Below are positions 1-64,000 of a stretch of 64,000 bases of DNA, piece by piece. The notes beneath the pieces were generated by a model. It did not search any database. It was given only the letters and a program-made list of their open reading frames with translations, and was not told where the DNA came from. Where the stretch lies: assembly GCA_029945375.1 (NCBI GenBank), contig CM057060.1, positions 2,108,001 to 2,172,000 on the forward strand, written 5' to 3'. Position numbers and translations under genes: made by a program. The stretch comes from Agaricus subrufescens. Taxonomy: Eukaryota > Basidiomycota > Agaricomycetes > Agaricales > Agaricaceae. How positions within the stretch are numbered: position 1 is the stretch's first letter; each line of letters begins with the position of its first letter.

Positions 1-3000
1 TGGTGGCCAGATACTGCAGGGCACCTACAGCAGAGAGATAGGGAACTGATTTCATCTCAGCCTGCTCCTCGAGTGAGGGCACAATGTCCGAGAGCTCAGA
101 GCCAGGAGGTAGAGGGGTGGAAAGGGAGTTAGAATCATCCATATTGAACCGTTCTAGGAGCTCCTTGATGTAGTGCTCTTGGGAGAGGGAGATAGAACGC
201 TTAGAGCGATCCTGCTTCACCTGGATGCCCAGCAGAAGAGTGGTAGAGCCTAGATCTCGCAGTTTGAAGTGCCGAGACAGCTCCAAGACAGCAGAGGCCA
301 TGGCTGCATCGCTTTTAGAGACTAGGGTAATGTCATCAATGAAGACAGGCACTATGACCTTGATGTCTCCCTTGGAATAGATGTAGATAGAGTTGTTGGA
401 GTGAAGTCTGGAGTAGCCAATACCCTCTAGAACACCTCGGAGCTTCTTACTCCACTGTCTGGCAGCCTGCTTAAGGCCATAGAGCGATTTTCGGAGCCTG
501 AAGACCATATTAGGTCCCCCAGTATGATAGCCCTCTGGTTGCCTCATGTAGATCTCCTCCTCGAGTTCCCCATAAGTGAAGGCAGAGGAGATGTCAACAG
601 AACGCATTTTGTAGCCCTCTCTAGCAGCCAGAGCTATAATGAGTCTCAGAGAAGCAGGACAAAATGTAGGGGCAAAGACCTCGGTGTAATCGAAGCCAGG
701 ACGCTGGGAGAAGCCCTTAGCAACAAGGCGAGCCCTATAGCGCTCAATAGAGCCGTCGGCATGCCTTTTTACCTTGAAGACCCAGCCAGAGTTGACTACC
801 TTCTTACCAGGAGGCAGCTCAGTGAGTTCCCAAGTCCTGTTAGCCTCGAGATTGAAGATTTCAGTGTTACAGGCATCGACCCAGTGTTCCCTGTCAGGGG
901 ACTGCATAGCCAGCCTGTAGGTGCGAGGATCAGCTGTAGAAACAGCCCCAGCAAACTCGACCTCATAGAAGTCAGTATCAGCTGAAAGAGCAGCCTCATC
1001 GTCGTCTTCTGGGTCTCTAGCAGGCAAATTAGGTTGCCTGACCTTCCACCAGTCACCAGGGGGCTTCCGAATGCGCCCAGTGCGACGTGGCACTCTGGGA
1101 GGCTCAGGGGGCACTCCAGAAGTGGGAGGAGTCACAGGGAGCGGAATCGGAGCTTGTGGAGGTGGAGTAGCAGGGCTAGGAGGTGGAGGAGCAGGGAGAG
1201 GAGTCTCCTCTTCGAGAGGAACAGCAGGAGAACTAGGAATGGGAGGCTGAAAGCGAGCAGGGAGAGGGCTAGTATCACCCCCTTCATCTAGGAGAGGTGG
1301 CACTCCGAAATGCGACGTTGGTGGTGCAGGAGAGGGCTCAGAAACATTCTGAGACTCAGGGGAGGGGGGAGGGCCAGCAAATGATGGAACAGCATCGAGT
1401 TGGGCTCTAGAAGTCCCAGGAAAGTACCTTTCATCGAAATCAGCTCTCTCCGAGATCACTGAACGCTTAGTGACTGGATTGTAGAACTTCCAGCCCTTGT
1501 AGCCTGCAGGATAGCCAATAAACACACATTTTTCGTAGTGAGGCTCTAGAGAAGTCCTCTTATCTCGTTGTACATGCACATAGGCAGTGCACCCCCATAC
1601 TCGGAGGTGGGAGACATCAGGCTTTCGCTTATAGAAGGCCTGGAAGGGTGTAGTGCCAGAGAGCGACGCTGTAGGCAGCCTATTCCAGACATGGACCATA
1701 GAAGACACACACACCCCCCAGAAAGAGGCAGGAAGTCGAGATTCCGAGAGCATAGCAGTGATTCTTTCACCCATAGTCCTATTAGCTCTCTCCGCAAGGC
1801 CATTCTGCTGAGGCCTGTTGCGAGTAGAGTGCCTCCTTTCGATCCCAGACTGCTCCGTGAACGTTAGGAACGCTTTAGACATGTATTCACCTCCCTTGTC
1901 ATCCTGTAGAGCCCGAATTTTGACTCCAAGTTGATTTTCGGCCCAAGATTTGTAGACTTTGAATGCTTCAAAGGCTTCTGACTTGCTTTTAAGCAAGTGT
2001 ACAGCCCGGAATCCTGTCGCGTCGTCTATAAAGGTAATCCAGTACTTGTAGCCTGAGTGGGAAGCGACTGGGAGCGGTCCGTGAAGATCTGAGTGCACCA
2101 ACTCGAGAGGAGATCGATTATGGTTGAGGGAGGGAGTGAATGGCAGTGAATGCATCTTTCCTGCAAGGCAGGGCTCGCATATAGGGTCAGGAGAGGCATT
2201 AGAATCGAGTTTGAGGCCTGTAACAAGGTCCTTACTCAACATAGACTTCACATCAGCATAATTGTGATGAATGAAGCGACGATGCCACAGGGAGAGGTCA
2301 GCTGGCAGTGTAGAGACAGCAAAAGCGGCCTCGGAAGTGATAGTAGAGCCATCTAGCTCAGCAGAGTTGTTGGAGTGGATAGTGGCTGTAAAAAGCGTTG
2401 TTCCCTTGCACTGGAAAGCGATAGAGCGAGCAGAAATGGTGATATTGAAGCCCTTGTGCTGAGCAAGGTATAAACATGACAGCAGATTACTCCTGAGGTC
2501 AGGAACATGCAGTACCCTCGAAAACTCGACCGCTCTAGCCTCCTTTCCATTAACAACTGGTTTAAACACCACAGAACCTATCCCCGCAGAGTATACAACT
2601 GAATTATCAGCTAATCGGATGGGAATGCGATTGGGGCAGTAGTTCTTGAACCAGTGACGATGTGGGGTCATATGAGAAGTGGCCCCAGTGTCTGCAAGCC
2701 AATGGAAGTCAGCATTGAGCTGTAGAGGTGTAGAAAGCGAAGGGGAAGGGGAGGGATGTGAGGCACTTGCATTTCCAGCAAATTCACGGACTCTCTGCGC
2801 TTTTTCGGGGCTAGAAGTCGAAGAGGAGCTTGCTGCAGAGCCTGAGGCGTTGTTTGAAGCGTCCTGAGCCTTGTTAGCCTTATTTCCGCGAGTTCTGGGC
2901 TTCTGAGCATCCTCCTGGGCGCGTTTCTTCGCCTTTTCGAACGGCCAGCACTTCTCCACCTTGTGGCCAGTCCTCCCACAGAAATCGCAGGTATCTGACG

Positions 3001-3138
3001 CATTTTTGAAGCCAGAGCGAGCGGCTAGAGCCTGGGAGCCTCCCAAAGCGTCCCCAGCGCGTTTTTTGCGTTGTATATCCTCTGTGACAAAGGCCTGATG
3101 AATGGTGGTCTTGTCCAGCTTGTCCATAAGTAAAAGAG
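1..3138 (-). CDS. Copia-A gag(C-term)-protease-integrase-RT polyprotein, partial
   Basis: I checked this minus-strand frame codon by codon and found no stop over about 1,045 codons, so the part in the window is intact and runs off the left edge. In order it shows the gag zinc knuckle CDFCGRTGHKVEKC (about 2996-2950), the aspartic protease motif DTGATSH (about 2695-2670), the integrase core with HSDLHG near 2090, QDDKGGEY near 1900 and QQNGLAE near 1800, a proline-rich linker, and copia reverse transcriptase with catalytic FIDD at 343-332 instead of the usual YVDD. The product would convert element RNA to cDNA and integrate it. The N-terminal half of gag is cut off by LINE-1. Confidence 0.9.
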
Positions 3139-3151
3139 ACAAGGAGAAGGC

Positions 3152-3836
3152 CTCCCGGGTATTGTCCCATCCCGAGTCCGCGTGTGTGCTTAGGCACATC
3201 CGCCGCCTCGTCAACCCCAACGGCCTCGTCCCGCTCCAGGCCGCCACCCCCACCTCCACATTGTATCTCAAAATCATCGATGTACCACTCATTCCGGCCC
3301 CTCCCGCCTCATGGATCGTCGCGCAGCGCACCGCCTTCGTCGCTGCTATGCAAAAATCACCGATCGGACAATCTCTTGCCCGACAAGTCAAACACGCGGT
3401 CCGTTTCATGCGGACCTCAAAACACTCCGACACTTGCATTGCTTGGGTCGACATCCAGGATTCCGTCTCGGGCCGCACGGCCCGCGACTTCATCGGTAAG
3501 CACGTCCTCATTGGAGGGTGTAACTGTCAAATCCGAGGCACTGCACCCCGGCCCGGCTCCATCCTCTGCACTCGCTGCCAGAGATGGGGTCATCATGCTG
3601 ACGTATGTCGCTCTAAGGGCATACGGTGTCCACACTGCGCGGGTCCGCACACTGCCGACTCACACGTCCAGGCCGCGATCGCTATGAAACGCAATCCCGA
3701 TGACCGCCACTGCGCCAATTGTTCCGCGAGCAAGAAGAAGAAGACAGCGCACTCCACAACGGACATGAAGTGTCCGTTCTGGACCAACAGATTCGACCGG
3801 GACTGGCTTCGTCGCCAGTTCACATCGACAAAGTAA
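3152..3836 (+). pseudogene. LINE-1 ORF1 gag-like protein, C-terminal fragment
   Basis: The fragment is open for about 228 codons. It matches the C-terminal 40% of the LINE-6 protein, including the zinc-knuckle cluster CTRCQRWGHHADVC, a second CPHC..H knuckle, and the CPFWTNRFDRDWLRRQF end block. It is 5'-truncated at insertion and has no start codon of its own. Any upstream methionine in this frame comes from antisense Copia-A sequence. The role expected from the family is RNA-binding (ORF1p/Gag-like). Confidence 0.85.
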
Positions 3837-4256
3837 TCGGCTGTCATGGTCGGTTTCGGGACCTTGCGTTGACTGGACCCACAATTTTCTTTCGCTTTAA
3901 CGTTCGCGATGGACACCGCTGGTCATCATGCCGGTAGATACGGGGCTTGGAGTTGCTGGGATGTTTGCTTGAGCTTATAGCTCGTTTCGGTCGGTACTCT
4001 CTTTGCTTCAATATTTCGATTCATAAGTTTTGTGTTTGTGTGTTCGGGTTCTTATGCGCTTGACCTCGTCGCGCGGATACGTTTCTTTCCCGCCCATGTA
4101 AGTGTTCGATTTTGTATGCGTCTGGCGGCCGCACTTGGATACGCGTTATGGCATCCCTATTAGACTAGTAAGCCCGGAGTATCTAACCGGATGTCATATA
4201 GCTAGTTTAATAAAAGGTCCACCAAGAGGTGCCGTTGATTATAAAAAAAAAAAAAA
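3152..4256 (+). mobile_element. LINE-1: 5'-truncated ORF1-only non-LTR element
   Basis: The insertion is flanked by a 13-bp target duplication, acaaggagaaggc at 3139-3151 and acgaggagaaggc at 4256-4268 (one mismatch), and ends in a poly(A) run. It holds the C-terminal part of ORF1, then about 400 bp of 3' UTR closing with the family tail (aggtccaccaagaggtgcc). It lies in the gag gene of Copia-A in opposite orientation. No reverse transcriptase follows ORF1. Confidence 0.9.
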
Positions 4257-4694
4257 CGAGGAGAAGGCGGAATAGTCGTCGGGGAGGGCTCTGATGAGTG
4301 CCATTGATGCCAGCTCATCATCTAGCATGTTGAGAGTGAAGTCTGTGGGTCTAAGCTCCTTAATGCGTCGCTTGCAGCCTTCTACTCTGTTGATAAGGGA
4401 TTGTAGGGACTCTTCCTCGAGTTTTCGGATGCTGAACAGCTCATCATAAGCATTAAATCGCATCCCAGCCTTCTTCTGCCTGTGTACAGCCTCCAGAGCC
4501 TCCCACATCTTCACGGGGTCATCCTGGATGCCATTAAAGTGCACCCTCTGCTCCTGTTCAACCATAAGGAATAGCCAGCCAGCAGCCTTGTCACAACAAG
4601 CCTCGTAAGCGTCCAGAGCGTCCGCTTCAGCCTGGGTAACAGTGGAGGAGACAGTAGGGGACTTCTGCTTGCCAGAGATGATTCTCCATAGCAT
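4257..4694 (-). CDS. Copia-A gag, N-terminal part
   Basis: This encodes about 145 residues of copia gag (UBN2/retrotrans_gag type), with LWRIISGKQKSP near the N-terminus and RIKELRPTDFTLNMLDDELA and IRALPDDYSAFSS before the break. It continues in frame at 3138 once LINE-1 is removed. The true gag start lies beyond LINE-2, whose 5' end cuts the gene at about 4694. The methionine at 4694 is probably an accident of the junction. Confidence 0.8.
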
Positions 4695-6490
4695 TCCTTC
4701 CTTGACCTCTTACCACTACCTTCCTCTTTTGGAAGCCTCTGTGGTTTAGCTGCGCTAGTAGGGAATACAATTCATTATGCCTCCTAAACGTCGCAATAAG
4801 TCTCAACAACCTCCTCCGGCAGGTACGCCTGCCCCGCCGCGTCGCGAGACGCTGCAGGAATTTGCGGACGAGGACTGGGATTCTCCAGGCCCCGCCCCTC
4901 CTGTCCCCGAACTTGAGCCCTCCTTCTTTGTGGGCACTCTGTCTAATCCTAGCCAGTCCTATGTTGGCGGCACCCCCTTCCAGTCTGAACGGGCTTCGGC
5001 CTCCAGACCAGGAAATCTTCTTCCACCAGCGGAGATTCTCTCTGCTTTTGATTCAGCACCTCGACACGAGTTGACGGAAGTCACTCAGTCTCTTCTGGGC
5101 AAACGGCCTGAACAACCGTCTCCGACCCCCTCCGCTATGTTGACCACAGAATCGCCAGCTCGCATTCCTGTGGAAGTTTCTCCAGACCCCCTGGTCCCAG
5201 AGATTCCCTATACTAGAGATAACGTTCCAGGACGAGATCTCTTCTTTTCTACACTTGAGGATTATACGTCTTCACTCACTGCTGCGGATAGCGACACTCC
5301 CCGGTTTCTATCCATGATACTCACAAGCCTTCAGATCCTACTTTGGGACCGGGCTGTTCTCGATCTCAAATGCGACGGTGGCTTCACTGTTGCCAATTTA
5401 CTCGATGGACTACCACGTTCTCAACGCGTGGATTTCGCTCCCCTCCCTACCGGTACCTCGGGTCAAGCCCCTCGGCCTATCCCGAAACCTCATGTCAAGC
5501 GGACTAAAGTTACGCCGCCATCCCCTCCTCCCAAGCCGAGTGCTCCAGCGAAAGCTGATCGTGCACAGGCTCCTGTTCTTCAACAGCGTCCGCCTCCTTC
5601 GGAGGCTCCCGCTGTTTCTGTTGCTGCGCCCAAGCGTCGTCGTCGTCAGGGCAAACATACTATCCATGGCCCTTCGCGCCGAGGTATCTCCGTCCGTACA
5701 CCGAGTGTCTTGAACTTCAAGGCTACTCAAATCACCTCGGAGATCTTATTAGATCTCAACAAACTTATCGCGAAGAATCTACCCGAGTCCTCAGACTTGG
5801 TTATCCTTTCTTCCCTTGATGAAGGCGGCCCGGGGAAATTTTTCCTAACTACCAGCCGCGTTCCTACCAGATCAGAATCCGACTTCGTGCTCAAGCACAT
5901 CAAGGCGCGGTTCCCTGTCCCAGAAGGTGCGAACCCCATTCGCAGGTCCTCCATCATGTCCACCTCCTACCTCAAGGTGTTGGACATCCCTATCACCGAT
6001 CCTACCTCCAAGGAATGGCTCGCCCCCACTTCGGCTCGTATCCACGACGAGTTCCGAAAATCCATAGTCGGCTTAGCGTTAGCCGACGACATTCGCAACA
6101 TCCGTGTCATGCGGACTTCTCCCCACTCTGACACATGCGTTGCATGGGTCGACATCGCCGATTCGGTTTCCGGTGCTAACGCCAAAGGTTACATCGGTAA
6201 GCATATTCAAGTCGCTGGAGTCAATTGCAGGATTGCCGGCGCTCGTCCCCATTCCGGCTCTGTCTTGTGCACCCGGTGCTATAGATGGGGTCATCATTCT
6301 AGCAAGTGCCGCCGGGAAGGTGTGCGCTGCCCACTCTGCGGGGGTCCTCATCGGGAGGACTCGCATCATCTCATGGTTCCGGCCAAATCGGTTGAGAACC
6401 GGCATTGTGTGAACTGTACCGCATCGAAGCGGGAAAAGCGCAATCACTCCGCCCTGGATCGAAAGAGTTGTCCGTTCTGGGCCCATCGGA
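4693..6490 (+). mobile_element. LINE-2: ORF1-only element with intact 5' end, 3' end lost
   Basis: The 5' end (from about 4693) matches that of LINE-8: a pyrimidine-rich leader with the CTTCC-TCTTTT-GGAAG hairpin at 4720-4735, then ORF1. The 3' UTR and poly(A) are missing. After codon CPFWAHR (about 6490) the sequence switches to the antisense leader of Copia-A. It therefore lies between the Copia-A primer-binding site and gag, with no target duplication left to see. Confidence 0.75.
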
Positions 6491-6567
6491 AGCGAAATAG
6501 ATTCAAGAAGGAAAATAGATTCAAGAAGGAAAAGAGGAAGAGAAGATTGAGTGAGGTTGGTGAATGA
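4777..6567 (+). CDS. LINE-2 ORF1 gag-like protein (subfamily beta)
   Basis: This is a 596-residue ORF starting MPPKRRNKSQQPPPAG. The N-terminal half is low-complexity, rich in Pro, Ser and Ala, with a basic stretch around residues 285-300. The C-terminal half has a conserved domain (YLKVLDIPITDP, RVMRTSPHSDTCVAWVDI, IGKHI) and a knuckle cluster (CTRCYRWGHHSSKC, CPLCGGPHREDSHH, CVNC, CPFW) at about residues 495-575. It resembles LINE ORF1 or Gag proteins that coat element RNA. The last ~25 basic residues are not native: they are read from the antisense Copia-A leader after the 3' truncation. It is otherwise free of stops. Confidence 0.82.
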   Translation: MPPKRRNKSQQPPPAGTPAPPRRETLQEFADEDWDSPGPAPPVPELEPSFFVGTLSNPSQSYVGGTPFQSERASASRPGNLLPPAEILSAFDSAPRHELTEVTQSLLGKRPEQPSPTPSAMLTTESPARIPVEVSPDPLVPEIPYTRDNVPGRDLFFSTLEDYTSSLTAADSDTPRFLSMILTSLQILLWDRAVLDLKCDGGFTVANLLDGLPRSQRVDFAPLPTGTSGQAPRPIPKPHVKRTKVTPPSPPPKPSAPAKADRAQAPVLQQRPPPSEAPAVSVAAPKRRRRQGKHTIHGPSRRGISVRTPSVLNFKATQITSEILLDLNKLIAKNLPESSDLVILSSLDEGGPGKFFLTTSRVPTRSESDFVLKHIKARFPVPEGANPIRRSSIMSTSYLKVLDIPITDPTSKEWLAPTSARIHDEFRKSIVGLALADDIRNIRVMRTSPHSDTCVAWVDIADSVSGANAKGYIGKHIQVAGVNCRIAGARPHSGSVLCTRCYRWGHHSSKCRREGVRCPLCGGPHREDSHHLMVPAKSVENRHCVNCTASKREKRNHSALDRKSCPFWAHRKRNRFKKENRFKKEKRKRRLSEVGE

Positions 6568-6596
6568 AAACTTGTTTTTCCAGTAGTTAGAAGCCA
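6491..6596 (-). other. Copia-A 5' leader fragment
   Basis: The minus strand is pyrimidine-rich and includes an imperfect duplicated unit around cttcttgaatctatttt. The part next to the primer-binding site (6562-6596) matches the Copia-D leader at 14819-14853, which identifies it as copia 5' UTR rather than LINE sequence. Confidence 0.6.
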
Positions 6597-6608
6597 GGGC
6601 CCATAACC
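6597..6608 (-). promoter_or_regulatory. Copia-A primer-binding site
   Basis: GGTTATGGGCCC directly follows the 5' LTR on the minus strand. The same 12-mer follows the LTRs of Copia-D, G and I. It is the copia-type PBS known to pair with an internal (anticodon-arm) fragment of initiator tRNA-Met rather than its 3' end. The tRNA match itself was not checked against this genome. Confidence 0.75.
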
Positions 6609-6906
6609 TGTCAGATGTAGAACGTAGCGCGTGCGGAGACGGTTCTAACGGTGGTAGTCATGAGTGAATCAGATTAAAATTAAATGAGATATCCTGTGAA
6701 CAAGTCTAAGAAGCTATCTATCAAGATACAGAACTCTATACTCACCTGTGAACAAGTCTAAGAAGCTAAGGGCTTCTAGAGCGTTCACAGGCAAGTTCAA
6801 CATGTGCTTACTAATATATCACATGATTGGAAAGTCGTACCATCTCTAAGTCCATATACAAGACTGTTGGGGCACTCTAACACAAGACTGCTGGGGCAGT
6901 CTAACA
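6609..6906 (-). repeat. Copia-A 5' LTR (298 bp)
   Basis: On the minus strand it begins TGTTAGACTGCCCCAGCAG and ends TGACA next to the PBS. The length equals that of the Copia-C LTR at 14521-14818, and the two are highly similar. It contains a 52-bp direct duplication with splice-like borders (6694-6745, donor CAG|GTGAGT, acceptor CACAG). Confidence 0.88.
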
Positions 6907-8864
6907 CACCCCTAAATGTCTCTACAAAGCCAGGCAGGGGGTATGACACCTGAAACCTTGGCAGACCTCCTCAGTCTTGGCGCTCTCTACTGCCTCAAGA
7001 GCCGCTTCACTCTACTCGCCCTCCCAGGTGCCCGGAAAGAAGCATCGATTGGCCAGCATGTTGTCGACTGCCGCTGACATCGTGCAGACTACCTCCCCCG
7101 ACGAGAACTTTGTTGGTTATGCTGGCGAGCTTCTTCGTCTCATCTTCATCATCTTGTGAAGTAGCGCTCACAAGAATGTTGAATTTCAGAACATGGCAGG
7201 CCACACCTCTTTCGAGGTTGCGCTCACAATGCTTATCGCTCAGGCTGGACCGCCGCCCCCTTCCCCGGTCAAGCCCACCACCCCCCTTCCCCCCTCAACC
7301 CCGGTTGTTCCCTCAAGTCGCCCTCGGTCTCCTATGGCCGAGGACGAGGTAGCCACTCCGGTCCCGAAAAAAGTCCGGATCCAGTCACCCGGGTCCACCC
7401 CAAAGGAAGCCGCCCCTAAGAAGCGTGCCCCGGCTGCGCCCGCAGCTGTTCGAGCACCTCCTAGGAGCAACCTCAAGGCAAAGCCGGCCCCAGTCCCCTC
7501 TCTTCCCAAAGCCCCGGCTCCCTCCTCTGCCCCCGCTGTGTCCCGACGTGCTCCCACACACAAGGGCAAGCACACTAGCCATGGCTCGAAGCACTGTGGG
7601 GTCCTCATTCATCCACCAGCCGGATCTTCTATCCATGCTATTAATATCACGCCTGATATCCTCCGGGAGTGTAACCGCCACCTCAAGGATGACCTCAAGT
7701 CCGAGGTCATTCTGGAATCTTCTGTTGACTCAGCATCCGGCATTTTCATTGCCGCTTCCTGAGTTCTTTCTAAACCTGAATCTGCGTGCGTGCTCAGGCA
7801 TGTACGCCGCCTCGTCGACCCCAACGGACTCATCCCCCTCCAGTCCGCTACCCCCACCTCCACGTCCTACCTCAAGGTTCTGGACGTACCACTAGTTCCG
7901 GCTCCCCCCGCCACCTGGCTCCAGGCGCAACGCGAGGCGTTCACCGTCGCGATGCACAACTCTCCAGTGGGTAAACCCTTATCCGCTCACATCAAACACG
8001 CTGTCCGTTTCATGCGGACATCACGTAAGTCCGATACTTGCATTGCCTGGATCGACATAGCAGACTCTGTCTCTGGCCGCACAGCCCAGGACTTCATTGG
8101 TAAGCACATCTTCATTGGCGGGCGCAACTGTCAAATCCACGGTGCTGCCCCGCAGCCCAGTTCTGCTCTCTGCACTCGGTGTCAGAGGTGGGGCCACCAC
8201 ACTGATGTATGCCGGTCAAAGGGCATACGCTGTCCTCATTGCGCGGGCCCGCACTCAGCCTACTCGCATATCCAGGCGTCCATAGCGATGAAGAGGAATC
8301 CGGACGACCGCCATTGCGCCAACTGCTCAGCAGTGAAGAAGAAGAATTTGGCGCACTCCACAACGGACACGAAGTGTCTGTTCTGGAATAATCGCTTTGA
8401 TCGGGATTGGCTTCGCCGCCAGTTCCCATCCAAGAAGTAGTAGGAGTCACGTCTTATTTTGGGAGCGTGCGCTGTTCGGTACCCACCATTTCTCCTTTGC
8501 CCTCTTGTCTGCAATCATAAACTGGCTCGACAGAAAATCAGGGCTGTATCCAGGTTCATATGTGGGTGGTATGTGTTTGCTGAGCTACGGTTCGTTTTGC
8601 CCACCTTATTATGTATGGACTTATCATTTCTTTTTCCTTTATGACTTGTTTTCTTTTTCTCTCCTCGAGGCGATGATTTTTCCGCCGGATACGTTTAACT
8701 TTGTTGTTCGGGGCTTAATGTTTTTTCTCTTTTGGCAACGCGTCATGGCAGCCGTATTCTTGTAGTGTGCCCAGACTATCTACCTGGATGTCCTATAGCT
8801 ACTTGAATAGAAGGTCCACCAAGAGGTGCCATTGATACAAAAAAAAAAAAAAAAACAAAAAAAA
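6907..8864 (+). mobile_element. LINE-3: ORF1-only element (subfamily alpha), 5' end cut by Copia-A
   Basis: Homology to LINE-5 starts around 6930. The left border is the Copia-A LTR. ORF1 is followed by about 400 bp of 3' UTR with the same terminal sequence as LINE-1 and LINE-6 (aggtccaccaagaggtgcc) and an A-rich tail interrupted by one C. To its right is Copia-B in opposite orientation, so LINE-3 inserted into Copia-B. The left half of that target lies outside the window. Confidence 0.82.
6930..8440 (+). pseudogene. LINE-3 ORF1 gag-like protein, two nonsense codons
   Basis: One reading frame with TGA at 7157-7159 and 7760-7762; the second replaces an Arg codon of the copies. It covers the conserved VPGKKHRLASMLSTAADIV block, the Pro/Ala/Lys-rich middle, the KGKHTSHG motif, and the C-terminal knuckles (CTRCQRWGHHTDVC, CPHCAGPH, CANC, CLFW). 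The N-terminal ~100 residues are missing. Confidence 0.85.
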
Positions 8865-10493
8865 GGAGTTAGAATCATCCATATTGAACAGTTCTAGGAG
8901 CTCCTTGATGTAGTGCTCTTGGGAGAGGGAGATGGAATGCTTAGAGCGATCCTGCTTCACCTGAATGCCAAGCAGAAGTGTGGTAGAGCCTAGATCTCGC
9001 GGTTTGAAGTGCCGAGATAGCTCAGAGACAGCAGAGGCCATGGCTGCATTGCTTTTAGAGACTAGGGTAATGTCATCAATGAAGACAGGCACTATGACCT
9101 TAATGTCTCCCTTGGAATAGATGTAGATGGAGTTGTTGGAGTGAAGTCTAGAGTAGCCAATACCCTCTAGAACACCTCGGAGCTTCTTACTCCACTGTCT
9201 GGCAGCCTGCTTGAGGCCATAAAGCGATTTACGGAGCCTGAAGACCATATTAGGGCCTCCAGTATGATAGCCCTCTGGTTGCCTCATGTAGATCTCCTCT
9301 TCGAGTTCCCCATAAGTGAAGGCAGAGGAGATGTCAACAGAGCGCATTTTGTAGCCCTCTCTAGCAGCAAGAGCTATAATGAGTCTCAGAGAAGCAGGAC
9401 GAAATGTAGGGGCAAAGACCTCGGTGTAATCAAATCCAGGACGTTGGGAGAACCCTTTAGCAACAAGGTGAGCCCTATAGCGCTCAATAGAGCCGTCAGC
9501 ATGCCTTTTGACCTTGAATACCCAGCCAGAGTTGACTACCTTCTTACCAGGAGGCAGTTCAGTGAGTTCCCAAGTCCTGTTAGCCTCGAGATTGAATATC
9601 TCGGTGTTACAAGCATCGACCCAGTGTTCCCTGTCAGGGGACTGCATAGCCAGCCTGTAGGTGCGAGGATCAGCTGTAGAAACAGCCCCAGCAAACTCAA
9701 CCTCATAGAAGTCAGTATCAGCTGAAAGAGCAGCTTCATCGTCGTCTTCTGGGTCTCTAGCAGGCAGATTAGGTTGCCTGACCTTCCACCAGTCACCAGG
9801 GGGCTTCCAAACGCGCCCAGTGCGACGTGGGACTCTTGGAGGCTCAGGGGGCACTCCAGCAGTGGGGGGAGTTACAGGGAGCGGAATGGGAGCTTGTGGG
9901 GGCGGAGTAGCAGGGCTAGGAGGAGAAGGAGCAGGCAGAGGAGTCTCCTCTTCGAGAGGAACAGCAGAAGAACTCAGACTGGGAGGCTGAAAGCGAGCAG
10001 GGAGAGGGCTAGTATCACCCCCTTCATCTAGGAGAGGTGGCACTCCGAAATGCGACGTTGGTGGTGCAGGAGAAGGCTCAGAAGTAGTCTGAGGCTCAGG
10101 GGAGGGGGGAGGGCCAGCAAATGAAGGTACAGCATCGAGTTGGGCTCTAGAAGTGCCAGGAAAGTACCTCTCATCGAAATCAGCCCTCTCCGAGATCACT
10201 GAACGCTTAGTGACTGGATTATAGAACTTCCAGCCCTTGTAGCCTGCAGGATAGCCTATAAAGACGCATTTTTCGTAGTGAGGCTCCAGAGAAGTCCTCT
10301 TATCTCGCTGTACATGCACATAGGCAGTGCACCCCCATACTCGGAGGTGGGAGACATCAGGCTTTCGCTTATAGAAGGCCTGGAAGGGTGTAGTGCCAGA
10401 AAGCGACGCTGTAGGCAGCCTATTCCAGACATGGACCATAGAAGATACACATTCTCCCCAGAAAGAGGCAGGAAGTCGAGATTCCGAGAGCAT
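8799..10493 (-). CDS. Copia-B integrase C-term, linker and reverse transcriptase
   Basis: The 564-residue ORF is open from ASFWGECVSSMVHVWNRLP (integrase C-terminal region) through the Pro-rich linker to RT. RT motifs include YTEVFAPTFRPASLRLI, VDISSAFTYGELEEEIYM, YGLKQAARQW and catalytic FIDD. The frame then runs into the antisense poly(A) of LINE-3, read as a run of phenylalanines, so the RT end and RNase H are lost. The first methionine is a convenience start inside integrase; the native frame came from upstream but is cut by LINE-4. Confidence 0.82.
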   Translation of the reverse strand: MLSESRLPASFWGECVSSMVHVWNRLPTASLSGTTPFQAFYKRKPDVSHLRVWGCTAYVHVQRDKRTSLEPHYEKCVFIGYPAGYKGWKFYNPVTKRSVISERADFDERYFPGTSRAQLDAVPSFAGPPPSPEPQTTSEPSPAPPTSHFGVPPLLDEGGDTSPLPARFQPPSLSSSAVPLEEETPLPAPSPPSPATPPPQAPIPLPVTPPTAGVPPEPPRVPRRTGRVWKPPGDWWKVRQPNLPARDPEDDDEAALSADTDFYEVEFAGAVSTADPRTYRLAMQSPDREHWVDACNTEIFNLEANRTWELTELPPGKKVVNSGWVFKVKRHADGSIERYRAHLVAKGFSQRPGFDYTEVFAPTFRPASLRLIIALAAREGYKMRSVDISSAFTYGELEEEIYMRQPEGYHTGGPNMVFRLRKSLYGLKQAARQWSKKLRGVLEGIGYSRLHSNNSIYIYSKGDIKVIVPVFIDDITLVSKSNAAMASAVSELSRHFKPRDLGSTTLLLGIQVKQDRSKHSISLSQEHYIKELLELFNMDDSNSFFLFFFFFLYQWHLLVDLLFK

Positions 10494-10512
10494 AGCAGTG
10501 ATTCTTTCACCC

Positions 10513-10951
10513 TTTTTTTTTTTTTTTTTTTTTGTAATCAGTGGGATTTATTTCAAAATCGACCTCGTACATGGGATGCCATAACGCGTATCCCCGCCTT
10601 TCAACCCTCGGCAGCGTACATTAAGCTCCTGACAACATGCACTAACCTGTGTTCTCGTATCCGCGCAACTAGGTCAAGCGCTCGACATAAAACAAACAAA
10701 ACAATCAGACTGGTAGAAAATAAAACTACATAGAGGCTGTCATGGTGCATAGAAAAGAAAAACGATCAAGCCTACGCTTTAGGAACGAGGAAATTGGCGG
10801 TGAAGCCAATTCCTATCGAATCAATTGCGCCAGAACGGACAAGAGCGGTCCGTAGCGGCATGATCTGTCTTTGCGCGCTTGGAGGCAACACAATTGATGC
10901 ATTTATGTTGATCAATGAGTTTGTTGCCGACCATTAAGTGATGGTTGGCCT
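10513..10951 (-). mobile_element. LINE-4: short 5'-truncated ORF1-only element (subfamily beta)
   Basis: The minus-strand insertion is flanked by a 17-bp target duplication: 10496-10512 and 10952-10968 (cagtgattctttcaccc and cagtaattctttcaccc). It consists of the last ~43 codons of ORF1, about 280 bp of 3' UTR, and a poly(A) read as T at 10513. The terminal 3' UTR (aaataaatcccactgattac) differs from LINE-1/3/6 and matches LINE-8, which defines a second subfamily. Confidence 0.9.
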
Positions 10952-11351
10952 CAGTAATTCTTTCACCCATAGTCCTATTAGCTCTCTCTGCAAGGCCATT
11001 TTGCTGAGGCCTGTTGCGAGTAGAATGCCTCCTTTCGATGCCAGACTGCTCCGTGAATGTTAGGAAGGCCTTAGACATGTATTCACCGCCTTTATCGTCC
11101 TGTAGAGCCTGAATTTTGACTCCAAGTTGGTTCTCAGCCCAAGATTTGTAGACTTTGAACGCTTCAAAGGCTTCTGACTTGCTTTTAAGCAAGTGTACAG
11201 CCCGGAATCGCATTGCGTCGTCTATAAACGTGATCCAGTACTTGTAGCCTGAGTGGGAAGCGACTGGGAGCAGTCCGTGAAGGTCTGAATGCACCAGCTC
11301 AAGAGGGGATTGATTGTGATTGAGGGAGGGAGGAAATGGAAGTGAATGCAT
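10821..11351 (-). pseudogene. Chimeric frame: Copia-B integrase fused to LINE-4 zinc-knuckle end
   Basis: The first ~133 residues are copia integrase core (HSDLHG, QDDKGGEYMSKAF, QQNGLAERANRTMGERIT). The last ~43 come from LINE-4 ORF1 (INCVASKRAKTDHAATDRSC, then PFWRN) and stop at 10821. The fusion is in frame because of where LINE-4 landed. Upstream, Copia-B has lost one G relative to Copia-A near 11361, which puts the remaining integrase N-terminus in another frame. Confidence 0.7.
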
Positions 11352-11637
11352 CTTTCCTGCAAGCAGGGCTCACATATTGGGCCAGGAGGAGCATTAGAAT
11401 CGAGTTTGAGGCCTGTAACAAGGTCCTTACTCAACATAGACTTCACATCAGCATAATTGTGATGAATGAAGCGACAATGCCACAGGGAGAGGTCAGCTGG
11501 CAGTGTAGAAACAGCAAAAGTGGCCTCAGAAGTGATTGTAGAGCCATCTAGCTCAGCAGAGTTGTTGGAGTGAATAGTGGCTGTAAAAAGCGTTGTTCCC
11601 TTGCACTGGAAAGCGATAGAGCGAGCAGAAATTGTTA
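11352..11637 (-). pseudogene. Copia-B integrase N-terminal (GAG-pre/zinc) region, frameshifted
   Basis: Translation gives SARSIAFQCKGTTLF, STLPADLSLWHCRFIHHNYA and ICEPCL, the HHCC-type zinc region ahead of the copia integrase core. A 1-nt deletion near 11361 (tgcaagcaggg against tgcaaggcaggg in Copia-A) separates it from the core. The expected LWHRR is LWHCR. Confidence 0.75.
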
Positions 11638-11648
11638 GGATGGAAAAG

Positions 11649-11721
11649 TGACCACACCAGGGTTTGAACCTGGGACCACCCCAATTGCACCAGGGAGCTC
11701 TAACCACTGAGCTACATGGTC
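11649..11721 (-). tRNA. tRNA-Cys(GCA)-like gene or pseudogene
   Basis: The 73-nt segment folds by eye into a full cloverleaf: acceptor GACCATG/TGTGGTC, D arm GCTC/GAGC, anticodon stem CCCTG/TGGGG with 7-nt loop GTGCAAT (U33, anticodon GCA, A37), 5-nt variable region, T arm CCAGG/CCTGG with loop TTCAAAC. A-box and B-box promoters are present, and a TTTT terminator follows at 11647-11644. Against a normal tRNA-Cys, the discriminator is A (U is expected) and several stem pairs are G-U. It could be a functional tRNA, a pseudogene, or the head of a tRNA-derived repeat. Confidence 0.6.
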
Positions 11722-11756
11722 TTGGTATTATAGGAGCTAGGATATTATATATATGT
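11722..11756. other. AT-rich junction between tRNA-like segment and Copia-C
   Basis: This short AT-rich stretch (tattatatatatg) is not found in the copia copies. Copia-C homology starts at about 11757. On the minus strand it lies upstream of the tRNA and could supply its 5' flank. Confidence 0.4.
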
Positions 11757-11934
11757 CCTGCAGTATCTAGCCACCATGACTCGTCCCGACATTGCCTATG
11801 CTGTCTCCTACCTCGGGAGATTCAATCACAATCCTGCTCCTGCCCATTGGCTTGCTGTAAAGCATTTACTTCACTATTTGAAGGGCACACTGCACTACCA
11901 GCTTGTGTATCAAGGTAGTGACTCTGGAGAGCTG
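11757..11934 (+). pseudogene. Copia-C RT-RNase H junction fragment
   Basis: Translates as MTRPDIAYAVSYLGRFNHNP and HWLAVKHLLHYLKGTLHYQL, the block between copia RT and RNase H. It is interrupted by the LINE-8 poly(A). The frame continues at 14030 as TYSDASHGGCKATGRATGGY. Confidence 0.8.
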
Positions 11935-14017
11935 TTTTTTTTTTTTTTTTTTTTTGTATCAATAGGATGTATTTCAACATCGACCTCATACGTGGGGTGC
12001 CATGATGCGTACCCCCCCCTTTACATACACCTGGGAGCTACCTACAAGTACATAACTAATTTAAGGATGAACGCTGATAGAGATGGACTATGAATCAAAG
12101 AAAGGGCAGACACACAAACGCTGAAGTCCATCGATACACGAAAATGAAATGAGCAGATAGCTAAAAATACACATACCCGCGGAGATTAAATCTTATGCAC
12201 AGGGAATTGCTGCTTGAGCCAATCCCTATCGAAACAATGAGACAAGAAGAGACAAGCCTTCCAGTCGGTTGCCGAGTGGTCGCGCTTTTCCCACTTGGAA
12301 GCGGTACAGTTCACGCAATGTCACTTCTCAACCGAAGTCAGAGCAACCATAGTAGAGTGGTTGACCTCGTGATGAGGCCCCCCGCAAAGAGGACAGCACA
12401 CGCCTTCTCGACGGCACTGAGAGTGATGATGACCCCACCTGTAGCAGCGAGTGCACAGGACGGAGCCAGAATGGGGGCGGGTGCCGGCAATCCTGCAGTT
12501 GACACCGGATATGCAAATGAATTGACCGATAAACCGTTTTGCAACGGTACTGGCCAGTGAGTCTTTGATATCAATCCATGCGATGCATGAATCGGAGTGA
12601 GGGGACGTCCGCATAATGCGGATGTTGGTGATGATTTCGGCAAGGGAAGCCCCTACCGGTGAAGAGCTGACGGTGTCATGGATAACACTGCCGGTCGGAG
12701 TAACCCAATCCTTATCTTTAGGATCGGTGATTGGAATATCCACGATCTTAAGATAAGATGTGGAGTGAGGAGTGAGGGTGGAGAGGGGAGCAGCACCTTC
12801 TGGAACGACAAAATCCCTTTGCACATGTTTCAGCACGAAGTTGCATTTGGCTTGAGTGGGGACCTGGGTAGTATGGAGATAGACTCCAGGCCCATGATCC
12901 TCGGCAGATGTGATCGCAAGGTCAGTGACCTTGAGATCGGAGACAATCTTGTCGTTGTAAGCATTGATGCGCTTATCGTAGAAGCGAGCGGCAGAGATAG
13001 TCGTTTTGCCACTTGGTTTGATGATGATACCACGGCAGGATGGGCCATGGATGGTGTGTTTGCCCTGACATTGACAACGCTTGGGCTTTGGAGCAGAGAC
13101 TGAAACAGCAGGAGCCTCCAAAGGAGGCGGCCGCTTAGAGAGACAAGGCGGTGCACTATCGGCTTTCGCCGGAGCACTCGGCTTCGCAGGGGTAGGGGTG
13201 GGAGGAGCAGTGCGCATCCTCTTGACTTGTGGCTTGGGAACCGGCCTAGGGCCAGTTCCTGTGGTGCCGGGGGGTAAAGGGGCAAACGCCGCACCAGATC
13301 GCAGCAAGCTATCAAGTAGGTCCTTGACGGTAAATCCACCATGGACTTCAAGAGTGAGGGTGGCAGGGTCACGAAGCATGACCTGCAAAGAAGTGAGAAT
13401 CATACCGATGAAGCGAGGGGCATCGGCATGAGAAGCGTTGAGCTCGGAGGTGTACATCTCCAGAGCTGAAAAAAAGGCATCCGTTTGAGATGTGGTAGGA
13501 GGGGTGAGGGAGCACTTGGGAGCTTGGGGCTCAGGCGCAGGAACAGGAATACGAGCAGGGGATTTGCTCGTGAGCATGGCGGAAGGAGTGGGGGACGGCT
13601 GTTCAGGCTGTTTGCCTAAAAGCTGCTGCAGGAGCAGTCCTGAAGCAGGAGGAGGGGTTTGAAGCACTGACTTGATTTCAGCAGGAGGAAGAAGGGTACC
13701 GGGTTGAGACGCCGCGGACCCAGAGGCTTGAGAAGGAAGGTTGCCAACATACTTGCTGGCGGGGTTCATAATAGAGCCTACAAAGAAAGCGGGCTTGAGA
13801 GAGGCACGAGGTTGGCCTGGGGCGTCCCAGTCCGAGTCCTCATCAATACGGCTCTCCACCACGGGTGTACCTTCAGGTGGAGGTTGTTGAGACTGATGAC
13901 GGGCAAGATTGCCCTTGTGCTTAGGAGGCATGGATGAAATGTATTCCCTACTATTGCAGCTAAACCACTGAGGCTTCCAAAAGAGGAAGGTAGTGGTAAG
14001 AGGTCAAGGAAGGAATG
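11935..14017 (-). mobile_element. LINE-8: full-length ORF1-only element (subfamily beta)
   Basis: The minus-strand insertion in Copia-C has an imperfect 12-bp target duplication (11923-11934 and 14018-14029, gagagctg shared exactly). Reading from 14017: a leader with the CTTCC/GGAAG hairpin at 13989-13974, ORF1 from 13931, 3' UTR from 12186, and poly(A) at 11953-11935. It is complete at both ends, about 2.08 kb, and contains no RT. Confidence 0.87.
12186..13931 (-). pseudogene. LINE-8 ORF1 gag-like protein with one late nonsense codon
   Basis: It starts MPPKHKGNLARHQSQQPPPE and is open for 536 codons to a TGA at 12323-12321 (VEK*). The same frame continues for 45 more codons (HCVNCTASKWEKRDHSATD, then FDRDWLKQQF) to TAA at 12186. 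Comparison with LINE-2 (VENRHCVNC) shows the TGA lies beside the conserved HCVNC knuckle and probably replaced an Arg codon (CGA to TGA). Domain order matches LINE-2. Confidence 0.85.
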
Positions 14018-14029
14018 TCCAGAGAGCTG

Positions 14030-14494
14030 TTTACCACCTATTCTGACGCTTCCCATGGTGGCTGCAAGGCCACAGGTCGAGCTACAGGTGGTTATGTGAC
14101 TCTAGTGTCTGGGGCTGCTGTAGGATGGTGTTCAAAGTGTCAGCCCTTTGTGACTCTCTCGAGCACTGAGGCTGAATTTGTTGCTGCCATCGAGGCTGGA
14201 AAGGAGATCAAGTGGACTAGGAACATCCTGACTGAGTTTGGCTATCACCAGACACTTCCCTCAACACTTTTCGTGGATAACAAGTCTGGGATCAGTGTAG
14301 CCAAGAATCCTGAGCACCACGGGCGCATGAAACACCTAGATCTTCGCTTTTATTGGCTCCGCGAGGCTGTAGAAGATGGAGTCATTGATCCTCTCTATGT
14401 GTCTACTGATCAGCAAGTTGCGGACATCCTAACTAAGGCTGTATCACTAAAGGTTGTTGACTTTGCTGTGCCATTGTTGGGACTTGGACAGTAG
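14030..14494 (+). CDS. Copia-C RNase H domain, C-terminal end of pol
   Basis: The stretch carries copia RNase H signatures: TYSDASHGGC, SSTEAEFVAAIEAGKEIKWT, FVDNKSGISVAKNPEHHGRM, KHLDLRFYWLRE and QVADILTKAV. It is the native end of pol, stopping 26 bp before the 3' LTR. The upstream part is separated by LINE-8. Confidence 0.85.
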   Translation, partial: FTTYSDASHGGCKATGRATGGYVTLVSGAAVGWCSKCQPFVTLSSTEAEFVAAIEAGKEIKWTRNILTEFGYHQTLPSTLFVDNKSGISVAKNPEHHGRMKHLDLRFYWLREAVEDGVIDPLYVSTDQQVADILTKAVSLKVVDFAVPLLGLGQ

Positions 14495-14520
14495 TATGGA
14501 CTGGTTGGATCAAGGGGGTG

Positions 14521-14818
14521 TGTTAGACTGCCCCAGCAGTCTTGTGTTAGAGTGCCCCAACAGTCTTGTATATGGACTTAGAGATGGTACGACTTTCTGA
14601 TCATGTGATATATTAGTAAGCACATGTTGAACTTGTCTGTGAACGCTCTAGAAGCCTTTAGCTTCTTAGACTTGTTCACAGGTGAGTATAGAGTTCTGTA
14701 TATTCATAGATAGCTTCTTAGACTTGTTCACAGGATATCTCATTTAATTCTAATCTGATTCACTCGTGACTACCATCGTTAGAACCGTCTCTGCACACGC
14801 TACGTTTTACTTCCGACA
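14521..14818 (+). repeat. Copia-C 3' LTR (298 bp)
   Basis: It begins TGTTAGACTGCCCCAGCAG after a purine-rich tract and ends TTCCGACA. It has the same length as, and is highly similar to, the Copia-A LTR. It contains a duplicated 52-bp unit with splice-like borders at 14682-14733. It abuts the Copia-D leader directly. Confidence 0.88.
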
Positions 14819-14865
14819 GAATGAAAAGTTGATTTGTAGGTCGTTAGAAGCCGGGGCCCATAACC
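14819..14865 (-). other. Copia-D leader and primer-binding site
   Basis: On the minus strand it carries GGTTATGGGCCC (14865-14854) followed by a leader that matches Copia-A. The leader is cut where Copia-C ends, so Copia-C apparently inserted in it. Confidence 0.7.
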
Positions 14866-15182
14866 TGTTAGAACAAGAATGTAGAGTTCGCAGTGGCGAT
14901 TCTAACGACGCTAGTATCGAGCGGATCGGATAAGAAATGAGCTAGTATTAGCACAGTTAATCTGTGGACAAGTATAAGAAGCTAAAACAACAATACAAAG
15001 AGATTGCTCACCTGTGGACAAGTATAAGAAGCTAAAGACTTCTAAGTCGTCCACAGGCAAGTTCAACATGCGCTGACTAATCTATCACGTGAGCGGAAGC
15101 GTCTGCTATACTCTAAGTCGAGATATACTCAAAACAAATTAACCAGTCACTCTAATAACTGAATGCTTGGGGCATTCTAACA
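14866..15182 (-). repeat. Copia-D 5' LTR (317 bp), diverged subfamily
   Basis: On the minus strand it begins TGTTAGAATGCCCCAAGC and ends TTCTAACA at the PBS. The layout is the same as in the Copia-A/C LTR but with many substitutions. It has a duplicated block with splice-like borders (14962-15011; CACAG|GTGAGC ... CCACAG). It sits in the gag gene of Copia-E. Confidence 0.82.
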
Positions 15183-15960
15183 TCATTAGAGCACTCCCAG
15201 ATGACTATTCCGCCTTCTCCTCGTCTCTTTTGCTTATGGACAAGCTGGACAAGGCTACCATTCATCAGGCCTTTGTCACAGAGGATATACAACGCCGAAA
15301 ACGCGCTGGGGACACTTTGGGAGGCTCCCAGGCCCTACCTGCTCGCTCTGGCTTCAAAAACGCGTCAGATACCTGCAATTTCTGTGGGAGGACTGGTCAC
15401 AAGGTGGAGAAGTGCTGGCCTTTCGAAAAGGCGAAGAAACGCGCCCAGCAGGATGCTCAGAAGCCTAGAACTCGCGGAAACAAGGCTAACAAGGCTCAGG
15501 ACGCTTCAAACAACGCCTCAGGCTCTGCAGCAAGCTCCTCTTCAAGTTCTAGCCCCGAAAAAGCGCAGAGAGTCCGTGAATTTGCAGGAAAGATGCATTC
15601 ACTTCCATTTCCTCCCTCCCTCAATCACAATCAATCCCCTCTTGAGCTGGTGCACTCAGACCTTCACGGACCGCTCCCAGTTGCTTCCCACTCAGGCTAC
15701 AAGTACTGGATCGCCTTTATAGACAACGCAACACGATTCTGGGCTGTACATCTGCTTAAAAGCAAGTCAGAAGCCTTTGAAGCATTCAAAGTCTACAAAT
15801 CTTGGGCCGAAAATCAACTTGGAGTCAAAATTCGGGCTCTACAGGATGATAAAGGCAGTAAATACATGTCTAAGGCCTTCCTAACGTTCACGGAGTAGTC
15901 TGGGATCGAAAGGAGGCACTCTACTCGCAACAGACCTCAGCAGAATGGCCTTGCAGAGAA
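15183..15960 (+). pseudogene. Copia-E gag-integrase fragment with internal deletion
   Basis: Reads IIRALPDDYSAFSSSLLLMD, the knuckle CNFCGRTGHKVEKC, a Ser-rich linker to VREFAG, then jumps in frame to KMHSLPFPPSLNHN and the integrase core. About 0.6 kb present in Copia-A (protease and HHCC region) is missing between near-identical decamers (ttgc[a/t]ggaaa). A TAG at 15896-15898 replaces the Gln of TFTEQSG. It is cut by Copia-D on the left and LINE-5 on the right. Confidence 0.82.
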
Positions 15961-17310
15961 TCACTTCTTGAACTCAAACCACTACCTTCCTCTTTTGGAA
16001 GCCTCAGTGTAAGAGCTATGAGTAGCAATAAACGCAGTGATATGGACATGTCTGGCGACTGGTTTGAAGACACTGCCCCCGCCGTCTCTGATACGGACTT
16101 CGAACGCCTTCTCGTGGAGGCCAAGGAGTCTACGTCTCGTTTAATGGCCGAGGATGCCCCGCTGCCCAAGCCAATGACACACGCTGAGAAGATGCGTGCA
16201 AAATTCGGAAAGGCCATCGCTTGCGACGACCCCCCGCTCCCCACGACCCCGGTAACCCCCACCCCCTCGTCCTCTCACCAGGGCAGGGGAATGACACCCG
16301 AACACCTGACGAATCTCCTCAATTCACCAGCGCTCTCTACTGCATCTCGTGCCACTTCGCTCTACTCGCCCTCCCAGGTGCCTGGAAAGAAGCATCGCCT
16401 CGCTAGCATGCTGTCAACGGCTGCCGACATCGTGCAAACCACCTCCCCCGACGAGAACTTCATTGGTTATGCCGGCGAGCTTCTCCGTCTCGTTTTCATT
16501 ATCTTGCAAAGTAGCGCTCACAAGAACATTGAATTCCAGAACATGGCGGGCCACACCTCATTCGAGGTTGTGCTCGCAATGCTAATTGCTCAAGCTGGAC
16601 TGCCGCCCCCCTCCCCGGTCAAGCCCACCACTCCCCTCCCCCCCTCGACCCCAGTCGTTCCCTCAAGTCGCCCTCGGTCTCCTATGGCCAAGGACGAGGT
16701 AGCCACTCCGGTCCCGAAGAAGGTCCGGATCCAATCACCTGGGTCCACCCCAAAGGAAGCCGCTCCTAAGAAGCGTGCCCCGGCTGTGCCCACAGCTGTT
16801 CGAGCACCTCCTAGGAGCAATCTCAAAGCCAAGCCGGCCCCCATCCCCTCTCTTCCAAAGGCCCCAGCTCCCTCTTCTGCCCCCGCTGTGTCCCGCCGTG
16901 TGCCTGCATGCAAGGGCAAGCACACCAGCCACGGCGCAAAGTGCCGTGGTGTCCTTATCCACCCACCGGCCGGATCTCAAATCTGCGCTATTAATATCAC
17001 TCCCGATGTTCTCCGGGAGTGCAACCATCACCTCAAGGACGACCTCAAGTCTGAGGTTGTTCTAGAATCGTCTGTCGACTCGGCATCCGGCATCTTTATT
17101 GCCACCTCCCAGGTTCTTTCTAAGCCCGAGTCTGCGTGTGTGCTTAGGCATGTACGCCGCCTCATTGATTCCAATGGACTTGTCCCCCTCCAGTCCGCCA
17201 CTCCCACTTCCACGTCCTACCTCAAGGTTTTGGATGTACCACTCATTCCGGCTCCCCCCGCCACTTGGCTCCAGGCGCAGCGCGAGGCATTCACCGTCGT
17301 GATGCACAAC
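15961..17310 (+). mobile_element. LINE-5: ORF1-only element (subfamily alpha), 3' end lost
   Basis: The 5' leader with hairpin CTTCC-TCTTTT-GGAAG (15986-16001) leads to an ATG at 16018. The element is homologous to LINE-3 up to gatgcacaactct (about 17310), where it switches to copia sequence (Copia-F). The 3' UTR and poly(A) are absent and no target duplication is visible, which points to a deletion or recombination junction. Confidence 0.8.
16018..17310 (+). pseudogene. LINE-5 ORF1 gag-like protein, C-terminus replaced
   Basis: The frame is open from MSSNKRSDMDMSGDWFED through PGKKHRLASMLSTAADIV, a Pro-rich hinge, KGKHTSHG, an INITPDVLRECNHHLKDDLK block, and TSYLKVLDVPLIPAPPATW. About 430 codons are native. 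The zinc-knuckle third is missing, and the frame ends in out-of-frame copia sequence at 17430. Without the knuckles the product would lack its likely nucleic-acid-binding module. Confidence 0.8.
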
Positions 17311-17914
17311 TCTACCTTGCACAGCACAAGAACTTTATTATCACCATTTCTGCTTGTTCTATGGCCTTCTGCTGCAAGGGGACGACGCTTTTCACGGCCA
17401 CCATCCATCCTAACAACTCTGCTGAGCTAGATGGCTCAACTCTGACCTCGGAGGCCGCTTTTTCGGTCTCTACACTTCCCTGTGACCTCTCCCTATGGCA
17501 TCGTCGCTTTATTCACCATAATTATGCTGATGTGAGGTCTATGGTGAACAAGGAGCTTGTTACAGGCCTCAAAATCGACTCTAAAGCGTCCCCTGACCCT
17601 ATATGTGAGCCCTGCCTTGCTGGCAAGATGCATTCACTTCCTTTCCCCTCCTCTACCAGCCATAATCGATCCCCACTCGAGCTGGTGCACTCAGACCTTC
17701 ACGGACCGCTCCCAGTCGCTTCCCACTCAGGCTACAAGTACTGGATCACATTTATAGACGACGCAACGCGTTTCTGGGCTGTATATCTGCTGAAAAGCAA
17801 GTCTGAGGCCTTTGAAGCATTCAAAATCTACAAATCTTGGGCTGAAAACCAACTAGGAGTGAAAATGCGTGCTCTACAGGACGATAAAGGCGGTGAATAC
17901 ATGTCTAAAGCCTC
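17311..17914 (+). pseudogene. Copia-F integrase fragment
   Basis: Translates as LAQHKNFIITISACSMAF, LSLWHRRFIHHNYADVRSM, ICEPCLAGKMHSLPF, HSDLHGPLPVASHSGYKYW and QDDKGGEYMSKA, i.e. the HHCC zinc region and the first two catalytic aspartates. It is cut on the left by LINE-5 and on the right by LINE-6. The third acidic residue region is missing. Confidence 0.82.
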
Positions 17915-20183
17915 ATCATCCCTTCTTGAACCGCAACCACCACCTTCCTCTTTTGGAAGTCTCAGTGGAAGTGCTTGAGTAGGAATATACTGCGTTCTAC
18001 AGCCTTGCTATGGATACGAGAGAGGATTTTGATAATGGAGGGTGGTCTACGGACGACGATGCGCCACTCCCCAAAGTGTTACAGGCCGCGGTCCTCAAAA
18101 CACCGCAAACCCCAAAGGCGAGCTGTCTTGAAAAGATGCACTCACATCTTAGGTCCAAGGGCAAACTAACGGAAGCCGCTTGGGCTGAAGCCACCACCCC
18201 CACACCTGCTGGCCCTTCGCAAGCGTCGGCGATGACCCCGTTGTTGTACGCGTCTCGGAGCCCGCACACACCTGGTAACCCCCCGGCTACCCCCTCCTGC
18301 ACCTCTTCGATCTTCTCGCCCTCTGCGGTGCCAGGAAAGAAGAACCGACTCGCCTCCATGTTGGCCACAGCGTCCGACATGGTCCGCTCCACCTCCCCAG
18401 ACAAGGACTACGTGGCGTACGCCTCGGAGCTCTTGATTCTGATCTACAACCTCCTGAACTCCACTGCCTACAAGCAGATGGAGTTCCAGAACATGACCAG
18501 CTCTACCTCATTCGAGGAAGTGCTGGCCATCATCATTGCGCAGACTGGCCCGCCCCCTCCATCCCCAGTCAAACCCCCTGCCCCTGTCCCTTCGACTCTG
18601 AGTGCCCCCGAGTCTCGACCCTGGTCCCCGATGGCCCAGGTTGAGCACGAGGCTGCGGCACCTCAGCCAAAGAAAGTCAGGATCCAATCGCCAACCGGAT
18701 CCACTCCTAAACCCGCCGCGACTCGGAAGCGTGCCCCAGCTGCACCCGCAGCTGTTCGAGCACCTCCTAAGTCCGCTCTCAAGGCCAAGCCGGCTCCCAT
18801 CCCCTCCTCCCCCAAGGCCCCGGCTCCCTCTACTGCCCCTGCTGTGTCCAGGCGTGCACCAGCGCGCAAGGGCAAGCACACCACTCACGGCGCGTCCCGC
18901 AAGGGCATCCACATTACTCCCCCAGCCGGATCTAGTATCTGTGCTATTAATATCACTCCAGAAGTCTTAATGGAGTGTAATCGCCACCTTAAGGACGATC
19001 TCAAATCCGAGGTCGTTCTTGAAAGTTCCATCGACTCGGGTACTGGTATCTTTATTGCCGCATCTCGGGTACTGTCCCATCCCAAGTCCGCGTGCGTGCT
19101 CAGACACATACGCCGCCTCGTCGACCCCAACGGCCTCATCCCGCTCCAGGCCGCCACCCCTACCTCCACATCGTATCTCAAGATCATCGATGTCCCACTC
19201 ATCCCGGCCCCTCCCGCCTCATGGATCGTCGCGCAGCGCACCGCCTTCGTCGCTGCAATGCAAAAATCACCGATCGGGCAATCTCTCGCCCGCCAAGTCA
19301 AGCACGCAGTCCGATTCATGCGGACTTCAAAACACTCTGACACCTGCGTTGCGTGGGTGGACATTCAAGACTCCGTCTCGGGCCGTACGGCCCGCGACTT
19401 TATCGGTAAACACGTCCTCATTGGAGGGCGTAACTGTCAAATCCGAGGCGCTGCACCCCGGCCCGGCTCCATCCTCTGCACTCGCTGCCAGAGGTGGGGT
19501 CATCATGCTGACATATGCCGTTCAAAAGGTATATGCTGTCCACACTGCGCGGGTCCGCATACTGCCGACTCGCATGTTCAGGCTGCAATTGCTATGAAGC
19601 GCAATCCCGACGACCGCCACTGTGCTAATTGTTCCGCCAGCAAGAAGAAGAAGACGGCGCACTCCACAACGGACACTTCATGTCCGTTCTGGACTAATCG
19701 GTTCGACCGGGACTGGCTCCATCGCCAGTTCTCATCGACAAAGTAATCGACTGTCATGGCCGGTTTCGGAAGCTGCAGCATGCGCGTCCACAATTTCCAT
19801 TCATCATTTCGATATCGCTATCTCGTTCGCATTTGGAACTGCTGGTCGGAGGCTGGTGTATACGGGGCGGAGTACTATGGGGATGTTGGCTTGAGCTAAG
19901 GCTCGTCACGGTCTGTAGATTTCTTTGCTTCATCATTTTCTTTCTTTTGTTATGTGTGTTTGTGGTTCGGGTTCTTCGAGCACTTGACCTCGTCGTGCAG
20001 ATACGTTTCCTTCCCTCCCTTGTAGCTCTTGTGGTATGTAGTGGTCTTGGGGCCCACCTTTGGCAACGTGTTATGGCAGCCGTATTAGACTAGTAAGCCC
20101 GGAGTATCTAACCGGATGTCGTATAGCTAGACTAATAGAAGGTCCACCGAGAGGTGCCATTGATTATAAAAAAAAAAAAAAAA
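17915..20183 (+). mobile_element. LINE-6: full-length intact ORF1-only element (subfamily alpha)
   Basis: This is the best alpha-subfamily copy: leader with hairpin (17944-17959), a 578-codon ORF1 (18010-19746), a 421-bp 3' UTR and a 16-nt poly(A) at 20168-20183. No ORF2, endonuclease or RT is present. It separates Copia-F integrase (ending at KGGEYMSKA) from the linker before RT (from TPPTAPVPAEPPRVPRR). About 0.9 kb of copia expected between them is missing, and I see no target duplication. Confidence 0.87.
18010..19746 (+). CDS. LINE-6 ORF1 gag-like zinc-knuckle protein
   Basis: The intact 578-residue frame starts at an ATG about 90 bp from the element's 5' end. Domains: an acidic N-terminus; a helical block around residues 115-180 (VPGKKNRLASMLATASDMV, YASELLILIYNLLNS); a Pro/Ala/Lys hinge at about 185-290; KGKHTTHG at about 295; a conserved domain at about 310-480 (INITPEVLMECNRHLKDDLK, VRFMRTSKHSDTCVAWVDI); and a knuckle cluster at about 490-565 (CTRCQRWGHHADIC, CPHCAGPH, CANC, CPFWTNRFDRDW). 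ORF1 or Gag-like proteins of LINEs bind element RNA. Any mobilising RT must be supplied elsewhere. Confidence 0.87.
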   Translation: MDTREDFDNGGWSTDDDAPLPKVLQAAVLKTPQTPKASCLEKMHSHLRSKGKLTEAAWAEATTPTPAGPSQASAMTPLLYASRSPHTPGNPPATPSCTSSIFSPSAVPGKKNRLASMLATASDMVRSTSPDKDYVAYASELLILIYNLLNSTAYKQMEFQNMTSSTSFEEVLAIIIAQTGPPPPSPVKPPAPVPSTLSAPESRPWSPMAQVEHEAAAPQPKKVRIQSPTGSTPKPAATRKRAPAAPAAVRAPPKSALKAKPAPIPSSPKAPAPSTAPAVSRRAPARKGKHTTHGASRKGIHITPPAGSSICAINITPEVLMECNRHLKDDLKSEVVLESSIDSGTGIFIAASRVLSHPKSACVLRHIRRLVDPNGLIPLQAATPTSTSYLKIIDVPLIPAPPASWIVAQRTAFVAAMQKSPIGQSLARQVKHAVRFMRTSKHSDTCVAWVDIQDSVSGRTARDFIGKHVLIGGRNCQIRGAAPRPGSILCTRCQRWGHHADICRSKGICCPHCAGPHTADSHVQAAIAMKRNPDDRHCANCSASKKKKTAHSTTDTSCPFWTNRFDRDWLHRQFSSTK

Positions 20184-21700
20184 CTCCTCCGACCGCTCCT
20201 GTGCCTGCTGAGCCTCCACGAGTCCCTAGGCGCACCAATCGAGTTAGACGACCCCCTGGTGAGTGGTGGAGAGTCAAAAACATCGACCTACCTGGAGACA
20301 ACCCAGAACTCAAAGAAGAGGCCGCTTTTTTGGTTGACAGTGACTTCTGTGATGTAGAGTTTGCTGGAGCAGTTTCTAATGCAGATCCTCACTCCTACAG
20401 GCTGGCTATGCAGTCCCCTGACCGCTCTCACTGGCAGGATGCTTGTAACACCGAGATTTTCAATCTGGAGGCCAACAGGACCTGGGAACTCGTTGATTTG
20501 CCTCCTGGAAAGAAGGTAGTCAACTCTGGATGGGTATTCAAGGTCAAAAGGCATGCTGATGGCTCAATTGAGCGCTATAGGGCTCACCTTGTTGCTAAAG
20601 GCTTCTCACAGCGTCCTGGCTTCGATTACACCGAGGTTTTTGCTCCTACATTTCGCCCTGCCTCCCTGCACCTCATTGTAGCCTTAGCTGCAAAAGAAGG
20701 CTTCAAAATGCACTCTGTCAACATCTCTTCTGCCTTTACCTATGGGGAACTCAAAGAGGAGATCTACATGAGACAACCAGAAGGCTACCACACTGGGGGA
20801 CCTAACATGGTCTTCAGGCTCCGAAAATTGCTCTATGGCCTTAAGCAGGCTGCCAGACAATGGAGCAAGAAGCTCAGAAGTGTCCTAGAGGGTATTGGCT
20901 ACTCCAGACTTTGCTCCGACAACTCTATCTACATTTATTCCAAGGGAGATATCAAGGTCATAGTGCCTGTCTTCATTGATGATATAACTCTGGTGTCAAA
21001 AAGCGATTCTGCTGTCTCTGCTGCTGTCTCTGAGCTGTCTAGCCACTTCAAACTGCGAGATCTCGGGTCTACCACTCTGCTACTGGGTATTCAGGTGAAG
21101 CAGGACCGTTCTAAGCGCACCATTTCGCTCTCACAAGAGCACTACATCAAGGAGCTGCTAGAACGATTCCATATGGATGATTCCAACTCCCTTTCCACCC
21201 CACTTGCACCTGGCTCTGAGCTCTCCGACATTGTTCCCTCTCTCGAGGAGCAAGCTGAGATGAAATCAGTTCCTTATCTCTCTGCTGTAGGTGCCCTGCA
21301 GTATCTGGCCACCATGACTCGTCCCGACATTGCCTATGCTGTCTCCTACCTCGGGAGATTCAATCATAACCCAGCTCCTGCCCACTAGCTTGCAGTGAAG
21401 CATTTACTTTGCTATTTGAAGGGCACCCTGCACTACCAGCTTGTCTACAGAGGTGGTGACTCTGGGGAACTGTTTACCACCTATTCTGATGCCTCTCATG
21501 GCGGCTGCAAGGCCACAGGTTGAGCTACAGGTGGATATGTGACCATTGTCTCTGGTGCTGCTGTGGGCTGGTCCTCAAAGCGTCAGCCCTTTGTGACTCT
21601 CTCAAGCACTGAGGCCGAGTTTGTGGCTGCTGTTGAGGCTGGAAAGGAGATCAAGTGGACTAGGAACATTCTCAGCGAGTTTGGCTACCCCCAGACACTT
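20184..21700 (+). pseudogene. Copia-F linker, reverse transcriptase and RNase H start
   Basis: Open from the LINE-6 poly(A) to 21388: PPRVPRRTNRVRRPPGEWW, YTEVFAPTFRPASLHLIVAL, YGLKQAARQW, catalytic FIDD, LGIQVKQDRSKRTISLSQEH and MTRPDIAYAVSYLG. It then hits TAG at 21386-21388, where Copia-C has TGG (Trp). RNase H continues (SSTEAEFVAAVEAGKEIKWT) until LINE-7 cuts it at about 21700. The upstream part of this open frame reads the LINE-6 poly(A) as lysines. Confidence 0.83.
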
Positions 21701-22877
21701 GCTTCCAATTGCTTCTTGAACCGCAACCACCACCTTCCTGTTTTGGAAGTCTCAGTGGAAGTGCTTGAGAAGTAATATACAGTGTCCACAGCTCGTGCAA
21801 TGGATACTTGCGAGGATTTCAATAATGGAGGGTGGTCTACGGATGACGATGCGCCACTCCCCGAGATTCTACAGGCTGTGGTCCTCAAAACACCGCAAAC
21901 CCCCAAGGCGAGCCATCTTGAAAAGATGTGCTCACATCTTAGGAACAAGGGTAAGTCGCAGGAAATCCAATGGCCTGCGTCACTCGCCCCTGTAACCCCC
22001 ACCCCTGCTGGCCCTTCGCAAGCATCGGCAACGACCCCATTGTCATACGCGTCTTGGAGCCCGCACACTCCTGGTAACCCCCCGGCTACCCCCTCAAAAG
22101 CCTCTTCGATCTTCTCACCGTCCGTGGTGCCTGGAAAGAAGAACCAACTCGCCTCCATGCTGGCCACTGCGTCCGACATGGTCCGCTCCACATCCCCAGG
22201 CAGCGGCTACATGGCTTATGCCTCGGAGTTGTTGATCCTGATCTTCAACCTCCTTAACTCCCCTGCCTACAAGCAGTTGGAGTTCCAGAACATGGCTGGT
22301 TCTACCTCATTCGAGGAAGCGCTAGCCATCATCATCGCACAGACTGGCCCACCCCCTCCATCCCCAGTCAAACCCCCTGCCCCTCCCAGTCAAACCCTCC
22401 ACCCCCTTCGACTCTGAGTGCCCCCGAGTCTCGACCCTGGTCCCCGATGGCCCAGGTTGAGCACGAGGCTGCGGCACCTCAGCTGAAGAAAGTCCGGATC
22501 CAATCACCAACCGGATCCACTCCTAAACCTGCCACGACTCGGAAGTGTGCCCCGGCTGCACCCGCAGCTGTTTGAGCACCTCCTAAGTCCACACTCAAGG
22601 CCAAGCCGGCTCCCATCCCATCCTCCCCCAAGGCCCCAGCCCCCTCCACTGTCCCTGCCATGTCCAGGCATGCACCAGCACACAAGGGCAAGCACACAAC
22701 TCATGGCGCATCTCGCAAAGGCGTCCACATCACCCCCCCGGCTGGATCTCAAATCTGTGCTATTAATATCACTCCAGAAGTCTTATTGGAGTGCAATCGC
22801 CACCTTAAGGATGACCTCAAGTCTGAGGTCGTTCTCAAAAGTTCCATTGACTTGGGTACCGGCATCTTTATTGCCGC
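21701..22877 (+). mobile_element. LINE-7: ORF1-only element (subfamily alpha), 3' part missing
   Basis: The leader (cttcttgaaccgcaacc from about 21712, hairpin 21734-21749) and ORF1 closely follow LINE-6. It stops at attgccgc where repeat R1 begins (22878). The sequence after R1 (24838) is not LINE, so the 3' half is deleted rather than displaced. Confidence 0.8.
21782..22877 (+). pseudogene. LINE-7 ORF1, frameshifted and interrupted
   Basis: Starts MDTCEDFNNGGWSTDDDAPL and is parallel to LINE-6 until about 22410, where the proline-rich hinge shifts frame. In the second frame a TGA at 22573 sits where LINE-6 has tcgagc (TCGA to TTGA). Similarity continues through INITPEVLLECNRHLKDDLK to the R1 junction. 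The knuckle region is absent. Confidence 0.83.
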
Positions 22878-23585
22878 TGTTACGGCCCCAGCCGTTTTAC
22901 ATGTGAAAATATATGCTTAATGCAGTTAGGTGTACATATTAAGTTTGGGAATGAACAATCGATCACCCAGTTAGAGATAATCTCAGTCAAGGGCATGTGT
23001 GAAGAAAGGTTGATCTAGGGGACAGTCGAGATTGCATCCGCGATTCCTAGCAGGAAAACTGTACTGCTAGGGGAAATATAATCACATTCAAGGACTTTAA
23101 GACAGAAGTCTCGAGGCTGAGTCTAGAGAGACTTTATTGGGAATTATCATCGAGACTGGCTATAGGATGGCTTGAGGACTTAGCGGAATGCAGTTCCTTC
23201 AGTGGACCTTATGCTAAACCGAATCTATAACTACTACCTGCCTAATAAGGAAAGGGCTAGGAAGTAGACGACTTACACATGTCGAGACTGAATTAACCTG
23301 AAGTGAGACTGTTGGAATTGTCGGTCGAGACTCTGGATCAGGCGGAAATAGTGATAATCTCAAAGCAACTAAAGGCGAGATAGAAGCATTGTCACAGATT
23401 TGGAAGATTACGTTATATCTTACCAACGGCTGATCCGATTCTTACAAATTGGGCACCGATGGAAAGCCCTGATCAAACCGTTTCTACTGATACCCATATC
23501 ACCCGAAACGGCCCAGTAGTTGTTGAGATATTCAACGTTCTTTATTCTCTGTGCCATAAGTTAGAAGACCTTAATTACCTAATTG

Positions 23586-23638
23586 TTCTAGAGCAGTCCA
23601 GACCATTCTAGAACATTCTAGAACCTTCTAGAATGTTC
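23586..23638 (+). promoter_or_regulatory. Heat shock element array in solo LTR S
   Basis: Seven perfectly alternating 5-bp units TTC/GAA run from 23606 to 23638 (TTC 23606, GAA 23611, TTC 23616, GAA 23621, TTC 23626, GAA 23631, TTC 23636). Upstream in the same 5-bp phase are TTC 23586, GAg 23591, gTC 23596 and GAc 23601. This is the nTTCnnGAAn recognition pattern of heat shock factor. It lies about 175 bp upstream of the TATA box. Confidence 0.78.
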
Positions 23639-23811
23639 TCTATCACATCATTATCGCACCATTACCCAGAGTAACCCAGAGTAACTCAGAGTAGTAAAGG
23701 GATTGTTCCTATTGGTTGGTTATTATTAGAGTAGCTAAACTTAGATACATAATTAGTCATGACTAGAGTCCCTGGGGTCATTGGTAGTGTCCTGGGTCCT
23801 TCTCAGATGTG

Positions 23812-23819
23812 TATATAAG
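23812..23819 (+). promoter_or_regulatory. TATA box of solo LTR S
   Basis: TATATAAG lies in the 3' half of S, downstream of the heat-shock-element array, at a sensible position for an LTR promoter with its transcription start about 30 bp further on. Confidence 0.6.
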
Positions 23820-24837
23820 TAGCTTGTCTTGGTGTCCTTAAGACCCAGACTTAACAACATCAGTTGTGCTTTGTCATCTCATCTCTCTGCTTATCTAAGA
23901 TCACTGCTCTTTCCCCATTTATCTTTCAAGGTTACTTAGGTAAGCAAGATTTGTGATAAGCATAGTCTAATCGAGGACATCTTATCGATGGGACAATCAG
24001 TGGGGGATGCGCCTTGAGAGTTTCTAGACTAGGGTTTAGGGTTGGGAGCTCGTTAGCCAATGGGGAACAGGAGATTAGGCAAGTGCAATGTTCAGTCAAG
24101 GAGACTGAATAGTTGAGACTGTTGATTGGTGGGGAAAGATGAGTTGAGGAGACTATACCCATTCAGTGCTGGATACGGACTTGGTTATCTGTTTCATATT
24201 TGTTTATTTTGTCTCAGTTTTTTATTATTATTGTGTATCGTATATAGTTGCCAGTCGAGGACAAGGTTCAGCATTGAATCTTTGCCCAAGCGCTGTGTGA
24301 GTGAAATTGAGTTTGGTTAAACTTTGCAGTGTTCTAAGCATTTCTTAAGTTCTTTCTTGACTTGGAAGGACTTGTGTTCTGCTTGAGAGAGTATCTTCAC
24401 TGGTCTTATAGGATCGCGATAGCATTTGGTGCTAGCTCAACTTGTCTTGCAGTCTGTCTTGAAGCGCGAAGGCAGGTCAAGGCTCTCTGAGTTTGTTGAG
24501 GCATCACTAGGGTGGACTCGCTACCCCTCCTAGATAGGTGTCTAACCCATCCTATTGAGGACAGTTGTCACGAGCTTAGCCACTTGTCACAAAGGTTCTA
24601 ATCGAAACAGCATAGGTCTGGAAGAGGTCTCTATTCAGTTGAGACTTGTTTCACATTTCTATTCTACCCCTATTTTCATTTAATACTTAATCGAGATGCT
24701 TACTTTCACTTTCTTTCTGATTTATTCTCCCCACGAACCGCACTTGAGACTCAGTGTAATTCAAAGGGTTGCATTCGCATTCGATTTTATATTTTTTTAT
24801 ATTTTATTTTCCACATTTACACCAATCTAGTCTTTTC

Positions 24838-25160
24838 ACCGTTATAAACACTCTACCCAACACCACCTTCTACATTCTGCTGGCTACGATCCAATCCAAA
24901 TGCTACCTGTCTACGGTCTCAGCTCATGGCACAATTTACAATAGTTCCCAGTAGTTGCAGACCTACACTGCGATGTTCTGATTACCTGATGTGCATGTAT
25001 CCCTAGCAGTCAATGACACTATTCCTTACATCTGACTTGCTTATGCACTGCTGGCAGTGAGGTCGTTCAAATGTGACTATCGGCTGCAAAAACTTTCTGT
25101 GCTGTGCAGCCATATATATTTCACCTGCAACTGCCACATCTACTCCACATCCAATCCCCC
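24838..25160. other. Unassigned spacer upstream of CACTA transposase
   Basis: About 320 bp without a reading frame, repeat or recognisable element end. It precedes the first ATG of the transposase and may include its promoter and the CACTA terminal sequence, but I could not identify a CACTA terminus or inverted repeat. Confidence 0.4.
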
Positions 25161-27521
25161 ATGGCATGAGCAACCAGGAGGTCCAAGGTCAGGTGTCTGT
25201 GTCCTTGTTGTGGGTTGGTTGATCCTTGTGTAAGGCAACGGCACCAAGAATGCCGGGTGAAGAGTGCTTCACTCAGAGCCAGGATTGTCTGCCACTACCA
25301 ACGCACTGGCTCCATGGTAATGAATACAAGGACCACCAAAAGTAAAGGTTCCCTCACATCTGCTGCCCCTCCCATTCCAGCTACTTCTCTGCCATCCTCC
25401 CCCCCCCTCAGATTCCCTTTGTGGCTGCAGATGATGTGCCGCATATAGCTGAACTACCTACTTCCTTGGCTAGCAAACATCCCTTCCACGAGAACCAAAC
25501 AGCCACTGATACTGAGCAAGCAATTCGAGTGAGAGAGAAAATGGGGATGGCGATGGACCAAACCTGGAGACCAGCTTCTCAACCCGTATGAAGGTCGGAT
25601 GAAGAAGATAATCAGGAAGATAACCAGGAAGGACTTGCACTTGCAAATGACACACTCTATGACTTGTTATTTGCGGATGAAGACTATGAAATGAATGATG
25701 ATGGTGAAAGCAACGACAAAACAGATGATGGGGCAAGCAATGAACTTCTCACCAATGTGACAGGAATCACTCTCTGGGATAGAGTTCTGGAGCGCTGTAA
25801 ACGCCAGGTGGCAGCCTTAGGTTAGTCTTTCTACTCGCATTCCTACTCTCATGTATCTCATTGATTGGCAGATACTTCTCAAAGCCTTGGCGAGGCCGAT
25901 ATTGACATTCTCCTCAAGTATAGTCTTAAGATCAAAGATCGTTTGACTGACAGGATGTTTGTACGGATGGAGCGCGCCTTTCGACAATTGCATCATGAGT
26001 TGCTCAAGAATACAAAGAAGTGCGTGTATATGTTGTCTGGCTTGCAGTCTATCTGCTACAGCTGCATCTGCTTCATGGGGCCGTATGAGCATTATACCCA
26101 ATGTCCCAATCCCGATTGCAATGAACCTCAGTTCAACGCAAAAGGCCAGCCATGCAAGTATTTCACGTACCTCCCTATCATTCCTCATCTACTTGCCATG
26201 CTATCTAGCCATGAGCATGCTCAAAACTTGTGCTATTGAGCAGATTTCAAACATAAACCAGGTGTGATAAGAGATGTCTTTGACAGCTCGTATTACCGAT
26301 CGCTCCTTAAGACCATTGTTCCTACAGGCAATGAGGACAACCCTTTCTTTTATTTTTCTGACAAGTGTGACATTGCGCTTGGCCTTTCAACTGACAGGTT
26401 CGCCCCATTCAAGCAGCGTAGCCAGATGTGCTGGCCAATCATTCTGTTTGTCTACAATCTTGCACCGCAGGTATGGTTCCAAAAGAAGCATTGTTTACGG
26501 GTTGGCATAATTCCGGGTCCCAAGAAACCATGGGACTCAGACTCCTATCTTTGGCCACTTGTTCAAGAATTAATCCAGCTCGAAGCTGGTGTCAAGGCTT
26601 GGGATTCAGTCACCCAGGCATATTTTCTCCTGCATGCTTATCTCATCCTCATTTTTGGTGATATCCCTGCCATGGCGCTCATTATGAATATGAAAGGATC
26701 AAATGCAATTAGTCCGTGTTGTGTTTGCAAAATGCAAGGTGTATGTAATCATCTTGCAAGCAAAAAGACTTACTACATCCCTTTGCAACGGGACAATATC
26801 CCTAATGCCGATCCTATCCATTATGATCCGAGAGATCTCCTGCTACAGACGCATCGTGAATTAATGGAACAAGCCATCACTGTGCAAATGTCACCTACCA
26901 ATACTGCATTTGAGAATCTCGCAAAGCAATACAGTATCAAGGGCGTACCAGTCCTTTCAAATGTATCCACAATCTCATTTCCTGAATCCTTCCCATTTAA
27001 TTTCATGCATCTGGTTTGGGAAAACCTAATCCCCAACTTAATATCATTCTGGATTGGCAAGTTTAAAGACCTAGAACATATTGGCAAGGGCTATTTAATC
27101 GGTCCTTGGGTTTGGGAAGAAATCGGAAAAGCTACAGAGGATTGCAGATCAATGATGCCCTCCTCTTTCAGCGCCAGAGTTCCCAACATCGCCAAGAAGC
27201 AGTTGCAAATGTCTGCTGAAATGTATTCAAATTGGACGCTCTTCATTGCTCCAATTGTTCTCCGTGGAAGATTCCCGAATGTGTTATACTATAAGCACTT
27301 CATGCAGCTTGTGAGGCTACTCAAGCTTTGCCTTTCCCTTGAAATTGATGAAAAGATGCTACATGAGATTGAGGAGGGCTTTGTCCACTGGGTATGGAAT
27401 TATGAATGGTAAGAGTATTTATAATCTACTCTTTCAATCCGATCTTGATGATGTGCAGGTACTATTACCGCAACCAACCAGTGCGACTCTCTGCTTGCCT
27501 GTTAACCCTTCACATGTTACT
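25161..27521 (+). pseudogene. CACTA (Tnp2-type) transposase, 5' part
   Basis: Likely start ATG at 25161, with TGA already at codon 3 (25167). A cysteine-rich finger follows (CLCPCCGLVDPC, H..C), then an acidic region in a shifted frame, a 51-bp intron (25821-25871, GTTAGT...TTGGCAG), and the catalytic Tnp2 domain: YTQCPNPDCNEPQF, DIALGLSTDRFAPFKQRSQM, GIIPGPKKPWDSDSYLWPL, INNP-type CCVCKMQGVCNH region. A TGA at 26237 interrupts the domain where the surrounding sequence implies TCGA to TTGA. A second intron, 27409-27458 (GTAAGA...TGTGCAG), restores YEWYYYRNQPVRLSACLLTL. Gypsy-J then splits the exon. Confidence 0.8.
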
Positions 27522-28168
27522 TGTTATATCCCGTTTCCAGAACTTTCCGATCATTCCCGACATTTCCCTTTCTATCTAGAATGTTCCATTTCCATTTCCG
27601 GTATGTTCCAAGGTATCCCGCTGTCAAGTTTCCTTTCGATAGGATCTGCTCGGGACTGTTGTCTTTCGGGTTCCTTTATTTGGTAAGTCCATTTCCCGGA
27701 ACCGGTAGTGGTTGGCTGGTTATGCCGTAGTTCCCTTTCCGGAACTACGGTTGCACTCCCGCGGTCGCTCTACGACCAACACAACATGGGCCGTAACTTT
27801 CCAATGGCCAACGCGACTGTATCCGGATCGGTACTCATTCCTATTGCAATGCGATTGCTATATCTCTATTCCGACTCCTATTTCTATTTTCCGGAACTAT
27901 TCCTTTTCCGTAATTTACTCCTGTATACCTTCGTATATAAGTTCCGCATTCCTGTATCTATTCCTCAGTCTGAAATTGACTTAGATTCTATTCCCTCTCA
28001 ATTCCTATCTTCCCGCTAAGCATTCCGCAACTCGCGTTCTATTCTGCTATCGCTTTCTGGGCTTCCGGAACCCGCTGGAGGGCACAGTGCGCCTTCGCGT
28101 CGCTGAGGCCAACGCCTATCCCCAAATCGGAACCGCCTAGTTCTGACTCTGCGGTCGTAGTCTTAACA
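27522..28168 (+). repeat. Gypsy-J 5' LTR (647 bp)
   Basis: Begins TGTTATATCCCG and ends GTCTTAACA. A TATATAAG box near 27933 suggests transcription starts about 200 bp before the LTR end. Many positions that are T or A here are CpG in the 3' LTR, so this copy has lost more CpG sites. Confidence 0.92.
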
Positions 28169-28213
28169 GTATTTCAGACTTCCGCTCCAGCTGGTTCCAC
28201 ACTTCGCTTTTGT

Positions 28214-29683
28214 ATGAGTCGCACTCGCAGTGTTACTTTCGCATCTGGTACTCCTCCTGGCGACATTCCACTTCCCCCTGCTCGTCAACCTAAACCTCGC
28301 AGTTCCGCGAAAACTTCGGATTCTCATACCCCTGTTTCCAAAACCCCTGACATGTCTCACCGAGTTTCCGGTTTGGGTTCTCGCACCCCTCAAGACTGGG
28401 AAGGTTCTCAATCGGTACCCCCTGGTTGCTCTCAGGAGGGTACTCCTGTTTCCGACGTTCCCGGTACTCACCGGAACCCCGGAACTTACGATGGATCGGG
28501 TGGAAGGGAAAAGGGTAAGGGAAGAGATGGTGGTGGTGATGGTGACGACGGAGGTGGAGATGGAGGTGGAGATCCGGGAGATGAGGATGGAGATGGAGAA
28601 GAGGATGGAGATGACGATGAAGACGGTCAACACGTTCCAAATCGCGTTTTAGCCAACCTCCTATCAACTATCTTGGATACACTCACTCGGAATTCTTCGC
28701 AACCTCCCACCAAAACTCCTAAAGTCGCAATCAAGGAACCAACTTCATTCAACGGCAAGGAACCTCACAAGCTCAACGAATTCATTTTTCAGTGCCGCCT
28801 CTACTTCGAGGCTAATCCGAATCAATTTCCGTCGCAACACACAAAGGTTTCCTTCGCTCTTTCTTATCTTTCCGGTTCCGCTCAAACTTGGTTTCAAACA
28901 ACTCTCGAGGAGAATCCAATATGGGAATTAGTTCCCTGGTATAACGACTGGAACTTGTTTGTCGATGAACTCGTCTCCAATTTTGGTTCCTTGGATCCAG
29001 TAAACGAGGCTGCGGAAGAGATTGAGCATCTTACCATGTCCGCTAACGACCACATCAACAAGTATAACGTCTCATTTGCTCGTCTTGCATCGCGTCTTCA
29101 CTGGCCGGATTCCGTTTTGGTCCATCGCTATTATCGTGGTCTTCCCGATCGCATCCAGGACGTCCTTTCCTCACTTCCAACCGACAAACCCTCCACTCTT
29201 CGGGAATTATGGGATCTGGCTATGCGCATCGACAACCGCCACTGGGAACGCCATCGCGAACGGAACCGTGCCAACAAGCAATCCACTTCGAAGGACTCCA
29301 ACCCGCAACAAAAGCAGAAGAACAAACCCGCAAATTCCGGCAACAACAATTCGCAATCGCAATCATCGTCCTCCGGTAACCAATCCAACAACAATGCTAA
29401 ACCCGGAAAACCCGCAAACGCAAATTCGCAATCCGGTTCCTCTTCCTCGTCCTCGAATCCTCTCGCAAATGTCCTCGGTCGCAACGGCAAACTCACTCCT
29501 CAGGAACGCCAGCGTCGGAAGGACAAGAACTTATGTATGTTCTGCGGAGGAGGCGGCCATACCGCTGAGAATTGCCCGAAGAAGAATACCGGCAAATCCG
29601 ACAACTCTAACAAGCCAAAGGGCCGATCAGCTGTAGCTGAAGGTACTTCCGCGAGTTCCGCTCCTGCGAGCTCGGGAAACTAA
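28214..29683 (+). CDS. Gypsy-J Gag
   Basis: 489 residues. The N-terminal third is Pro/Ser-rich, followed by a Gly/Asp/Glu tract (about 98-138). The capsid-like retrotrans_gag domain spans about 150-350 (PTSFNGKEPHKLNEFIFQCR, FALSYLSGSAQTWF, RLHWPDSVLVHRYYRGLPD). An Asn/Gln/Ser-rich linker leads to one CCHC knuckle CMFCGGGGHTAENC (441-454). It forms the virus-like particle and binds RNA. The start ATG lies 46 bp after the LTR. Gag ends at TAA 29681-29683, directly after a slippery heptamer that allows pol expression. Confidence 0.92.
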   Translation: MSRTRSVTFASGTPPGDIPLPPARQPKPRSSAKTSDSHTPVSKTPDMSHRVSGLGSRTPQDWEGSQSVPPGCSQEGTPVSDVPGTHRNPGTYDGSGGREKGKGRDGGGDGDDGGGDGGGDPGDEDGDGEEDGDDDEDGQHVPNRVLANLLSTILDTLTRNSSQPPTKTPKVAIKEPTSFNGKEPHKLNEFIFQCRLYFEANPNQFPSQHTKVSFALSYLSGSAQTWFQTTLEENPIWELVPWYNDWNLFVDELVSNFGSLDPVNEAAEEIEHLTMSANDHINKYNVSFARLASRLHWPDSVLVHRYYRGLPDRIQDVLSSLPTDKPSTLRELWDLAMRIDNRHWERHRERNRANKQSTSKDSNPQQKQKNKPANSGNNNSQSQSSSSGNQSNNNAKPGKPANANSQSGSSSSSSNPLANVLGRNGKLTPQERQRRKDKNLCMFCGGGGHTAENCPKKNTGKSDNSNKPKGRSAVAEGTSASSAPASSGN

Positions 29684-29722
29684 TCCGCGGTCCCCTTGAC
29701 TCTGCACAGGCGGGGGATCGCG
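29674..29722 (+). promoter_or_regulatory. Gag-pol -1 ribosomal frameshift signal
   Basis: Slippery heptamer G GGA AAC (29674-29680) sits in gag frame directly before the gag TAA. After a 5-nt spacer comes a 10-bp stem, CGCGGTCCCC (29686-29695) with GGGGATCGCG (29713-29722), one G-U pair, loop 17 nt. Slipping back one base moves ribosomes into the pol frame (GGG AAA CTA ATC), which is open from 29611 onward. Confidence 0.82.
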
Positions 29723-32700
29723 TTGACACCCTCTGTGCTTCAGAGAGAGTTCGTCTCAACGCTTCCGCTCTTTCCGATCCGAATTCCCTTCGTGTTTTTC
29801 TTTCTCCTACGGACATTTCTTCAATTTCCGACATTCCTGCGCTGGTGGACAGTGGTTCGACTCATTGTTTTATTTCGAATTCCTTTGTTCGTAAACATGG
29901 TATCCCGACAGTTCCGATTCCTCCTGTTAAGCTTCATCTCTTCGATGGGACTTCTAGCTCTTTTGTTTCCGAGGTTGCGAAATTTCCTGTATCTTTTCCT
30001 ACTGGTGAATCTATGACACTTTCCCTCTATGTCACTTCGCTGGATCCGCAGACTCTAGTGGTTCTTGGGCACGACTGGCTGTCCCGCTACAATCCGTTGA
30101 TTGACTGGGTTACTGGCCGCATCACTTTCCGTTCCACTCCTGTCGAGATTCCGCCTACTCTTCGCGCGCTGCCTTCCGATGACACTGTGCCACGAACGTC
30201 GGTATCAGATTCCATCACGGAAGCAACTTCCGATTCACCCGCCAGAATAGACATTCGTCTAGTCAATGCCGCTGCCTTTGCGCAAGCATCCCGACTTCCT
30301 GGCTCTCATCGCTTCGCCCTCAACCTTCGCTCAGTTATCGCTGCAGCATCCTCTGTCGAGGAATCTCCTGTCGACCTTTCCGCTATTCCGGCGGAATACC
30401 ATGATTTTGCGGATGTGTTCAGCAAGTCCCATGCGGATACGCTACCGACGCATCGACACTACGATCTCAAGATCGACTTAGAGGACGGTACCGCACCTCC
30501 TATAGGTCCGATCTATTCCTTGTCGCAAACGGAACTTCAAGCTCTTCGCGAATTCATTGACGAAAACCTCTCTATCGGTTTCATCCGACCCGCAACCTCT
30601 CCCCATGGCGCTCCTGTTCTTTTTGTGAAGAAGAAGGATGGTTCCCTCCGTCTCTGCGTCGATTTCCGTGGTCTCAATCGGATTACTCGGAAAGATCGCT
30701 ACCCACTTCCCCTCATTTCGGATCTCCTTGACTCTCCTCGCAAAGCTCGCATCTATACGAAGATTGATCTTCGGCACGCATATCACCTCGTCCGTATTGC
30801 GGAAGGCGACGAGTGGAAAACGGCCTTCCGGACTCGTTACGGGTCCTTTGAATGGCTCGTCATGCCTTTCGGTCTTAGCAATGCTCCCGCCGCATTCCAA
30901 CGGTTCATGAACGACATTTTCCAGGACTTGCTAGACGTATGCGTTACTATCTACCTCGATGACATCCTCATCTATTCCGACGATCCGACTCAACACCGGA
31001 GTCATGTCAGAGAGGTGCTGAAGAGACTTCGTGAACATGGTCTCTATGCGCGAGCCGACAAATGCGAATTCAATTCCGACACGGTGGAATATCTCGGGTA
31101 TATCCTTTCGACTGACGGTCTCACTATGTCCGACGACAAGGTCAAGACTATCCAGGACTGGCCGGAACCCCGGAAAGTAAAGGACATCCAATCCTTCTTA
31201 GGGTTCGCAAACTTTTATCGTCGCTTCATCTATGGCTATTCCGACATCGTGGTCCCCTTAACTCGCCTTACTCGCAAAGGGATCCCTTGGAACTTTGGTT
31301 CCGATGCCTGGAATGCCTTCGAGACCCTCAAGAAGGCCTTCACTTCCGCTCCCGTCCTCACTCACTGGATTCCGGACTCGCAAATCATCATCAAGACCGA
31401 CGCTTCTGACTACGCTTTAGCCGCTATCCTTTCCATCGTATCCCCTGACGGTGACATTCATCCTATCGCATTCCATTCCCGCACTTTCTCGTCTCCGGAA
31501 CTCAACTACGACACTCATGATAAAGAGCTTCTCGCTATCTTTGAGGCGTTCTGCATCTGGTGTCATTACCTAGAGGGGGCTTCCCTTCCGATCGATGTTG
31601 TTACTGACCACAAGAACTTGGAATATTTTGCAACTACCAAGCTCCTTACCCGTCGGCAGGCATGATGGTCGGAATACCTCTCGCAGTTTAACTTGGTCAT
31701 CCGTTTCCGACCCGGTAAACTAGGAACGAAGCCGGATGCTTTGACGAGACGCTGGGACGTCTACCTAAAAGGGGAGGATAAGGGCTACGCTTCGGTCAAT
31801 CCGCACAACTTCCATCCAGTATTCACTCAAGAACAACTCGCTTCATCTCTCCACGCCTCATCCCTCGCGACCCCTGTGTTCCGTGCCGCTACTATCATAG
31901 ATCTTTCGCAACTCCATTCCGACATCCTTTCCACACTTCCCGAAGATCCCATTGCTGCACAGCACCTCGCGTCGCCCCAAGGGAGATGGTCTCTCACTTC
32001 CGATGGCTTCCTTAGGCTCGATGACCAGATCTATGTTCCCGACGCTAACACTTTACGACTTTGCATCACGCAATATCACCACGACCATATCCTGGCTGGC
32101 CACTTCGGTCAGAATAAGACTCTGGAATTAATCCGAAGGAGTTATACGTGGCCCGGAATCCGCGACTTCGTCAAGCACTTCTGCAAGAGTTGCGTTACCT
32201 GCATGCGATCCAAACCTCAACGTCATCGACCCTACGGGACTCTCAAGCAGCTTCCGATCCCGGAACGTCCCTGGCATTCTATCTCTATGGACTTTATCGA
32301 GAAACTTCCGCAATCCTCTGGATTCGATAGCATTCTAGTTATCGTGGACCGCCTCACGAAACAAGCCATATTCATTCCGACATACGATACCATTAATTCC
32401 GCTGAACTCGCTCGACTCTTCGTTATTCACGTATTCTCCAAGCACGGTGTTCCGTCCCATGTTACTTCCGATCGCGGTTCCGAGTTCGTATCTCATTTCT
32501 TCCGCTCTCTTGGCCAAGCACTCGACATGAAACTCCATTTCACTTCCGGATATCATCCCGAAGGCGACGGTCAAACGGAACGGACGAATCAAACTCTGGA
32601 ACAGTATCTCCGCATCTACTGTAACTATCAGCAAGACAACTGGTCGGAACTCCTTCCGCTTGCGGAATTCGCATTCAATAACGCTCCCAGCGCTACTACC

Positions 32701-33363
32701 GGTATCTCACCTTTCTTCGCGAATAAAGGCTATCACCCATCCCTCGCTATCCATCCCGAACGCGACCTTGCATCCTCACGAGCTCGGGAATTTGCTATTG
32801 ATCTCGACGAACTTCATGCTACTCTCAAATCCGAAATCGCATCCGCTCAACAATGCTACCAGGTATCCGCTGACGCTCATCAGTTACCAGCACCCGACTT
32901 CGGAATTGGTCAAAGAGTATTCGTCAAGGCAAAGTATTTCCGCACTACCCGACCGTCGAAGAAACTTTCCAAAAAGTATCTTGGTCCTTACGAAATTATT
33001 GCTCAGGCCGGAACCCATTCCTTCACTATCCAACTTCCAGATTCTATGCGTGCCATCCATCCAGTATTCCATGTCTCCATGCTCGAACCTGCAACTACCA
33101 ATCAAATTCCGGATCGCGTCCAACCTCCTCCAGATCCCGTTGACGTCGAAGGCGAACAGGAATACGAAATATCTCGCATTGTCGACTCCAAGATTGATCG
33201 TCGGAGGGCGTGCAAGTTATTGTATAAAGTATTGTGGATGGGCTATGAGGATACCGACGAGGAATTCTCTTGGCTTCCTGCAACGGAACTCAGTCACGCT
33301 ATGGAATTGGTTTCCGATTTTCACGCTGCTTACCCCGCTAAGCCTGGTCCTCTTCCGCTTTAG
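29681..33363 (+). pseudogene. Gypsy-J Pol: protease, RT, RNase H, integrase, chromodomain; one nonsense codon
   Basis: Frame -1 to gag. Order: aspartic protease ALVDSGSTHCFIS (about 29836); RT with KIDLRHAYHLVRI, MPFGLSNAPAAFQRFMN and catalytic YLDD (30952-30963); RNase H with KTDASDYALAAIL, ELNYDTHDKELLAI and VTDHKNLEYF; integrase zinc HH..CC (about 32080-32210), and DDE residues in SMDFIEK, SDRGSEF and GQTERTNQ. The C-terminus is a chromodomain (EYEISRIVDSKIDRR, VLWMGYEDTDEEFSWLP). TGA at 31663-31665 interrupts the RNase H tail (RRQA*WSEYLSQF), most simply CGA to TGA. The rest is open, so damage is minimal. Confidence 0.92.
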
Positions 33364-33565
33364 TTCTTTTCTGCTGATGTCTTTCCGATTCCCTTATTTC
33401 TTTTCCGTTCCTCAAGTCATTGTCTAATTCATTAAATCATTCCGACTTCACTTCAAACAATCCATCGCATTGTCCGAAACACCAAGAAACAACATCCGCT
33501 ACAACGTATCCTAAAAGTTTCAAAGTTCAAGAAACAAATATACATTTGGGAGGCGCCGGAACAGA
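33364..33565. other. Spacer between Gypsy-J pol and antisense ORF
   Basis: About 200 bp between two convergent reading frames, AT/pyrimidine-rich, without coding signal. It would hold the 3' ends of both transcripts. Confidence 0.5.
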
Positions 33566-34801
33566 TCACATCCGCCCTCCTGATCCACCGGGACTTCCTC
33601 CATACCTCGACCCCGACTGCCTAGCCCGATCCCCGTAATCCATCCGCTGATCCGATCTCTCCCCTCCATACCGACCCTGACGACCTTCACCCTCCCGACA
33701 TGCGTCCGTGTTCAATCGCATCGCGTCCACCATATTCCTCATCTCACGCGTCTGCTCCTCTGCTGCTCTCCGCACCCTTTCCTGTGCATCCGTATTCCGA
33801 TCCAGGGCCTCCAGATTCTCCCGACGAGCCTCCAAGCTCTGCCTTTTCAGCTCATTTGCGTCCTCCATCGCTTTCCGAGCCCTTGCGCTTTCATCCGCAC
33901 TCCGCGCAGTCTCGATCCGCAACCTCTTCAGTTCCGATGCGACCCCATCCACGGAATGCTTTTGAACTTCAACGTTCGGTTGCGGGCTTGATAGCGAATG
34001 GTGGTGTGCGGGAGAGCGGCGGGGAACTTCCTTCTCGGGACTAGAGGCAGGAGACGACGACAATTCCGGGAGGAACAGCTGGGTCTTCTGAGTTGGTCTC
34101 GGGGCTACGGGTGGCTTCTTATTAAAGGGAACAGCGGGGGAGGCGGGATTAGCGGGGGTGGTAACGGAACTACTAGCGGGAGTGCCACCGGTCAGTAACT
34201 TGCCGGTGATCGGGTGGTATACATGCCTGTCGGGTACTTGGACAGGTGCTGCGGTCTCCTTTTCCTTTCTTTTCTTAGCGGCGGGACCTAGCGACGAGTG
34301 TGCGCACCCTTTCCGCTGTTTTGAGCACTCGACACATGTGGTACCGGCAGTGTGGGTCCAACAGACCAGACTTCGGTGAGCGCACGATGCGCATTTTGTC
34401 GCATAGACGTGAGCCCCGGCCTGCGGGATCGTTCGTGAGTCGATCTCCATGATCGGAATCAATTTGCGCACTGGGGGTACCTTGATGCTTGCCTTCTCCG
34501 CCTCATCTGCCTTTCTGCCTCCTCGCTTCGACGTTCGGGTCGTCTTCACGATTGCGGTCATTTCCTTTGCTTTCGCTTTCGCCTTCGGAACCTCGACTAC
34601 TTCCTCGGTACCTTTCCCTCCCTCGTCGGAACCAGATTTTTCAACTTCGACGTCCTCCCCTTCGGCATTGACATCCATTGCGTCTCCCTCAGTGGCCTTT
34701 TCCTTTGTGGCTTTGGCATCCTGCTTTGTAGCCCATGCGGTGAATTCCGCAGCGGACATCTTTGAAAAATCGGGAGCGATGGGAGTGGTGGGCTGGGACA
34801 T
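33566..34801 (-). CDS. Antisense ORF in Gypsy-J: Zn2Cys6-type, coiled-coil protein
   Basis: The uninterrupted 411-codon ORF lies on the strand opposite gag-pol, between pol and the 3' LTR. Residues 1-110 are acidic then Lys-rich. Cysteines 137, 140, 147, 156, 159 and 166 give C-x2-C-x6-C-x8-C-x2-C-x6-C, the spacing of the fungal Gal4-type binuclear zinc cluster. A basic patch AAKKRKEK (174-181) could be a nuclear signal. Residues 190-285 are Pro/Ser-rich; about 285-362 is a charged helix likely to form a coiled coil; 371-411 is Gly/Arg-rich. Palindromic CTTATAAG (34843-34850) lies about 42 bp upstream of the ATG. It could be a regulator encoded by the element or a captured host gene; function is unproven. 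Confidence 0.82.
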   Translation of the reverse strand: MSQPTTPIAPDFSKMSAAEFTAWATKQDAKATKEKATEGDAMDVNAEGEDVEVEKSGSDEGGKGTEEVVEVPKAKAKAKEMTAIVKTTRTSKRGGRKADEAEKASIKVPPVRKLIPIMEIDSRTIPQAGAHVYATKCASCAHRSLVCWTHTAGTTCVECSKQRKGCAHSSLGPAAKKRKEKETAAPVQVPDRHVYHPITGKLLTGGTPASSSVTTPANPASPAVPFNKKPPVAPRPTQKTQLFLPELSSSPASSPEKEVPRRSPAHHHSLSSPQPNVEVQKHSVDGVASELKRLRIETARSADESARARKAMEDANELKRQSLEARRENLEALDRNTDAQERVRRAAEEQTREMRNMVDAMRLNTDACREGEGRQGRYGGERSDQRMDYGDRARQSGSRYGGSPGGSGGRM

Positions 34802-35049
34802 GGCGAGAAGGATGGGGGAACCCGAATCGTTCCAAGTCCCTTCTTATAAGCGTCCCAACACGTTCCAATTCCAGATCTACTGCTCGTCATTGCAACGCGC
34901 TTTTAATTTCCATTGCCTCATTCCATGCCACGCTTCCCTTAAGGTTGGGATCCTCAGCTTCTATTTTCGCTCCCGACGAAGTTCTATTTTTATCCGGGCG
35001 CATTCCCTTATTGATGCGGCCTCGAGGCTCGGCCTTAAGGGGAGGATAC
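34802..35049. other. Gypsy-J 3' noncoding region with polypurine tract
   Basis: Contains the TATA-like element for the antisense ORF and, immediately before the 3' LTR, the purine run aaggggaggatac (35037-35049) expected to prime plus-strand DNA synthesis. Confidence 0.7.
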
Positions 35050-35696
35050 TGTTATATCCCGTTTCCAGAACTTTCCGATCATTCCCGACGTTTCCCTTTC
35101 TATCTAGAACGTTCCATTTCCATTTCCGGTATGTTCCAAGGTATCCCGCTGTCAAGTTTCCTTTCGATAGGATCCGCTCGGGACCGTTGTCTTTTGGGTT
35201 CCTTTATTTGGTAAGTCCGTTTCCCGGAACCGGTAGTGGTTGGCCGGTTATGCCGTAGTTCCCTTTCCGGAACTACGGTTGCGCTCCTGCGGTCGCTCTA
35301 CGACCATCGCAACGCGGGCCGTAACTTTCCAATGGCCAACGCGACTGTATCCGGATCGGTACTCATTCCTATTGCGATGCGATTGCTATATCTCTATTCC
35401 GACTCCTATTTCTATTTTCCGGAACTATTCCTTTTCCGTAATTTACTCCTGTATACCTTCATATATAAGTTCCGCATTCCTGTATCTATTCCTCAGTCTG
35501 AAATCGACTTAGATTCTATTCCCTCTCAATTCCTATCTTCCCGCTAAGCGTTCCGCAACTCGCGTTCTATTCTGCTATCGCTTTCTAGGCATCCGGAACC
35601 CGCTGGAGGGCACAGTGCGCCTTCGCATCGCTGAGGCCAGCGCCTATCCCCAAATCGGAACCGCCTAGTTCCGACTCTGCGGTCGTAGTCTTAACA
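35050..35696 (+). repeat. Gypsy-J 3' LTR (647 bp)
   Basis: Same ends and same length as the 5' LTR. It retains more CpG dinucleotides at the variable positions. Followed by target duplication TTACT. Confidence 0.92.
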
Positions 35697-36624
35697 TTAC
35701 TTCATATTGTGTGGGGAATCCGTGTTGCTGGCCCAGTTTGGAATTACTGGGCTTTCCCAATGGAACGTGAATGTAATAATCTACTTTGTGCCATCAAGAG
35801 TCAACAACACCCCTATGAGTCCATCAACACTTTCATTATTGCAACCGCCCACCTAGATCAAATCTGATTGTTATACAACCTACAAGATGAGTTAAATTTA
35901 GATCCTTGGATGAATGTGATACACCATCATGCCTATGAATCGTAGAAGTGATGTTACATTCGTTTGATGCTACTGGTTATTGACTTATGATCAAGATTCA
36001 ACCTACAAACTTTGGGGCCCTTGACAAGAGGTAGCTCTCTCAAAACCTTTACGCCACAAAGTTCATGCAAGTCTGGCAACAAGATTTGATGCCTCAATAT
36101 CTCTCATACGAGCTGTCATTAAACTTGATGGCCCCCTTCTCCAGTATGGCAAGGTTGATTGCCTTGGGGACAGGGACACTCTGACTGCATGTGACCTTGT
36201 TGGACAGAGTGAGGACACTCGAGATGCCTCATATGTGAAGGTAAGCATTGTCCTTGTTCTTCTCTAACTGTTAATATCTAATCCAAATATTTAGTACACT
36301 CTCTACATAGATCACTTTGCAAAGCAAAGGAGGCACAAGCCAGAGTTCATAGCCTGTATGTCCTTTGGACAATTAAAGCGTCTTCTTGTTCTGGACTTAC
36401 CGGTCATCCTGCAACTATGACTCGAGTCACCATCTACAATCATCTTTGCCATTATCCAGAGCATGAAGAAAACAGAAGAAGAAGGTATTATTTATTGCCA
36501 AGAAACTCCTACCATTGAGGCAGTTGATCTGAATACTATTGAACGTGTCATTGGGAGGGCTCGCGATGGCAATCGCTGGGGTGTTATGGATCAAAGCGAT
36601 GTGATAACTGAGATTGAGTGTTAG
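35697..36624 (+). pseudogene. CACTA (Tnp2-type) transposase, 3' part
   Basis: Continues the exon broken by Gypsy-J (LLHIVWGIRVAGPVWNYWAF, PMERECNNLLCAIKSQQHPY), with TGA at about 35866 and further damage after 35930. After a 54-bp intron (36241-36294, GTAAGC...TTTAG) the C-terminal Tnp2 region reads YTLYIDHFAKQRRHKPEF, VDLNTIERVIGRARDGNRWG, VMDQSDVITEIEC, ending at TAG 36622-36624. The element's right terminus was not located. Confidence 0.75.
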
Positions 36625-37069
36625 GTATAAGAAAACTTAGCCTCTCAAAGCAGAAGCTAGGGAATGTGAGTACTCAAATCAATATGATTACTTTAGAATG
36701 TCAAAGCATGAGCCCCTTTTGATATTTCACCTCTGAATGGTGTGATTGAAGTGTTGAAAGGCTCCTCCAGGAGAGAATATGCCGCTCCAGTACTACTAGA
36801 GCCAAGAACCACACATCACTTCTTTTTCTACCCCCGGGGTCACACTAGCAGACAAGAGGAAGAAATTACCGTAGATTTGGACCAAGCCTGTGCAGCAGAT
36901 GTTGAACAATGTCTTTGTGACAAATTTATGGAGATCAGGGAGGCATCTGATCTCTCTGTCTGTGTTGGCCTAATGAACAAGGCTTGTAGGAACTAGCCCA
37001 TGCTGTGGGCAGGCTATTCACATATGTGCATACTGCTGTCAAATACTAATAATATAACTCTCTGATATC
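36625..37069 (+). pseudogene. Unidentified coding fragment
   Basis: Open stretch at about 36722-36996 with protein-like composition (KGSSRREYAAPVLLEPRTTH, HFFFYPRGHTSRQEEEITVD). I do not recognise the family. The frame ends at TAG 36994-36996. It may belong to the CACTA element or to a captured gene. The remainder is noncoding. Confidence 0.35.
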
Positions 37070-37660
37070 TTGAAAGCCGCTGATGAGCATCCAATGGATG
37101 ATGTGCCACAGGATCAGCATATGATCGCTCTACCTGATGCATTGTATGCCGAAATCCTTCCAATGGGTGACATCAATGGCGCTAATGCTGATCTTGAAAA
37201 GAGCATCGAGGTTGCTCCTGAACTCACTCAATCTCTTGTCAAAATTGCTAGCATACATACAGAACAAGGTAATCCCTGAAAAGCATTCTAGTGCTTCAAG
37301 GACACTATCAAGTCGAATCCTAATGACTCTGACATTTACTATCATTGTGGCCAGGGTGAGTCGAATTTTCAATGTTCTACACTGGCTGACTATGATTATA
37401 TGTACATTTCATTATGAACAAGTAATATGATACTGCTGTGAATCATGGGACATCGTCTGACCTGGACGATACCTTCAAACCTTCTATCCAAAGTCATGAT
37501 AGATATGCAAGTTATTGACGCTAGCATCTGTGCATTCAAATCTCCCTGTAACAGTGGCATTTGTTTAAAGGCTAATTGCCTCCATTTTCCTGCCACTGTC
37601 TGTGTGTCTGTGACTTGCAAGCCTTCAAACAAGGAGTCTACAAGAAAGCATACCTTTTTT
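37070..37660 (+). pseudogene. TOM70-like TPR protein fragment, degraded
   Basis: Reads MIALPDALYAEILPMGD, LEKSIEVAPELTQSLVKIAS and IHTEQGNP, then after stops DTIKSNPNDSDIYYHCGQ. This resembles the TPR region of fungal TOM70 mitochondrial import receptors (SLVKIASVHMEQGDP and NPNDPDIYYHRGQ as I recall the family). A splice donor GTGAGT follows the last block (37357) and further weak similarity (SSDLDDTF) appears after 37430. Several stops break it. Too short for a functional gene. Confidence 0.45.
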
Positions 37661-38064
37661 AGCTAATGATTGTAGAGTTTGCTCATGCAATCATCGATAC
37701 GATAATGCCTGAGAATCCAGCAGTCAAGAAGATTGGCACAGGAACGTGTGAGGAAAATCTGCAGCATTGCTTAGGTGAGCTGTTGATCCTCTCGCAGCAC
37801 AGAACATGTGTTGCTTTGAAACAAGAAGCGTGTTTGTTTGCCAGTACTTGGGCATTGTACGCTGTTGTTTGTGCAGCAAAAAAAATCAAGGTGCATACTC
37901 GTTTGTGACGTTTGACTCACTCACTTCCACCTCATCCAACACAACCCCACCGCTCACTCATCCCACCATCACCCTCCTTACCCTCTACACCAACTAACCC
38001 CATCTCACGATCTCCACTGCCCTCTACATCATATTCGATCATCCCACCTCGCTACCTACACCCT
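37661..38064. other. Degraded coding fragment and pyrimidine-rich upstream region
   Basis: 37666-37908 is open (MIVEFAHAIIDTIMPENPAV, KKIGTGTCEENLQHCLGEL) but unrecognised. From about 37910 the plus strand becomes C/T-rich (ccacctcatccaacacaacc), as in promoters of highly expressed fungal genes, directly ahead of the ATG at 38065. Confidence 0.4.
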
Positions 38065-38521
38065 ATGGCATCAAACACTAGTGGAAGTCAGCAAGTTATT
38101 GACATCTATTGCATCACAGCAATGAAGGCTGGGACTCACCAAAGGAGGGGCTTGGATAGCGCGGTTCAGAGGGCTATAAAGGAGGTCTGGCCGAAGATTA
38201 TCAGCTATGCGGCAGAGAATAAAACTACTGGAGATCTATGGGCCCAAATCAGGTATGTTTCATTGTTTCTTCTTCTATTTTAACAGCTACCTACTGTCTC
38301 ACAGATGCGGATTCCACCGATCTGGATCCCCTGCTTCCTTCTCCGAATCTTCACATGCAAGTATTTGTGTGTTTGATGCCAATTCAAAATACATGGGAGG
38401 TATACACGCACCTGAATACCCTCAAAAAACTGCCACCTTCAGAGGCAGAATCACCAAAATATCTTTTGATGGCAAAAAACAAGAAGAAAAAAACCTCGCA
38501 TATACTATCCGTGTTGTCTAG
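38065..38521 (+). CDS. Small two-exon gene, unknown function (134 aa)
   Basis: Exon 1 38065-38252, intron 38253-38304 (52 bp, GTATGT...CTCACAG), exon 2 38305-38521, stop TAG. Splicing joins AQIR to CGFHRSGSPASFSESSHAS in frame, giving 134 residues starting MASNTSGSQQVIDIYCITAM. No signal peptide, membrane segment or known motif is visible. The protein is basic, with a helical first half and a probable beta-rich second half (ICVFDANSKYMGGIHA, RGRITKISFDGKKQEEKNLA). It is the only undamaged spliced gene outside the mobile elements. It may be a host gene or a captured fragment. Confidence 0.55.
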
Positions 38522-38814
38522 TAACCATGTATATACAGTCTACATATCCTTGAACTTATGGATTATCGTATGTTTCACCCCCATGAAAACTAAAAATGAA
38601 ATCTTAGATGACTCCATCAAATAGCGTGGTTGAATATTATTAACTACTTTACATTGTCTATAAAAATCAATCTAAAAAACAATCTTGAACTTGTAAGTAT
38701 ATTTTACGACCTTTTATGTAGTTCTCAAATAAGCCCACAACCACACCCTATTCCAAAAACGACTCTATAGGTATTTATTTATTGATTACGCCCATAGAGT
38801 CATAAAAAAATACG
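38522..38814. other. AT-rich intergenic stretch
   Basis: Noncoding and AT-rich. It contains a short inverted repeat (gactctat ... atagagtc, about 38761-38798) that could act as a transcript 3' end for the preceding gene. No further element is recognised. Confidence 0.4.
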
Positions 38815-39977
38815 TCCCCAGTCTCACAGTGACAATAGACATTCTTCTCCTTCATAACATTCAATTCCTTTGTCATCAGCTCAAACCAGATTTCCAGTCA
38901 CCTCATCACCTCTGAGAAAGATTTAGGCACCCTCAACTTTTCTGCAGAAGCAGTGTAAGCGTGAGGTCTACCCAAATATTCCAGGCTGTCCCTCATCTTC
39001 TGTGTCATCCTAGTTTCTTGGCATGTCCTTCTAACTGCAATCGGTTCATCATTGCTCTGATTCAGCATCTGCAAAACCTCTGTTTCACTGTCAGCCTTTG
39101 CATCTGCAGATCATGGGTTGCCAGGAGTGGGTGCAGTCAGTGAAGGAGGGCATGGTGGAGTTGGCAATGGCATAGGGTGAAGTGTAGAAATTGGTTTGGG
39201 TCAAGGTGCAGTGGCGTCTAGGCCCAAGGTCCTGGAGTTTTGCTCTACTGGATATGTAATGATGGGATTGGTTGAAAAATGTGGCCATGTTTTCTCAAAT
39301 ATGATATCTCTTGATTTATGTACCCTTCCACTTGCCCAGTCAAGTAGCTTATAGCCTACCTGGTCAAAGTATCCATGATTCCAATCATGGTAAGCTTGAC
39401 AGAACATGGGGACAACTTTGAGGGGCTGACTTCAGTAGGAATATGTGCATATGATGTTGATCCAAAGGGTCTGAGGTGGGACACATCCTGATGTGCCCCT
39501 GACCAAGATTCTACTGGTATTTCTCCTGGAGAGCAAGATGTGGGGATAAAGTTGTGAGTATAGACAGCGGTTTGTATGGCATCTGCCCAAAATTTTTGAG
39601 CAAGGCCAGCATCTGCTAGCATCACTTGTGCCATGTTCAAGAGGGTGCACATACTTCATTCCACCTTTCCATTCTGCTGGTGAGCATATGGAGTAGTATA
39701 ATCCAGCAGGATACCATGTTCCTTTGCATAATTATCCCATATCTCATTATGACACTCCTGCCCCATGTCTAAACAAACTCTTTTCAGCTTATGTCCCATC
39801 TGTCTCTCAGCTTTGTGATGATACTCCTTGAAGACTTTCAACATTGTGTCTGCAGTCTTCAAGGTCAGGAAATACACCTTTCAATACAATGTAGCACCAT
39901 CCATAAGGAGCATAAAGTATTTTGCTCCCCCTGCAGAGTCAACAGGAGACAGTCCCCATAGGTCAATGTATATGCAA
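38815..39977 (-). pseudogene. Copia-G integrase core, C-terminus and linker
   Basis: From the R2 border: CIYIDLWGLSPVDSAGGAKY, LDMGQECHNEIWDNYAKEHG, the TPYAHQQNGKVE block, then MAQVMLADAGLAQKFWADAI, a DYKLLDW-like segment (GYKLLDWASGRVHKSRDIIF) and LEYLGRPHAYTASAEKLRVP. Stops occur (TAG or TGA after QQNGKVE near 39657 and others). It matches agaricomycete copia integrases. Ends before RT. Confidence 0.78.
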
Positions 39978-41358
39978 TGTTACAGCCCCAGCCATTTTAC
40001 ACATGAAAATATACATTTAATGCAGCTAGGCGTACATATTAGGTTTGAGAATGAACAATTGGTCACCTAGTTAGAGATAAGCTTAGTCAAGGACATGTGC
40101 AAAGAGAGGTTGACCTAGGGAACAGTTGAGATTGCATCTGTGATTCCTAACAGGAAAACTGTACTGTTAGGGAAAATAAAATCGCGTTCAAGGACTTTAA
40201 AATGAAAGTCTTGAGACTGAGTCTAGGAAAACTGTATTGGGAAATCTCATTGAGACTGGTTATGGGATGGCTTGAGGACTTAGTGGAGCGTGGTTCCTTT
40301 AGCAGACCTTATGCTAGACTGGATCAATAACTACTACCTGCCTAATGGGGAAGGGCTAGGAAATAAGTGAATCACACATGTCGAGACTGAATAAATCTGA
40401 AGCGAGACTGTTGGAATTATCAGTCGAGACTCTGGATCAGGCAGTAATAGTGATAATCTTGAAGCAACTAAAGGCAAGATAGAAGCTTAGTCTAATCAAG
40501 GACATCTTATAGACAGGTTAATCAGTGGGGGATGTGTCTCGAGAGTTTCTAGACTAGGGTCTAGGGTTGGAAGCTCATTAGCCAACGAGGAGCAGGAGAT
40601 TAGACAAGTGCAATGTTCAGTCAAGGAGACTGAATAGTCAAGACTGTTGATTGGTGGAAGAAGAAGAGTCAAGGAGGCTATACCCATTCAGCACTGGATA
40701 CAGACTTGGTTATTTGTTTCATATTTGTTTATTTTGTCTCAGTTTTTTATTGTGTATTGTATATAGTTGCCAGTTGAGGACGAGGTTTGGGATCAAATCT
40801 TTGCCCAAGTGCTGTGCGAGTGAAATCAAGTTTGGTTAAACCCTGCAGTGTTCTAAGCATTACTTAAAGTTCTTTCTCAACTTGGAAGGACTTGTGTTCT
40901 GCTCGAGAGAGTATCTTCACTGGTCTAATAGGGTTGCGATAGCATTTGGTGCTAGCTCAACTTGTCTTGCAGTCTGTCTCAAAGTGTGAAGGCAGGTCAA
41001 GGCTCTCCGAGTTTGTTGAGGCATCACTAGGGCGGACTTGCTACCCTTCCTAGATAGGTGTCTAACCCATCCTATTGAGGACAGTTGTTGCAAGCTTAGC
41101 CCCTTGTTGTGAAGGTTCTGATTGAAACGGCACAGGTCTGGAAGAGGTCTCTATTCAGTCGAGACTTGTTTCACATTTCTATTCTACCCCTATTTTCATT
41201 TAATACTTAATCAAGACTCTTATTTTCACTTTCTTTCTGATTTATTCTCCCCACAAGCCACACTCAAGACTTGGTGTATATCAAAGGGTTGCATTCACAT
41301 TCGATTTTATATTTTTTTATATTTTATTTTCCACATTCACACCAATTTAGTCTCTTCA
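39978..41358 (+). repeat. R2: solo LTR-like repeat of family R (1381 bp)
   Basis: Begins TGTTACAGCCCCAGCC and ends TAGTCTCTTCA; flanks gcaa (39974-39977) and gcag (41359-41362) fit a 4-bp duplication with one mutation. It interrupts Copia-G between EPLDC and CIYIDLWG. Strongly CpG-depleted relative to R3, with tcgag usually changed to tcaag or ttgag. Confidence 0.85.
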
Positions 41359-42157
41359 GCAGTCAAGGGGTTCTATCTCATCTGGGATGGCATTGACAAA
41401 AGGGTGAGTGGTATGTGTACCAAAAATGCAATCCTTGCAAAGTCTGCTCATTTTTGCATCACCAAATGAGTTTAATCCATGGACCAAATTTGTTTTGACC
41501 ATGGTTGAAATAACATCTCTTGGAAGATGTCCCAGCCTCCTGTGCCATATGTCATAGGGCACCAATTTCTGTTTGGACTAGACTGCATTGGCCATTACTG
41601 GCACATGTGTTAAATCAATCACATATAGGCCATCTCTCCTTGTTGCAATGAACATCACAGTCTCCATCTTATTGTGCACTATTGCTTTGTTGTTCTCAAA
41701 GCTAATCCTCACTCCTTTGGCAACAAGCTTCAAGACAGAAACCAGATTTGATTGGAGATTTTGTATCTGAAGTGAGTCTGATAGCAAGACTTTAGAGGTG
41801 GTTGAATTCATTGAGAACATTAATGTGACAGTGCTGGTCCCTTCTATAGTGAAAGTTGATTCCTTTCCCACTGGGTTTCCAATACAAGGTGGATTTATAA
41901 CTTTGTATTGGCTGAATAGACTGCATTCAGTGAAGCAATGATTGCTTGCTCCTGAATCAAGTAACATCATGGATTTCAAAGATGAAACATAGTGTGTATT
42001 GGGTATGTGTGGACTAGTACTACCCCCACTTGGAACCTCGCAAACTTCCACCTTTTTCTGTTGTTTTACAACATCAGAATATGTTTTGGTGGAATTTGGG
42101 TCAGGTGGGGTAGTTGGGCACTGATAGCAGCTAACACAAACACTTGAGGGGTAGCTA
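41359..42157 (-). pseudogene. Copia-G protease and integrase zinc region
   Basis: From 42157 down: SYPSSVCVSCYQCPTTPPDP, a Lys-rich stretch, the aspartic protease motif MMLLDSGASNHCFTECSLF, LQSNLVSVLKLVAKGVRISF, a stop near 41578, then the GAG-pre/HHCC zinc region MVPYDIWHRRLGHLPRDVIS and CKDCIFGTHTTHPF. One nonsense codon separates protease from the zinc region. Confidence 0.78.
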
Positions 42158-43310
42158 GTACTTTTATCATTATTATTGGGTGTATCCAATGATAGCAACT
42201 TCATTATTCCCAACAACCTTTCATATCATAACTTCCCAATGACTCTACCCATAGAATCTTCATTCATTATGTATCCTTCCCATGGATTTCTTCATTCATT
42301 GCATACTTTCATAACTATTTCTTCATCAATCCAATAGATTTCTTCATTCATTGCATACCTTCATGATCATTTCTTCATTGTTCCAATAGATTTCTTCAAT
42401 TATTACATATCTTCATAACCATTTTCATTTCATTACCCATCATTTTCCCCATCATTCTGGCCATCAATAGGCAATTAGGGCATCAAAGGCTAATCTAGGC
42501 ATCAATCTTGTTCATCAATACATCATTTCTGCCATCACCATTACTCCTCCCATCAACAATCCCATCAGTGCATCACTCCTCCCATCAACAATCCCATCAG
42601 TCCCATCAGAGTGGTAGTGCAATAAATGGTTGCTCAATTGCTGGTCATTGGCTGGCTCAATTTCTATGAAACTTGAAATATACTATAATATATATAATAT
42701 GTCTGTATGTATACAATATTATGTGGTACTGAGCAGCAAATTGCCTGATATGGCAGTGCTTTTCCTGGGCACAAAAAGGATTATTGTGAGCACATTTTTG
42801 GGCTCCTCCAAATGGAATGCACATTGATAGAGAGCCCTTGTTAAGGGCTTTCCAACAAATGTATTTGCACAATATTAAGTTTAGAGATGGGAAAGATATG
42901 AGCTACTTAAATTCTTGGTACAAGAGGAGCTGTTGTAGGTGCAGTTCCTGGCTGTTCTGAACAGAATGTATATGGAAATGGAGCTATGCAAAAGGGCTTT
43001 CTAACGAGTATAGTCTCATAGAATTCCAATAAGAAATGAGAAAGTTATAATCAAATTACACCTTGGGTAGAAACAGAGAGAGATTGCTTTGTAGCAGGCT
43101 AGATATTGAATAGGATGCCACTATATGTTGTAGGCAATTACTTTACATTGCTATCTAACTAGTCCAAGTAACAGCTTGTGAATTGAGCAAGGGAATAATG
43201 CTCTAGAAGCTAAACAAGAATTCACATTTTCAGGGTACAAAATACAGTTTATCCACACATTTCTTCTATAATAAAAGCATGGAGCAGTAACTATTAACTA
43301 TCCCCATTGA
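42158..43310 (+). repeat. Foldback left arm
   Basis: About 1.15 kb, AT-rich, with direct subrepeats of about 60 bp near the outer end (42270-42420) and 24-bp subrepeats at 42545-42610. Short open frames in the arm, such as the one conserved at 42657-42872 and 56233-56481, are explained by the inverted repeat, not by a gene. Confidence 0.75.
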
Positions 43311-43495
43311 ATGCAAAAAATTCCTTGTCAATTGAGCAACAATTGGGGAAGATAAACCTAAAAAAGTGTTCAAAGAGAGGAAGTGCATGAAATAAAGTAA
43401 AGAATTAATACCATATATGTGTACTATTCATGTCTATGTTGCTTTTTTACATGTATCTCCCTCATTTCTTGCTCAATTAACAAGAGAGCTTTCTC

Positions 43496-44075
43496 ATTCA
43501 ATAGGAATAGTTAATAGTTACTGCTCCATGCTTTTATTAGAAGATATTATAGAAGAAATGTGTGGATAAACTGTATTTTGTACCCTGAAAATGCGAATTA
43601 TTGTTTGGCTTCTAGAGCATTATTCTCTTGCTCAATTCACAAGCTGTCACTTGGACCACCTAGATAGCAATGTAAAGTAATTGCCTACAACGTATAGTGG
43701 CATCCTATTTTATATCTAGCCTGCTACAAAGCAATCTCTCTCTGTTTCTACCCAAGGTGTAATTTGATTATAACTTTCTCATTTCTTATTGGAATTCCAT
43801 GAGACTATACTAGTTAGAAAGTCCTTTAATAGGGCCTTCTACTGATATGCATTTCATGCATACTAGTCTGCAGATGTGCTCACTGCAGCCCTTTTGTCAT
43901 CAAAGTGTAATTGGATTATATCTCTCCCATTTCCTCTTGAAATGTTGCAAAACTACATTTGTTGGAAAGCCCTTTTGCATAGCTCCATCTCCATATACAT
44001 CCTGTTTAGAACAGCCAGGAACTGCACCTACAACAGCTCCTCTTGTACCAAGAATTTAAGTAGCTCATATCTTTC
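43496..44075 (-). repeat. Foldback right arm, inner part
   Basis: Inverse of the left arm from the centre out to the Gypsy-K insertion. It contains an extra ~160-bp diverged tandem unit (tgtaatttgattata ... tgtaattggattata) that makes the right arm longer than the left. The central ~185 bp (43311-43495) is unpaired spacer without coding signal. Confidence 0.7.
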
Positions 44076-44270
44076 TGTAGCACTGGCTATATAAATACCA
44101 ATATTTGTTATTTGTTTCTTTTGACATAGCTTAGACAAACAGTCACTAGATATATAAACCTTGACCCATTGTTTGTCTTAGCTAGATTTTCTTAAACCGA
44201 TAGTTTTAACCTGTCAATTTCTCTGACCAAAAGTCTCTCATGTAGCATAACCATCATCGCTTGCATTACA
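44076..44270 (+). repeat. Gypsy-K 5' LTR (195 bp)
   Basis: TGTAGCACTGGC ... TTGCATTACA, with TATATAAA near 44087 and 44151. It differs from the 3' LTR at about 11 positions, including three TG-versus-CA pairs. Confidence 0.88.
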
Positions 44271-44336
44271 TATTTTTGACATCACCCAACTATCAATTCT
44301 TAACTCTTAAAACTTTACTCTATACTCCTTCGACAC

Positions 44337-46120
44337 TTGGAAAACCCTGGTTTGGCCACCCAGGTAATCCAATCCTGTCAAACAAAAACACTAACTATTC
44401 TAGTTAACAACAACAACAAGCAAACCACTTCACCAACATGTCCAGATACAACCTTTGTAGCCATGCTACCAAGAGCTCTTCTCAGGAGGAACAGAAAGGT
44501 GAGCTCGTCTCTCAAAAAATTACTAAAAAAATTCTCCCTTGCACAGCCACCCAGACTCCCAGTACCTGCTCACCTACTTCCCTCTTTGGAAGAGGAAGTC
44601 ATATTAAGAACCCCCGTATTAAGCGAGGACCCCATGCCTCAATTGGAAATAGATGTCATTGATCCACCTGGTGTTCCAACACTTTCCACGGACGATGATG
44701 TGACTACCTCACATTCATCTACAAGCCCTGATGTCTCGGATGCAAGCATCGAGTACAAAGATAATACTAGTTCAAACAATATATCACATGATTTCAAAAA
44801 AGTAGTCAACTCCATGAGTGCCCTGTCCCTGTCTCCAAACGAAAATGTTAAATCAAGTGGAAATGAAAATTTCTATACTGCCTTATATTCCATCAACCCC
44901 ATTGAGGACAAGACAAACAATCACCTGGATGACAAGCAATGGACTTGAGACATCAGTACGGTGGCCGCCAACTTGACTGATGAACAAAGGGATAATATAG
45001 CAAACAGAAATGCAAACATTAGTTTCGCTAACCCAGCTAAAGCAGGTCCCTCTGGGGACAAAGGAAAAAATGTTGACCCCAGGAACTGGGGTAACTCTGG
45101 TATACCTGAAGCCAAGCTGAATCCCAACTCTCAATTTCACGCACTTGAGGAAGTGAGGTGCATGATGAAAAAGAAAGCTGGGAGGCCTAAGGCCACTTCT
45201 ACCCTGAGACAGAGCAGTACAATTACAGACACCGATGTACTGAACAGAAATAGCCAATCACAGACAAACAATACTCCCAAGAGGCAAGGGTATGGACAAA
45301 AATTAGGAATTAGTAAATTTATTTGGGAAAACTACATGATGAATAGGGAACAATCGCACACTGGCAATACTGGTATAAACACCACTTCAAGAATCAGTAA
45401 ACCAATAGACATGGTCAACCCCAGAAGTTACCTGGGAGTTGCTTTCAATGAACTACAACAACGATCAATTGCACCAGATAGGACTGACAATCCAAAGATT
45501 CACAAGAAGAAATCTAAGAATAAAGGTAGCAGAAGACATCAGTCTAAACACAAGAAGAAACACTTGAAGAAAAAATCTGCTCATAGATGAGACTATTCCC
45601 CAATCTCCATCCCTGATCCAAGTAACTCAGATCATGAAGATGGGCAATCCAAATCATCAGACTCCCCCTCCAGCTCACCCGATGAATTGAGTAGCTCTAG
45701 TGACTCATCTTTGGAAGTCACCTCTAGTTCTTCTGATTCAGATTCCTACAGCTCAACTGATGACAAAGTCAGACCCAATCAAAACTCTAGGATCAGGGAA
45801 AACACGTGCTCACTATTCAAGCCCATTCCACCTGAGAAATATGATGGTTCCCTATCCATCCAAAAATTCTTCAGGTTTATTAAGCAGACTGATGAATATC
45901 TGACTGATGGCCAGGCTCCCAAAGAGCAAGAAGTCTCCATCACATCAAAATTTCTAGTTGAAAAAGCGTTCAACTTCTATCTACTTAACATCTCACTCCA
46001 ACCTCAGAGATGGTTGTGGCATGAATTTGCCAAGGCACTCTTCAATCATTGCTTTCCAACTGACTTTAGAACAAGTCAGTGATCGAGACTGAACAACTTC
46101 AGACAATGATCACTTACCGT
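44337..46120 (+). pseudogene. Gypsy-K Gag, N-terminal and capsid region
   Basis: One frame with TGA at 44946, 45588, 46080 and 46107. Ser/Asn-rich acidic first 200 residues; a Lys-rich stretch (HKKKSKNKGSRRHQSKHKKK); a Ser/Asp-rich block (about 45690-45770); and the start of a capsid-like domain (FKPIPPEKYDGSLSIQKFF, FNFYLLNISLQPQRWLWHEF, LFNHCFPTDFR). The remainder of the domain continues after R3 as VKEYIGQLYELFIVVG. The first in-frame methionine is uncertain. Confidence 0.75.
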
Positions 46121-47497
46121 TGTTATGGCCCCAGCCGTTTTACGCGTGAAAATCTACGTTTAATGCAGCTAGGTGTACATATTAAGTTCGAGAATGAACA
46201 ATCGGTCACCCAGTTAGAGATAACCTCAGTCGAGGACATGTGTGAAGAGAGGTTGACCTAGGGGACAGTCGAGATTGCATCCGTGATTCCTAGCAGGAAA
46301 ACCGTACTGCTAGGGGAAATATAATTGCGTTCGAGGACTTAAAATGGAAGTCTTGAGACTGAGTCTAGGGAGACTTTGCTGGAAATTATCATCGAGGTTG
46401 GCTATGGGATGGCTCGAGGACTTAGCGGAACGCGGTTCCTTCAGCGGACCTTATGCTAAACCGAATCTATAACTACTACCTGCCTAATAAGGAAAGGGCT
46501 AGGAAGTAGACGACTTACACATGTCGAGACTGAATTAACCTGAAGCGAGACTGTTGGAATTGTCGGTCGAGACTCTGGATCAGGCGGTAATAGTGATAAT
46601 CTCGAAGCAACTAAAGGCGAGATAGAAGTGTAGTCTAACCGAGGACACCTTATCGACGGGATTATCAGTGGGGGGTGCGCCTCGGGAGTTTCTAGACTAG
46701 GGTCTAGGGTTAGAAGCTCGTTAGCCAATGAGGAGTGGAAGATTAGGCAAGTGCGATGTTCGGTCGAGGAGACTGAATAGTCGAGACTGTTGATTGGTGG
46801 AGAAAGACGAGTCGAGGAGACTATACCCATTCAGTACTGGATACAGACTTGGTTATCTGTTTCATATTTGTTTATTTTGTCTCAGTTTTTTATTGTGTAT
46901 CGTATATAGTCGCCAGTCGAGGATGAGGTTCGGAATTGAATCTTTGCCCAAGCGCTGTGCGAGTGAAATTGAGTTTGTTTAAACTTCACAGTGTTCTAAG
47001 CATTTCTTAAGTTCTTTCTTGACTCGGAAGGTCTTGTGTTCTGCTTGAGAGAGTATCTTCACTGGTCTAATAGGATCGCGATAGCATTCAGTGCTAGCTC
47101 GACTTGTCTTGCAGTCTGTCTCAAAGCGTGAAGGCAGGTCAAGGCTCTCCGAGTTTGTTGAGGCATCACTAGGGCGGACTCGCTACCCCTCCTAGATAGG
47201 TGTCTAACCCATCCTATCGAGGACAGTCGTCGCGGGTTTAGCCACTCGTCGCGAAGGTTCTAATCAAAACGGCATAGGTCTGGAAGAGGTTTCTATTCAG
47301 TCGAGACTTGTTTCACATTTCTATTCTACCCCTATTTTCATTTAATACTTAATCGAGACGCTTACTTTCACTTTCTTTCTGATTTATTCTCCCCACGAAC
47401 CGCACTCGAGACTCGGTGTAATTCAAAGGGTTGCATTCGCATTCGATTTTATATTTTATATTTTATTTTCCACATTCACACTGATCTAGTCTCTTCA
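46121..47497 (+). repeat. R3: solo LTR-like repeat of family R (1377 bp), best-preserved copy
   Basis: Begins TGTTATGGCCCCAGCC, ends TAGTCTCTTCA, perfect 4-bp duplication ccgt (46117-46120, 47498-47501). It retains the most CpG sites, including numerous TCGAG motifs. Noncoding in all frames. Confidence 0.88.
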
Positions 47498-47501
47498 CCG
47501 T

Positions 47502-50076
47502 CAAAGAATACATCGGTCAATTATATGAACTATTCATAGTTGTAGGTCTTGATGCGGAAAACCAAAACAATGAGCAAACCATGGCTGATAAGTTTTGGCA
47601 TGGACTTCACTCAGAAATACAGGAACAACTCTGGCTGAGCAATTTGAACCCTGATATCAATTCACTGGAGGAAATTAAATTATCTGCTGAGCAAATAGAA
47701 ATGGCACAATCGGTTGTAGCAGCTAGAAACCTAGAATGGTCCAATAATAATCAGTCCAGAAGAAGCAATTCTGAAAGGAAAATGCAACAAGGTCACAGGA
47801 AACACCAAACTCACAAGACTGATACCTCGAATAACTACCACAATAACAAAAAACATCGAAGAGAAAAACACAGATCTGGGCAAAAAACCAATACTACAGC
47901 AAACATGAATAACAGGCAACACCGACAAAAGCATAGTTCATCACCTACCAATTGCCGCAAAACCAATTTCTCAAAAGACAACCAAATATCTAACTGGGTC
48001 CCTAAAGAAGAATGGGAACAAAGGCGAAAGGAAGGCAAGTGTCAGAAATGTGGTGACAGAGGTCATATGACTCGACAATGTCCCGACTCTCAATTTGTCT
48101 CATCTAATTCTCAAGGACCCCCAGGTATCCAATCTAACAACGTAGAAACAATCACAGTAGACAATAGCAAAAGATTATGAACCCTAGTTGACACCACTGA
48201 GTGCACAAACGATCTATTACTTGCCTCCATGGAAATGACATCCAAGTATGAAATACCCATCTCCAAATCCCCCACATGAAACATGCATCTGATATTAGAT
48301 GATACCAAATCTGAAATGTCATCAAGTCACAACATTGGGGAAATCTATGACGACCTACCTAAGCTCTTAACTATCTCACATTCCAGTCTCTGTGATGAAT
48401 CTGATGACTTTACAAAGTACAATGATGATGAAAAAGAACCATGTGAGAATGTGGACATACCTGAAATTCCTGATAACAAAGATGGACATACATGCACCTA
48501 CAAAAGAGCCCTATTAATTGTATTGGCCCAAATCAAAGCTGGTAATAACTATCAACCAACTCAACAATCGAAACAAAAGCACAGGTTTGGTCCTAATGAT
48601 GGAGAAGAACCCTTACTCCAGAAAGTTACTGATGGTGACCAGATAGTGTTACCAAATGACTCACTAATCTACGACTTTATCAAAAGCAAAACTGAGGAGG
48701 TTGACCACTGGGAAAGGGTAAATGAGTGGATTAAAGATCAGTTCAGAAACAGCAAACCTAAAGAAGACACTGGTAACAGCCTAGAGCAGCGAATCTTCAA
48801 GTTCTTGGACAATGGATCTCACTACAATGGTATCTATTACACAGGAAGGCATATGAATGAGCTCTTGTGCACATACAATGGTCTGATTGGTGGTGTCATT
48901 AAATGTAAACTCGAACACGTGATGATCAATTTCTTCCCTAAACAATGGCACAGGACTAGAGTCAGCAGAATTACAATGCAGAATGAATTCTGGATCACCT
49001 GTGCCGCATGGAGAGGCAGGATAACCATCAAGCACAGCCACGTTGTAGACTGGAGGCCATCTGTGATAGCTAGATACATCTGGAGGAAACTATTCCTAGC
49101 TGCAGATAAACAACCGGTACCAGACGTTGTACTATCCATGATTAGGAGTATTGCCCACAAATGTGACCATGAGGAGAACTACCTGTCCAATGCCAAATTT
49201 GTACTTAACTCCAAGAAAGGATTTTTATGGGGAGGCCATACCCACGAAGATAAACAGGATTTCGAATATGGATATCAGGAACGATTCAGAGCTGTTAGGA
49301 AGGGACGACTGGTTGAGATTAGAGATGTCTTAATAAAATGGAGCATGTACTTGCCATACAAATGGATAAAGCACCCCAAATTCAACATAGTGAATTGGTG
49401 GCACAAGGAATGCTGGCGACTCAAATATGGATCACAATTGGATAAACAATGGCCTAGTCTTGAAAATTGTTGGGAACATCTTGAGGATGGTCCCTACCCA
49501 AACCGGAAGGAATACTTCGAGGAAGCATCCAGTGACTGGGAGCTTGAATACTTGGACAATAGCCTTGAACAATCGGGTCCTGAGGACATAAAAATAGAAG
49601 TGTTTGGGGCTCAGGTCAAGCAAGGAACCTACCCGACATTACAAAGAAATGCCTCTAGCTTAAAAGATGCGATATGGCCTGTTCCGAAACTGCTTGTTGT
49701 AGTCATCAATATTAATGGCCATCCCATGCATGCATTGGTTGATTCAGGTTCCTTGAGCAACTTTATCTCAGGAGCCTTAGTACAACAATTGAACCTGACA
49801 AAAGAAGAACTTGCAAAACCCTTCCAGGTACAAATGGCCATCCAGGGCTCCAGATCTAAGGTCAACTAAGGAACAACGGCTATGTTCACGTACCAAGGAA
49901 TAAAGGAGGACTGCTACTTTGATGTTATGAATCTTTCCAACTACGATCTTATTCTGGGCACTCCATTTCTCTACCAACATCACATCAGCCTCTGCTTGGA
50001 CCCCCCTGCGCTAGTTATTGGCAGCGACAAATCACTACCCTTGAAAGGTTCCCGGATCCAAATACTAGAATCCCAT
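47502..50076 (+). pseudogene. Gypsy-K Gag end, zinc knuckle, spacer and protease
   Basis: Capsid end (MADKFWHGLHSEIQEQLWLS), basic linker, one CCHC knuckle CQKCGDRGHMTRQC (about 48034-48075), TGA at 48178 and 48277, then about 430 residues of unassigned spacer (GIYYTGRHMNELLCTYNGLI, VDWRPSVIARYIWRKLFLAA) and the aspartic protease motif HALVDSGSLSNFISGALV (D at 49741). TAA at 49867 interrupts just after; the protease end reads SNYDLILGTPFLYQHHISL. The frame then enters RT after R4. Confidence 0.8.
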
Positions 50077-51452
50077 TGAAGAGACTAGATCAGTGTGAAT
50101 GCGGAAAATAAAATATAAAAATATAAAATCGAATGTGAATGCAACCCTTTGAATTACACCAAGTCTCGAGTGCAGTTTGTGGGGAGAATAAATCAGAAAG
50201 AAAGTGAAAGTAAGTGTCTTAATTAAGTATTAAATGAAAATAGGGGTAGAATAGAAATGTGAAACAAGTCTCGACTGAATAGAGACCTCTTCCAGACCTG
50301 TGCCGTTTCAATCAGAACCTTCACAACAAGGGGCTAAGCTTGCGACAACTGTCCTCAATAGGATGGGTTAGACACCTATCTAGGAGGGGTAGCAAGTCCG
50401 CCCTAGTGATGCCTCAACAAACTGGAGAGCCTTGACCTGCCTTTCACTTTGAGACAGACTGCAAGACAAGTTGAGCTAGCACCAAATGCTATCGCAATCC
50501 TATTAGACCAGTGAAGATACTCTCTTGAGCAGAACACAAGTCCTTTGAGTTGAGAAAGAACTTTAAGAAATGCTTAGAACACTGCAAAGTTTAACCAAAC
50601 TTGATTTCACTTGCACAGCACTTGGGCAAAGATTTGATCCCAAACCTCATCCTCAACTGGCAACTATATATGATACACAATAAAAAACTGAGACAAAATA
50701 AACAAATATGAAACAAATAACCAAGTCTGTATCCAGTGCTGAATGGGTATAGCCTCCTCAACTCTTTTTCTTCCACCAATCAACAGTCTCAACTATTCAG
50801 TCTCCTTGACTGAACATTGCACTTGTCTAATCTCCCGCTCCTCATTGGCTAATGAGCTTCCAACCCTAGACCCTAGTCTAGAAACTCTCGAGGCGCATCC
50901 CCCACTGATTAACCCGTTGATAAGATGTCCTTGATTAGACTAAGCCTCTATCTTGCCTTTAGTTGCTTCAAGATTATCACTATTACTGCCTGATCCAGAG
51001 TCTCAATTGACAATTCCAACAGTCTTGCTTCAGATTTATTCAGTCTCAACATGTGCGATTCACTTATTGCCTAGCCCTTCCCCATTAGGCAGGTAGTAGT
51101 TATTGATCCAGCCTAGCATAAGGTCCACTAAAGGAACTGCACTCCACTAAGTCCTCGAGCCATCCCATAACCAGTCTTGATGAGATTTCCCAATACAGTT
51201 TTCCTAGACTCAGTCTCAAGACTTTCATTTTAAAGTCCTTGAACGCGATTATATTTTCCCTAACAGTACAGTTTTCCTGTTAGGAATCACAGATGCAATC
51301 TCAACTGTTCCCTAGGTCAACCTCTCTTCACATGTGTCCTTGACTGAGCTTATCTCTAACTGGGTGACCGATTGTTCATTCTCAAACTTAATACATACAC
51401 CTAGCCGCATTAAACGTAGATTTTCACACATAAAATGGCTGGGGCCATAACA
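50077..51452 (-). repeat. R4: solo LTR-like repeat of family R (1376 bp), inverted
   Basis: Minus-strand copy with perfect 4-bp duplication ccat (50073-50076, 51453-51456). It lies in the Gypsy-K frame between IQILESH and VAEVC, without changing the frame. CpG-depleted. Confidence 0.88.
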
Positions 51453-51456
51453 CCAT

Positions 51457-54400
51457 GTGGCTGAAGTATGCAAGGATAGTCTACAAAAGGTACAAGATGA
51501 GTTAATACAGTATGCAAAACCTTTATGTAAAAGTGCCATAGATACTCCCTTACCACCACTCTGGGAAATCAACCACGAAATCCTGCTCATCGATCCATCA
51601 AAACGCTATAGCTGGAGGCCGTTGTGTTGTCCTGACGCTTTGCTAGGATTATGGTTAGATAAAAAGAGGTGGTATGTGGAGAGTGGGCAATGGAAGCCAA
51701 TGCCTGTAGCAAACGCTGTACCTATGCTGCTACTGCCTAAACTGCACAAAGCAGGAGAACCAATAAAACTACGTACTGTAGTAGATTTGAGGGAGAGGAA
51801 TGTGAACACCAAGAAGCTCTCCTTGCCCCTGCCCAAAATTGACTCTATCCTGAGGAAAGTCGCATCAGCTAAGTATCGTAGTTCAATAGACCTTATGGAT
51901 GCATACAAACAAATATGCATTAAACCTGAGCATGTCCCGCAAACTGCTATGGAAACCCCTAATGGAACAATGATTAGCAAAGTAATGCAACAAGGAGACT
52001 GCAATGCTTCGGCGACCTTCCAAATGATCATGACAAGTATCTTTGCACCATACATTGGTGTCTTCCTAGAAGTATATCTAGATGACATATTCATATTCTC
52101 AGAGACACTGGTACATCATGAGAAACACATACACTTAGTGATTGATTTGTTGCAAAAGAATTGTTTCTTTGTCAGTGAAAAGAAACTTCATTTTCTTCAG
52201 AAAGAAATGAAGATACTAGGCTGCTTAATCAAGGATAATGGTATTAGGATGGATCCCGATAAAGTCGATGCCTTGTCAAAATGGAAGGCACCCACAAACC
52301 GGGACCTACTGCGGGGATTTCTGGGATCCGCCGGGTATCTGGCAGATGACATCAATTGTGTCCAAATACCTATGGGAATTTTGACAGAATTGACTGGTGA
52401 TACAGTGCCATTTCAATGGGAATATACACACCAACGGGCCTTTGACAACATAAAGCAGATGGCCGTAGCCTGCAAAAACCATCACCAGCGACCGCTGAAG
52501 TATGGAATGGGAATGGAACAAGTGAATGTAGTTACCAATGGATGTGTTACTGGAATTGCTGGAGTGGTGAGTCAGGGCAACGACTGGAAGAAGGGCATTG
52601 TAGCCGCATTCTACTCCGCAAAACTGAATCCAGCCCAGCAGAATTACCCTGTTCATAAAATAGAAATGTTAGCAGGCCTAGAGACGATGCTGAGACATAG
52701 AGACATCTTACAAGGTGTTCACTTTACATGGTTCACTGATCATAAGGGCTTAATCAATCTGTTTCATCAGAAAGATTTATCTCCCTGCCAGGCGTGTTGG
52801 ATGGAGAAACTATCCCAATTCAATTTTGAAATCGAATATGTGCCGGGGACAGAGAATATTCTGTCAGATGCCTTGTCCAGGATCTACTCCAATGAGAAGG
52901 CCAGGACAGTCCGCGCCCATAGTGAGTACACATATCACGATGTCATTGATGAAGACAGTGCAGCTCTGCCAGAGATAATGCGACCTGTCTTGGTGTCTTC
53001 AGAAGGAAAAGCATCCTTGCTATCAACAGGGGGAGGTAGAATCCAGCAGAACGGTCAACGAGTAACAGAGGGCGTATCAATGACCCAACATGTGAAGGAC
53101 CAGCCAGTTGAGGGTATGGCCTTGGGACTCAGACAGTCTGCACATCTGAACGGACGGATGGGATACAGGTGTTTCCTCCTACCAGAAGGAAAGGAGGGCA
53201 GGAATCAGGATACAAGTGAACAACGAAAAGTCAAGAACTCACCACGCAAGATCAAACCAAAGGAAAAAGAGGACATTGAACACGAGAAACTCACTTTAAG
53301 GATACCAGCCATGAAGGAAAAGCCTCACCTACAGGAACCACTCACAATCAATGACACACTGAAACATCCGCAGCATGAGAAACTCAATAACAGCAATAGG
53401 GGTCTAGAACCACGGGAACCCGAAATTAAGACTCCTATTACTCCAATGGTGCTCCTGACCAACAATGCTCAAGGCATTAATATAGCTGACTCAATCAAAG
53501 GGAAATATTTGGAAGATGAAACATTCAAAATAATTGTGGAAAGACCTAAGGAATATAAGAACTTTGAATGGAAAGATAATCTACTATACATCAAGCTAGA
53601 CAGACAACTCATTCTGTGTATACCTGACATAACAGTCAATGATTGAAGACTTTGTGAAATATTAATCTTTGAAGCTCATACTCTACTCGTGCACTTAGGC
53701 ACCAAGAAAACGCTCTCTTATCTAAGAGATTTCATCTGGTGGAAAAGTATGGCCAAGGAAACTTTGACATTTTGCAAAACATGCATAATGTGCAAAAGGA
53801 GCAAACCCTCGAATCAGAGGCCCTACGGACTACTTAACCCTCTTAAAACTCCTTCAAGGCCTTGGGAGAGTATTGGCATTGATTTTGTTGGACCACTACC
53901 TGAATCCCAAAATAGAAATGGTAGATTTGATATGATCATGGCAGTAATAGACCACCTAACTGGTATGGTTCATCTCATCCCTAGCCGACAAACATTCAAT
54001 GCCAGGGAAACAGCTGAACTACTATTCAGCAAAATATATTGGCTTCACGGCTTACCAAAATCAATAATAAGTGACAGAGACTCTCTATTTAACAGCACAT
54101 TCTGGAAACACCTCCATGAACTTATAGGCACCAAAATTTACATGTCTAGCGCTTATCACCCCGAATCTGATGGGGCTACTGAACGAGCCAATAGGACAAT
54201 CACTCAAATGATACAACAATGCATTTTCAATGACCAGAAAGATTGGGTAACAAAATTACCTGCTGTTGAATTTGCCATTAATTCTGCAAGATCTGAGGTT
54301 ACTGGGTATGCACCTTTCTTCCTAAATTACGGTCACCTACCTTGCACTTTCTTGTGGGACTCGATCAAGGAAAAAGAATATCTGGGGGTATTGAAGTTTG

Positions 54401-55137
54401 CTGCGAATTTGAAACTAGCAATAATTGGTGCACATGATAGCATCTTAGCACACTGAGTAAAGGAGATAAAAAATGCCAACAAGAGACAACTACCATCTCC
54501 ATTTGAAGTGGGTGACTTAGTCTACATCTCGAGTAAAAATCTATCTATACCCAAGGGACTGGCACAAAAATTCTTCCCCAAATTTGTGGGGCCATATCTG
54601 ATCACACAGAATTTCAATAATGACTCATATCAAATTGGCATCTCAAAAGAACTGAAGCAGAGAGGTGTACATGATGTTTTCCATTCATTGTTACTCAGAA
54701 TACATGTGCCAAACAATGATCGCCTATTTCCCAACCGATCTGAAACAACAATTTGGGAAAATACTGGCCAAGAATGGTCTGTATCTCATATTAAGTCTCA
54801 TTCAAGCAAGCATCAGGAAGCACTATTTGAGATTGTCTGGAAATCAGGCGACGTCACCTGGTTGCCCTATTACAAGGTGGATCATCTATCCACTTTAAAT
54901 CAATACTTCAAAACATGTGGAATAAGCGACATAAACAAACTTGTGGATGACAAAGGAGATGCTCACATTGACAATGTACAGGTCCTGCTCAGACACATAG
55001 ACCTTGGAAACATATTTAATGAACTAGATGATGATCTCCAAGACATGTATCAAGTTCCATCCCTATCCACTAACTTTTCTTTCCCAACAGAATCATCTGA
55101 CTCACCCATTCCTCACACTATGCCCAAAGTCAACTAG
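51457..55137 (+). pseudogene. Gypsy-K Pol: RT, RNase H, integrase, chromo-like domain
   Basis: RT: VVDLRERNVNTKKLSLPLPK, IDLMDAYKQICI, catalytic YLDD (52075-52086). RNase H: HKIEMLAGLETMLRHRDIL, FTDHKGLINLFHQKDLSP, ILSDALSRI. A ~230-residue charged spacer (about 52890-53600) follows. Integrase zinc region (HLGTKKTLSYL, CKTCIMC), then DDE core: GIDFVGPLP, IISDRDSLFNSTFW, YHPESDGATERANRTI. C-terminal GPY-like KFVGPYLITQNF and a chromodomain-like ALFEIVWKSGDVTWLPYYKV. Nonsense: TGA 53644 and 54454, TAG 55135. Confidence 0.88.
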
Positions 55138-55935
55138 CATGCCCCGAAATCCTTGGTCAACACCCTCAAAAATAACTTCCCTTTCATATATGCTTGGGAA
55201 CTCACCTTTTGGACTATCAAAGACAATACAGATCCTGACTACGCTACAAAACCTCCAGTCTACCATCACTTCTCCCCCGCTCTGATGCAGTCCTACAATA
55301 TCTTTGACGCTCAAATTAGGAAGGGAAACTACACTACCACCCAACCTATTGGGTACTCCGAGTTCACTTGCATCTTCAATAATCACCAAAACACCTTTTT
55401 CAGATACTCTTATTGGAGCAAACATGACTCTCGTTGGGTCACTCCCGTCAATTGCCAGCCTATCACATTTAATGACCTCAACTTACTTCCCTTTGCTCTT
55501 GCCGTTCCCCAGGCCAAGAACAACACTTTAATGGACCTGGGCTTGGCTGACTTCAATGGTCATATGAAGGACAATGCCATTGTAAACATGACTCGTGTCA
55601 TCATTAGCAGCACAATCAGAAAGGAAAACAAATATGCAGAACAGAGCAGTTATGGACCTAGTAGAACCAGAGGTAGAGGAGGATTCAGGAGAGCTAGAAA
55701 TGGCCCCTATGACAGGAGACCTCGCCAATACTTTGAGGACAACAAAATTAGCATTCCCTCATCCATTCCTGGTTCACCTACACTTCATTCTCTATCCAAA
55801 TTTGACGGCATAATTCCCAACAATTCCCCTACCAACAATCACATTAATAGCAAAACTATAGACCCAACTAGGCTTACCAACTCCGAAACCGGTGGAATGG
55901 AAGGGGGCAGTGATCTAATGTTGATTCATATGTGA
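55138..55935 (+). pseudogene. Gypsy-K C-terminal extension of unknown function, RG-rich end
   Basis: In the same frame as pol, directly after the TAG at 55135, so probably part of the ancestral polyprotein. About 265 residues: YAWELTFWTIKDNTDPDYAT, VYHHFSPALMQSYNIFDAQI, NTFFRYSYWSKHDSRWVTPV, then SRTRGRGGFRRARNGPYDRR and a Ser/Pro/Asn-rich tail. No membrane segment, so not envelope-like. The Arg/Gly patch suggests nucleic-acid binding. I do not recognise the domain. Confidence 0.6.
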
Positions 55936-56047
55936 ATAAGTTTCAATCCTTCTAATCTTCTATCTTGAGAAGAAATCTATTTTTCACTATTCTCTATTCT
56001 TGATTATTTCATTTAAAAATGCTCTCTAGCGAGCCTTGGAGGGCATA
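55936..56047. other. Gypsy-K 3' noncoding region
   Basis: AT-rich, ending in gccttggagggcata immediately before the 3' LTR, the likely polypurine tract. Confidence 0.6.
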
Positions 56048-56242
56048 TGTAGCACCAGCTATATAAATACCGATATTTGTTATTTGTTTCTTTTGACATA
56101 GCTTAGACAAACAGTTGCTAGATATATAAACCTTGACCCATTGTTTGTCTTAGCTAGATTTTCTTAAACCAATAGTTTTAACCTGTCAATTTCTCTGACC
56201 GAAAGTCTCTCGTGTAGTGTAACCATCATTGCTTGCATTACA
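56048..56242 (+). repeat. Gypsy-K 3' LTR (195 bp)
   Basis: TGTAGCACCAGC ... TTGCATTACA, same length as the 5' LTR, followed by the target duplication CTTTC. Confidence 0.88.
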
Positions 56243-56247
56243 CTTTC

Positions 56248-57005
56248 CCATCTCTAAACTTAATATTGCGCAAATACATTTGTTGGAAAGCCCTTAACAA
56301 GGGCTTTCTATCAATGTGCATTCCATTTGGAGGAGCCCAAAAATGTGCTCACAATAGTCCTTTTTGTGCCCAGGAAAAGCACTGCCATATCAGGCAATTT
56401 GCTGCTCAGTACCACATAATATTGTATACATACAGACATATTATATATATTATAGTATATTTCAAGTTTCATAGAAATTGAGCCAGCCAATGACCAGCAA
56501 TTGAGCAACCATTTATTGCACTACCACTCTGATGGGACTGATGGGATTGTTGATGGAATCATTGATGGGATTGTTGATCGGAGGAGTGATGCACTGATGG
56601 GATTGTTGATGGGAGGAGTGATGGTGATGGCAGAAATGATGTATTGATGAACAAGATTGATGCCTAGATTAGCTTTTGATGTCCTAATTGCCTATTGATG
56701 GCCAGAATGATGGGGAAAATGATGGGTAATGAAATGAAAATGGTTATGAAGATATGTAATAATTGAAGAAATCTATTGGAACAATGAAGAAATGATCATG
56801 AAGGTATGCAATGAATGAAGAAATCTATTAAATTGATGAAGGAATAGTTATGAAAGTATGCAATGAATGAAGAAATCCATGGGAAGGATACATAATGAAT
56901 GAAGATTCTATGGGTAGAGTCATTGGGAAGTTATGATATGAAAGGTTGTTGGGAATAATGAAGTTGCTATCATTGGATACACCCAATAATAATGATAAAA
57001 AGTGC
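56248..57005 (-). repeat. Foldback right arm, outer part
   Basis: Continues the right arm beyond Gypsy-K and its CTTTC duplication, ending at 57005. Mirrors 42158-42895 with scattered differences and small indels in the subrepeats. Confidence 0.78.
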
Positions 57006-58106
57006 TAGCTACTAGTGAACACTTGTGGTTCAGGAGCATTAGTGGTAGAACTTGTTGTCATGGCATTTGCAGATGTTTGTGTGGCTGGCCTGTTGGTTGA
57101 CAACCTGTCACCTCACCAGGTTCCAAAACCAGGAGGAAATTGACCTTGTTTCCCTCTGCTGGGCCAGTAGCGGTTCTCTATGGTGTGACTGGTTCAGTTG
57201 CAATTGGGGTTTGTGCATTTAAGATTAGACCAGTCCCATCTACAATCACAGGAATTCCTCTGAGTAGATGTTTGGAGCACAGATGTTGAACTTTGCAGAT
57301 TAGTGACTCTGTTATGGCTGATCCTTGCCCAGTGTACCATCAGTTAGCTAATGGTGCCCCGTGATGACTGACTGGTATAGAGTGTTGCGACAATAGGGTC
57401 CCAAGAGCTAGGCAGGGCATGTAGAAGTAGGGTCCAGAAAGCTTTATCATTGATGGTTGAACTGAGCACAGTAGCATTAGACCATCTGGTGTGCATTTGT
57501 GATATGAAAGTGGTAAAGTCTTCACCATCTGTACAGGTAGTGCTGTGCAAGATTTCTTCAGCATTTAGGATTGCGATCTCTGATGCAACTTCATAAGTGT
57601 CTGTATAAGATTTCTATGCATCTGCTGCAAGCTGCTAATGTTGATTCCCAACCCAACAGGATTGGTTGTGTTGTAAATGAGTAGGCCCATGGTCCACACA
57701 TTCCTAACCTTCCATTCATTTGGGGTAGGTGTGATGGACTCCCAAGGGGATTCTGTGGTCTGTGGTGGCAATGCCAGTGCTGAAGGTGGTAAAGGGGTAG
57801 TAGACAGACTGGTGGTTGTAGTGCCAGTCATAGCTGCTGTGACAGGTGCAACAGCACCACCAGTTGGTGGTGGTGCAGGTTGTGGAGCCATTGAAGGGGC
57901 AGGAATGGTTTTGTCAAGATATCTGGAAACCCCCCTAAGATTGGCCACTATGGTGATCAGATTTTTCCAGGTCACTCAGTTAAGACTGTTGAACTTGGCT
58001 GTCTCAGTGAACATGGGAGGTGCACTTCCACTCATATTGGACATGTTTGGATGTAAAAGTCAGGAGTATGTCAAAGTAAGTTTTTGTGTAAAAATCTTTT
58101 GAGCCA
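57006..58106 (-). pseudogene. Copia-G Gag
   Basis: Minus-strand frames give RGVSRYLDKTIPAPSM (N-terminal, about 57920), a Pro/Thr-rich stretch, TPNEWKVRNVWTMGLLIYNT, then after a frame change TFISQMHTRWSNATVLSST and LLHALPSSWDPIVATLYTSQ (copia gag domain), and a degenerate knuckle CNRTSHTIENRYW..GKQGQF with its third Cys changed and stops in it. Ends EPQVFTSS at the foldback border. The first ~80 bp after the PBS is leader. Confidence 0.75.
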
Positions 58107-58118
58107 GGGCCCATAACC
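58107..58118 (-). promoter_or_regulatory. Copia-G primer-binding site
   Basis: GGTTATGGGCCC next to the LTR, identical to the sites of Copia-A, D and I. Confidence 0.75.
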
Positions 58119-58630
58119 TAAAGAGATATAGCTCAGCATTGATGACAATTTGTCAAACACTGTATATTCACCTAAAGAGATATAGCTACCAGAGATTGTT
58201 AGATACAGGGGTAAACTAGAGTAGAAGTACTCACCTCAGCATTGACAACAATTTGTTGAACACTGACATGTACAGCATAAAGTTCTATGTATTTCTACTT
58301 CAGCAGAATGGCAAGAGAAAAACTATATAGTCATAAGAGCATGAATGAATTGTGAGGCTTGAATTTAAGTTTAAAATGTCTGAGACAATGAAGAGCAAAA
58401 AGAAAGTAAAAATAGAATATCAGGAAAGGGAATAATCTTTACACAAATGTGTGTACTGAAGTATGTTCAATAGTTCCAACCTTGTCCTTACTGCCTGGAG
58501 ACCTGAAGACCTCAAATCTCTGGGTCTTCCACTCCCCCACTCACAGTGTCTGAGATTGCAGAGTAGTACCTATACTCCACACCTTTACCTACCTGGCACC
58601 CAGAGGAGAGAATGTCTGTTCAAGCAAACA
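58119..58630 (-). repeat. Copia-G 5' LTR (512 bp)
   Basis: On the minus strand it starts TGTTTGCTTGAACAGACATT and ends ATATCTCTTTA before the PBS. It contains two interleaved direct repeats (acctaaagagatatagct twice; cagcattga..acaatttgt twice) whose borders resemble splice sites (donor GAG|GTGAGT at 58234, acceptor CTTTAG at 58172). Ends one base from the Copia-I LTR. Confidence 0.78.
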
Positions 58631-58631
58631 C

Positions 58632-58962
58632 TGTTAGAATAGTACATTGATGCTTACAAAGCTCTGTACAAATTATGATTTATGCATAGCATCTATTTAT
58701 GGATGCTTCTATTGTTCCGTTGTGATGCAATCTATTATTGCTCCAACAATTATGCATGGACACTTACGCGTCCTATTATGATGAATATTTTTTGTCTATG
58801 CGCACAGCCTCCTAGAGTAGTATATAAAGGCCTGTGTATCTTGTAAATAATCATACAGTTCTCTCGTCTCTCATCGCCCTCGTCGTATTACTCGTCCTCA
58901 AGCTACTTCTGTCAGTAAGTCTATCAGCTCACTGCTATGCGTGTGTCGCTGCTGTCTTAACA
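58632..58962 (+). repeat. Copia-I 5' LTR (331 bp)
   Basis: TGTTAGAATAG ... GTCTTAACA, with TATATAAAGG at 58821-58830. A splice-like donor CA|GTAAGT (58915) pairs with an acceptor AACAG| formed across the LTR/PBS border (58963), 49 bp apart. Confidence 0.88.
58821..58830 (+). promoter_or_regulatory. TATA box of Copia-I LTR
   Basis: TATATAAAGG, 142 bp before the LTR end; transcription would start around 58850-58860. Confidence 0.7.
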
Positions 58963-58974
58963 GGTTATGGGCCC
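58963..58974 (+). promoter_or_regulatory. Copia-I primer-binding site
   Basis: GGTTATGGGCCC directly after LTR-terminal CA; copia-type site for an internal fragment of initiator tRNA-Met. Confidence 0.78.
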
Positions 58975-59211
58975 CGATCGCCTGTTCACTCTGTGCATCC
59001 ACGTTGCACGATGTTGAAAGGGTTGATCGACCTACCTGAACGATGTACCGAGGCCTCACCCCGCCTTTGTTTGAAGTGTGCTACACCAAGCACCTTCCCC
59101 GTTCATGGTCTACACCCTCTCTGCAGGCGAGAAGGAGCTTCAGCCTATCTGACGCAGTGCACTCTGTGCTATGCTCGATACTGATTGTGTCTCACACAGA
59201 CACTCGAATCA
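58975..59211 (+). other. Copia-I 5' leader
   Basis: About 240 bp between PBS and the gag ATG. It has short upstream frames but no feature I can assign; expected to hold dimerisation/packaging signals by analogy with other elements. Confidence 0.5.
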
Positions 59212-62200
59212 ATGGCCCCAGCTGTACTCCCCCTTCTCAACACTGTTCCCGTCCTCACCGGAGCGGAGAACTATGACTCTTGGAAGCGCAGTATGCGCAA
59301 CATCATGACGCTTCTCCAAGATCCATTGAGTGATGCCTCCGCTCTGGATATGATTGATGACAACGTCGTAGCCACTACGGATGCTGACGAAGTCAGGAGA
59401 AGAGCTCATACTCAAAAGCTTGCCATAGCTGCTATGCACTGCCGTATCGCTGAAGGGCTAATCACCATTCAGTATACTGGCATTCGTGATCTCTGGGTCG
59501 CCCTCGAGAACACTTATGGCACAGCCGGGCCGGCTGGCATCTACGCGATGTACCAGCAGACCCTGGGATTCTCGATTTCTGGATCGAAAGATCCATCGGC
59601 AGAAATCGCCCAACTTGAGTTGATCTACAACCGTCTTGAAACCGCCGGAGTCAATATTCCCGCACTAGTTCGTGCGATGACTCTTCTCGGATCTGTTCCG
59701 AATAATTGGAACATTGCATCCTCCTTCCTTGCCGCAAAGTCCTCAGTTACTGATGTGACTTATCAGGCCGTTCGCGCTGCAATCCTCACGGAATTCAACC
59801 AGCGCAAGAACGCCCAGGTTCAAGCGAACCGCTTCTCTGGCATTAAGCGGAACAACAACGCTCCGCAGTGGAAACCGCAAGGTGGAAACAACCAGCAGCA
59901 GCAGAAGCAGCAGCAGCAGAAGCCTCACGGCCAACAGCAGCAGCAGCAACAGCAGCAGCAATCCGGGAATAACCAAAACCCGGATCAGCCAAAGAAGAAA
60001 ACTCGCCGCGGTAAACGCAAGGACAACCAGACCGCTAAGCAAGCTGATCTGGCGCCCACTACTGGCATAGAAGAGTACTCGGCACAATCGTGCACCCAAT
60101 TTGCATCCCCTGCTATCTTACACTCCGGGATCCCCCTCGCAGCTCGTCTTTCATATCAGGTCACATCTGACCCTCGCCCTCGCCCAGCATTCCGTCCTTA
60201 TCCAATTGGACGCTTCGAAACGGCTAAGGCGCGAGTAATCGCTCAAAAAGACAAGGAGCTCGCTGAAAAAGCGGCCGAGATGGAGATCGATCCCGTCGAT
60301 GCAGTGATCGAAGAATACGAACCCTCCGGAATGGAGGACGATTCGGTCTCTATCGGATCCTCCCGGTATGTCACTAACGAATCCCCTAATCGGGTTGATA
60401 CTAATGAAGAACTACAGTGCTGGATCTCCCACGCTTTACATGTAGACCAGCCTGTATTAAATAGTTCTCAATATCATGCATGCGTCGCTTCCACTAGCAC
60501 CGAGCAAAAGAGTGACAATGAGTGTTCTAAATGCAGGGGTAAACAGCCTGCAAACCCCAACTATACGACCGAATGGCTCCTCGACTCAGGCGCATCGTGC
60601 CACTTCACATGCGACCTTGATGACTTTGTCGAGTACGAAAAGGGAAATTTCGGAATAGTCGGAACTGCTGAAGCGGATAAGATCCTTCCAATAACCGCTC
60701 GTGGAACCGTCATGTTCGAGCATGAAGTCGTTGACCCAAAAACGGGTGAAGTCACCCTATTGACTTCAACAATCTCACCGGTAGCCTATGTCGCCGGTAT
60801 GGGGGGCCGGATCCTATCCACCAACACATTCTTACAAAATGGTGCGACTGTGATCGGCAACGACAAACGTACAACCTTGTACGACCCAAAAGGGAAACCC
60901 ATCCTCACCGCTACGGCGACTGGTGGATGTTGTGGTAGTAATCTACACTACGTGTTCACACGTGTCTTCAAACAAGTTGGCACAGTGAACCGATCTGTCC
61001 ACGATCCGTCTTACGAGATCTGGCACCAAAGGTTCGGTCACATCTCTGATGAAGCTCTGAAAAGAGTACCGAACTCCTCGAAATCACCACCCAAGATTGA
61101 TTTCCCCCGGTCGAAACGGACATGCCCAGGTTGCGCTCTTGGCAAGCAGCACCAGAAGTCCTTCCCGGAAAATTCCAAACGAGCTTCTAGCTACGGCGAA
61201 TTGATCCACTCGGATCTTCTTGAATTTCCCATTCAATCGTACCACAAATACAAATGGGTAATTACGTTCCTAGACGACTATTCGTCAGTCGGCACCATTG
61301 CCCTTCTTAGAAATAAGTCGGACGCATTCAAAGCGCTAAAAGACTTTGTTGCGATGATAAAAAATCAGCACAATACTTCAGTTAAACGCATTAGATCTGA
61401 TAATGGTGGCGAATACATGTCCTCGGACATGACGAATTTCTTTAACTCGAATGGAATAATACACGAGACAACCGCTCCTCACGCGCACCAACAAAACGGT
61501 CGCGCTGAGAGATTAAATCGAACCTTGCTCGATAAGGCAAGAGCCATGCTACAACATGCATGCTTCCCTGATTCTTACTGGGAGTTCGCTATACAATGCG
61601 CAGTGCATGTTTATAACCGCACGCCCATGCGACGTCTCGAATGGAAATCACCATATGAAAAATGGTGTGGTAAAAAACCCGAGATTAACAACCTCAGGGT
61701 ATTTGGCTGTGGAGCGTATGTTTTCATACCCGAAGAGAAACGTGTAAACAAATTATCTCCTCGTTCCGAGTTGATGATTTTTGTGGGCTACTCTTCTGGA
61801 GGAGCGAACTACCAATTCATAAGGCATACTAAAAATAACGCCTTGTTCGTCTCCCCTTCCGCCATTTTCGAGGAGGACTATTTCCCAAAATGTCCCGAAA
61901 CAGATCCACGTGGTTACCCTAAGGCACCTCCGTCAACAAATAATGACGATGAATCTGATAATAGCGGAGATTCCCCTCCTGCTCCATATGGTTATGGGTC
62001 TGATCCTAAACCCTTACCACCTACGCCTCCTAAACCCCCTCACGGACCGTCTACACCGAGTTCGGGTCCCTCCAGACCCAGAACCCCAAGTCGTGCTCCA
62101 TCCCCGCAAAGGTCGCCTCCGCCTGCGCCTTCTCAACCATCTGCACCCGAACCCGGGCCAAGCAGTGGAAATCCGAGGAGATCTGGTCGCGAACGACGTG

Positions 62201-64000
62201 CACCAATGCGGAAAGATAACGTTTACGGTGATCGCTCTGATCCTGTCAAGGATCTCCAAAAGGACTTAGAAGGTCTATTGGATAAAATTAGAGCTACTGG
62301 CGAATCTGAACGCCAACCGAACGAACGAGATATTCGAAAACCCTACCCGCCTGCCAAAGATGTGATCGGCCCTCAGGAAGACCGTCTAAGGCAAAGGTTC
62401 CCCTGGCGAGAACGACGGGCACGGGAATTTGATAGAGCACCTAAATGGAACCGTAACGGACCAGTACCATCAGTCGAGCCAGAATTGGCCCCTGATACTC
62501 CTCCATCTGGCAACCAATCTCCGGAACCAACCCAGAGAAGCCAGCCACCTTCGGATCATATGGAGGATATACAACGTCTTGTACATGAGGGGGGACTCGA
62601 ATTTATCGAAACGCTAATCGCAGCTGCAGTCAAAAAAGGCAAGACTCCAGTCATGTTCAAAGACCTTGCAGATCTCTCTCCCGATGATCGCAAAGATTGG
62701 ATTGCTGCATGCGTGGAGGAGCTCCAAGCCCTAAAAAAGCGAGGAGTATATGAACTTATGGATCTCCCGAAAGGTCGCAGAGCCATTAAGAATCGATGGG
62801 TGTTTAACACAAAGTCCGATGGCCGAAAACGTGCTCGACTTGTGGCTAAAGGTTTCTCCCAGATCGAAGGCGTTGACTTCGATGAGTTATTTTCTCCCGT
62901 GGTCCGGTATGAAACCGCACGTCTCCTACTCGGTGTTGCCGCACTCGAGGATTGGGAGATTGAAAGCGTAGATGTCAAAACCGCGTACCTATACGGTAAA
63001 CTGGATGAAGAAATCTACATGGAGCAACCTGAAGGATTCCGATTAAAAGGATCCGAAAGGAAAGTGTGGAAACTACACCGTGCCCTTTACGGACTGAAAC
63101 AAGCTGGCTTGGCCTGGTGGCGCGAGTTGACCGCGTCCATGAAGGAATTAGGCTTTAAGCGCTGTCAATCAGATGCCGGTGTTTATACTTACCGTTGTCC
63201 GAAGACGAAGCAACTTATCATTGCATTAGTCTACGTCGATGACGTTGCCTTAATTGGCAAGCGAACCAAGCTCTTCACAGACTTGAAGAATCGCTTTATG
63301 AAGAAATGGGAATGCCGTGACCTTGGTGAATGTAAAGAATTCCTAGGGATGAAAATCACGCGCGACAGAAAGAACAGGAGAATCTTTCTCGATCAAGTCG
63401 ATTATCTCGATAAGATCCTTGAGAAGTTCAACGTCGCTTCTAAGCCGACTGAAACCCCTCTCAAGTCTGGTTTCGTGTTCCTACCCAATAGCGAACCTGT
63501 CAACCCGGCTCTTCGGACCCGCTACCAACAATTAGTGGGATCTTTGATGTATCTGATGATCGGTTCTCGACCAGATATCGCTTACGCTGTTGTTAAGCTG
63601 AGCCAACAGTGTGCCAACCCTGCAGAAGAGCATTTCGAAGCGGGCCTTTGGGTCCTCCGTTATCTCCTTGCTACTCGCAAGTACCGCATTGTGTTTAATG
63701 GCGCATCTAACAAAGGTCTGCATGCCTTCTCGGACTCAGACTGGGCTCAAGATCCCACCGATCGCAAATCGGTCACTGGTAACTATGTTACGCTAGCTTC
63801 CGGGTGTGTATCCTGGTTGAGCAGAAAACAGAAAACCGTTGCCGCTTCTTCTACAGAAGCAGAATATATGGCGCTGTCGGATTGCTCCAAACAACTTGTT
63901 TGGATGCACCAGCTCCTTACTGAAGCAGGACTCGATGTCCTCCCTCCTAAATTGTCCGCTGACAATGAAGGTTCGATCTTCTGGGCCTCAAACCCAGTTC
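59212..64000 (+). CDS. Copia-I Gag-Pol polyprotein, intact, partial at 3' edge
   Basis: I read all 1,596 codons present and found no stop. Starts MAPAVLPLLNTVPVLTGAEN. Gag domain 1-210 (TGAENYDSWKRSMRNIM), a Gln-rich tract at about 228-250, and a Lys/Arg patch; no classic CCHC knuckle, only CSKC near 440. Protease LLDSGASCHF with Asp458. Integrase: zinc region from H605 (EIWHQRFGHIS, CPGCALGKQH), catalytic Asp668, Asp730, Glu766 (35-residue spacing). Pro-rich linker 900-1010. RT with VKTAYLYGKLDEEIYMEQPE and YVDD at 1341-1344. RNase H with SDSDWAQDPTDRKSVTGN (from about 1508) and SSTEAEYMAL. A single frame with no gag-pol shift, so gag excess needs another mechanism. Confidence 0.94.
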   Translation, partial: MAPAVLPLLNTVPVLTGAENYDSWKRSMRNIMTLLQDPLSDASALDMIDDNVVATTDADEVRRRAHTQKLAIAAMHCRIAEGLITIQYTGIRDLWVALENTYGTAGPAGIYAMYQQTLGFSISGSKDPSAEIAQLELIYNRLETAGVNIPALVRAMTLLGSVPNNWNIASSFLAAKSSVTDVTYQAVRAAILTEFNQRKNAQVQANRFSGIKRNNNAPQWKPQGGNNQQQQKQQQQKPHGQQQQQQQQQQSGNNQNPDQPKKKTRRGKRKDNQTAKQADLAPTTGIEEYSAQSCTQFASPAILHSGIPLAARLSYQVTSDPRPRPAFRPYPIGRFETAKARVIAQKDKELAEKAAEMEIDPVDAVIEEYEPSGMEDDSVSIGSSRYVTNESPNRVDTNEELQCWISHALHVDQPVLNSSQYHACVASTSTEQKSDNECSKCRGKQPANPNYTTEWLLDSGASCHFTCDLDDFVEYEKGNFGIVGTAEADKILPITARGTVMFEHEVVDPKTGEVTLLTSTISPVAYVAGMGGRILSTNTFLQNGATVIGNDKRTTLYDPKGKPILTATATGGCCGSNLHYVFTRVFKQVGTVNRSVHDPSYEIWHQRFGHISDEALKRVPNSSKSPPKIDFPRSKRTCPGCALGKQHQKSFPENSKRASSYGELIHSDLLEFPIQSYHKYKWVITFLDDYSSVGTIALLRNKSDAFKALKDFVAMIKNQHNTSVKRIRSDNGGEYMSSDMTNFFNSNGIIHETTAPHAHQQNGRAERLNRTLLDKARAMLQHACFPDSYWEFAIQCAVHVYNRTPMRRLEWKSPYEKWCGKKPEINNLRVFGCGAYVFIPEEKRVNKLSPRSELMIFVGYSSGGANYQFIRHTKNNALFVSPSAIFEEDYFPKCPETDPRGYPKAPPSTNNDDESDNSGDSPPAPYGYGSDPKPLPPTPPKPPHGPSTPSSGPSRPRTPSRAPSPQRSPPPAPSQPSAPEPGPSSGNPRRSGRERRAPMRKDNVYGDRSDPVKDLQKDLEGLLDKIRATGESERQPNERDIRKPYPPAKDVIGPQEDRLRQRFPWRERRAREFDRAPKWNRNGPVPSVEPELAPDTPPSGNQSPEPTQRSQPPSDHMEDIQRLVHEGGLEFIETLIAAAVKKGKTPVMFKDLADLSPDDRKDWIAACVEELQALKKRGVYELMDLPKGRRAIKNRWVFNTKSDGRKRARLVAKGFSQIEGVDFDELFSPVVRYETARLLLGVAALEDWEIESVDVKTAYLYGKLDEEIYMEQPEGFRLKGSERKVWKLHRALYGLKQAGLAWWRELTASMKELGFKRCQSDAGVYTYRCPKTKQLIIALVYVDDVALIGKRTKLFTDLKNRFMKKWECRDLGECKEFLGMKITRDRKNRRIFLDQVDYLDKILEKFNVASKPTETPLKSGFVFLPNSEPVNPALRTRYQQLVGSLMYLMIGSRPDIAYAVVKLSQQCANPAEEHFEAGLWVLRYLLATRKYRIVFNGASNKGLHAFSDSDWAQDPTDRKSVTGNYVTLASGCVSWLSRKQKTVAASSTEAEYMALSDCSKQLVWMHQLLTEAGLDVLPPKLSADNEGSIFWASNPV

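Follow-up and report, generated by a model that had tools for sequence, protein, structure and literature searches.

Can an LTR retrotransposon carry, on the strand opposite to gag and pol, a gene for a protein that recognizes the element's own DNA? The question is raised by an open reading frame (ORF) in a gypsy element of Agaricus subrufescens, found in a stretch of 64,000 nucleotides that we call the window. The preliminary description of this DNA took the frame for an antisense gene encoding a Gal4-type zinc-cluster protein, either a regulator of the element's own or one captured from the host. Gypsy elements have been known to carry antisense genes for decades, and we know of no such gene to which a function has been assigned. 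We compared the window copy with 20 regions of the same genome around matches to the antisense protein (L009-L028), plus region L029.

The element and its copies

The element at 27522-35696 is a fungal Ty3/gypsy chromovirus. It has long terminal repeats (LTRs), a 5-bp target duplication, gag, the protease, reverse transcriptase (RT), RNase H and integrase (IN) domains in that order, and a chromodomain (Table 1); the CCHC knuckle of gag gave a Pfam match under the cut-off. In the window copy pol is broken in two, the RT/RNase H frame ending at 31665 and the IN frame starting at 31693, and another copy has an open frame of 1240 amino acids across the break. Target duplications of 5 bp are visible in six of eight other copies too. 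Upstream of the element, a tnp2-type transposase ORF (PF02992; 26264-27412, plus strand) stops about 110 bp short of it.

The same gag-pol backbone and LTR layout is present, in parts, at nearly all 20 regions, with remnants only in L023 and L028 among others. In L009 and L010 the antisense frame and the frame through RT are both free of stops. L016, L017 and L018 (contigs 7, 2 and 14) are near-identical, and L012 and L013 have common flanks; these are duplicated genome segments, not separate insertions.

Table 1. Features of the window copy, in window coordinates.
Feature	Positions	Strand	Basis or remark
Target-site duplication TTACT, left	27517..27521	.	Sequence read directly
5' LTR	27522..28168	+	647 bp; direct repeat
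TTCCG/CGGAA sites, whole element	27522..35696	.	116 sites over 8175 bp; 29.1 expected from dinucleotides
gag (Ty3_capsid / Retrotrans_gag)	28214..29683	+	ORF and Pfam
pol part 1: protease, RT, RNase H	29845..31665	+	Stop ends frame in window copy
pol part 2: integrase (H2C2, rve, SH3_Tf2-1) and chromodomain	31693..33363	+	ORF and Pfam
Spacer, pol stop to antisense stop	33364..33565	.	Hypervariable; putative 3' UTR of antisense gene
Antisense gene, 411 codons, ATG start	33566..34801	-	ORF, dN/dS, indel and stop controls
Long charged helix (predicted), residues 284-375	33677..33952	-	pLDDT blocks 95-98 over residues 291-360
Basic stretch KKRKEKE	34256..34276	-	Likely nuclear localization signal
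Six-cysteine cluster CX2CX6CX8CX2CX6C	34304..34393	-	17 aligned alleles
N-terminal helix (predicted), residues 17-38	34688..34753	-	pLDDT blocks 78-79
Conserved region upstream of antisense ATG	34802..35049	.	Purine-rich stretch at end, before 3' LTR
CTTATAAG, putative TATA box of antisense gene	34843..34850	-	42 bp upstream of ATG
3' LTR	35050..35696	+	647 bp; 14 TTCCG/CGGAA sites, 2.8 expected from dinucleotide shuffle
Target-site duplication TTACT, right	35697..35701	.	

The antisense frame is a conserved gene

The antisense frame is a conserved protein-coding gene under purifying selection. It lies, as first described, intact and opposite to gag-pol, between the integrase and chromodomain end of pol (33363) and the start of the 3' LTR (35050), with the pol frame split by a stop. 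The whole protein, searched against the six-frame translation of the genome, gave 36 matches, fragments counted, and the gene was found at the same place in other copies. The preliminary description had proposed dN/dS across copies as a check, and the ratio for the whole ORF was well below 1 (0.11-0.37) in all 45 pairs among 10 copies. Over 18 copies, the true frame had a median dN/dS of 0.15, compared with 1.05-1.99 in other frames; one wrong frame was low too (0.25), namely the sense frame whose third positions coincide with those of the antisense gene.

Another line of evidence is the pattern of indels and stops. Between copies, 218 of 248 indels in the ORF are divisible by three; in the neighboring spacer this holds for 13 of 256, and upstream for 0 of 47. 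Stops were fewer than under a random dealing-out of the same substitutions in each of the nine copies tested (P <=0.007). It is therefore extremely unlikely that the frame is open by chance, that an antisense RNA alone is functional, or that the patterns reported here are a mutational artefact. The first of these has in its favor how common antisense ORFs generally are in GC-rich DNA, and nothing more; the dN/dS, indel and stop tests speak against the first two, which we reject, and the artefact is taken up below with the divergence and the motif.

The sequence CTTATAAG reported about 42 bp upstream of the antisense ATG was found there, at 34843-34850. This palindrome occurs in 18 of the 20 regions L009-L028, and TTATAAG is intact at the right place in all 15 aligned copies. 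From this conserved putative TATA box we infer that the gene is served by a promoter of its own. The purine-rich stretch before the 3' LTR is probably the polypurine tract.

The encoded protein

The cysteine pattern C-x2-C-x6-C-x8-C-x2-C-x6-C, the basic stretch and the long helix are all as originally described. In 17 aligned alleles, whose rows were picked by the cysteine pattern, the six cysteines and a tryptophan after the cluster are invariant, and SKQRK-type residues are conserved along with them. The long charged helix, 92 residues predicted with high confidence, is probably a coiled coil.

The preliminary interpretation held in part: the conserved coding gene and the conserved TATA box stood, and membership in the Gal4-type Zn2Cys6 family and capture from the host found no support. 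The spacing of that family is C-x2-C-x6-C-x5-12-C-x2-C-x6-8-C, and the protein has it, with L016-L018 falling slightly out of the range, their last loop being x5. Membership is not supported by the remaining evidence: there was no significant Pfam match and no relative in the PDB, and AlphaFold gave no confidence at the cysteines. The whole protein had no match to Pfam Zn_clus (PF00172) at E up to 1. When four alleles were searched, one gave a Zn_clus match with E 0.13 and 12.8 bits against a cut-off of 21, covering half of the cluster. In this match the first half of the profile lies on the second half of the cluster, and therefore the cluster may be permuted or a separate invention. Sequence searches of the PDB gave chance-level matches only, Foldseek found nothing, and pLDDT at the cysteine region was 36-40 in one model and averaged 44.5 in another. 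Neither of the VANC families DUF1985 and DUF287 was found by Pfam in the protein at E up to 1.

Nor did the evidence support a captured host regulator. The six-frame search of the genome returned element copies and short fragments only (five of the fragments unfetched), and the 17 host Zn_clus matches listed over the cut-off all lie away from element copies. A protein search for a cellular homologue gave none at E 0.001 or E 1, which is weak as evidence.

Old alleles of the antisense gene, reshuffled among young elements

Copies differ far more in the antisense gene than elsewhere in the element; the preliminary description missed this hypervariable and mosaic character. Between the window copy and L009, identity is 97-98% in gag, RT and IN and about 95% upstream of the ATG and in the LTR, but 82% in the antisense ORF and 74.5% in the spacer. 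Synonymous divergence (dS) for the same pair is 0.065 in gag, 0.044 in RT and 0.072 in IN, against 1.86 in the N segment of the antisense gene, 1.10 in the cysteine segment, 0.80 in the middle and 0.16 in the helix; dN/dS by antisense segment is 0.06-0.19. Compared with L009, L010, L021 and L024 (the integrase row of L021 excluded), the gag-pol of the window copy is never more than 7.5% different in any 200-bp window. The zone of divergence is bounded by the pol stop on one side and the antisense ATG on the other.

Inside this zone, segments are shuffled among copies. At a 13% threshold, the spacer falls into 8 sequence types among 18 copies, and the helix (cc), middle, cysteine (Zn) and N segments into 8, 9, 10 and 13 types among 19 rows; L017, L018 and the first L025 copy were left out of these counts as duplicates, and L028 has no usable flank. 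At the same threshold, there are 2 types in each of the two upstream segments, 3 at the integrase end and 6 in the LTR, and the surplus types in LTR and IN3 are decayed or truncated single copies. The antisense-region tree does not allow the five young backbones to form one clade (p = 7e-7). In the backbone tree, a single clade is rejected for type B alleles (p = 0.021) and is not rejected for type C-like alleles (p = 0.055); the groups in these tests were named only after the clusters had been seen.

The two LTRs of the window copy show 22 differences over 647 bp (3.4%), and LTR pairs within eight other single copies differ by 2.2-12.9%. Because of this divergence within single copies, much of the difference among young backbones may be post-insertion decay. 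Such decay does not account for the divergence of the antisense alleles. Neither does local hypermutation, which we considered as a source and rejected: L009 and L010 are equally alike inside and outside the antisense region, at 97.6-100% in every 125-bp bin. Among 91 RT matches in the genome we saw no likely donor element: all that exceed 50% identity share 83-100% with the window copy, and the others reach 50% at most. We conclude that old antisense alleles circulate by recombination among young elements, which suggests selection for diversity; selection would be keeping the alleles apart.

One way in which selection could do so is copy-number control by heteroimmunity, in which the antisense protein would restrain elements with a matching allele, so that rare alleles spread and old ones persist and are reshuffled. 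Deep divergence that is confined to the antisense gene and reassorted (8, 9, 10 and 13 types against 2 upstream) fits this explanation, as does the rejection of the young-backbone clade, and a precedent exists in the divergent gag genes of Ty1 and Ty1', with recombination and horizontal transfer (PMC7055915, in the part available). We nevertheless consider it unlikely: the change in the protein is small, given the dN/dS by segment above, with diversifying change in no segment, and the TTCCG excess described in the next section is left unexplained.

Escape from RNA silencing is still less likely as an explanation. The overlap of sense and antisense transcripts would yield double-stranded RNA, and overlaps that diverge in nucleotide sequence would evade the small RNAs of other copies with the protein kept constant. 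It is true that synonymous sites and the spacer diverge and that protein and promoter do not, that the zone stops at the ATG, about where the start would be expected from the putative TATA box at 34843, and that 6 of 12 allele pairs have no 21-mer in common (1-21 in the rest). Yet long exact matches are significantly depleted in none of the 12 pairs and exceed expectation in three, and the evenly spaced mismatches that small-RNA escape should leave are absent in all 12 pairs when compared with random codon order. Silencing escape also fails to explain the motif and the low diversity of gag-pol, which would be likewise transcribed.

A different antisense ORF, of 186 open codons, lies behind pol in two other gypsy elements (L032:804-1361 and L033:793-1350, both minus strand). 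The block that contains it is 90% identical between the two, compared with 73% at the pol ends, and the open frame has dN 0.036 and dS 0.163. Cassettes with antisense genes may thus move between families.

A five-base motif along the element

The element is rich in TTCCG and its complement CGGAA over its whole length (Table 1). In the 55,000 bp of the window examined outside it there are 59 such sites, where 70.8 are expected. We tested gag-pol by shuffling synonymous codons, which keeps both the protein and the codon usage. TTCCG/CGGAA was the most over-represented 5-mer, with 68 occurrences on both strands against 22-24 expected (z 11-12), and the two highest 5-mers of the plus strand in gag and pol were TTCCG (45 vs 16.4, z 9.4) and CGGAA (23 vs 7.0, z 6.7). 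Every base of the five counts: TTCCA, TTCCC and TTCCT have z 0.9-1.6, and CTCCG and GTCCG are depleted. The one-step neighbors of TTCCG are overall not depleted, which argues against a mutational artefact. The same shuffle also raises TGCGA (29 vs 14.8) and TTGCG (28 vs 15.1), at lower z.

The excess extends beyond gag-pol. Each LTR has 14 sites, with 2.4-2.8 expected, and the antisense alleles are enriched in 14 of 14 sequences (z 1.4-5.4), segments being shared among the sequences. In five young copies, site density is higher where coding constraint is absent: 20.1 per kb in the LTR and 22.2 in the spacer, 12.3 in IN3 and 10.6 in the antisense ORF. We looked for a preferred spacing between sites and found that only the overlapping palindrome TTCCGGAA stood out (five cases); the distances between sites are a little more even than random ones (CV 0.83 vs 0.98, P 0.029). 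An antisense promoter free of the motif, suggested by the largest gap between sites in the window copy (34745-35073), was rejected, with 10 of 11 other copies having 1-4 sites there.

Slower decay of TTCCG was also rejected as the source of the excess. The motif is lost in copies at a rate of 0.22 (100/452), compared with 0.20-0.23 at other CpG contexts. Since TTCCG is lost as fast as other CpGs, the excess built up in the active lineage. Retention in old alleles is a further check. Between old antisense alleles whose synonymous sites are saturated, TTCCG was kept in 6 of 8, 8 of 11 and 7 of 11 cases, and other CpG 5-mers in the same comparisons in 75 of 253, 85 of 367 and 55 of 257 (30%, 23% and 21%), giving p values of 0.012, 0.0009 and 0.004 for comparisons that overlap and are not independent. 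In two of three comparisons with the old copy L016, retention showed no such excess (2/16 and 2/18), the third giving 6/18; CGGAA ranked 14th of 158 5-mer types by retention.

Four other gypsy elements of the genome, 40-43% identical in RT, do not have this excess: we found no comparable 5-mer in them (top z 3.1-4.7), and TTCCG occurs 3, 16, 3 and 18 times, with 5.2, 12.4, 5.2 and 17.2 expected. Simple counts give 1, 6, 1, 17 and 8 sites per 4001 bp in five partial regions of other elements; the region with 17 is L033, which includes a piece of the TTCCG-rich chromovirus family. The gypsy element L039 has no antisense ORF with the six-cysteine pattern and, again as a raw count, 8 sites in 9201 bp. 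The enrichment is element-wide, family-specific and strand-symmetric, and neither codon usage nor slow decay explains it.

Zinc-cluster factors usually have CGG as their half-site, and the motif includes it, as about one in ten 5-mers would by chance. Accumulation of a motif containing CGG is what a sequence-specific self-regulator would predict, and the prediction is supported here. Alternatively, TTCCG could be there for a host factor or for some step of the cDNA cycle, with the antisense protein engaged in something unrelated such as nuclear import, assembly of virus-like particles or transcription. No computed result connects the protein with the motif, and one of the 17 host zinc-cluster matches listed could bind CGGAA. 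The motif is found throughout coding sequence and beyond the LTR, however, which is unusual for promoter sites, and its presence on both strands speaks against a role at the RNA level. We judge this alternative improbable.

A proposed role for the antisense protein

The reading that we favor, tentatively and as plausible though somewhat short of probable, is that the antisense protein is a nuclear DNA-binding helper that recognizes TTCCG across its own element, in the manner of the VANC proteins discussed below. The antisense accessory gene would be transcribed and would give a nuclear protein with an N-terminal helix, the six-cysteine cluster, a basic signal and the long helix, the last of which probably makes it a dimer. 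The cluster would bind zinc and recognize TTCCG/CGGAA. The element would have gained TTCCG by its choice among synonymous codons in gag and pol, and more densely in the LTR and spacer. By coating its own proviruses in trans, the protein would keep them expressed or keep host methylation off, an outcome that would amount to VANC-like anti-silencing or to self-activation. The link between protein and motif rests on their co-occurrence in one family and on the CGG match.

Decay of the copies points to what the protein might work against. In gag-pol of L009-L016, L019 and L021, CpG to TpG changes are about 12 times as frequent as C to T changes at other cytosines (about 0.20-0.23 vs 0.0175). This suggests that the host methylates cytosines of the element family, and host methylation would be the likely opponent of the antisense protein. 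A further proposal, which we regard as doubtful, is that this is a recoded retrotransposon in which an array of five-base self-sites and the antisense protein would constitute an anti-silencing system independent of the plant VANCs, with old alleles kept by frequency-dependent selection.

Comparison with known systems

The protein resembles the Zn2Cys6 family (PF00172) in cysteine spacing, in a dimerization-type helix and in the CGG-containing motif of its element. Members of that family have basic residues in the first half of the cluster and a proline before the fourth cysteine; the window protein has its basic residues in the second half, lacks the proline and has no significant profile match. 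HBZ of HTLV-1 is likewise an antisense regulator of a retroelement, and is a spliced bZIP product of a promoter in the 3' LTR.

The closest likeness in gene arrangement is to the antisense ORFs called aORF-3R, which include gene23 of maize Grande, rice RIRE2, Retand of Silene and brtn of Botrytis Boty (PMC7264820; brtn also in PMC8365987; both in part). The window gene agrees with them in its place, in its opposite strand, in its presence in most family copies and in the conservation of its coding sequence there, and brtn shows that fungal gypsy elements can carry antisense genes (PMC7264820, PMC8365987). In the portion of PMC7264820 available, gene23 is driven by a promoter of its own and its product is nuclear, and there is no mention of a motif of the TTCCG kind. 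Unlike the aORF-3R genes as described in that portion, the window gene is far more diverged than gag-pol, is mosaic, encodes a six-cysteine protein and lies in a motif-bearing element. Antisense genes are thus already known; mosaic hypervariability and a selected motif are apparently new. The titles and abstract openings of the open-license papers that our literature searches found yielded neither a motif selected along an LTR retrotransposon nor a mosaic hypervariable antisense gene.

In Ty1, divergent alleles of a self-encoded factor, p22/p18, have similarly been recombined between otherwise similar retrotransposons; p22 is a truncated Gag and not an antisense product, and there are few gag types, against about ten here (PMC7055915, from its available part).

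The VANC proteins are anti-silencing factors of the Arabidopsis VANDAL transposons, and VANC21 needs the dense array of its motif in VANDAL21 (PMC5735166, PMC10398659, as far as their available text goes). According to the same text, the parallels are a protein that is encoded by a transposable element and varies more than the transposition machinery does, a likely opponent in host CpG methylation, and a short motif enriched in its own family and rare in other transposable elements, of which four were shuffled here. The differences, on the same basis, are that VANDALs are DNA transposons and that the VANC21 motif has nine bases and lies mainly in noncoding tandem repeats, whereas the window element is an LTR retrotransposon with a dispersed five-base motif that extends into coding DNA, putative binding and no sequence relation to VANC. 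The synonymous-shuffle test for family-specific motifs is applicable to any transposon family, and the pool of antisense alleles would allow one to ask what kind of selection maintains diversity in the accessory genes of selfish elements. If the protein does bind TTCCG, this element would be an example of how a retrotransposon can mark its own DNA, coding parts included, for a regulator that it encodes, and a fungal counterpart to VANC anti-silencing.
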